This document shows, piece by piece, positions 1 through 33,869 of a stretch of 33,869 nt of DNA (positions within the stretch are counted from its first letter, which is position 1; each line of letters begins with the position of its first letter). A program made the translations under genes and the position numbers. This DNA is from Candidatus Poribacteria bacterium (GTDB lineage Bacteria > Poribacteria > WGA-4E > WGA-3G), in NCBI GenBank assembly GCA_009843785.1, contig VYCT01000171.1:1-33869 (forward strand), read 5' to 3'. Below the pieces are notes generated by a model. The model saw nothing but the letters and a program-made list of their open reading frames with translations, was not told where the DNA came from and did not search any database.

Positions 1-68
1 GACCTAACAACATCAACCATATTCTAAACCCCAAAAAAAATGGGGGTAAGTGACGTTGTCAAACGCTC

Positions 69-97
69 TTGACATTTCCAGAAGTTTCTGATATTAT
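69..97 (+). promoter_or_regulatory. Sigma70-type promoter for the TPR/propeller gene
   Basis: TTGACA (69-74), a 17-bp spacer and TATTAT (92-97) match the housekeeping promoter consensus closely. The promoter lies about 40 bp upstream of the start codon at 136. It is seen directly in the sequence; activity is inferred. Confidence 0.7.
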
Positions 98-135
98 AAC
101 CATCATATCTAAAGCTCGTATTTTGAAGGTAAATC

Positions 136-2181
136 ATGTTGTACCCAAAATTCGTAAAACAAACACATAGAAAAAAACAAAAGACGCACTGCCTATTTGC
201 CTTAATAGCGTTTACCGGGTTGTTTTTCTACCAACACTTGGCACATAGCCAACAATATGCCATCGTTGACAGCGAAAATGGCGATAGACTCACCGGTGTT
301 TGGCGCGGTGCTACTGATACTCACTTTGAAATTGAATACCAAGGACAAATCTTAAGACTCCCATTGATGGGACATACCCTTAGTTTTACATCGGACATAG
401 CGAATGTACAGGATCGAACCGCTGCGAAGTATTATCGCAATGGGCTGGCGCTGCTGGAGTTAGGTCTCCCTGAATTAGCACAACGGCGGTTTGAATCTGC
501 TATTGAAGAGTTTCCGAGATATGCGGCGGCGCATTATCAACTCGGTTTACTTCACGAAACAAATGGCGACAATGCAAAAGCGTTGGAACGTTTCCGTTCT
601 GTAGCGATCCTTGATGCGGCGAATTTTGATTTGGTCCCACATCTTCAGGAACTCGGAAACGCTGCCCTCGCCAACGAGGCTTATGCGGAAGCTGTGGATA
701 GTTACCAACTGATTCTAAGACATTATCCGGAACAGACATCGATACCAGAATTGAGTTACATCACTGGATTTCTGCTTGTTGAAGAATTAGAGGATTATGA
801 TACGGGACTACCCCTCCTTGAATCAGCAATTCAACAGAACTCCGACACGTTGTTCCATGAAAAGGCATATTTCCTAATTGGAAAACTGAAAGCGAAAAAC
901 AATCAGTTGGAAGATGCGCTCCATACTTTACAAGGGTTTATTATGCGTTATCGGGAAAGCGAGTGGGTTTATGAAGCGCATCTCATCCGTGCTGAGGTCA
1001 ACTTGAAATTGGGTAGAACGGCAGAAGCTGGGAATCAAGCATCTCAGGTCCTTGAGGCGAGCGCAGATGAGACGATAAGGGAACACGCAAAACAGATTTT
1101 GGATCAGACCCGATGGAAGGTCTACACAGTAGCAGATGGTCTCCCTGACAACCGTGTGCCAGTCATCGCTTCCGATGATACGCGGTTATGGGTGGGTACC
1201 CCGAACGGTGTAATGCTATTTGACACTACTTTCAATAACTGGATACCGATTGAAGAGGGGCCGGAGCTGATTAACGACGCAACGGTAAAGGTACCAGATG
1301 TGACAGCCATTGCAGCAAATGGGGAAGAGGTGTGGGTCGGCACGCGTTCTCAAGGCGCGATCCATTACAATAAGTTAACGCGCGAAATCCAGATATACTC
1401 GCCAACCGATGGATACCCTGCCTGGGTCAAGGACATCAAGATGGATGACACTGAGATATGGTTTGCTACCGATGCCGGCGTTGGTCGTAAGATTCGGGGT
1501 GACCAGTCGTTTGTTGTTTACAATAAACAACAGAGTTTCATTCCCGAAGATGACATTGAGACCTTGTTGTTGCTGCCGACAACCGTTTGGGGTGCCTCGG
1601 CAAAAGGAGACATTGTAGTGACATTTGACCGTAAAACCGAGGAGTGGGGGTCCCATCGTTTTACTGAAATCCAAGAAGGCACGACGATTGTTGACTTTGA
1701 TACTGCAGAAGATCAGATACTTTTTACATGGTATAATGCTACTGAAAAGACTAACGGTTATTTTCGAGCAGATTTGGATGGACTGAACGGAAAATCAACG
1801 ACGCTCCACACCGGTATAGAGGATGAGAAGAACCTCAAAAACATTTACATCAGAGGGATTTTGGACAATTCACCGATAGTTCCGGCAGTAAATGAGGCAC
1901 CGCCTGTAGAAACACCGGATTCGCTAACACCCGAAGCTTCTCCGGAAACAGAGGCGTTAGAAGTGGAAGTTTCCCCGCCGCCACCGCCTACGCCTTTAGT
2001 GCTGTGGATAGCAACGAACGAAACTTTTTATACGCATCACACACGTTCTTCTGATGATTGGGAGTATACAACGACCCCACAAATAGTGTCCGGTGAATTA
2101 ACAATCTATGCTCTCATTGTAGCAAACAACAGGGTATGGATAGCGACCAGCAATGGTTTGGCATCTATGGACATCCGCTAA
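136..2181 (+). CDS. Exported TPR and beta-propeller repeat protein
   Basis: This 681-residue protein is probably exported or membrane-anchored. A basic N-terminus followed by a hydrophobic stretch (about residues 19-37) resembles a signal peptide. Residues about 40-80 contain a short 'ENGDRLTG...LPLMG' segment of the small beta-barrel type often seen in such proteins. TPR-like helical repeats fill about residues 95-320, for example the segments around YYRNGLALLELG and HYQLGLLHETNGD. From about residue 326 there are propeller blades of the two-component-regulator type (VADGLPDN, LWVGTPNGV, VWVGTRSQG, IWFATDAGVG). A proline/glutamate-rich linker (about 584-620) precedes a last blade with VWIATSNGL. 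No enzymatic domain is seen. The role is probably scaffolding or sensing in the envelope; the partner is unknown. The start follows AAGG at 126-129. Confidence 0.75.
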   Translation: MLYPKFVKQTHRKKQKTHCLFALIAFTGLFFYQHLAHSQQYAIVDSENGDRLTGVWRGATDTHFEIEYQGQILRLPLMGHTLSFTSDIANVQDRTAAKYYRNGLALLELGLPELAQRRFESAIEEFPRYAAAHYQLGLLHETNGDNAKALERFRSVAILDAANFDLVPHLQELGNAALANEAYAEAVDSYQLILRHYPEQTSIPELSYITGFLLVEELEDYDTGLPLLESAIQQNSDTLFHEKAYFLIGKLKAKNNQLEDALHTLQGFIMRYRESEWVYEAHLIRAEVNLKLGRTAEAGNQASQVLEASADETIREHAKQILDQTRWKVYTVADGLPDNRVPVIASDDTRLWVGTPNGVMLFDTTFNNWIPIEEGPELINDATVKVPDVTAIAANGEEVWVGTRSQGAIHYNKLTREIQIYSPTDGYPAWVKDIKMDDTEIWFATDAGVGRKIRGDQSFVVYNKQQSFIPEDDIETLLLLPTTVWGASAKGDIVVTFDRKTEEWGSHRFTEIQEGTTIVDFDTAEDQILFTWYNATEKTNGYFRADLDGLNGKSTTLHTGIEDEKNLKNIYIRGILDNSPIVPAVNEAPPVETPDSLTPEASPETEALEVEVSPPPPPTPLVLWIATNETFYTHHTRSSDDWEYTTTPQIVSGELTIYALIVANNRVWIATSNGLASMDIR

Positions 2182-2215
2182 GATCTATTCACAGGCATAC
2201 GCGGACTTAAAAATC

Positions 2216-3055
2216 ATGCAACCGACATCCACAAAACTTATTACGCGTTGGTCAGATGCCGAACCTGCCCAGGTCGAAGATGAATTAGTTGTTGAAGAGC
2301 CACTTGAGATCCGGGTCGGACAACAGAGTTTAATCGTTGTGATGCGGACCCCAGGACACGATTTTGAACTCGCAGCGGGTTTCCTTTATACGGAAAGCCT
2401 CATAACTTCCGGCGATGACATCGAAATTATTGCATATTGCGAGGAAGAGGTGCCTGAGACGCAAGATGGCAGTTTATCGTCGCTACAGAACATTGTCAAT
2501 GTTCAGCTCACGGAAGAATTGGATCTTGATACGCAATCGGGTTGGCAGCGCAACTTTCACGCGAATGCGAGCTGCGGACTCTGTGGCAAGATGACGATTG
2601 AATCTGTTAGACAGCAAGTATCTCCGCTGGATTCGGGGTTTTGTCTGAATCAAGGGGTACTCTATCAGCTCAATGACCGATTAAGGAAAGCACAATCGGT
2701 TTTTGAAAAGACGGGTGGGCTTCACGCCGCTGGATTATTCAGTGAAACAGGTGAGCTGCTGATTGTTAGAGAAGACATCGGCAGACACAACGCTGTTGAT
2801 AAGGTGATCGGTCAGGCGTTACTGTCTGACTTGGTGCCACTTGAGCGACACATTTTGATGGTCAGCGGTCGCGCCAGTTTTGAGATTGTGCAGAAGGCGC
2901 TTTTCGCGCGCATTCCAGTTGTCGTTGCTGTTTCCGCCGCATCTACACTCGCTGTTGACCTTGCACAGGAAGGTCATCTTACGTTGGTCGGTTTCATGCG
3001 GGGACGGAGTATGGCTGTTTATAGTTGCCCGGCGCGCATTCGCCGCGAGTCCTGA
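2216..3055 (+). CDS. fdhD: FdhD, formate dehydrogenase accessory sulfurtransferase
   Basis: FdhD transfers sulfur from a cysteine desulfurase to the molybdenum cofactor, activating formate dehydrogenases in the cytoplasm. The protein is 279 residues, normal for the family. The family-defining CxxC is C120-G-L-C123 (SCGLCGKM). The conserved block GGLHAAGLF...REDIGRHNAVDK follows, then SGRASFEIVQKA near the C-terminus. I chose the ATG at 2216; an in-frame GTG/TTG-type start at 2153 would overlap the upstream gene and add 21 residues unlike the family. No formate dehydrogenase or Moco-synthesis gene is nearby, so its client must be encoded elsewhere. Confidence 0.92.
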   Translation: MQPTSTKLITRWSDAEPAQVEDELVVEEPLEIRVGQQSLIVVMRTPGHDFELAAGFLYTESLITSGDDIEIIAYCEEEVPETQDGSLSSLQNIVNVQLTEELDLDTQSGWQRNFHANASCGLCGKMTIESVRQQVSPLDSGFCLNQGVLYQLNDRLRKAQSVFEKTGGLHAAGLFSETGELLIVREDIGRHNAVDKVIGQALLSDLVPLERHILMVSGRASFEIVQKALFARIPVVVAVSAASTLAVDLAQEGHLTLVGFMRGRSMAVYSCPARIRRES

Positions 3056-3138
3056 GAAAACAAGAGAAAATGCACATTTTACTATCTTTTTTAGATGGTG
3101 TGTCTCTATAATTGCAAGTAAAACTTAATAAGGATAGG

Positions 3139-3256
3139 ACTTACGCAAACGCCATTTCGGATAAAAGCGGACGTTTCGGATTCTGTGAGTGAAACCGTGA
3201 AAAGAGAGGTCGCCGAGGCACGGGGACCTCTGCGAACAGATGCTTGCTGCGTAAGT
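3139..3256. repeat. MITE-like element with 9-bp inverted ends
   Basis: ACTTACGCA at 3139-3147 is inverted exactly as TGCGTAAGT at 3248-3256, enclosing 118 bp with no gene. An internal hairpin, AGAGGTC (3205-3211) with GACCTCT (3225-3231), lies inside. The outer 13-mer ATAGGACTTACGC (3134-3146) recurs at 31790-31802 in the nuo locus, so the end sequence is dispersed. This suggests a small non-autonomous mobile repeat. No target duplication was identified. Confidence 0.5.
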
Positions 3257-3276
3257 TTTGAAGGAGTAAAATTCTC

Positions 3277-3561
3277 ATGTTAGGCATTTTAAACGGCATC
3301 CAAGGGCTCGTTAATTTCCTATTTTTTGTGGCAATTGTTGGTACTTTAGTGGTTTCGTGGCTATATGCCAGTAGGTTGAAAAAGCAGTACGGTGCGGACT
3401 TCCCGTGGAACAAAACAGCGATGATCGTTGGGATTGAAGTCCTGCTTTGGATCGGATTTACCATTTTCTGGGGATTCGTTAAAGCGTTTTGGTTGCCAAT
3501 TGTCGTCATTGCTATTATTGCAATTGTGCTCATCTCGCGAAAAAAGCGGAAATATGTCTGA
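3277..3561 (+). CDS. Small membrane protein, unknown function
   Basis: The 94-residue product has three hydrophobic segments (about residues 8-30, 46-66 and 69-87) and a basic tail, RKKRKYV, so the C-terminus is probably cytoplasmic. I do not recognise a family. A good ribosome site (AAGGAG, 3261-3266) lies 10 bp before the ATG at 3277, supporting a real gene. It sits just after the MITE-like element and 62 bp before the alcohol dehydrogenase start, in the same direction. No function can be assigned. Confidence 0.6.
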   Translation: MLGILNGIQGLVNFLFFVAIVGTLVVSWLYASRLKKQYGADFPWNKTAMIVGIEVLLWIGFTIFWGFVKAFWLPIVVIAIIAIVLISRKKRKYV

Positions 3562-3623
3562 ATATAATTAAACAGGGGTACCCTTAGCAAGTGTGCCCCG
3601 AAAATCAACCTGAGGAGAGATAT

Positions 3624-4676
3624 ATGAGTCGGACAGGGAGAGCCGTGGTGGCGTACGGTCAGGATTTTGAGATTCGTGAATATCCGGTTCCCGAACCTGA
3701 ACCTAACACCGTGCTGCTCCGTCAAGAGTTAGCGGGGATCTGCGGAACAGACCTGCATAACTGGCAGAACGGCTTTCAACAAGAAGTCTTGTTGGGACAT
3801 GAAAACGTCGGCATTATTGAGGCACTCGGCGAAGGTGTGGAAACGGATTATGTAGGTAAACCTGTTAAAGAGGGTGACCGAGTTATTTTTGCACCGGGAA
3901 CGAACTACGGTGCTTACGGATTCCAGTGGAACCCCGATGAAGCACCACATTTTCGCGGTGGATTCGCAGATTATATGTATCTCAACTATCCGAATACCTG
4001 TTTTATGAAGACTGAAACTTCTCCTGAGGTTGCAGTACTCACAGAGCCTTTTACTGTTGGTGTTCACGCCGCAATGCGCGGTGAAATAAAACTCGGTGAT
4101 ACCGTTGTTGTGCAAGGTTCAGGTGCTATTGGGCTTGTAACGCTTGCGTGTGCGAAATTGAGCGGGGCTGCGAAAGCGATCATGGTCGGTGGCCCCGCTG
4201 GACGGCTGGTACTCGCGAAACGGCTCGGTGCGGACGTAACAATAGATATTGAAGAGGTCACCTCTGTCGAAGAGCGGACGGAGCTTGTGAAAGCGGAAAC
4301 GCCGCGCCAGGAAGGAGCGGACGTTGTTTTTGAATGTGCAGGTTTTCTCCCTGCTACGCCAGAAGGGTTGGGGTACACCCGCCGCAGCGGCACTTTTGTT
4401 GAGGTCGGGCACTTTGTGGATATGGGGTCAATTGACTTCAACATTAACCAGTTACTGATGCGCAAAAACCTTCGGGTCGAGGCAATCTGGGGGAGCAGTT
4501 ACGAACACTTCGTTCGCGGCTTACCGCTTCTGGAACAGAGTGGGCTGCCCTTTGCCGATATGATTAGTCACCAGCTGCCACTTTCACAGGTCGAAGATGG
4601 TTTTAAAGCACTTGATGGTGGCTACCGTATTAACGGCGAAACAGCCATTAAAATCGCGGTTCGCGCTGAAGAGTAG
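3624..4676 (+). CDS. Zinc-type medium-chain alcohol dehydrogenase
   Basis: This cytoplasmic NAD(P)-dependent MDR-family dehydrogenase has 350 residues and probably oxidises a polyol or sugar alcohol. The catalytic-zinc residues are visible: C40 in GICGTDLH and H59-E60 in LLGHENVG. The Rossmann nucleotide site is GSGAIG. The usual four-cysteine structural-zinc loop is absent; its region reads GTNYGAYGFQWNPDEAPHF. The ATG at 3624 is chosen because GAGGAGAG lies just upstream; an in-frame upstream start at 3591 lacks this. It is followed after 79 bp by a Gfo/Idh/MocA gene and then an isomerase-like gene, which suggests a carbohydrate-oxidation operon. The substrate is not determinable. Confidence 0.85.
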   Translation: MSRTGRAVVAYGQDFEIREYPVPEPEPNTVLLRQELAGICGTDLHNWQNGFQQEVLLGHENVGIIEALGEGVETDYVGKPVKEGDRVIFAPGTNYGAYGFQWNPDEAPHFRGGFADYMYLNYPNTCFMKTETSPEVAVLTEPFTVGVHAAMRGEIKLGDTVVVQGSGAIGLVTLACAKLSGAAKAIMVGGPAGRLVLAKRLGADVTIDIEEVTSVEERTELVKAETPRQEGADVVFECAGFLPATPEGLGYTRRSGTFVEVGHFVDMGSIDFNINQLLMRKNLRVEAIWGSSYEHFVRGLPLLEQSGLPFADMISHQLPLSQVEDGFKALDGGYRINGETAIKIAVRAEE

Positions 4677-4755
4677 ACGAATGTTGAAAAATGGCGCGCT
4701 TTTTAAGCGTGCATACACTGCGTGCTGATACGGCGCGCCTATAGGAGACATATTG

Positions 4756-5775
4756 ATGGCAAAAACATATCGCATTGGCTTCGCGTCGCTTGTGCATGAT
4801 CATGTTTGGGGCGAGCTTCGCCATTGGAAATCACATCCAAACGTTGAAATCGTTGCGGCGGGTGATGTCAATGCGGAATTACGCACACAATTTAGTAACG
4901 AAACGGGTGTTGAGAACGTCTATGATTCTTGGCAAGAGATGATAGAAAAAGAAGAATTAGACATTATCCAAGCATCGGCAGAGAACAGTGCGGGTGCCGA
5001 CATCGTTGAGGCTGCGGCATCAAAGGGTGTCCACGTTGTTTCAGAAAAGCCGATGGCTGCGCGCCTGTCACAAGCGGAGCGGATGGTTGCTGCCGCAGAA
5101 AATGCCGGTACTTTACTCATGGTGAATTGGCCCACGGCGTGGAGTCCCGCACTCAATACAGCGATGAATCTCATCAAAGACGGCAGAATCGGTGACGTTT
5201 TTTACTTTAAGTGGCGTTCTGCGCACAACGGACCTAAAGAGATCGGCTGCTCGCGTTACTTCTACGAATGGCTCTACGATGAGGAGAAAAATGGTGCGGG
5301 TGCGTTGATGGATTATTGTTGTTATTGTGCGGATATGTGTGCCTACCTCCTCGGTACCCCTCAACAGGTGACGGCGTTCCGCGGCACTTTCGTGAAAGAT
5401 TATCCGATTCCTGATGATAATGCTGTCATCGTCATGAAATACGGGAACGCTTTCGGAATTACAGAAGCGTCTTGGACACAAAAGGTCGGTTATGTTACAC
5501 CGAATCCAGTGGTTTATGGCACTGAGGGTGCGTTGATGGTCAGTGGTAACGAAGTGCATTTGCACCCCGCAGGCAGTGATGCCGAGGTGGTAACGCCTGA
5601 GCAACTGCCAGAAGGTCAGCGCAACGCTGCGGAATATTTTATCCACTGCTTAGAGACAGGCGAGCCCATTGAAGGTTTGTGTAGTCCCAAAGTGAGTCGG
5701 GATGCGCAAGAAATCCTTGAAGCCGGATTGGTATCAGCAGATAGTGGGCAGGTCGTTAACTTGCCAATATCATAA
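4756..5775 (+). CDS. Gfo/Idh/MocA family oxidoreductase
   Basis: This 339-residue NAD(P)-dependent sugar or cyclitol dehydrogenase family member has the EKPMA signature (K98). The N-terminal Rossmann motif is unusual, GFASLVHDHVWG, rather than GxGxxG. The region that normally carries the catalytic histidine (DxxxHxxD) reads D186-Y-C-C-Y190-C-A-D193, so tyrosine replaces histidine. The reaction may therefore differ from canonical inositol or glucose oxidoreductases. The start is ATG at 4756 with AGGAGA at 4743-4748; the preceding in-frame TTG at 4753 is less likely. The next gene begins 23 bp after its stop, consistent with co-transcription with the TIM-barrel isomerase. Confidence 0.85.
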   Translation: MAKTYRIGFASLVHDHVWGELRHWKSHPNVEIVAAGDVNAELRTQFSNETGVENVYDSWQEMIEKEELDIIQASAENSAGADIVEAAASKGVHVVSEKPMAARLSQAERMVAAAENAGTLLMVNWPTAWSPALNTAMNLIKDGRIGDVFYFKWRSAHNGPKEIGCSRYFYEWLYDEEKNGAGALMDYCCYCADMCAYLLGTPQQVTAFRGTFVKDYPIPDDNAVIVMKYGNAFGITEASWTQKVGYVTPNPVVYGTEGALMVSGNEVHLHPAGSDAEVVTPEQLPEGQRNAAEYFIHCLETGEPIEGLCSPKVSRDAQEILEAGLVSADSGQVVNLPIS

Positions 5776-5798
5776 AAATTTTGGAGAAACAAGACGCA

Positions 5799-6557
5799 AT
5801 GAGCGATAGAATTCCGATTGCATTACAGTTGTATTCCGTCAGAGACGATTGTGCTGGCGACCTATCTTTAACGCTCCAAGCAGTCGCACAGATGGGTTAT
5901 GAAGGTGTTGAGTTTGCGGGTTACTATGACCGGACTGCCGAAGAGTTACGAGAGATGTGTGATGACCTCGGATTGAAAGTTGCTGGGACGCATACAGGGT
6001 TGAATACACTCCTCGGCGACGCGCTCGCTAAGACGGTTGAATTCAACAAAGAGCTCGGCAACCCGTATCTGATTGTACCGGGACTATCGGGAGAGTATCA
6101 AGGCTCCCAACAAGCGTGGCTTGACACAGCAAAACTCTTCAACGATATTGCTGGAAAAATCGCTGATCAGGGGATGTTTACGGGTTACCACAACCACACC
6201 GGTGAATTTCAACCGATGGACGGCGAGATCCCGTGGGATATATTCGGGAGTAACACCCGCGATGATGTTGTCATGCAAATTGACATCGGTCATACACTTC
6301 GCGCCGGCTCCGACCCTGTGTCCTTTATTGAACGCTATCCGGGCAGATCGAAACTGGTGCATATTAAAGAGTATTCCGCCACAAATGACAAAGCACTCAT
6401 CGGTGAAGGTGAGATCCCTTGGGATGCTGTGTTCAATGCTTGTGAAACTGTTGGTGGTACTGAATGGTACATTGTTGAACAGGAGAGTTATCCGTACCCG
6501 CCGATCGAATGTGCTGAACGTTGCATTGACGCTCTCCGGAAGATGGGGAAAATTTAG
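5799..6557 (+). CDS. Sugar phosphate isomerase/epimerase-like TIM barrel
   Basis: The product has 252 residues of the xylose-isomerase-like TIM-barrel family (AP endonuclease 2 fold). It probably isomerises or dehydrates a keto-sugar made by the neighbouring dehydrogenases. The metal-site strands are visible: ALQLYSVR at the start, GTHTG, YHNHTGEF, QIDIGHTLRAG, VHIKEY and VEQESYP near the end, which supplies the usual Glu/Asp/His/Glu ligands. ATG at 5799 has GGAGAA at 5783-5788; an in-frame TTG at 5781 overlaps that site and is rejected. The downstream methyltransferase begins 2 bp after the stop, so the two are probably translationally coupled. Confidence 0.85.
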   Translation: MSDRIPIALQLYSVRDDCAGDLSLTLQAVAQMGYEGVEFAGYYDRTAEELREMCDDLGLKVAGTHTGLNTLLGDALAKTVEFNKELGNPYLIVPGLSGEYQGSQQAWLDTAKLFNDIAGKIADQGMFTGYHNHTGEFQPMDGEIPWDIFGSNTRDDVVMQIDIGHTLRAGSDPVSFIERYPGRSKLVHIKEYSATNDKALIGEGEIPWDAVFNACETVGGTEWYIVEQESYPYPPIECAERCIDALRKMGKI

Positions 6558-6559
6558 GT

Positions 6560-7285
6560 TTGCTTGCATCCGATGGTCGCGCCGACACTGTTGAAACAGA
6601 GCTTCTGCTCTGGTGGGAAGACTTCTACGTCCCCGTTTTCGAGTATGTGCTCCCGAAAATGGGGACTTTGGAAGGGAAAAAGGTACTGGAATTAGGTGCT
6701 GGCACAGGCGGTACGGCGACGCTGTTAGCGAAACGGGGCGCGTCTGTTGTTGGGATTGATCTACTGCCGTTTCGACTCGCTGAGGCACGGGTGCGAGCCG
6801 CGGAGCACAACGTCGTTGCGTCAATTGATTTTGCGCTGATGGATGCGATGCATCTCGCGTTTCCAGACAATACTTTCGATTTCATAATCTCCAAATCTGT
6901 GTTGGTGTTTACAGAGCATGCGCAGACCGCTCAAGAGTGTTACCGGGTCCTCAAACCGGGGGGGAAGGCGATTTTCATTGAGAATATGCGCCATCACCCT
7001 GCGGTATGGCTGTATCGCAAAGTGTTTCTTAAGTATTCTGGCAAGTTGCGCTATTTCTCAGTCAGCGATATTGAGACCGTCGGTGCAGAATTTGAGAGGT
7101 TGGAGCATCGTGAGTTTCATCTCTCCTCGGTGAGCGCGCTGTTCTGGCAGAAATGCCTCCCTGTCCCGATCCTTTATAGAGGCTCCCTCCGTTTCCTTAA
7201 AGCGATTGATACATCTCTCCTTAAATGTCTGCCCTTCCTTAAACGGCTATGTTGGATCACGGCGATGATCTGCCACAAAGATTAG
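6560..7285 (+). CDS. Class I SAM-dependent methyltransferase
   Basis: This 241-residue protein has a class I methyltransferase fold. Motif I is VLELGAGTGG, an acidic residue ends strand 2 (GIDL), and motif IV/post-IV reads DNTFDFIISKSVLVF followed by VLKPGGKAIFIE. The C-terminus has a hydrophobic/basic part (AVWLYRKVFLKY). The start is uncertain: TTG at 6560 sits 2 bp after the upstream stop, with no ATG before about residue 34. Its coupling to the isomerase is suggestive, but the acceptor (small metabolite, lipid or quinone) cannot be told from sequence. Confidence 0.8.
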   Translation: MLASDGRADTVETELLLWWEDFYVPVFEYVLPKMGTLEGKKVLELGAGTGGTATLLAKRGASVVGIDLLPFRLAEARVRAAEHNVVASIDFALMDAMHLAFPDNTFDFIISKSVLVFTEHAQTAQECYRVLKPGGKAIFIENMRHHPAVWLYRKVFLKYSGKLRYFSVSDIETVGAEFERLEHREFHLSSVSALFWQKCLPVPILYRGSLRFLKAIDTSLLKCLPFLKRLCWITAMICHKD

Positions 7286-7302
7286 TGCCTTGTCTGCCTC
7301 GA

Positions 7303-8097
7303 TTATCCGTATTTTAGCCAGTTGTCAAAAAGTGGCTTGAGTCGAGGCGGGAGACTGCCGAGAAAATTAGGTTCGTTGAGCCATGCTTGACTCTCTACAC
7401 CTTTATCGTTTGGGGGTGTCTCTTCTGGTGGCGCTACGAGAACGGCGTAGTGTAAGGTCTGTCGCTTCGCGTTTGTAAGGTTGTAGCCTTTGTGAATTAT
7501 CCTCGAATTGTAAAAGACAATATCGCCTGCTTTTAGTTTGACAGCGAGTTGGTTAGGCATTTCTGCCATGGGTGTCTCTTGTAGGACCTTGCGTTCGGCA
7601 TCTGTTAGTTCTCGTCGGTGGCTGCCGGGAACGACATAGAGGGTTTCATCGTCGTAGAGTGCGCCGTTGAGCTGCACGTGGTTTCTCAAACCGTTCAGGA
7701 GACGTTCAAGCGGGATTTCTCCGTCAGCTGCGGTATCTCGATGCCATCTGATGTGGTAGGGTTTCTGCTCGGAGTTGACAAGCAGGGTACAGAGATGATA
7801 CCTTAACCGTTTGCCAATAAGTGCTTCGATAACGTTGAGTATCTGTGGATGCGCAAGTGCGTCCACAAGTGCGCGTTCACGAATGCTGGGATGAAAAATA
7901 TTATTGACCCCCCAAATGTCATCGCGTTCACCATCTATGTAACGTAGGTGATCCGCGTGTAGACCTTCAGTACGGCATTTGTGGAGTATCTGATCAATCG
8001 CACTTCGGTAGGATTCGATGTCTGTTGTTGATAGTGCGTTTTTACGTATGATATAACCGTCTTCAACAAAGGCGTTGATTTCTGTAGGCGTTAGCAT
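7303..8097 (-). CDS. Phytanoyl-CoA dioxygenase (PhyH) family protein
   Basis: A 264-residue Fe(II)/2-oxoglutarate oxygenase. The iron triad is H119-R-D121 in IRWHRD and distal H202 in IIHKGYN, with R212 to bind 2-oxoglutarate. It begins with MLTPTEINAFVEDGYIIRK, the typical PhyH N-terminus. I use the ATG at 8097 with GAGG just upstream. A longer frame to 8289 would run inside the VOC gene and add 64 unrelated residues. It is convergent with the methyltransferase and 31 bp downstream of the VOC gene. PhyH relatives hydroxylate lipids, ectoine or small natural products; the substrate here is unknown. Confidence 0.88.
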   Translation of the reverse strand: MLTPTEINAFVEDGYIIRKNALSTTDIESYRSAIDQILHKCRTEGLHADHLRYIDGERDDIWGVNNIFHPSIRERALVDALAHPQILNVIEALIGKRLRYHLCTLLVNSEQKPYHIRWHRDTAADGEIPLERLLNGLRNHVQLNGALYDDETLYVVPGSHRRELTDAERKVLQETPMAEMPNQLAVKLKAGDIVFYNSRIIHKGYNLTNAKRQTLHYAVLVAPPEETPPNDKGVESQAWLNEPNFLGSLPPRLKPLFDNWLKYG

Positions 8098-8128
8098 TTG
8101 AGTTTCCTCGCAAAATAATGGCGGTTTT

Positions 8129-8515
8129 TTAAACGGAGTTGTCGGGATAGTAGAGGTCATTAAACTCGATTTCGTTTCCGTCTGGGTCAAAGATGAAGAA
8201 AGCCCGACATTTGCCGCGCGGGTCGTCAAAATTAAAGGGTCCGCGAGTTCGATAAGGCAAGGAAGCGAATTGCGCAACAAGTTGTTCAATTCGTTCGGTG
8301 CTTGTCACAAAGGCGAAGTGCATCGGTCCCCCGGCATCATGTCCCGGACTTCCGGCTTCCTTGAGGACGAGATGTCCGTTTTCTAAGTAGATATAAAGCT
8401 GCCGATTGTTCCGTTCTACCACTTCAAATCCGAGCAGATCTCGATAAAACTCTGCTGCACGTTCAAGGTTTGCGACTTTAACGAACACTTCTCCAATGCC
8501 GTAATAACCTTCCAT
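8129..8515 (-). CDS. VOC (glyoxalase/bleomycin-resistance) family protein
   Basis: The 128-residue product matches one VOC module of two beta-alpha-beta units: GEVFVKVANLERAAEFYRDLLGFEV at the start (conserved AxxFYRDxLGF), then MHFAFVT, and FFIFDPDGNEIEFND near the C-terminus. E in EIEF is the usual metal ligand, but the first-strand histidine is replaced (VFVKV), so the metal site may be incomplete. The family includes glyoxalase I, extradiol dioxygenases and drug-binding proteins; the role is not resolved. Transcription is shared with the PhyH gene downstream. Confidence 0.82.
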   Translation of the reverse strand: MEGYYGIGEVFVKVANLERAAEFYRDLLGFEVVERNNRQLYIYLENGHLVLKEAGSPGHDAGGPMHFAFVTSTERIEQLVAQFASLPYRTRGPFNFDDPRGKCRAFFIFDPDGNEIEFNDLYYPDNSV

Positions 8516-8544
8516 CGTGTGTTCCCTCCGATATTGTGCTATTG

Positions 8545-9753
8545 TTACGCCTCTGCATGATATACTAACTCGCTGCCGACAATTGTCGCAATCAGATTAA
8601 TTTCGCATTGTGCTGCGTTCCACTCAAAAAGGATTAGGTTTGTTTCTGATTCTACTTGTGCTTTCGCGTTGAGCAGATGCCTCGGTTGTAATGTGGCGAG
8701 CGACACTGCTTCTTTAAGTGATATGCCCGCAAATCGGACGCTGTTCTCGATGCCGCGTGCCAACTCAATGGCAGAACCGGCGAGATATTCAGTCCCGACT
8801 AAACGGACACACCGTTCTGATGTCAATTCTACGGATTTTCCGGCAAACTGATAGGTCCCGGGTTCCATGCCTGCCAGAGCGACCGCATCGCTGACGAGGA
8901 CACATCGATCCAGCGTCTTTGCCCGCATCATTGACTTGGCGACAGAAGGTGGCAGATGATGGCCATCGACGATAAGACTCGTCCAGAGGTTATCGGCACC
9001 GAGTTGTTCCCAGATATAGTTAGGGTGCCGCCGGATGCGTGCATGTGCCCCGTTGCCGAGGTGTGTTGACAGTTTCGCGCCAGCGTCAATTGCGGCTTGA
9101 ATATCATCTGCTGAAGCATTTGTATGCCCCAATGCGACGACAATGCCATTCACAACCAGTTTTTCGATAAACCGGATCGCACCCTTTTTCTCAGGGGCGA
9201 GGGTTACGATGGAGATTTGACCTTCGGCGATGTCCTGCCACCGCTGAAATTCGTCCCAATCTGGGTCTCTGACGTGTTCCAATGGGTGCGCGCCGCGCGG
9301 TCCGTCTTCAGCAGAGATGTAGGGTCCCTCAAGGTGAATCCCAAGCACAGAGTGAGCAACCAATGCGTCTGCTTTGCATGCTTCTACGATGGCACGCAGC
9401 GAATTGCAAATCGCGCCGAAAGAAGCGGTCACGACGGTTGGACACAAGAAACCGGTGCCGACTCGCCAGAGAGCACGTACCATCGCACAGACATCCTCCG
9501 GTGTAACGGTGGCAACATTGAGATCGAATCCTGCGAAGCCGTTCACCTGAATATCTATTGGTACCGGTGCGATCTGTATGGTGCTATCGGCAGCGGCCAC
9601 TTCATGAATTGACTGAACTCGGTCATTGACGATGGTAATTTCAACAGATGTATTATTGAAAAGGGTTTGTCCCCTATACACATGGTGCCCCTCTGGGGCT
9701 AAGTCAGTGATGCTCTCCGGACTGTTTTCTTGCAAGGAACGGCTCTTGGTCAT
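8545..9753 (-). CDS. nagA: N-acetylglucosamine-6-phosphate deacetylase
   Basis: NagA removes acetate from GlcNAc-6-P in amino-sugar salvage or cell-wall recycling. The 402-residue amidohydrolase shows the family landmarks in order: DIQVNGFAGFDLN, HLEGPYIS with the metal Glu, ALGHTNA with a metal His, STHLGNGAH with a second His, IVDGHHLPP, and VSDAVALAG with the catalytic Asp. The family HLFNAM motif is altered to HLGNGA, so a related amidohydrolase specificity is possible. ATG at 9753 is used; a TTG at 9756 is an alternative. A consensus promoter (9790-9818) lies directly upstream, touching the right end of the TnpB element. No nagB or transporter is nearby. Confidence 0.85.
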   Translation of the reverse strand: MTKSRSLQENSPESITDLAPEGHHVYRGQTLFNNTSVEITIVNDRVQSIHEVAAADSTIQIAPVPIDIQVNGFAGFDLNVATVTPEDVCAMVRALWRVGTGFLCPTVVTASFGAICNSLRAIVEACKADALVAHSVLGIHLEGPYISAEDGPRGAHPLEHVRDPDWDEFQRWQDIAEGQISIVTLAPEKKGAIRFIEKLVVNGIVVALGHTNASADDIQAAIDAGAKLSTHLGNGAHARIRRHPNYIWEQLGADNLWTSLIVDGHHLPPSVAKSMMRAKTLDRCVLVSDAVALAGMEPGTYQFAGKSVELTSERCVRLVGTEYLAGSAIELARGIENSVRFAGISLKEAVSLATLQPRHLLNAKAQVESETNLILFEWNAAQCEINLIATIVGSELVYHAEA

Positions 9754-9789
9754 CAATAAATACCTCTACAACGTTTGAATGCTATTCTT

Positions 9790-9818
9790 ATAATACCCGA
9801 AAACTGATTTATTGCCAA
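9790..9818 (-). promoter_or_regulatory. Sigma70-type promoter for nagA, abutting a TnpB element
   Basis: On the minus strand TTGGCA (9818-9813), a 17-bp spacer and TATTAT (9795-9790) form a near-consensus promoter. The -35 box begins 1-2 bp from the inferred transposon end at 9820, so the insertion left the promoter intact but removed its original upstream context. Confidence 0.6.
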
Positions 9819-9819
9819 G

Positions 9820-9910
9820 GTCAAGGCACCCACCGACTAAAGTCGGGGGCTTGTGCTTCGTAGCAGTTAGCGTTTCCGAGGAAACGTCTTACATCTGCTC
9901 CACAGAGGGA
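9820..9910 (-). ncRNA. Candidate omega RNA 3' portion of element 1
   Basis: TnpB guide RNAs overlap the 3' end of tnpB and run to the right end. Here GTGGAGCAGAYGTAAGACG is conserved with element 2 even though the reading frames end at different points, indicating RNA-level conservation. A hairpin CGTTTCC/GGAAACG (9886-9871), the shared string GAAGCACAAG and the terminal hairpin (9849-9829) follow. The guide would be the flank starting CTTGGCAATAAATCAG, which is the nagA promoter. The 5' limit is not determined. Confidence 0.6.
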
Positions 9911-11088
9911 CCACGAGCAGCCCTCAAGATATTTATCGCAGCGTTGATGTCTCTATCGTGGTGTGAGCCACATTCAGGACAGGTCCACTCCCTATCAGAA
10001 AGAGAAAGGTCTTTGTTGTGATACCCACAATCCGAACAAGGTTTTGTGGTAGGAGTCCATTGTCCAGCTTGAAGGAACTCACGCTTATGTTTGAAACACT
10101 TATACTTCAATATCTCAACAAACTGCCCAAAGGAAAGGTCGGAGACTTTGCGTCCCCAGAGACGCTTCATACCTCTAAGGTTGAGTTTCTCAGTAGCAAT
10201 AGCGTCAAACCTTCGGCACAAGTCTGTGGCAAGTTTCCAATGCCAATCTTTGCGTTGGTTGGAGATATGCCGGTAGAGTCTCGTGAGTTGACGAAGACAA
10301 CGCCACCAGTTATTGGAGCCTACAACCTTACGACTGAATGCTTTGTTAAGAGATCGAAGTGCTTTCAAGGACTGTTTCAAGAATTCTGGCGATTGTATCT
10401 TCTCGCCTGTAGAAAGTGTTAAAAATGCGGCTTTCATACCGGATTTGGTCTGGGAATAGACCAAATCCATTCCTTGTATTACATTGTCTGCCCCAACGCT
10501 TTCACCTGTTGCGGGTAAGACCTCTTTAGAAACATCATCTATAACAACATAGAGCCAATAGGTGCCGACAGCATCGCGAAGGATTTGGATATAGCAAACA
10601 TTACCTTTCCAATCACGATGCTGATGAAAAGAAAACCAACGTTTGTTGAACTTGAAGGACTGCGAAGGTTCATCCCATTCTTTAAAAGAGATACGGACAC
10701 CACCTTCTTCAAGAAGATAAGCGGATTGAAACTTCGCAGAACGGTATTTACCACGCTTCTTGTGTTTCGGACGACCGAACTTAGGAACATCAAAGAAGTT
10801 TTCAAAGGAAAGATGGATACGAATAATCACAGCATCAAGAGTGTCGCGGGGTATCCATGTCCAATGCTTATGGGTGCGTTCAAGTAACTTCGTCAGATGT
10901 GGCTGCAAACGATAACGACCCGCATACTTGCCGTATCTGCGATAGTATCGGTTCTCAAGTTTGAGAAAGTGATTGTGGACATCACACAAGTCGTCAAGCA
11001 TATTGCCGAGACGCATGTTCTGAGGATGCTCGCGTATCTGATATTTATACGTGCGGCGACGTTGTTTCTTTTTTCGTTTCTTTTTCAT
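9889..11088 (-). CDS. tnpB: TnpB, RNA-guided endonuclease of IS605-type element
   Basis: The 399-residue protein is a full-length TnpB-family nuclease, ancestor-like to Cas12. RuvC residues are visible: D208 in IQGMDLV, E300 in IATEKLNL and D380 in HDRDINAA. The zinc ribbon is C351-x2-C354 and C370-x2-C373. The N-terminus is very basic (KKKRKKKQRRR). All catalytic positions are present, so it is probably active rather than a repressor-type derivative. An in-frame TGA lies three codons before the ATG, which fixes the start. No canonical Shine-Dalgarno site lies within 12 nt of the start; the upstream region is the structured leader. Confidence 0.92.
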   Translation of the reverse strand: MKKKRKKKQRRRTYKYQIREHPQNMRLGNMLDDLCDVHNHFLKLENRYYRRYGKYAGRYRLQPHLTKLLERTHKHWTWIPRDTLDAVIIRIHLSFENFFDVPKFGRPKHKKRGKYRSAKFQSAYLLEEGGVRISFKEWDEPSQSFKFNKRWFSFHQHRDWKGNVCYIQILRDAVGTYWLYVVIDDVSKEVLPATGESVGADNVIQGMDLVYSQTKSGMKAAFLTLSTGEKIQSPEFLKQSLKALRSLNKAFSRKVVGSNNWWRCLRQLTRLYRHISNQRKDWHWKLATDLCRRFDAIATEKLNLRGMKRLWGRKVSDLSFGQFVEILKYKCFKHKREFLQAGQWTPTTKPCSDCGYHNKDLSLSDREWTCPECGSHHDRDINAAINILRAARGPSVEQM

Positions 11089-11098
11089 TGGGTTTCAC

Positions 11099-11180
11099 GT
11101 ATCACGCTTTTAACCCCTAACAAGTGGGAGGCAAGTCAATTGCTAAGTAGCAACTCTTGTTAGACTTGCCAACGTGATAC
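11099..11180 (-). ncRNA. Pseudoknotted 5' leader of tnpB copy 1
   Basis: On the minus strand an outer stem GTATCACG (11180-11173) pairs with CGTGATAC (11106-11099). Inside, GGCAAGTC (11170-11163) pairs with GACTTGCC (11137-11130), TAACAAG (11162-11156) pairs with CTTGTTA (11124-11118), and TTGCT (11153-11149) pairs with AGCAA (11144-11140). The order A-B-hairpin-A'-B' is a pseudoknot. The junction GGGGTTAAAAG follows B'. The structure begins at the predicted transcript start and ends 10 nt before the ATG. The same topology with different stem sequences occurs before tnpB copy 2. Confidence 0.75.
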
Positions 11181-11184
11181 ATAT

Positions 11185-11213
11185 ATTATACCATATCTTG
11201 ATAGAAACGTCAA
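11185..11213 (-). promoter_or_regulatory. Sigma70-type promoter of tnpB copy 1
   Basis: TTGACG (11213-11208), a 17-bp spacer and TATAAT (11190-11185) on the minus strand. The expected start is near 11178, inside the 5' strand of the leader's outer stem. Confidence 0.8.
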
Positions 11214-11233
11214 AAAAAATAGGAAAATAAGAG

Positions 11234-11275
11234 CGGGCATTCCTCTCCAAGCTAAAGCATGGGGTCTCCTGCCCG
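11234..11275 (-). repeat. Left-end hairpin of TnpB element 1
   Basis: CGGGCA (11275-11270) pairs with TGCCCG (11239-11234), enclosing an imperfect inner stem around CCCCATGC-TTTA-GCTTGGAG. It is the subterminal hairpin expected for Y1-transposase recognition and corresponds to 12853-12895 in element 2. The remaining 130 bp up to the aldo/keto reductase start hold no gene and no convincing promoter. Confidence 0.6.
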
Positions 11276-11411
11276 AAGATTGATGAGAAAAAAGTTGCAT
11301 TTTTTGCTGGAATTCGGTTAAAGTATATTAAAGGACATCTGAACCAGTTTATAAAATCATAGTCACACAAGCATCTGTTGAAGAAACCAACGATTAGATG
11401 TGGAGGGTACC

Positions 11412-12194
11412 ATGGAATATTTAGCATACGGAAAAACGGGTTTAGAAATCTCACGGCTCTGTTTCGGTGCAGGACGAATCAAGGACACTTGCGATACCAT
11501 TGAAGCGGGTAGCAAACTGATTTTGAAGGCACTTGACGAAGGCGTTACCTTCTGGGATACCGCCGAAGGGTACGGGACGCAACCACACCTTGGGGAGGCT
11601 ATTCGCCAGATTCGTAGAGAAGAGGTTGTCATTCAGACGAAAACTGCCGTGAAAAATTACGATAGTGCCTCTAATAGTATTGAGAAGGCGCTGCGCGAGC
11701 TGCAGACCGGGTATGTGGATGTTATGTTGCTGCACGCAATAGCTTCACCGGAGGACTTGGCCGCGCGGGAGCGTGAGGGTGTGCTTGATGCATTCCGAGA
11801 GGCGAAAGCTGCCGGGAAAATCCGAGTCATTGGCTGCTCAACGCATACCTATACCGGTCCTGTGATGGATGCGGTGATAGACCACCCTGAAATTGAGGTT
11901 ATCCTGACGACAGCGAATAAACAAGGTAGAATGTTAGAGGGGGGTTCGATTGACCGGCATCTGGAATACATCCAACGTGCGTATGATACAGGAAAAGGTA
12001 TTAGTATCATGAAGGTTGTCGTAGCTGGTGGTATTCCAGAGGCAGATATGCCGGAATGGATCGAGTGGGGTTTCAACCTCGAGACGGCACATGCGATCAA
12101 TCTCGGTATGACGAATTACCCGCATATTACGTTAGATGTTGGGCTCGCACGTGCGAGTGCAAGGCGACGTTTGATACAACGCAAAGCGGCGTAA
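11412..12194 (+). CDS. Aldo/keto reductase family oxidoreductase
   Basis: The 260-residue NADPH-dependent TIM-barrel reductase is somewhat shorter than typical members (about 280-320). The catalytic tetrad is visible: Asp and Tyr in FWDTAEGYGTQ, Lys in VIQTKT, and His in VMLLHAI. It starts with the typical MEYLAYGKTGLEISRLCFG. ATG at 11412 is preceded by GGAGGG (11402-11407), so the in-frame GTG at 11400 is rejected. The C-terminal cofactor region is reduced, ending after NLGMTNYPH and a basic tail. It is isolated between the two TnpB elements; the substrate is unknown. Confidence 0.85.
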   Translation: MEYLAYGKTGLEISRLCFGAGRIKDTCDTIEAGSKLILKALDEGVTFWDTAEGYGTQPHLGEAIRQIRREEVVIQTKTAVKNYDSASNSIEKALRELQTGYVDVMLLHAIASPEDLAAREREGVLDAFREAKAAGKIRVIGCSTHTYTGPVMDAVIDHPEIEVILTTANKQGRMLEGGSIDRHLEYIQRAYDTGKGISIMKVVVAGGIPEADMPEWIEWGFNLETAHAINLGMTNYPHITLDVGLARASARRRLIQRKAA

Positions 12195-12212
12195 TTCATC
12201 TCTTGTGGGAAG

Positions 12213-12281
12213 GCTTTGTAACTCTGACGTTTTCATCATCTATCTTTTCTGGGCGGGGTTTGTAACCCCGATGTTTTCATA
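12213..12281. repeat. Two 25-bp direct units, one a perfect GGGGTT/AACCCC hairpin
   Basis: Units at 12213-12237 and 12257-12281 share a 'TTTGTAAC..' core and end GACG/GATG-TTTTCAT. The second forms GGGGTT (12256-12261), TGT, AACCCC (12265-12270). It belongs to the stem-ACA-stem-TCCTAC family seen at 17603, 21661 and 32580, here in reverse orientation. Confidence 0.5.
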
Positions 12282-12285
12282 GGGT

Positions 12286-12798
12286 ATGAAACAACTACGC
12301 GGCAAGCCGCTCAAAGATTTTCTGAAGCAGTCGGAGCTACCAGAGAAGGAACTGATTTTTATCCTACAAGACGTGCAGGACCCCGTCAACGTCGGTTCAG
12401 CATTTCGAATAGCGGATGCGTGCCGCGTCAAAGAACTGATCCTAACCGGCATCAGTGCGCAACCGCCTCACCCGCTTGTCCGCAAAGTTGCGCGAGGCAA
12501 GCATCGACGGGTAAAATGGCGGTATGTAGAGCAGGCGGCAGACGCTCTCGTATCACTCAAAGCGGATGGCTATACGGGTTGTGCCTTGGAGGTTACCGCG
12601 CAGTCAGTCCGCTACGATGCAGTAGACTATCCTGATAAAATCTGCCTTGTTGTAGGACACGAAGACCATGGCGTAACGAAACGGACGCTTGCTGCCTGCG
12701 ATATGGTCGTTTTCCTTCCGATGTATGGGGCAGGGGCATCGCTGAACGTCCATGTTTCGTTGGGTATTGCTGCCTATCATATCTTGCACCGTTTTTAA
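12286..12798 (+). CDS. TrmH/SpoU family RNA 2'-O-methyltransferase
   Basis: The 170-residue protein is a minimal SPOUT-class methyltransferase lacking an N-terminal substrate-binding domain, like short TrmL/TrmH relatives. Family motifs are in order: motif 1 DPVNVGSAFRIADA, motif 2 CLVVGHEDHGV, motif 3 VVFLPMYGAGASLNVHVSLG. These form the knotted SAM site. It probably 2'-O-methylates a tRNA or rRNA position. The start ATG at 12286 follows only a weak AGGG. It reads into a repeat fragment and TnpB element 2. Confidence 0.88.
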   Translation: MKQLRGKPLKDFLKQSELPEKELIFILQDVQDPVNVGSAFRIADACRVKELILTGISAQPPHPLVRKVARGKHRRVKWRYVEQAADALVSLKADGYTGCALEVTAQSVRYDAVDYPDKICLVVGHEDHGVTKRTLAACDMVVFLPMYGAGASLNVHVSLGIAAYHILHRF

Positions 12799-12838
12799 TA
12801 GTTATCAGTTTTCGGTTTTCGGTTTTCAGTTAAGAGGT
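12799..12838. repeat. Fragment of a dispersed TAGTT(A/G)TCAG repeat
   Basis: It begins TAGTTATCAG, has two tandem TTTTCGG units and ends GTTAAGAGG. The same strings occur in inverted form in the 27045-27167 repeat and partly at 33799-33850. Element 2 begins a few bases downstream, so it may have inserted in or beside a copy. Confidence 0.45.
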
Positions 12839-12852
12839 CTTAGCATAATCTT

Positions 12853-12895
12853 CGGTGTCAACCCCCCGTCCTTTAGGGCGGGGATGTAGACACCG
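12853..12895 (+). repeat. Left-end hairpin of TnpB element 2
   Basis: CGGTGTC (12853-12859) pairs with GACACCG (12889-12895), enclosing an inner stem CCCCGTCC/GGGCGGGG with a TTTA-type loop. The pairs differ from those in element 1 (CGGGCA/TGCCCG), but the form is the same. Confidence 0.65.
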
Positions 12896-12919
12896 CCTAT
12901 AGTTGTGTGAAAAAAAGGT

Positions 12920-12949
12920 TTGACAAATGTGGTAAAAATATAGTATAAT
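12920..12949 (+). promoter_or_regulatory. Sigma70-type promoter of tnpB copy 2
   Basis: TTGACA (12920-12925), an 18-bp spacer and TATAAT (12944-12949). The expected start is near 12956, at the first base of the leader's outer stem. Confidence 0.8.
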
Positions 12950-12956
12950 TAATACT

Positions 12957-13036
12957 ATCACACTGGCAAACATTACCAGCGCCACTGCTTGGTGGCGTGT
13001 TTGCCAACCCACTGGTAAGGGGTTAAAAGGTGTGAT
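12957..13036 (+). ncRNA. Pseudoknotted 5' leader of tnpB copy 2
   Basis: Outer stem ATCACAC (12957-12963) with GTGTGAT (13030-13036). Stem A: GGCAAAC (12965-12971) with GTTTGCC (12999-13005). Stem B: TTACCAG (12973-12979) with CTGGTAA (13012-13018). Inner hairpin: CGCCAC (12980-12985) with GTGGCG (12992-12997). The order A-B-hairpin-A'-B' is a pseudoknot, followed by GGGGTTAAAAG, which is identical to copy 1. It ends 12 nt before the tnpB ATG. Confidence 0.75.
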
Positions 13037-13048
13037 GTGTGATATTCC

Positions 13049-14185
13049 ATGAGAAAATCTTACAAGTTCAAGCTTCAGAACCAATCTAACACGATAAAGA
13101 TTGCCAATATGATTGACGATATGTGGCAGATTCACGTGCATATCATGCTGCTTGATCGTCGGTATTACCGTATTTATGGTAAAAATGTGTCTATTTCTCG
13201 TTTGAAGCAACACATTACCGAACTGAAAAAGCGAACGAAACCGCACTGGGCAGACTTACCGAGTCAGGTTGTTCAAGACGTTGTATTGCGTTACGGCAAG
13301 TCGCGAGATGCTTTTTTTGATAACATCAAAGACCGCAAATCTGGTAAAACAACGCGTAAAGTGGGTTTCCCTAAGATTAAGCCACGCCATAAATACAACT
13401 CCCTAACATTTACACAAGCCGGGTACACACTTGAAGATAATCGTATCAAAATCAACTGTATAGATACATGGTTCTCTATACATAAACACCGTGAAATTCA
13501 AGGTATTATCAAGACGATCACCATCAAACGAGACAGGTGTGGTGATTATTGGATATGCTTTTCGTGCGATAATGTTGACGATTCCGACCCCAAGCCTATG
13601 ACGGGTAAGAGTGCAGGGTTTGACTACGGAAACAAAACATTACTCACAAGCGACACAGGCCGTAAAATAGAATCACCAGAGTTTTTGAACCAATCACTGA
13701 AAGTATTACGGTCTCTCTCTAAGGCATTAAGTCGTAAGGTTAAAGGTTCGGGCAATTGGTATCGTGCGTGTCGTGCTTTAGCAAGGCACTATCGGAAAAT
13801 ATCACGACAACGGCTTGATTGGCAATGGAAACTATCTACCGAACTTTGCACAGAGTTTGATATACTGATTTTCGAGACGCTGAACCTTGACGGTATGAAA
13901 CGCTTGTGGGGGCGTAAAGTCTCTGACAATGCTTTCTACCAACTCCTTGAGATAATAGAACAGAAATGTGCGAAACATGGTAAAACGTTTCATAAAATCA
14001 ATATGTGGACTGCGACAACGAAACCTTGCAGTGATTGTGACTATCCTAACAAAGGACTCTCTCTTTCAGATCGGCAGTGGACATGTCCCGAATGTGGCTC
14101 ACACCACGATAGAGACGTAAACGCTGCGAGGAACATCAAACGGGCAGGCTTGGCTGCCCTAAGTGGAGCAGACGTAAGACGGTGA
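13049..14185 (+). CDS. tnpB: TnpB, RNA-guided endonuclease of IS605-type element
   Basis: The 378-residue TnpB homologue has an intact catalytic set: D192 in AGFDYGN, E276 in LIFETLNL and D356 in HDRDVNAA. The zinc ribbon is C327-x2-C330 and C346-x2-C349. It resembles copy 1 strongly in the second half (SPEFL.QSLK.LRSL, MKRLWGRKVSD, LSLSDR.WTCPECGSHHDRD) and much less in the first 190 residues. An in-frame TGA three codons upstream fixes the ATG at 13049, as in copy 1. No canonical ribosome site lies close to the start; the nearest purine run (AGGGG) is inside the leader structure. Confidence 0.92.
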   Translation: MRKSYKFKLQNQSNTIKIANMIDDMWQIHVHIMLLDRRYYRIYGKNVSISRLKQHITELKKRTKPHWADLPSQVVQDVVLRYGKSRDAFFDNIKDRKSGKTTRKVGFPKIKPRHKYNSLTFTQAGYTLEDNRIKINCIDTWFSIHKHREIQGIIKTITIKRDRCGDYWICFSCDNVDDSDPKPMTGKSAGFDYGNKTLLTSDTGRKIESPEFLNQSLKVLRSLSKALSRKVKGSGNWYRACRALARHYRKISRQRLDWQWKLSTELCTEFDILIFETLNLDGMKRLWGRKVSDNAFYQLLEIIEQKCAKHGKTFHKINMWTATTKPCSDCDYPNKGLSLSDRQWTCPECGSHHDRDVNAARNIKRAGLAALSGADVRR

Positions 14186-14254
14186 ACTCCTTAGAGTGAC
14201 CCGCTGACTGCGAGGAAGCACAAGTCCCTACCTTTAGGTAGTGGGTACCCTGAC
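14165..14254 (+). ncRNA. Candidate omega RNA 3' portion of element 2
   Basis: GTGGAGCAGACGTAAGACG matches copy 1 across the gene end. A hairpin GGT..ACTC/GAGT..ACC (14181-14201) straddles the stop codon. GAAGCACAAG (14215-14224) and the terminal hairpin (14226-14246) follow. The guide would be the flank starting TCAGAGAACGACGATTGG, upstream of the dehydrogenase gene. Confidence 0.6.
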
Positions 14255-14310
14255 TCAGAGAACGACGATTGGCTCGTTGGGTCAATCGTAACGAGGTCCA
14301 TAGTTAAAAA

Positions 14311-15384
14311 ATGCCGAAAACGATGCGCGCGATTATGTGTCGCGAACCGTGGGATTATCGTCTGGAAGAGGTTCCGATGCCGGAGGCGGGTCCGGGTGAA
14401 GTGGTTATTAAGGTAGACGCGTGCGGTGTGTGCGCGAGCGATATCAAGTGCTACACAGGCGCGCCGCTTTTCTGGGGCGACGAACACCGCAAGCCGTACG
14501 TGGAAGCACCCGTCATCGCTGGTCATGAATTTGTTGGTGAAGTCGTAGTGCTCGGTCCGGGAGCAGGCGAGAAATACAATCTCGAAATCGGTGACCGTGC
14601 CATCGCGGAGCAGATCGTTCCGTGTTGGGAGTGTCGGTATTGCCGAACAGGAAAATATTGGCTCTGCCAAGTCCACAATATCTACGGGTTCCAACCGGTT
14701 GTCAACGGTGGTATGGCGGACTATATGAAGTTTCCGGAACGTTCGCTTGTCTACAAGGTCCCCTCCGAGATTCCGATAGCGAATGCAGCGGTGATTGAAC
14801 CGCTCGCCTGTTCTATCCACGCCGTGCAGCGCGGCAACATTGAGTTTGGTGATGTTGTCGTGGTTGCAGGTGCAGGAACGCTCGGTCTCGGTATGATTGG
14901 CGCGGCGAAGTTGAAAAATCCGGGTGTGCTGATTGCTATTGATTTGATGCCTAACCGGTTAGAGGTTGCCAAGAAGTTGGGCGCGGATATTGGGATGAAC
15001 CCATCGGAAACGGATGCTGTTCAAGAGGTGTTGGATTTGACGGAAGGGTACGGATGTGATGTCTATATTGAAGCGACGGGGCATCCGAAGGCGGTTGAAC
15101 AGGGACTTCATATGATTCGGAAGGCAGGCACCTTTGTCGAATTTAGCGTAATGCGGGAGCCGGTGACTGTGGATTGGACAATCATTGGCGACACAAAAGA
15201 ACTGAATATCCACGGCTCACACTTGGGACCCTATGCGTATCCGCTGGCGATTGATTATATCCACCGCGGTTTAATCGATGTAAGTCATATTGTGACACAT
15301 CAGTTGCCGTTGGAGGATTATCTGACAGGGTTTGAGATGGTTCAGAAAGGTTCGGATTCGATTAAAGTGCAGCTGGTGCCTTGA
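14311..15384 (+). CDS. Zinc alcohol dehydrogenase, erythritol/L-threitol dehydrogenase type
   Basis: This 357-residue MDR dehydrogenase retains both zinc sites. The catalytic residues are C41 in GVCASD and H72-E73 in AGHEFVG. The structural site is C105, C108, C111 and C119 in PCWECRYCRTGKYWLC. The Rossmann motif is AGAGTLGLG. Features such as CYTGAPLFWGDEHR, NGGMADYMKFP and GSHLGPYAYPLAIDY are those I associate with erythritol/L-threitol dehydrogenases; that subtype call rests on memory of the family. It lies just after TnpB element 2, with GAGG at 14293-14296, and 12 bp before an enolase-superfamily gene, suggesting a polyol-acid pathway. Confidence 0.82.
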   Translation: MPKTMRAIMCREPWDYRLEEVPMPEAGPGEVVIKVDACGVCASDIKCYTGAPLFWGDEHRKPYVEAPVIAGHEFVGEVVVLGPGAGEKYNLEIGDRAIAEQIVPCWECRYCRTGKYWLCQVHNIYGFQPVVNGGMADYMKFPERSLVYKVPSEIPIANAAVIEPLACSIHAVQRGNIEFGDVVVVAGAGTLGLGMIGAAKLKNPGVLIAIDLMPNRLEVAKKLGADIGMNPSETDAVQEVLDLTEGYGCDVYIEATGHPKAVEQGLHMIRKAGTFVEFSVMREPVTVDWTIIGDTKELNIHGSHLGPYAYPLAIDYIHRGLIDVSHIVTHQLPLEDYLTGFEMVQKGSDSIKVQLVP

Positions 15385-15396
15385 GGGTAATAACAG

Positions 15397-16662
15397 ATGA
15401 GAATTACCGAGATAGAAGCGATTCCGTTACGGGTGCCTTATGAGGAACGGATTCGTACACAATACTACCACTTTGCAATGACCGAGTTGGTCACGGTCTA
15501 CAAATTCCATACCGATACCGGTCTCATCGGTCTCGGTGAAAATCCGGGACCGCCTTTTGATCAGGACGTGTTGGATACCTATCTCGGCACAAACCCGTTT
15601 GACCACGTCATGGGTGACGGACGTTTTAATCTCGATATGGCGTGTTACGACCTGATGGGTAAACATCTTGATTTGCCGGTATGGAAACTGATGGGACAAC
15701 AGGTTCGACAGTGGGTTGCGATGGGGTGGTGGATGCCGTGTATGTCTCCCGAAGATACTGCCAACGAGATTCAGGTTGCCGCTGAACGTGGATATCGCGG
15801 TCTGAAGTGTAAGGCGCGGGCATTCTACGATGTCATTGAGCAATCGGAAGCAATTCAAGAGGTTGCGCCGCCGGACTTTCGTGTGGAGTTTGACTTCAAC
15901 GGTTCGCTAATCAATGTTGAAAAAGCACTGCCGATCCTGCGAGAGTTAGAGAAGATTCCGGTTGTCAAAGGTCTTGAGGAACCGATCTTCGCGTATGATG
16001 TGGAGGGGTGGCGACGGTTGCATCAGGAGATTCGGATCCCGTTTTATTTGCACGGTGTCGGTGTTATCCGGGAAGGGGCATCGCGTCAACCGTCTGGTCC
16101 TTGGATTGGACTGCGAGCCGGTGATTTCGACGGTGCGCTGTGTAGCCACGAGAGTGTGAAAAGTGCGCTGGCATCGGGTTGGGCATTCGCCGCCGCGAAC
16201 ACGCCGATTCTGCTACAGTATGTCGGTACCGGCATCACAGCAGCATTTGCGTGTCATCTGGGCGCGGTGATGCCGACTGCCACGTTGTCCGGCGTTACTG
16301 CCAGTCACGCTTATGAAGACGACTTAATTATTACGCCGCATAAAGTCCAGCGTGGATTTATGCAGGTGCCAGAAGGTGCTGGTTTGGGTGTCGCGTTAGA
16401 TGAAGATGCTGTGAAACGCTATTCTCAAACACCGGAGCCGCAATGGGAGCGGCATATCTCTGTTGTCACTTTGCCGGGTGGTATAAAGCACTACTACCGG
16501 AACTTGCAACAGGCGGAACGCCTCATGAAACAGGGCGTTGACGAATCGTATGCGCCGGGTGTACGTCTCGACGAATGGGAAGATGACGGTAGCGAAGCGT
16601 TTGATAAATTGTTCAGGCGGCTACAGGAGGATGACTGGCCCGTATGGGACGCATCGGTTTAA
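15397..16662 (+). CDS. Mandelate racemase/muconate-lactonizing (enolase superfamily) enzyme
   Basis: This 421-residue enolase-superfamily protein probably dehydrates or epimerises an acid sugar. The N-terminal capping domain is MRITEIEAIPLRVPYEE. K137-C-K139 supplies the KxK base, D166 (VEFDFN) and E194/E195 (GLEEPIF) the first metal ligands. The third acidic ligand is not obvious: the expected strand reads IPFYLHGVGVIREG. This may mark an unusual subgroup. Family sugar-acid dehydratases often neighbour polyol dehydrogenases, consistent with the gene 12 bp upstream. The substrate cannot be named. Confidence 0.83.
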   Translation: MRITEIEAIPLRVPYEERIRTQYYHFAMTELVTVYKFHTDTGLIGLGENPGPPFDQDVLDTYLGTNPFDHVMGDGRFNLDMACYDLMGKHLDLPVWKLMGQQVRQWVAMGWWMPCMSPEDTANEIQVAAERGYRGLKCKARAFYDVIEQSEAIQEVAPPDFRVEFDFNGSLINVEKALPILRELEKIPVVKGLEEPIFAYDVEGWRRLHQEIRIPFYLHGVGVIREGASRQPSGPWIGLRAGDFDGALCSHESVKSALASGWAFAAANTPILLQYVGTGITAAFACHLGAVMPTATLSGVTASHAYEDDLIITPHKVQRGFMQVPEGAGLGVALDEDAVKRYSQTPEPQWERHISVVTLPGGIKHYYRNLQQAERLMKQGVDESYAPGVRLDEWEDDGSEAFDKLFRRLQEDDWPVWDASV

Positions 16663-16789
16663 TGTTGGGTTTCACCTAAAGAGACATGAACAGTCGAAAA
16701 TCAATTCCTTCTTGTGCGTTTTTGGTGATTTCCGTTCAACTCAACCTACCTATTATTTATTCTATTTGTGAGACAAGGAGAAAAGCAGG

Positions 16790-17599
16790 ATGATGACCCC
16801 TGAACAACGGTATCTATTTGATGTTACTGGATACCTTCACCTGAAGAATGTCCTAACTGATGAAGAACTAAAAGCGGCACAAGCAGCGGCAAATGAATAC
16901 ATCAATACACCTACCGAAGAACTCCCACCCGGATTTGACTCCAGCCAAAAAAACCTCCCGAACGGCTTTGCCTTTGCGAAACCCTTAGAAGCACTCACAC
17001 TGCACCGATCGACGTGGCCCATCATCAAAGAGTTGACAAGGGATAAACCGCAACTCTTTCGCGGCACGATGATTGCGGATCGGGCGGGTTTGTCGGAGTC
17101 GGCGGAAGGACTGCGCTTGCATTGCGCACGCGAAGATTTTGGATGGCACTGCAATCGTTATGAGGTCCGGGAGGGTCGCATCTTTTGTGATGATTTTGTC
17201 GTTTTTCCGTACCTGTACGATGTGTATCCCGGAGATGGTGGGTTGCTTGTCGTTCCCGGTACACACAAGACGCTTTTTGATCGACCGGAACACCTCTTCA
17301 ACAACGGAAAGATTGAAGATGCCGATGACATTCCATCGGGGGTCCTTAATATCACACCCAAAGCAGGGGATGTGGTGATTATTTCTGAACTCCTGACGCA
17401 CGGCGCGCTGCCTTGGAAACCGAAGGATCGGTATCGTTGCATCCTGACCTTACGCTATAGACCGCAACACCGTGGTGAAAGTCGTGTGTCTGAGGAGGTT
17501 CGGGGACGACTCTCGCCGGAGACGTTGGAACTGATTTCTCGTGCAGACCACTATCACACGAAAGAAATTGTTAAGAAAGATGTTGTTACATTGACCTAA
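16790..17599 (+). CDS. PhyH-like dioxygenase with Asn in place of the iron Asp
   Basis: This 269-residue PhyH-family protein has GYLHLKNVLTDEEL at its N-terminus and a jelly-roll core (DVYPGDGGLLVVPGTHK, PKAGDVVIISELLTHGA). The usual HxD iron motif reads H120-C-N122 in GWHCNRYEV, so asparagine replaces the aspartate. Distal H204 (LTHG) and an arginine in RCILTLRYRP remain. The iron centre may be altered or the enzyme may have a different chemistry. AAGGAG at 16775-16780 precedes the ATG at 16790. The 127 bp upstream holds no recognisable feature. It may be transcribed with the enolase-superfamily gene. Confidence 0.8.
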   Translation: MMTPEQRYLFDVTGYLHLKNVLTDEELKAAQAAANEYINTPTEELPPGFDSSQKNLPNGFAFAKPLEALTLHRSTWPIIKELTRDKPQLFRGTMIADRAGLSESAEGLRLHCAREDFGWHCNRYEVREGRIFCDDFVVFPYLYDVYPGDGGLLVVPGTHKTLFDRPEHLFNNGKIEDADDIPSGVLNITPKAGDVVIISELLTHGALPWKPKDRYRCILTLRYRPQHRGESRVSEEVRGRLSPETLELISRADHYHTKEIVKKDVVTLT

Positions 17600-17602
17600 T
17601 CA

Positions 17603-17646
17603 AGGTTACAAACTCCTCCCAGAAGCGGGGTTACAACCCCTCCTAC
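17603..17646. repeat. REP-like stem-ACA-stem-TCCTAC repeat between convergent genes
   Basis: GGGGTT (17627-17632) faces AACCCC (17635-17640), followed by TCCTAC (17641-17646). A degenerate copy, GGTTACAAACTCCTCC, precedes it at 17604-17619. It lies between two convergent PhyH genes, so it may also act in transcript ending, although no T-tract is present. Confidence 0.5.
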
Positions 17647-17651
17647 AAACT

Positions 17652-18527
17652 TTAATGAGCGGGTCTTACTGCTGGTGCGCCGTGCTGTTCACACCATTCA
17701 GCGAGGGGACTTTCACTACCGCTGGGAATGAATTCTTTCGTTTTCGTGTAGGGTTCACCCACCAGATACTGCTCAAGTGGCGTAAGTTTATCTAACAACG
17801 CCTGTTCCTGTGTCCGATAATCCATCGGCATCAACCACCGATATCCGTAGCCGAACATTACGCCTTTACGGATCTGGTGAGTTAAGTTTGCAGCCCCCGC
17901 ATGAAAGGTGCGGTTTTCAAACAGTAAGCAATCCCCGGGTTGTAAACTCGCTTCGAGTGCGCCTTCGGGATCCGTCTGTCCTTTTGGAATGGGAACCCGT
18001 TCGAGGAGGTGGTTGCTACCGGGTGCGACAAGTGTTACGCCGGAATTGGGTTCACTTAGGTCGGTGAAGTAGTAGGCACATTTTAGCAAGATGCGTGGTA
18101 CCTTGTTGCCGTGTGTTGTCGTTGCCATGGCGTAGTCGCGATGCCAACCCGGTCTGCGAGTAGTATCGGGTGTTCCCGGTGGATCGGGGTGTTTGTATAT
18201 CAGGTGTGAGGTCATGAGTTGTAAGTGCGCACCGAGCAGCTGGACGACAACGGGGAGGATGGTTTTCTGTGTAAGCAGCGGGATGAAGGCATCAAGAATA
18301 GAGATGCTATTTCGGAAACTGTCGTATAACCCGTCGAAATTTTGTTGACGGTTCTCGCGTCGGTCGCTCGCGATGAGCCGGTCGCTTGCCTCAATGAGTT
18401 CGGCGATGATATCTGAGTCCAGTACATTGCGGACGATGAGATAGCCGTTGTCGTCAAAGTGGCGGATCTCTTCTTCTGAGAGTGGGTGCCAGTCGAGGTT
18501 GATTGGTGATTTGTTTGTGTGTGTCAT
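17652..18527 (-). CDS. Phytanoyl-CoA dioxygenase (PhyH) family protein
   Basis: The 291-residue Fe(II)/2-oxoglutarate oxygenase is complete. HxD is H129-R-D131 in GWHRDY, distal His is H209 in TFHAGAAN, and R220 follows in QIRKGVMFGY. The start LSEEEIRHFDDNGYLIVRNVL is typical. Residues GVTLVAPGSNH and LQPGDCLLFENRTFH resemble ectoine-hydroxylase-like and natural-product PhyH enzymes; the substrate is unknown. ATG at 18527 has GAGGAGA upstream. Its 3' end faces the other PhyH gene. Confidence 0.88.
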   Translation of the reverse strand: MTHTNKSPINLDWHPLSEEEIRHFDDNGYLIVRNVLDSDIIAELIEASDRLIASDRRENRQQNFDGLYDSFRNSISILDAFIPLLTQKTILPVVVQLLGAHLQLMTSHLIYKHPDPPGTPDTTRRPGWHRDYAMATTTHGNKVPRILLKCAYYFTDLSEPNSGVTLVAPGSNHLLERVPIPKGQTDPEGALEASLQPGDCLLFENRTFHAGAANLTHQIRKGVMFGYGYRWLMPMDYRTQEQALLDKLTPLEQYLVGEPYTKTKEFIPSGSESPLAEWCEQHGAPAVRPAH

Positions 18528-18586
18528 TGATTCTCCTCTTGTGCTTCATTAGGAATGAGAATGAAGTTTTTAATGCAATAAGTATA

Positions 18587-20650
18587 CTATTGCAGCAGCT
18601 CCACGAATGTGTCAACATCCGTTGTGGGGGCTTGGCAGGCGTAGTTTTCGCAGACGTACGCGGTTGCGGTATCGTCAACTTGGGTTTTGCCAGCGAGGAG
18701 AGGTAATATCTGTCCGTCTGCTGATTCGCTTGAGGCGACGATTTTGTTGGGTTGATATATGCTGTGCAACGCCGTCAACATTGCCTCTGTTTTTGCATCG
18801 CCTTTTTTACCGACGATCGCGATCTCTTTGGGAGTGGACAATAGGAAGGCTAACTCACAGAGTAACTGCCCTGACCCTGTTGGCATCCCTTCCATCTGAT
18901 GGAAATAGAGTTTCAAGGTTTCCACGGCTTTGTCGTGGAATTCAGGGTTGTCGAGGTGTTTGGCGAGTCGTAAGAGGCTATGAATTGCCATGGATGCACC
19001 GGAAGGTGTGGCACCGTCGTAGGCGGATTTGGATTGGACGATCAGCGTTTCGTGCGCTTTACCGGTGAAGAAGAATCCATCGCCTGCATCATCTCCGAAC
19101 TGTTCAATCATGATCTGTGCGAGACGTTCTGCCTCCGTGAGCCATCGGGGTTCAAAACTGGCTTCGTAGAGTGCGACTAAACCGGCGATGAAATAGGCGT
19201 AGTCCTCAAGATAGGCGTTGAGATGGCTTTTGCCCGCACGGTAGGTCCGTAGCAGGAGTCCGTTGTCTTGGGATAGCGTTGTCAAGACGAATTCGGCGGA
19301 CTTTTCGCATGCCTCAAGGTATTCAGGTTTCCCAGTGAGTTGGTAACCCATCGCCATGCCGCGGATCATGATGCCGTTCCAACTTGTTAGGATTTTGTCG
19401 TCGAGTCCGGGTTTGATCCGCTGCTCTCTCTCTTCAAAGAGTTTCTGCCTTCCGTCTGCAAGGAGAGCCTCCAGGTCTTCAAGTTCCATTCTTAGCTTTC
19501 TGGCAAAGATGTCCGGTGGTGTTTGGACGTGGAGGATGTTTTCCCCTTCAAAGTTACCTTGTAACGTGATGTCGTAATACTCGCAGAAGATTTCGGCGTT
19601 CTCTTCGCCGATGACATCTTCGACATCGTTTGGTTCCCAGACAAAAAATTTGCCTTCCACGCCTTCGCTATCTGCATCTTGTGTGGAATAGAAACCGCCG
19701 TTCTCTGCGTCGTACATCTCGCGGAGGACGTAGTCGAGGGTTTCGGTGGCGATGTGGCGATAGAACGGTTTTTGGGTGGCTTGGTACGCCTCGAAATAGG
19801 CGACGACGAGTTGCGCGTTGTCATACAACATCTTCTCGAAGTGCGGGACAAGCCAGTGTGCATCAGTGGAGTACCGATGGAAACCGCCGCCGAGTTGGTC
19901 GTACATTCCGCCGCGTGCCATCTTCTCTAAGGTGAGTTCTACCATCTCTAAAGCGTTGGCGTTGCCGCTGTGATGCCAATAGCGTAGGAGAAAAGGTAAT
20001 CCCATGCTGGGTGGAAATTTGGGTGCGTTGCCGAATCCGCCGTGTTGCGCATCGAATTGTGAGCGGTATTGTTGGAACGCGTGCGTCATCAGTTCTTCCG
20101 TGAGTTCGTGTTCATGTGGATCGACGACATTGCTCATCTGATTAAGTTGCGTCGTGAGTTGATCTGCCTGTTGTAGTACCTGTACTTTTTTGTCGTTGAA
20201 TGCCTCTGCTACGGCTTCCATCACCTTCGGGAATCCGGGTCTGCCGTATCGGTCAGTGGGCGGATAATAGGTGCCGCCGTAGAAGGGTTTGAGATCCGGT
20301 GTGAGGAAAACGGTCATGGGCCATCCGCCTTGACGGGTCATAACTTGGACGGCGTTCATGTAGATTTCGTCTAAATCGGGACGTTCTTCTCGGTCAACTT
20401 TGATGTTGATAAAGAGTTCGTTCATGACGGCGGCGATTTCCTCGTTTTCAAAGGATTCGCGCTCCATGACGTGGCACCAGTGGCATGCGGAGTAGCCGAT
20501 ACTCAGGAGAATAGGTTTCTGCTCTTGTTTGGCGCGCGCGATTGCTTCTTCGCCCCAGGGATACCAGTCAACGGGATTGTGTGCGTGCTGGAGTAGATAG
20601 GGGCTTGTTTCATGGATAAGGCGGTTGGTGTGTGTCGGAGTGTCGTGCAT
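18587..20650 (-). CDS. DUF255 thioredoxin-fold/glycoside-hydrolase-like protein (SSP411/YyaL type)
   Basis: The 687-residue cytoplasmic protein has an N-terminal thioredoxin-like domain with the signature C56-H-W-C59-H60 in SACHWCHVM, preceded by [29 protein letters not shown] block and a long alpha/alpha six-hairpin-like region follow ([37 protein letters not shown]). These match the DUF255/SPATA20 family, whose reaction is not well established. ATG at 20650 is preceded by GGAGAA; an upstream in-frame ATG at 20692 is less supported. The product ends [10 protein letters not shown] plus a short tail, so the length is normal. Confidence 0.9.
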
Positions 20651-20750
20651 TTGTATTTTCTCCAATGTGTAGGATTCTACCTCAGAAGGCATTCGCGCGC
20701 TTAAAACAATAGGCGGGTAGTCTGCACGCCCGCCCTTACAAGTAAAGAGA

Positions 20751-20822
20751 TACCGCTACGGGGATTCGAACCCCGGTTTGATGGCTGAGAACCATCCGTC
20801 CTAACCCCTAGACGATAGCGGC
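20751..20822 (-). tRNA. tRNA-Glu (anticodon CTC)
   Basis: The cloverleaf is complete on the minus strand. Acceptor GCCGCTA pairs with TAGCGGT (one G-T). The anticodon arm GATGG/CCATC has loop TTCTCAG, giving anticodon CTC. The T arm is CGGGG-TTCGAAT-CCCCG. CCA is not encoded. It is 22 bp downstream of tRNA-Gln. Confidence 0.93.
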
Positions 20823-20844
20823 ACATTAATATAATAATAGAGAA

Positions 20845-20915
20845 CTGCCCGGGAAGGACTCGAACCTTCACTACATGGTCCAGAGCCATGCGTCCTACCA
20901 TTAGACGACCGGGCA
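20845..20915 (-). tRNA. tRNA-Gln (anticodon CTG)
   Basis: Acceptor TGCCCGG pairs with CCGGGCA, including the U1-A72 pair typical of bacterial tRNA-Gln, with a G discriminator. The anticodon arm CATGG/CCATG has loop CTCTGGA, anticodon CTG. The T arm is GAAGG-TTCGAGT-CCTTC. It probably shares a transcript with tRNA-Glu(CTC). Confidence 0.93.
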
Positions 20916-20947
20916 TTAATACAAAGTATGGTAGCCGTGCGCTGTTT

Positions 20948-21553
20948 TTAGGCACTTTGGTTTACCATACCGGAGAGGATACCAAGAATTTTGTCGCTCT
21001 CCTGGATTGGATAGATTGCAATATCGATCTGTAGATTCTTTTCCTCCAATTTGAGGAACTGCCAATTGACTCCTGTTGTCGTGGCACCATATACGCACGG
21101 GATATCGTTCCCTTTTTCCTGATTGAAACGTTGTGCGGCGATCATTTCGGCAACGCATTGCCCGAGTCCAAGTTTCATATCCGTATTTTTTGCTTCAACA
21201 AGGGCGATGACAGGTTCTTCCAAAAAAAGTTGTCCCGGTGACAGACTGATTAAAAAATCGCAAACGCCTGTTAAATCGTTTTCAAAATCAACATTAAAGT
21301 CGATTCCCGAAAAAAAACTGATCCGATAATCGAACTTTTCACAGAGTTCGACAAGGATATCAGCGACAATAAGTTCGGAGCGTGCCTTCTCAGTCCCGAT
21401 CGCGGCCGCCAAGGGCACCTTTTTCGCTAGCCCTGTTGTGAGATAATCACTCGGGGTAATTGGTTCTATTTCAGAAAAGAGGCCTATGGATTCAGTCTTC
21501 TCCAATTCAAACTTTGTTACGACTGATTCCAAGGTGAAATTGCTATAACTCAT
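20948..21553 (-). CDS. PD-(D/E)XK nuclease-like protein, unassigned
   Basis: The 201-residue protein has a PD-(D/E)XK-like core. E60 (ARSELIVADIL) lies in the first helix, D99 in GVCDFLIS, E120-A-K122 in ALVEAKN, and a following helix GLGQCVAEMIAAQRFN carries Q132. The C-terminal strand FLKLEEKNLQID looks like the rest of the fold. It stands alone, with its own promoter (21607-21635) and no methyltransferase or DNA-recognition partner, so it may be an orphan nuclease or a degenerate one. GAGG lies 11 nt before the ATG at 21553. The fold is inferred from motifs only. Confidence 0.7.
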   Translation of the reverse strand: MSYSNFTLESVVTKFELEKTESIGLFSEIEPITPSDYLTTGLAKKVPLAAAIGTEKARSELIVADILVELCEKFDYRISFFSGIDFNVDFENDLTGVCDFLISLSPGQLFLEEPVIALVEAKNTDMKLGLGQCVAEMIAAQRFNQEKGNDIPCVYGATTTGVNWQFLKLEEKNLQIDIAIYPIQESDKILGILSGMVNQSA

Positions 21554-21606
21554 TATGGCAAAATCCTCAATTCGCGCCTGCAACTAATGCGTGTTATCCA
21601 CTTTTA

Positions 21607-21635
21607 AGTATACCTTAAGTGCGTTGCGTTGTCAA
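21607..21635 (-). promoter_or_regulatory. Sigma70-type promoter for the PD-(D/E)XK gene
   Basis: TTGACA (21635-21630), a 17-bp spacer and TATACT (21612-21607) on the minus strand, about 54 bp before the ATG. Its transcript could continue into the two tRNA genes. Confidence 0.7.
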
Positions 21636-21660
21636 CATTTTTTTCAGAGTTCGCAATATC

Positions 21661-21680
21661 GCGAGCACCCTCGCTCCTAC
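21661..21680. repeat. REP-like stem-loop with TCCTAC tail
   Basis: GCGAG (21661-21665) pairs with CTCGC (21670-21674), followed by TCCTAC. It is another member of the family at 17603 and 32580. It sits between nuoN and the nuclease gene; no T-tract is present. Confidence 0.45.
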
Positions 21681-21746
21681 AGCAGCAAGATGGACATATC
21701 CATAAATTAAATATGTAAAACTAAATGCCCGTAGAGAGTTGACGGT

Positions 21747-23228
21747 CTACTGCATTGGCATCACAGAAACTGAGATATTGGAGAAGGTATAGAAAATATT
21801 CAGGAATCCGATAAAAATCGTTGGGATAACGAATACGCTCAGCAATGCAAAGGTGCCAGTAGAGAAGGAGACGCTATCGGTTTCCTCGCCTGCCTCTTCA
21901 AAAAACATCGCTTTGACAATACGTGCATAGTAGTAAAGCGAGACGACACTATTTAGCAAACCGACAAGTGCGAGCCAATAATATCCTTGCTCAAGGACGG
22001 CGGTGAAGAGGATCCATTTTCCGAAGAACCCAGCGAATGGCGGAATTCCGGTTAAGGAAAAGAGGAAAATCATCATTGCACCAGCGACTAATGGTGCATG
22101 TGAAGCGAGTCCACGATACCCGTCAATCATTTCACTTCCTACCTCGTTCGCGACGAGGACAACAACATAAAATGCCCCGAGGTTCATAAAGAGATAGACG
22201 ACGAGGTAGAAGAGGATTGCCCCGATACCTTCGGAGGTGAGGAGGACACCCCCCATCAACAGGTACCCACCATGTGCGATGCTTGAATACGCCAATAGAC
22301 GTTTCACATTTTGTTGGGGGAGGGCTGCGAGATTACCGACGGTCATCGTCAATGCGGAAACTATCGCCAACATGAGGGGCCAGTTAACGGATTCCATCAA
22401 TCCAGTAGAGCCGAACCCGGTATAGAAAAACCTGATGAACAGCGCGAATCCGGCAGATTTTGAGGCGACGGATAGGAAAGCGGTTATCGGGATAGGTGCG
22501 CCTTCGTAAACGTCAGGGGACCACATGTGAAACGGTACAGATGCTATCTTATAGCCGACACCTGCAAGGACGAAAGTTATCGCAATTAGCACAGCGAGCG
22601 GTGCTATATCTCCTGCTGCGAGAAGTTCTGTGAGTCGTCCAGCAATTTGCGCCAGATCCCCTGTCCCTGTCATTCCGAATAGGAAGGAGAGCCCGAAAAG
22701 CATTGTTCCAGATGCGACTGCGCCGTAGGTGATATATTTGAACGCCGCTTCGCTTGAGCGCGGGCTATGCGTCAAGAACCCAGCCAGGATATAGGAAGTG
22801 AGACTGACTGTCTCCAGCGAAATGAATATCATCAACAGATTGGTTGACGATGCCATGAGGAACATGCCGAGAGTGATGGCTAACAAGAGGGCGTAGTATT
22901 CGCCCTTCAACCGCGCGTCGAGTTCCTCAGAGCGGAGTGAAAAGAGAATCGTTGCGGCAGTTGCGAGTAACAGCAGAATCTTGAAGAAACTGGAAAACGT
23001 ATCAAGTCGGATCATTCCCAGAAAAAGGGAGATAGGTCCTTCATCACCGAAAGAGAAGTGTATAAAGAGAACAGCAGCAAAAGTGCAAATACATCCTACG
23101 AGCGAAAGATGTGCGACAGCGGAACTCTCCCTATTTTTTACAACGAGATCAAGGAGAATGACAGCAACAGCAAAAATGACCAGTAGGATTTCCGGGGTGA
23201 AATAGAGGAGGCTATCAATATTTTTCAT
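21747..23228 (-). CDS. nuoN: NADH-quinone oxidoreductase subunit N
   Basis: NuoN is one of the three antiporter-like proton-pumping subunits of complex I in the cytoplasmic membrane. The 493-residue protein has about 14 hydrophobic helices. The conserved core is visible: LETVSLTSYILAGF with its key Glu, GYKIASVPFHMWSPDVYEGAPIPITAFLSVASK with the broken-helix lysine and proline region, and VKRLLAYSSIAHGGYLLMG. Length is standard. The start follows GAGG at the 3' end of the NuoM gap (16 bp). It is the last gene of the nuo transcript. Confidence 0.95.
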   Translation of the reverse strand: MKNIDSLLYFTPEILLVIFAVAVILLDLVVKNRESSAVAHLSLVGCICTFAAVLFIHFSFGDEGPISLFLGMIRLDTFSSFFKILLLLATAATILFSLRSEELDARLKGEYYALLLAITLGMFLMASSTNLLMIFISLETVSLTSYILAGFLTHSPRSSEAAFKYITYGAVASGTMLFGLSFLFGMTGTGDLAQIAGRLTELLAAGDIAPLAVLIAITFVLAGVGYKIASVPFHMWSPDVYEGAPIPITAFLSVASKSAGFALFIRFFYTGFGSTGLMESVNWPLMLAIVSALTMTVGNLAALPQQNVKRLLAYSSIAHGGYLLMGGVLLTSEGIGAILFYLVVYLFMNLGAFYVVVLVANEVGSEMIDGYRGLASHAPLVAGAMMIFLFSLTGIPPFAGFFGKWILFTAVLEQGYYWLALVGLLNSVVSLYYYARIVKAMFFEEAGEETDSVSFSTGTFALLSVFVIPTIFIGFLNIFYTFSNISVSVMPMQ

Positions 23229-23244
23229 GCTTTCCTCAAACCTC

Positions 23245-24771
23245 CTATATGGCGTTCAGGACATCTATGAGATTGGTAACGGATTCTCTGAACATATCAA
23301 TGGCGAAGTTGGGCCAGACACCGAGCACGATGGTTAAGATGCCGAGTGGTACAAGTGTCAGAATTTCACGTCCGTTGATTTCAGGGAGTGCTTCGTATTT
23401 CGGGTTGAGTGTCCCTAAGAAGACCCTTTGAAGTGTCCAGAGGAAATATGCGGCACCGACGACAATACCTATTGTGGATAAGATGGTCAAGAATTTGAAT
23501 CTCTCATAGGCACCGAGCAGGGAGAGTGCCTCTCCGACAAACCCGCTCAAGCCGGGCAGCCCTAAAGAAGCCATGAATGCGAGCGTCGTGATGCCGGTAT
23601 AGATAGGCATTCTGGTTCCGAGACCGCCGAAGCCGTTGATCTCACGGTGGTGTGCCCTATCGTAGAGGACACCGACGAGTAGGAAGAGCATTGCACTGAT
23701 GACACCGTGGTTGAACATCTGGAGGATCGCACCTGTGATACCGCTATCATTTCGTGCGGCAAGCCCCAAGATGACGAAACCCATGTGTCCGATACTGGAA
23801 TACGCGACCAACTTCTTAAAGTCGGTTTGCGCCAGTGCACAGAAGGATCCGTAGACGATGTTAATGAACCCAAGCAGCGCGAGGCTATTGCCCCAGAAAC
23901 CTATCCCGTCGGTAAAATGGTCTAAACCTTGTGGGAACATCGCCATGTTTATCCGTACCAATCCGTAAGTTCCCATCTTTAGGAGGATACCTGCGAGGAT
24001 AACGCTAATGGCAGTTGGTGCTTCGACGTGTGCATCGGGGAGCCATGTATGGAAGGGGAAGATCGGTACCTTAACAGCAAACCCGATAAAGAAACCGACA
24101 AATACCCATACTTGGAAGTCTGAATTGGCGAGTGCATGTCCTTGTGTAGCGGCTAAAGTAATGAGCGTAGGAATATCGAATGTTCGAGCCCCTTCAGCCA
24201 CTCCGTTAACAATATTGCTGTTGAGATAGACGGCTATCATCGCGACTAACATCAACACACTGCCGAAGAGGGTGTATAGGAAAAACTTAATGGCAGCATA
24301 TTCGCGACGCGGTCCGCCCCAGACACCGATGAGGAAATACATCGGCAACAGTGTGAGTTCAAAGAAGACGTAGAAGAGAAAAAGGTCTAACGCAGCGAAG
24401 AAACCGAGCATTCCTGTCTCAAGCAACAGGAACAGTGCCATATACGCCTTGATGCCCTTTTCAATGTTGCGCCAAGAGGCGATAACACAGATTGGACCCA
24501 GGAGTGCTGTGAGGAGCAGCAGCGTCACGCTGAGGCCGTCAATGCCGACGTGATATTGGATATTGAATGCATCAATCCAAGGGACATTGGTGACGTACTG
24601 CGTGCCTGCAGTTGATCGGTCGTAAGAGATAAATAGATATACTGCAAGTGCAAGCGGAATGAGCGTAAAAAGGAGCGTAACGCGCTTAACCAGTTCCTCC
24701 GACTCGCGAGGCAGCAGTAAAACAGCAACCATCCCGAGCAACGGGATAAAAATCATTAGGGACAATAACAT
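23245..24771 (-). CDS. nuoM: NADH-quinone oxidoreductase subunit M
   Basis: NuoM is an antiporter-like membrane subunit. The 508-residue protein shows FFELTLLPMYFLIGVWGG with the essential Glu, AVKVPIFPFHTWLPDAHVEAPTA with the Lys/Pro broken helix, and KKLVAYSSIGHMGFVILG. The ATG at 24771 has GGAGGA 11 nt upstream. It is separated from nuoL by 36 bp and from nuoN by 16 bp, consistent with one operon. No unusual insertion is seen, unlike NuoL. Confidence 0.95.
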   Translation of the reverse strand: MLLSLMIFIPLLGMVAVLLLPRESEELVKRVTLLFTLIPLALAVYLFISYDRSTAGTQYVTNVPWIDAFNIQYHVGIDGLSVTLLLLTALLGPICVIASWRNIEKGIKAYMALFLLLETGMLGFFAALDLFLFYVFFELTLLPMYFLIGVWGGPRREYAAIKFFLYTLFGSVLMLVAMIAVYLNSNIVNGVAEGARTFDIPTLITLAATQGHALANSDFQVWVFVGFFIGFAVKVPIFPFHTWLPDAHVEAPTAISVILAGILLKMGTYGLVRINMAMFPQGLDHFTDGIGFWGNSLALLGFINIVYGSFCALAQTDFKKLVAYSSIGHMGFVILGLAARNDSGITGAILQMFNHGVISAMLFLLVGVLYDRAHHREINGFGGLGTRMPIYTGITTLAFMASLGLPGLSGFVGEALSLLGAYERFKFLTILSTIGIVVGAAYFLWTLQRVFLGTLNPKYEALPEINGREILTLVPLGILTIVLGVWPNFAIDMFRESVTNLIDVLNAI

Positions 24772-24807
24772 CTCGTGGGAATCCTCCTTCTCCCATCAAA
24801 AGGGCAG

Positions 24808-27015
24808 CTACAACGCCCGGAAAATTAAGATTAACAATACAATCCCAGCCAGCACAACGAAAAGGTATGTCTGAATCGCACCTGTCTGAATACGACGGAT
24901 TCTGCCGCCGACTGCCCATGTGACTTGGGCGACACGATTGACGATACCGTCAACGACGCGGTTATCGAAAGCCCCTGTGAACGCAGCAAGCAGATCTCGC
25001 GTTACAAAGCCAACACCGTTGACGATGCCATCAACGACACTTCCATCAAATTGGGCAAAAAGCCGTGCTTTCCACACCGTGAGCGTGACCAGTACACCGT
25101 CGTAAAATTCGTCAAAGTAGTATTTGTGCCAGAACAGGTTGTAGAGCGGTCGGCAAGTCGTTGCGACGGATTCAGCGGACAAAGTTCGCCTGTGGTAGAA
25201 CAGCCATGAGAGGAATATACCTAAGCCCGCGACGATGATCGATAGCACCATCGCGATGGTATGTGCGGGCCCGTGTCCGTGATGTCCGTCGTCTGCGTGT
25301 GTGCCATCTGTGCTGTGTCCACCTTCTTCCTCAGCTGCGACTGCTTCAGATACGCCAAAGAGTGATACAGCGTAACCCTTTCCGCCTGTGTTACCATCGG
25401 GGGCAATATAAGCGTGTTGTGGTGCATGCAGATGTGGTTGCGGTGGCGGTTTAACATAGGCTTCGTTAAACCAGAGTATATTGACGACAGGCAGACTCAA
25501 GAATGCCAGAATCAGAAGCGGCACAGTCATTGATTTCGGAGATTCGTGTGCCATGTCGTGCATCTCTTGATTGCGCGGTTCACCGAAAAAGGTCATGAAG
25601 ATTAAGCGGAACATATAGAACGCTGTAATTCCTGCGGCGCAGAGTGCCATCCCAAACAGGATATAGTGATGTGCGGAGTTCCATTCCATTGCGCGTCCCA
25701 ACACACCGCCTAAGATGGCATCTTTGCTCCAGAACCCGGAGAAGATGAACGGCACGCCGGAGATAGACAGTGTTGCGATGAGCATCGTGACAAAAGTAAT
25801 CGGCATCTTGTGGCGGAGTCCACCCATATTCCGCATATCTTGGTCAGGTGGAATCTCAGAACCGAGAATATGTTCCTCACTGTCTGCATGTTCGTGATCG
25901 TGTTCATCATCATGTGCGTGTGCGTGCATGGCGTGGAAGGCGTGAATGACGCTGCCTGAACCGAGAAAGAGCAGTGCCTTGAAAAAGGCGTGCGTTGTCA
26001 GGTGAAAAAGTCCAGCGACGTAGCTGCCGGCACCAATCGCCAGCATCATGTATCCCAATTGGCTGATTGTGGAATATGCTAAGACCCGTTTAATGTCGAA
26101 CCGAACGATAGCGATCGTTGCGGCGACCAACGCAGTAATGCCGCCGACGTAGGCGATGACGAGAGACGAGGTTTCTGTCAAGATCGGGAACATCCGAGCC
26201 GTGAGGTAGACACCCGCAGCGACCATCGTCGCCGCGTGAATCAATGCGCTGACAGGTGTGGGGCCTTCCATAGCATCAGGGAGCCATGTATGGAGCGGCA
26301 TCTGTGCGGATTTACCGATAGCACCGCAAAAGATGAGCACACCCGCAATAGAGAGCCATACGATACCGGTTGCATCTGCTGTAAAGTATTCAGGATTGGT
26401 GATCCGTGTAAAAATTCCATCTCCGTAGAGTGAAAGCGTTTTAAATTGCTTAAACAGCATCATCATGCCGATGAACATGCCGACATCACCGACGCGTGTG
26501 GTCAAAAACGCCTTTTTACATGCATTCGCAGCGGAGTCCTTTTCAAACCAGAAGCCGATGAGCAGATAGGAGCAGAGTCCTACGAGTTCCCAACCGATAT
26601 AGATGCCGAGGAGGTTGTCCGACACAACCAGAAAGAGCATTGAGAAGGAGAAGAGCGATAGGTAGGCAAAGAACCGTGGATACCGTGGATCACCGTGCAT
26701 GTAGCCCATAGAGAAAATATGGACGAGGCTGCTGACGAGCGTCACAACAATCAGCATGATGACGGTGACACTGTCCAAGTAGAAGCCCATAGAGAACGTA
26801 ACGCCACCGAGCGAAAGCCAATCGACGGTATGCGCTTCTGGACTGGGAACCACCTCTCGTAAGAGCAGGAACGAACAGGCGAGGGCAATGAGCATTGCTG
26901 CGGTGGACAAGTAGTCCTGCCGAGGGAAACGCCGATTCGCTAAACCGAGAAGCCCGAAAATCGCAAAAGCGGCAAGAGGGCAAAGCAAGATGATACTTAT
27001 TAAAGGTACGACCAT
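24808..27015 (-). CDS. nuoL: NADH-quinone oxidoreductase subunit L with His-rich insertions
   Basis: NuoL is the distal antiporter-like subunit and carries the long lateral helix. The 735-residue protein exceeds the roughly 610 of typical bacterial NuoL. Core motifs are intact: E144 region IGWELVGLCSYLLIGF, GKSAQMPLHTWLPDAMEGPTPVSALIHAATMV, and IKRVLAYSTISQLGYMM. Extra length includes a His/Asp/Glu-rich segment at about residues 357-382, placed just where E. coli has a short loop, and a second one at about 565-595 (rich in H, D and G). These could bind metals. AGAGAAAG precedes the ATG. Confidence 0.95.
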   Translation of the reverse strand: MVVPLISIILLCPLAAFAIFGLLGLANRRFPRQDYLSTAAMLIALACSFLLLREVVPSPEAHTVDWLSLGGVTFSMGFYLDSVTVIMLIVVTLVSSLVHIFSMGYMHGDPRYPRFFAYLSLFSFSMLFLVVSDNLLGIYIGWELVGLCSYLLIGFWFEKDSAANACKKAFLTTRVGDVGMFIGMMMLFKQFKTLSLYGDGIFTRITNPEYFTADATGIVWLSIAGVLIFCGAIGKSAQMPLHTWLPDAMEGPTPVSALIHAATMVAAGVYLTARMFPILTETSSLVIAYVGGITALVAATIAIVRFDIKRVLAYSTISQLGYMMLAIGAGSYVAGLFHLTTHAFFKALLFLGSGSVIHAFHAMHAHAHDDEHDHEHADSEEHILGSEIPPDQDMRNMGGLRHKMPITFVTMLIATLSISGVPFIFSGFWSKDAILGGVLGRAMEWNSAHHYILFGMALCAAGITAFYMFRLIFMTFFGEPRNQEMHDMAHESPKSMTVPLLILAFLSLPVVNILWFNEAYVKPPPQPHLHAPQHAYIAPDGNTGGKGYAVSLFGVSEAVAAEEEGGHSTDGTHADDGHHGHGPAHTIAMVLSIIVAGLGIFLSWLFYHRRTLSAESVATTCRPLYNLFWHKYYFDEFYDGVLVTLTVWKARLFAQFDGSVVDGIVNGVGFVTRDLLAAFTGAFDNRVVDGIVNRVAQVTWAVGGRIRRIQTGAIQTYLFVVLAGIVLLILIFRAL

Positions 27016-27044
27016 ATCTTTCTCTGTTTAAGCCTTTCTTTTTT

Positions 27045-27167
27045 ATAGTTGTCAGAAGAATGGCTGTCAGCCGTCAGTCACTTATGGCAGTGAAAGCGTT
27101 GGTAAATACTACACGTCCTCTTAACTCTCACTGTGAGGCAAACTGAAAACCGATAACTGACAACTAT
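27045..27167. repeat. MITE-like repeat with 11-bp inverted ends
   Basis: ATAGTTGTCAG (27045-27055) is exactly inverted as CTGACAACTAT (27157-27167). The 123 bp between nuoL and nuoK include GAAAACCGATAACTG and CCTCTTAAC, whose complements occur next to TnpB element 2 (12799-12838). No gene is in this gap. Confidence 0.55.
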
Positions 27168-27168
27168 T

Positions 27169-27477
27169 TCAACCTTTCAAGGTATCCACTTCGTCGGGAC
27201 GTATGCTACCGAATTCGCGATAGATCGCAAGGATAATCGCTAAAAAGACGGCGGCTTCCGCTGCAGCGAGCACAATGCCAAAGATTGCGATAATTTGTCC
27301 GCTGATGTCCTCCGACGGTGTCATAAAACGCGAAAACGCGGCGAAGTTCAGATTACACGAATTAAGAATAAGTTCAATACCCATCAAAATACTGATAGCG
27401 TTCCGACGCGTCAAGACAGCGAAAATGCCGAGTGTGAACAGAATTGCACTGATAACGAGATAATGTTGTAAGGTCAT
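27169..27477 (-). CDS. nuoK: NADH-quinone oxidoreductase subunit K
   Basis: The 102-residue three-helix membrane subunit has the conserved glutamates: GIELILNSCNLNFAAF in helix 2 and AAAEAAVFLAIILAIYREFG in helix 3. Length matches the family. It starts 2 bp after the nuoJ stop with AAGGAGG within the nuoJ end, so translation is coupled. The downstream gap to nuoL is occupied by a MITE-like repeat. Confidence 0.95.
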   Translation of the reverse strand: MTLQHYLVISAILFTLGIFAVLTRRNAISILMGIELILNSCNLNFAAFSRFMTPSEDISGQIIAIFGIVLAAAEAAVFLAIILAIYREFGSIRPDEVDTLKG

Positions 27478-27479
27478 TT

Positions 27480-27998
27480 TTAGTCCCTAACCTCCTTTCG
27501 GGAAATCAGGGCGGCTCCAATTAACGCGACTAACAGCAACACGGAGACGACCTCAAATGGAAGTAGGAACGGTCCATTGAGAATCAGTTCGCCGATTTTC
27601 TCAGTGGTTGGTGGGAGTTCTGTGCCATCATCGGTGAGATTTTTCCACGCAGGCGTATTAGCAATAACAGTCAAAAGGAGCGTAAGGAGTGCCAGCGCAA
27701 CAACGCCGCCAAGCAAGAGCTGCCCGCGCTCAATATGAATACGCATCTCCAAGCGTCCGCTTGTCATCATGACACCGAATAAGATCAGGACAAGGATACC
27801 GCCAACGTAGACAATCACTTGGGTTGCGGCGAGAAAATCAGCTTGTAGAAAGACGTAAAGCCCCGCGACACCAAAGAGCGTCACCATCAGCGAAAATGCC
27901 GCGTGCACGATATTTCGCACTGTCACGACAAGGAGTGCCGAGCCGACTGTCATAAGTGCAAAGCCATAAAAAATAAAGTTTGTAAGTGTAAAATCCAT
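27480..27998 (-). CDS. nuoJ: NADH-quinone oxidoreductase subunit J
   Basis: The 172-residue membrane subunit has about five hydrophobic helices. The pi-bulge helix region is seen as ATQVIVYVGGILVLILFGVMM, and AAFSLMVTLFGVAGLYVFLQADFLA precedes it. It is preceded by a repeat-bearing 110-bp gap after nuoI and followed closely by nuoK. Ribosome site AAGGTAAG is weak. The C-terminus FEVVSVLLLVALIGAALISRKE is typical. Confidence 0.93.
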   Translation of the reverse strand: MDFTLTNFIFYGFALMTVGSALLVVTVRNIVHAAFSLMVTLFGVAGLYVFLQADFLAATQVIVYVGGILVLILFGVMMTSGRLEMRIHIERGQLLLGGVVALALLTLLLTVIANTPAWKNLTDDGTELPPTTEKIGELILNGPFLLPFEVVSVLLLVALIGAALISRKEVRD

Positions 27999-28003
27999 AT
28001 TTT

Positions 28004-28090
28004 TAACTTACCTTGCGGTTAAAGCACGGTAGTTTGGTTTGTGACGGTCCCTTCTTAAATCCGCTTTCCACTTCGTTTCAAGCTACGTGT
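28004..28090. repeat. Dispersed intergenic repeat, nuo copy A
   Basis: The gap between nuoI and nuoJ shares AACTTACCTTGCGGTTAAA and CTTAAATCCGCTTTCC plus ...CAAGCT(A/G)CGT with 31696-31780. The middle 25-30 bp are diverged. No gene is present. Two copies in one locus are direct repeats. Confidence 0.6.
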
Positions 28091-28108
28091 TTAGTGCTAA
28101 TATTTCTT

Positions 28109-28828
28109 TTAATCTGCGGCTTCTACGTCTTCAAAACCATCTTTACCATACATCGATTGTTTGTCGAAACTGAAGATGAGGTCTGACCGGTCGAATTTGG
28201 AGTACTCGATGCCTTCGAGGGTGTCCTTCATGGTAAGGCATTCTGTCGGACATACTTCCGTGCAAAGTCCGCAATACATACAGAGGGACATGTCAATATC
28301 AAACTTGTCGAGGTAAAAAACGACGGGATTTCGCGTAACAACCCGCGATATTTCATCGCTCGAAAAGGTCTGGGTTCGACTATCATCCGCCGATGCTTCA
28401 AGGCGATCTATGACTTCCTGCGGACCTTGGCGAGAAGTGATATTCGTGAGGGTTATTGAATCTTCCGATTTTACCTTTTTGTCGTCGCCTTCAATGATGC
28501 CGATGATTTCGCGTCCGTCTTTAAGATGAACGACGTTCATGCTATCCCAGAGGTGTTCACCTTTCGGGAGTTTAGTGGCATCAATAACGATGCAATCGAC
28601 TGGACAGATCATTTCGCACTTTTTGCATCCGATACAGTCTTCAGTGCGGTTATAGAGCTGCCCACGGTACCCTTTCGGGATTTCCCGGACGTTCCGCTTT
28701 TTTTCATAGTCGTGTTCATACGGATATTGATGTGTGACATTCGGTTGAAAGAACTGTCTGATTGTCACCCGCATCCCGACGAGTACGGTGTAAACGCCTC
28801 TGTAGATGTTTCGTATGTATTTCTCCAT
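28109..28828 (-). CDS. nuoI: NADH-quinone oxidoreductase subunit I with inserted domain
   Basis: NuoI carries clusters N6a and N6b in the hydrophilic arm. The two [4Fe-4S] motifs are present: C65, C68, C71, C75 (CIGCKKCEMICP) plus C79, and C183, C186, C189, C193 (CMYCGLCTEVCP) plus C197. They lie about 108 residues apart instead of the roughly 30 in ordinary NuoI. The insertion, about residues 88-165, begins with a beta-rich stretch (VVHLKDGREIIGIIEGDD, SITLTN) resembling a small SH3/Sm-like barrel, then a polar helix. GGAGGG precedes the ATG at 28828. Confidence 0.93.
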   Translation of the reverse strand: MEKYIRNIYRGVYTVLVGMRVTIRQFFQPNVTHQYPYEHDYEKKRNVREIPKGYRGQLYNRTEDCIGCKKCEMICPVDCIVIDATKLPKGEHLWDSMNVVHLKDGREIIGIIEGDDKKVKSEDSITLTNITSRQGPQEVIDRLEASADDSRTQTFSSDEISRVVTRNPVVFYLDKFDIDMSLCMYCGLCTEVCPTECLTMKDTLEGIEYSKFDRSDLIFSFDKQSMYGKDGFEDVEAAD

Positions 28829-28854
28829 TTAGATGTTCCCTCCAGCAGTTAGCC

Positions 28855-30123
28855 CTAACTCGGTTGTGGTTCCGGTTTTTGTGCCATCACGCGTCCAGCA
28901 ATCATGTACGCACTGATAAGCCCGATATAGATAATCGCACAACTAATTCCGATGCTCCACACGCTGTCCTCTTCAAAAATCAGTCCCCATATTCCTGTGC
29001 CTAAGATGTTAAAGAAGGCGATCGGGATGAAATACTTCCAGCAGAGATTCATGAGTTGATCTACGCGCAGACGTGGCAGTGTCCATCTCAGCCACATCAT
29101 CAAGAAAACGAGTGCAAGAGTTTTGATAACGAAACCGGGCATCCCGCCGAGAATGTCGTATCCGGGTAAGGCACCCTGCCAACCTCCGAGGAAGAGCGTC
29201 ACAGCGATGGCACTGACGGCGAACATATTTGCGTATTCAGCAATAAAGAAGAGTGCGAACCGCATGCCACTATACTCGGTATGGAAACCTGCAACGATTT
29301 CGGACTCGGCTTCCGGCAAATCAAAGGGTGTCCGGTTTACCTCGGCAATAGCGGATATGAAAAAGATAAAGAATGCGATGAAGGTAAACGGTGATCGGAA
29401 GATGAGCCAACTGAAAACGCCATTAGATTGGCTTTCTACAATATCCACCATGCTCAAACTTTCCACGAGCATAACAACTGTCAGGATAGAGAGACCGAGC
29501 GGGATTTCATAACTAACGATTTGGGCGGCGGAGCGTAAAGAACCTAACAGTGACCATTTGCTGTTTGAGGACCACCCTGCCATAATCACACCCATGACAA
29601 TCACAGAGGAGATCGCCATGATATAGAAGATTCCGATATTAAAGGGACTCACCAAGATGTTTTCACCAAATGGAATAGCGGCGAAAACCGCGAAGGAGCA
29701 TGCGAAAATAATATAAGGCGCAAGCAGGAAAAGGAGTTTATCACCTTGTGGTGGGATAAAGTCCTCTTTGAAGATGAGTTTTATACCGTCGGCTAACGTT
29801 TGAAGTGTACCCCACGGTCCAACACGCATGGGACCTGTCCGGTTCTGAAAACGGGCGGCGACTTTTCGCTCTGCCAGCACGAGAACTAACGGAAGTAATG
29901 GGACAACTCCAACGAAAATGCCCGCGCATGCGAACATGACGAGAACCGTGCCTAACTCTACAGGAAAATGTGCAGCGACCGCTTCAGGAAGTCGTGGGAT
30001 TAAAACATTCTGTATAAATTCCTCTGCCCAATTGAGTTTTTCTTGTAAATTTATATTGGGAAAGAAACCTTCAGATACATTAAAGTTTGGGAAACCTGCA
30101 AACATCGCCCTAAAATCTGACAT
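28855..30123 (-). CDS. nuoH: NADH-quinone oxidoreductase subunit H, long N-terminus
   Basis: NuoH forms the quinone chamber at the membrane-arm junction. The 422-residue protein is longer than the usual 320-350 residues, mainly through an N-terminal extension of about 60 residues before LGTVLVMFACAGIFVG. Core motifs are intact: LAERKVAARFQNRTGP, GTLQTLADGIKLIFKED, EVNRTPFDLPEAESEIVAG and YSGMRFALFFIAEYANMF. AGGAGA lies before the ATG at 30123. It follows the small membrane ORF by 9 bp, so the two are probably translated together. Confidence 0.95.
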   Translation of the reverse strand: MSDFRAMFAGFPNFNVSEGFFPNINLQEKLNWAEEFIQNVLIPRLPEAVAAHFPVELGTVLVMFACAGIFVGVVPLLPLVLVLAERKVAARFQNRTGPMRVGPWGTLQTLADGIKLIFKEDFIPPQGDKLLFLLAPYIIFACSFAVFAAIPFGENILVSPFNIGIFYIMAISSVIVMGVIMAGWSSNSKWSLLGSLRSAAQIVSYEIPLGLSILTVVMLVESLSMVDIVESQSNGVFSWLIFRSPFTFIAFFIFFISAIAEVNRTPFDLPEAESEIVAGFHTEYSGMRFALFFIAEYANMFAVSAIAVTLFLGGWQGALPGYDILGGMPGFVIKTLALVFLMMWLRWTLPRLRVDQLMNLCWKYFIPIAFFNILGTGIWGLIFEEDSVWSIGISCAIIYIGLISAYMIAGRVMAQKPEPQPS

Positions 30124-30132
30124 CCAATCTCC

Positions 30133-30441
30133 TTATCCGGCAAGCAAAAATTCGCCAATTTCCAAAATCCAGTCTACAGTCACTATACCACCAGCTAATA
30201 GGAGAATCCATCGCAAAAATCTGTTATCGGGCAGCACTTTTGGCAAGTGTGAAAGCACTTGTTGTCCTGGTTCAGACCGGTGCACCACCTCAAGTAGACA
30301 CACAGAACCGATGAAAACTAAGCCAACGGTTGCAGATATCACCTCAACGTTGGTTAAAAAATTAGCTATGGCACAGCCCAAAAGGGTTATAACGATGGCC
30401 CATACTAAGACATTTACCTGTTTTTCCGTCGTAATTCTCAT
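30133..30441 (-). CDS. Small membrane protein between nuoD and nuoH
   Basis: The 102-residue product has three predicted hydrophobic segments (about residues 8-29, 34-54 and 75-101) and a polar loop VVHRSEPGQQVLSHLPKVLPDN. I do not recognise it as a Nuo subunit. It sits where nuoE, nuoF and nuoG normally lie, 24 bp after nuoD and 9 bp before nuoH, on the same strand. Tight spacing suggests that it is made with complex I. It may be an accessory or lineage-specific membrane subunit; this is inference from position only. Confidence 0.75.
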   Translation of the reverse strand: MRITTEKQVNVLVWAIVITLLGCAIANFLTNVEVISATVGLVFIGSVCLLEVVHRSEPGQQVLSHLPKVLPDNRFLRWILLLAGGIVTVDWILEIGEFLLAG

Positions 30442-30465
30442 CGTTTACCCCTTGATTGAGTATAT

Positions 30466-31671
30466 TTACCGGTCAACCTCTCCCATCACAATATCAATGC
30501 TTCCGATAATTGCGATAATATCTGCGACCATCAAGCCTCGGCTGAGTTCTTGTAGCGCGCTCAAAGCACTGAAACAGGGTGAGCGTCCTTTGAGGCGTAC
30601 AGGCTTCGGTGTACCGTCACTGACAATGTAGAATCCAAGTTCACCACGGGGTGCTTCACTACGGAAATAGATTTCGCCTTTAGGTGGACGGACGGCTTTT
30701 AAATCTGCCATTACGGGACCACTGGGCAGCCCTTCTGCCAAGATTTGTCGGACGATTCGGACGGATTCTTTCATCTCATCCATACGTATTTTGTATCGGC
30801 TCCAGCAGTCCCCGACAACCGCGCCCAACTCTGGGACATCCACAGCGACAGGTACATCAAAGTCAAATCTGTCGTAGATAGAGTAGGGTTCATCTCGCCT
30901 GAGGTCCCAATCCACACCGGAGCCGCGGAGGTTGGGGCCGGTTGCGCCATAGCTGAGTGCCATCTCTGCTGGCATAACGGCGACTCCAGTCGTGCGTTGT
31001 GTGAAGATGCTGTTTTTTGTTAGGAGTTCGTTGTACTCGTCAATCATCGGTTCAAAATAGTCTAAAAATGCTTCTATCTCGTCCAAATAGTTCTGTTCGG
31101 CGATAGATCCGGGTTCCATCGGTATGATTTCGGAAACGCCGCCGATGCGGACATAGTTATAGGTAAGCCGCGCCCCACAGACTTTCTCGAAAAGGAGGAG
31201 CAGCCGTTCTCGGTCGCGAAAGGCATAGAGGAAAGGCGTAAATGCGCCGATGTCCATCCCGTAGGTTCCAAAAGAGAGGAGATGGCTTGCGATACGGTTT
31301 AGCTCACAGATCAGCACGCGCAGGTATTCCGCCCGTTCTGGCACCTCAAATGCCTTGCTTTCATCCGCTGCCATCAATTTCTCGACGGCAAGACAAAATC
31401 CCCAATTCTGGTTCATCGCCGCCACGTAATCCATTCGGTCAGTGAACGGAATGATTTGGGGATAAGAGAGGTTCTCCGAATGTTTCTCAAAACAGCGATG
31501 CAGGTAACCGATGTGCGGAATTGCTTCCCGAACGACCTCACCATCCAATCTCAATTCCAAGCGTAACACGCCGTGTGTACTTGGGTGCTGAGGTCCCATG
31601 TTCACCACCATCTCATCGGCGAACGGTTTGAGTTCTATAATTTTGCTTTCAGTCTGTTGTGTGTTTTCCAT
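30466..31671 (-). CDS. nuoD: NADH-quinone oxidoreductase subunit D
   Basis: NuoD (49-kDa subunit, hydrogenase-large-subunit relative) shapes the quinone site. The 401-residue protein has NMGPQHPSTHGVLRLELRLDGE near the start, HIGYLHRCFEK, and the C-terminal GEIYFRSEAPRGELGFYIVSDG with GSIDIVMGEVDR at the end. It is separate from nuoC, not fused. It has no clear ribosome site but a consensus promoter lies about 170 bp upstream (31840-31868). Confidence 0.95.
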   Translation of the reverse strand: MENTQQTESKIIELKPFADEMVVNMGPQHPSTHGVLRLELRLDGEVVREAIPHIGYLHRCFEKHSENLSYPQIIPFTDRMDYVAAMNQNWGFCLAVEKLMAADESKAFEVPERAEYLRVLICELNRIASHLLSFGTYGMDIGAFTPFLYAFRDRERLLLLFEKVCGARLTYNYVRIGGVSEIIPMEPGSIAEQNYLDEIEAFLDYFEPMIDEYNELLTKNSIFTQRTTGVAVMPAEMALSYGATGPNLRGSGVDWDLRRDEPYSIYDRFDFDVPVAVDVPELGAVVGDCWSRYKIRMDEMKESVRIVRQILAEGLPSGPVMADLKAVRPPKGEIYFRSEAPRGELGFYIVSDGTPKPVRLKGRSPCFSALSALQELSRGLMVADIIAIIGSIDIVMGEVDR

Positions 31672-31695
31672 AATGTCGGTTCTGCAACGTTTTTC

Positions 31696-31780
31696 TAACT
31701 TACCTTGCGGTTAAACACCGGGATCCAAACTTTCACGGTCATCTCTTAAATCCGCTTTCCGCTGCGTTCCAAGCTGCGTT
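31696..31780. repeat. Dispersed intergenic repeat, nuo copy B
   Basis: Direct repeat of 28004-28090: AACTTACCTTGCGGTTAAA, then CTTAAATCCGCTTTCC and AAGCTGCGT. It is immediately followed by ATAGGACTTACGC (31790-31802), the same 13-mer found at 3134-3146. It lies in the nuoD 5' untranslated region. Confidence 0.6.
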
Positions 31781-31839
31781 TCTTTTGACATAGGACTTAC
31801 GCGTTTTCTTCTATTTTTAGACTTTGCCACTAACTATAT

Positions 31840-31868
31840 ATGATACCATTTTTGTGGTGTAATGTCAA
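31840..31868 (-). promoter_or_regulatory. Sigma70-type promoter for nuoD-N
   Basis: TTGACA (31868-31863), a 17-bp spacer and TATCAT (31845-31840) on the minus strand, within the 407-bp gap between nuoC and nuoD. The predicted leader is about 160 nt and contains repeat copy B. Confidence 0.65.
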
Positions 31869-31917
31869 ATCTTAGCTCTGTTCTCAGAGAAAGGTGGTGT
31901 CGTATTTCTATGGGAAA

Positions 31918-31939
31918 AATGTTACACCAGTGTAACATT
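31918..31939. promoter_or_regulatory. 22-bp perfect palindrome, possible operator or terminator
   Basis: AATGTTACAC (31918-31927), CA, GTGTAACATT (31930-31939). It is centred about 60 bp upstream of the nuoD -35 box. As DNA it looks like a dimeric-regulator site. Read as minus-strand RNA it is an AT-rich hairpin ending in five T residues, so a weak terminator is the alternative. Confidence 0.5.
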
Positions 31940-32016
31940 TCATGTTCAGTCTTTGGGGCTACAAACCAGCGTGCTGCCTGAATTCTGAGGCGTTTTGTTA
32001 TTCTGAGATTTCCTCG

Positions 32017-32045
32017 AAAAAAAAACGAAAAGTATAATATTTTCG
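32017..32045 (-). terminator. Candidate intrinsic terminator after nuoC
   Basis: On the minus strand CGAAAA (32045-32040) pairs with TTTTCG (32031-32026), followed by nine T residues (32025-32017). A neighbouring GTTGC/GCAAC hairpin (32057-32046) precedes it. The stem is AT-rich, but the T-tract and position, 34 bp after the nuoC stop, fit termination of a nuoA-B-C transcript. Confidence 0.5.
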
Positions 32046-32078
32046 GTTGCGTGCAACACCGGACAAAGTGAACATTCT

Positions 32079-32564
32079 CTAATACGGCACCCGCATACCG
32101 CGATAGAATTCAGGCTCCTTATAATCTTTGCGTAGAGGGTATCCCTCCCAATCATCGGGGAGTAAGATGCGGCGGAGATCGTCGTGTCCCTCAAAGAAAA
32201 TTCCGTAGAGGTCATAAGCTTCGCGCTCGTGCCAATCTGCGGTTTTCCAGATATGCGAGACGCTTGAGAGGTGCGGGTCGGTTTTCGGGACTGCCGTTTT
32301 TATGACCACGCTATGCCGGTGTTGCATGGCATAGATGTGGTAGACGACAGCGAGTTCTTCATCTTTAGCACTTAAATCTGCCCCACTGAGACACATCAAG
32401 GAGTCAAACGCCAATGTATCAGTTTTGGCGAGATATTGGCACACATCGGCGATTGCTGAGGGCGCAACGCTAATGCTCGGATCGCCAGCGAGTTCGGTAT
32501 CAAACCCGAGAACAGCTTCGCCAAACTGTGCGGTTAGTGCATCATAGATTTCTTGGGGTTTCAC
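32079..32564 (-). CDS. nuoC: NADH-quinone oxidoreductase subunit C
   Basis: NuoC (30-kDa subunit) is in the hydrophilic arm. The 161-residue protein carries the family signature near its C-terminus: TADWHEREAYDLYGIFFEGHDDLRRILLPDDWEGYPLRKDY. It starts with GTG at 32564, with GGAG 12 nt upstream. Its upstream gap to nuoB holds three tandem hairpin repeats. It is not fused with NuoD. Confidence 0.94.
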   Translation of the reverse strand: MKPQEIYDALTAQFGEAVLGFDTELAGDPSISVAPSAIADVCQYLAKTDTLAFDSLMCLSGADLSAKDEELAVVYHIYAMQHRHSVVIKTAVPKTDPHLSSVSHIWKTADWHEREAYDLYGIFFEGHDDLRRILLPDDWEGYPLRKDYKEPEFYRGMRVPY

Positions 32565-32579
32565 GTAAATTCTACTCCA

Positions 32580-32661
32580 TGATCGCGACTACAAGTCGCT
32601 CCTACAATGATCGCGATTACAAATCGCTCCTACAATGATCGCGACTACAAGTCGCTCCTAC
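32580..32661. repeat. Three tandem 28-bp hairpin repeats
   Basis: Three contiguous units begin at 32580, 32608 and 32636. Each has a palindrome then TCCTAC. Units 1 and 3 carry GCGACT-ACA-AGTCGC; unit 2 carries GCGATT-ACA-AATCGC, a paired change that keeps the stem. There are no spacers, so it is not a CRISPR array. They separate nuoB from nuoC. Confidence 0.75.
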
Positions 32662-32680
32662 CGTTAGACGCGTTGATGTC

Positions 32681-33292
32681 TTAGGCAGTAGTTTGTGGGT
32701 TATCATTTTCCTCAGTGGGTGCTTCTGCCTCAGTCTCAGTCTCAGTTTCAGTTCCTTCGAGTTCGTACCATTCTGTTTTGGTAAAGAGCCTTTTCAAGAA
32801 GGGGACATGTTCGCGCTTGGCAACGGTCTGGGTTTTAATCTTCTCTTGTAGTTTGAGTAGCCCTTCAATGAGTGCCTCCGGGCGCGGTGGACATCCGGGT
32901 ACATAAACGTCAACAGGGATAATCCGATCAACACCTTTGAGGACGTGGTACCCGTGTTGCCAATAGGGGCCGCCGCTGGTGGCGCAGCTGCCCATAGAGA
33001 TGACGTATTTCGGTTCCGGCATCTGTTCATAAAGCCGTCTGATACGTGTCGCCATTTTGAGTGTGACTGTGCCGGAGATGATCATAAGGTCGGATTGGCG
33101 CGGTGTCGCGCGCGGTACGCCTGCCCCGAACCGATCGAGGTCATAGTTAGAAGCGGCAGTCGCCATAAATTCAATGGCACAACAAGCGAGTCCGAAGGTC
33201 ATGGGCCAGAGTGCTGAAGAGCGTGCCCAGTTAGCGACAGCGTCAACCGAAGTGACAATAACGTTTTTGTCCAATTTTTCATCAATTATCAT
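32681..33292 (-). CDS. nuoB: NADH-quinone oxidoreductase subunit B
   Basis: NuoB binds cluster N2, the last electron carrier before quinone. The 203-residue protein has the tandem cysteines C37-C38 in [10 protein letters not shown], then [16 protein letters not shown] and [19 protein letters not shown], giving the four ligands. A low-complexity tail rich in Thr/Glu follows ([14 protein letters not shown]). The ATG at 33292 overlaps the nuoA end by 11 bp and has GGAGGAAC upstream. A longer in-frame upstream region to 33484 lies inside nuoA and is not used. Confidence 0.96.
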
Positions 33293-33692
33293 AACGTTCC
33301 TCCCGCTGGACGGATTGTACTTCCAGCTGCGTGGATCGGATCCATTCCAGGTCGCCTTTTGCCCAGACGTAGGCAAGTCCAACCAATAGGATAGTGATGA
33401 AGACAAGCATTTCCAAAAACGCGAAGAGACCGAAGTCTCGGAAAACGACTGCCCACGGGAAAAGGAACACAGTTTCCACATCAAAAATTAGGAAAATGAG
33501 CGCGATGACGTAAAAGCGGGTGTTAAACTTAATCCGCGTATCACCGATTGGGTCTTCGCCGCATTCATAGGGGATATACTTTTCGCCTGAGAATAGTTTG
33601 GTATGCAGGAGGCGAGAGATTGTCAGGTTTAGAACGACAAATAGGCAACCAACAATCAAGAAGATTAACACATTTGCGAAGTTAAAAAGCAT
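33282..33692 (-). CDS. nuoA: NADH-quinone oxidoreductase subunit A
   Basis: NuoA is a three-helix membrane subunit near the quinone site. The 136-residue protein shows [44 protein letters not shown], with the loop cysteine and the Asp/Glu pair of helix 2. A polar C-terminal tail ([17 protein letters not shown]) continues over the nuoB start. It is the first gene of the locus, about 65 bp downstream of a consensus promoter. Confidence 0.95.
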
Positions 33693-33758
33693 TCTGGGTT
33701 ATCCTTAGGAACCGCGGTATCGTGAAAACTTTCGGGTATATACGATTTTGTTTTTAAA

Positions 33759-33787
33759 ATTATATATCATTTTATGCGGATTTGCAA
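33759..33787 (-). promoter_or_regulatory. Sigma70-type promoter for nuoA-B-C
   Basis: TTGCAA (33787-33782), a 17-bp spacer and TATAAT (33764-33759) on the minus strand. It supports nuoA as the first gene of the transcript. Confidence 0.65.
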
Positions 33788-33798
33788 GTAAAAATTTT

Positions 33799-33850
33799 AG
33801 CCATCAGCAGTCGGCTATGAGCCATTAGTCATCAGCAGTCAGTTATCAGT
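33799..33850. repeat. Short AGCCAT(C/T)AG / CAGTCAGTTATCAGTT repeats
   Basis: AGCCATCAGCAGTCGGCT is followed by AGCCATTAGTCATCAGCAGTC and then AGTTATCAGTTT at the window edge. It resembles the repeats at 12799 and 27045; its full extent is cut by the window end. Confidence 0.4.
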
Positions 33851-33869
33851 TTCGAGAGAAGGCTGTTTC

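Follow-up and report, generated by a model that had tools for sequence, protein, structure and literature searches.

Several mRNA leaders use alternative pairing or a pseudoknot at the translation start. The preQ1-II, S15 rpsO and T4 gene 32 elements are riboswitch or autoregulatory pseudoknot leaders that hide the ribosome-binding site, and the last two are established as being bound by the products of their own genes. Insertion sequences also carry structured leaders that help to control expression, among them the 5′ UTR hairpin of IS200 tnpA and the 5′ UTR of the ISPpu9 transposase gene (PMC12594629, PMC8450116).

The tnpB elements contain structured RNA of another sort. The TnpB transcript is an mRNA and, once processed by TnpB, an omegaRNA (PMC10278001), and the omegaRNA or reRNA of these elements likewise has pseudoknots (PMC10278001, PMC11061315). 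The AmaTnpB mRNA includes a cis-inhibitory region by which it restricts the activity of its own product (PMC10278001). In addition, Rfam lists IS605-orfB-I (RF03065, 214 model positions), a structured RNA linked by name to IS605 orfB. Here we report on a pseudoknotted leader found directly upstream of tnpB genes in Poribacteria.

Results

Two tnpB genes share a pseudoknotted leader

The window, meaning the whole 33,869-nucleotide stretch of Candidatus Poribacteria DNA that was analysed, holds two diverged tnpB genes, 47% identical and both encoding TNB and OrfB_IS605 domains. The genome from which it comes measures 6.17 Mb. No TnpA gene appears beside either tnpB in the list of open reading frames of the window, and seven Y1 transposase domains are encoded elsewhere in the source genome. 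The genes, their promoter boxes as read from the sequence, and the element 3′ ends are as follows.

9889–11088, minus strand: tnpB copy 1, 399 aa (Pfam PF07282 and PF01385)
11208–11213, minus strand: −35 box TTGACG of tnpB copy 1, 17-nt spacer (relatives keep the promoter spacing)
11185–11190, minus strand: −10 box TATAAT of tnpB copy 1, predicted start ~11178–11179
9828–9905 (approximate), minus strand: element 1 3′ end, conserved omegaRNA-like region and right-end hairpin AAGCCCCCGACUUUAGUCGGUGGGU (from 61 elements)
13049–14185, plus strand: tnpB copy 2, 378 aa (Pfam PF07282 and PF01385)
12920–12925, plus strand: −35 box TTGACA of tnpB copy 2, 18-nt spacer
12944–12949, plus strand: −10 box TATAAT of tnpB copy 2, predicted start ~12956–12957
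14155–14255 (approximate), plus strand: element 2 3′ end, conserved omegaRNA-like region and right-end hairpin (from 61 elements)

Each tnpB is thus preceded by a predicted sigma70-type promoter whose predicted start is the first base of the outer stem, P1, in agreement with the original prediction that transcription begins at the first strand of the enclosing stem. Relatives keep this arrangement: of the 97 leaders that could be tested, 61 have a perfect TATAAT as their −10 box and 75 have the −10 box exactly 5 nt upstream of the P1 strand, and the −35 box mostly lies 17–18 nt above it.

The fold drawn earlier, consisting of P1, stem A, pseudoknot B and an inner hairpin, is present before both genes, and with the pseudoknot left out of the calculation the two leaders have folding z-scores of −5.15 and −4.16, with none of 200 shuffles as stable. 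A further helix absent from the earlier drawing, C (CCC/GGG, at times longer), flanks the 3′ strand of B, which therefore forms the loop of helix C. The structure had been placed 10–12 nt before the start codon. That gap exists, but it is not a mere spacer, being mostly taken up by a second, tandem 3′ strand of P1.

Leader of tnpB copy 1:
11173–11179, minus strand: P1 5′ strand UAUCACG, the predicted mRNA 5′ end (pairs with copy 1 and copy 2)
11163–11170, minus strand: stem A 5′ strand GGCAAGUC (covariation)
11156–11162, minus strand: pseudoknot B 5′ strand UAACAAG (covariation)
11138–11155, minus strand: inner hairpin with tetraloop NCNN, invariant C at position 2 (covariation; loop C in 99/99 leaders)
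11130–11137, minus strand: stem A 3′ strand GACUUGCC (covariation)
11114–11128, minus strand: helix C, CCC/GGG, its loop holding the B 3′ strand CUUGUUA at 11118–11124 (leader alignments)
11100–11106, minus strand: P1 3′ strand copy 1, CGUGAUA (pairing and covariation)
11093–11099, minus strand: P1 3′ strand copy 2, CGUGAAA, ~−11 to −5 of the start codon (pairing and covariation)

Leader of tnpB copy 2:
12956–12962, plus strand: P1 5′ strand UAUCACA (pairing and covariation)
12965–12972, plus strand: stem A 5′ strand GGCAAACA (covariation)
12973–12979, plus strand: pseudoknot B 5′ strand UUACCAG (covariation)
12980–12997, plus strand: inner hairpin with NCNN loop (covariation; loop conservation)
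12998–13005, plus strand: stem A 3′ strand UGUUUGCC (covariation)
13008–13022, plus strand: helix C, CCC/GGG, its loop holding the B 3′ strand CUGGUAA at 13012–13018 (leader alignments)
13031–13037, plus strand: P1 3′ strand copy 1, UGUGAUG (pairing and covariation)
13038–13044, plus strand: P1 3′ strand copy 2, UGUGAUA, −11 to −5 of the start codon (pairing and covariation)

Rfam searches, at the gathering score and at E up to 10, returned only tRNAs and chance matches. A group I intron or IStron was rejected, there being no Rfam match to the catalytic core and 90 nt being too short.

Covariation supports a selected RNA fold

When 12 leaders from the genome of the window were aligned, 94.3% of cells were paired and 22 of the 34 pairs showed two-sided changes, with a covariation score of 0.516, compared with 0.115 or less for slid partners; sliding the partners by 1–3 columns lowered pairing to 32–44%. 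Against a tree-aware null, in which substitutions were shuffled along the inferred tree of 99 distinct leaders, pairs in P1, A, pseudoknot B and the hairpin were significant at E<0.02, so that covariation across four helices holds. The significant pairs were confined to P1 (with both of its partners), A, B and the hairpin, or joined the two 3′ copies of P1. Both tests uphold the view that the compensatory changes reflect a selected RNA fold.

They also bear on a DNA-level explanation, in which the repeats would be used by the transposase or be bound at the promoter by a repressor protein. Such a role would suit the position of the leader in the left part of the element, and an upstream sequence, GAATTAGACCAAACG, is common to several elements with different TnpBs. 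It has only a very slight chance, however, as matched swaps and G-U pairs fall in five helices arranged as one RNA strand, and every element would require a separate DNA-binding protein to recognise its particular 7-mer.

The leader accompanies tnpB in many Poribacteria genomes

A recognisable leader stands on 14 of the 21 TNB-domain genes in the source genome. A covariance model (R1), made from the 12 leaders with the pseudoknot omitted, gave ~650 matches, almost all of them at a tnpB start and spread over 49 of 85 Poribacteria genomes, so that the family is far larger than the two copies first noted. Matches occur in all 38 genomes of the genus of the window, in some genomes of two other genera of the same family and, in small number, in one genus of a sister family, with up to 47 per genome. 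The Poribacteria that carry these leaders are marine and sponge-associated. The original prediction was to be dropped if homologues lacked covariation or an association with tnpB, and the model search that it called for found the association as well: by phmmer, 106 of 120 open reading frames starting at a leader encode TnpB, and the other 14 are mostly truncated TnpB N-termini of the same families (that of L097 is TnpB by Pfam). A few of these 14 are orphan or weak (L103:868, L068:6897).

A separate pattern scan of DNA, which used no protein sequence and contributed 80 of the loci, found the leader almost only in Poribacteria records. Its matches outside the phylum (L087, L119, L128) were judged to be chance, as none matches the covariance model. 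The leader is apparently present in a genome assigned to another phylum (G154), but the open reading frames of the 43-kb contig inspected (C2) resemble those of Poribacteria or a plasmid; the contig is likely mis-binned, and horizontal transfer is not claimed. No leader was seen on TnpB genes of other phyla and of some Poribacteria genera (L179, L204, L209, L214 and L219), and several genes of this set are apparently leaderless.

The strong promoter raises the thought that it serves a stable leader RNA of ~90 nt acting in trans, tnpB read-through being secondary. Besides the near-consensus promoter boxes, a GC-rich variant of the same architecture (7 copies in 5 genomes) has no tnpB seen after it, and in Salmonella an RNA derived from the 5′ end of tnpA of IS200 is reported to act in trans (PMC12594629). 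We nevertheless hold a small RNA to be very improbable, since almost all copies stop a few nucleotides ahead of the tnpB start codon, the leaders show no U-tract terminator, and the loops, save for one C, lack the conservation expected of seed regions.

The 5′ end has two partner strands, one at the start site

P1 has two tandem copies of its 3′ strand, the same 7-mer following directly after the first in subtype I leaders, which occur mainly in the family of the window (e.g., CCTGATACCTGATA, CTTGATACTTGATA, GTGTGATGTGTGATA and CTGGTAGCTGGTAA). This copy 2, which the original prediction had missed, occupies the ribosome-binding position, at about −11 to −5 relative to the start codon, and it is the strongest mechanistic clue. 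In the 12-leader alignment (A3), 92.7% of cells are paired between the P1 5′ strand and copy 1 and 91.7% between it and copy 2, the latter with a covariation score of 0.433, compared with 0.08 or less for slid partners. The tree-aware test of 99 leaders gives column 9 two significant partners, column 79 in copy 1 and column 86 in copy 2, columns 9 and 86 being Watson-Crick in all 99; pair 8-87 of copy 2 is significant as well. Over columns 6–10, Watson-Crick pairing is kept with copy 1 in 93–99 and with copy 2 in 97–99 of the 99 leaders. Folds forced to use one copy or the other differ by 0.26 ± 2.1 kcal/mol, the pseudoknot being left out because the folding program cannot include it. As both copies covary with the 5′ strand, the mRNA 5′ end has two mutually exclusive and nearly isoenergetic partners.

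None of the 99 leaders has a Shine-Dalgarno-like tetramer, against 15 of the 20 other genes of the window, which form the whole comparison set. In the divergent variants L266/L334 and L268, copy 2 includes the AUG, and in a few members (L322, L325 and L326) it has decayed. The P1 7-mer is not enriched elsewhere in the elements, as a guide or operator would be (1.07 vs 1.00 per element), and the triple is therefore local.

These features could also be read as protection of the mRNA 5′ end. A start paired from its first base would resist pyrophosphohydrolase and RNase E and so stabilise the tnpB/omegaRNA transcript, and with two 3′ copies the 5′ end would stay paired even if a ribosome displaced one of them. 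This reading fits the prediction that transcription starts at the first base of P1, the very stable fold and the ability of the 5′ strand to pair with either copy. We regard it as unlikely, given that protection alone leaves unexplained the pseudoknot, the location of copy 2 where translation begins, the fact that this copy overlaps the AUG in L266 and L268, and the missing Shine-Dalgarno sequence.

The same plan recurs in dissimilar sequence

A second set of leaders, subtype II, precedes tnpB genes of the sister Poribacteria family. It was recognised by eye and then tested, a simple pseudoknot finder having given mostly noise. The sequence is dissimilar (P1 UUGUCUUUC, A GUGGGAG), and the helix order, the pseudoknot, the NCNN loop and the tandem 3′ copies of P1 are kept. 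There are more than 100 matches in Poribacteria. In 12 leaders P1 is 95.8% paired with copy 1 and 97.9% with copy 2, and the tree-aware test backs both copies, the pseudoknot and the hairpin, with pairs 4-74 and 4-82 both significant. The two copies adjoin directly in 38 of 46 distinct members and lie at most 1 nt apart in 43, and in 39 copy 2 pairs at 7 or more of 8 positions. Several members have a decayed copy 1 and a perfect copy 2, such as L319 (5/8 vs 8/8). The subtype II model, built without subtype I members, detects subtype I leaders at ~30–43 bits, the plus-strand leader of the window scoring 36 bits. Variants L256, L266 and L268 follow the same plan, although their sequences differ again.

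Conserved unpaired positions are few, and only one stands out in both subtypes: position 2 of the hairpin loop is C in 99/99 leaders of subtype I and 49/50 of subtype II, the other loop positions varying. The junction UAAA of subtype I is not kept in subtype II. This pattern weighs against the suggestions, made when the leader was first noticed, of a self-cleaving ribozyme or a ligand sensor. The nested A-B-hairpin-A′-B′ order does resemble an HDV-type double pseudoknot that lacks P4. Nevertheless, no Rfam ribozyme or riboswitch matches at E up to 10 (a new type of ribozyme could be missed), 5′ cleavage so near the transcription start would release almost nothing, and the leader has no highly conserved unpaired core of the sort that binds a ligand in riboswitches. 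Neither suggestion found support, and a ribozyme or small-molecule riboswitch seems scarcely probable.

Leader subtype tracks the host family

Placed on a tree of 92 TnpBs, leaders are spread over at least four deep clades, which also hold leaderless members. Within those clades, genomes of the family of the window have subtype I and genomes of the sister family subtype II, with few exceptions, such as L029. Leader subtype thus follows the host family rather than the TnpB clade, and this suggests that modules of left end, promoter and leader are swapped among unrelated TnpB elements.

The distribution bears directly on autoregulation by a protein, in which TnpB, its RNP or a host protein would bind the pseudoknot and move P1 to copy 2, perhaps by contacting the loop C. 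That C, invariant or nearly so among variable neighbours, fits such a contact, and the S15 rpsO and T4 gene 32 leaders offer precedents. A leader spread over at least four deep TnpB clades, its subtype set by host family, is unlike co-evolution with TnpB, which weakens the case for TnpB-specific binding; the earlier suggestion that TnpB binds the leader thus goes unsupported. This argument concerns TnpB and leaves room for a host protein. Taken as a whole, protein-binding autoregulation seems to us quite unlikely, and the host-family pattern makes a host factor or the ribosome itself a likelier partner than TnpB.

Discussion

We consider it an even call that the leader acts in cis to control translation of the tnpB mRNA, its 5′ strand alternating between two partners. 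The case is built on features demonstrated computationally, at the level of sequence, namely the fold, its pseudoknot, two-way covariation, adjacency to the start codon, the lack of a Shine-Dalgarno tetramer and a promoter start predicted at P1. As in leaders that sequester a ribosome-binding site, this one is a 5′ UTR adjoining the start codon, in front of TnpB in most cases examined, and in both subtypes it has a covarying strand complementary to the initiation region. The conservation of that strand supports the original expectation of a probable action on tnpB translation.

In the model that we propose, transcription would start at the P1 5′ strand and the mRNA would fold into a compact pseudoknotted domain comprising A, B, the hairpin and C. 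Pairing of the 5′-terminal strand with copy 1 would close this domain and leave the start region free. Pairing with copy 2 should block initiation, because that copy sits at the Shine-Dalgarno position or includes the start codon, and the balance between the two would set TnpB output. Translation would thus be lowered by copy 2 pairing, and the two states would exchange, although the leader may not switch at all and may act as a constant brake. In subtype II, copy 2 (AGAAAGAC) might itself be a weak extended Shine-Dalgarno sequence. Since the TnpB transcript is both mRNA and omegaRNA, limiting translation without limiting transcription would be useful, and the purpose may be to keep TnpB low while the same transcript still feeds omegaRNA. 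The fuller proposal, of a new family of bistable translation leaders whose 5′ end shuttles between abutting copies with a host factor or the ribosome as partner, has in our judgement slightly less than an even chance. If it is true, a bistable architecture has been retained while the leader sequence diverged beyond recognition. Little is known of how RNA-guided TnpB nucleases are held to a level that the host tolerates, and the leader offers a concrete, testable RNA element for such studies; its tandem-partner design is also a simple two-state arrangement, open to direct testing and to reuse in RNA engineering.

The leader had been thought to be undescribed, and this view is sustained by the lack of a match to any Rfam family and of any description found in open-access papers. 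IS605-orfB-I (RF03065) has no match in the window at its gathering score (94.2 bits) nor, around the leaders, at E up to 10, and none in 194 genomes including Poribacteria, a search in which the control genomes were also silent. OmegaRNA and reRNA lie at the 3′ end of tnpB, with a guide past the right end (PMC10278001, PMC11061315), whereas the leader is 5′ of tnpB in elements that have a separate conserved omegaRNA-like 3′ region. The AmaTnpB region differs in lying at 825–875 nt of the mRNA and in inhibiting DNA cleavage, not translation (PMC10278001). The IS200 and ISPpu9 leaders show that 5′ mRNA structure controls genes of insertion sequences, so that control of this kind is known; they belong to transposase genes, whereas here the gene is tnpB and the leader has a pseudoknot, a tandem 3′ strand and two exclusive pairings (PMC8450116, PMC12594629). 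What appears to be new is this particular RNA family, together with the pseudoknot and the tandem partner strands that it contains. Unlike preQ1-II, S15 rpsO and T4 gene 32, the leader has no conserved aptamer core common to its two subtypes, and its putative switch strand is the 5′ end of the mRNA itself, provided with two tandem partners.

Possible exchange and probable remnants of tnpB leaders

The left-end sequence GAATTAGACCAAACG, or one nearly identical to it, recurs in elements whose TnpBs are very different, being found (in this or a close form) in the upstream regions of loci L013, L016, L009, L017 and L019. This sharing is consistent with an exchange of left-end, promoter and leader modules among elements. 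Weaker copies of the leader, at L024:2978-3073 and L103:868-963, are followed by a non-TnpB reading frame that starts LKDNRES, and are probably left-end remnants. At L284, on contig C175 of the genome holding the window, a leader whose P1 copies match is followed by a fusion gene, which may be domesticated or a chance product:

L284:892-2307, (-): N-terminus of tnpB fused in frame with a TolB-like repeat protein

Five apparently leaderless tnpB genes from Poribacteria genera and other phyla (L179, L204, L209, L214, L219) have a -10-like box immediately 5' of the ATG.

Six matches to the subtype I leader, the type of the window's Poribacteria family, fell in a genome assigned to another phylum (G154). 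Its 43-kb contig C2, carrying L287 and L289, encodes Poribacteria-like ORFs together with a replication-initiator-like protein, and is likely mis-binned or a plasmid. The leader pattern is also present in a 54-kb IMG/VR contig classed as viral (L163).

Between the tnpB region of the window and a cluster of nuo-like NADH dehydrogenase genes, the latter identified by reading ORF translations, lie:

20751-20915, (-): two tRNA genes

A GC-rich variant of the leader

A GC-rich variant (UCCUUCC / GGAAGGA, then GGGAAGG) keeps the leader architecture and occurs seven times in five genomes:

L281, L282, L283, L285, L286 (genomes G038, G039, G041): GC-rich variant
G043, G047: GC-rich variant

No tnpB was seen directly 3' of any of these seven occurrences. 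A conserved sigma54-like sequence, TTGGCACGGTTTATGC, lies upstream of the variant, which may be an independent small RNA.
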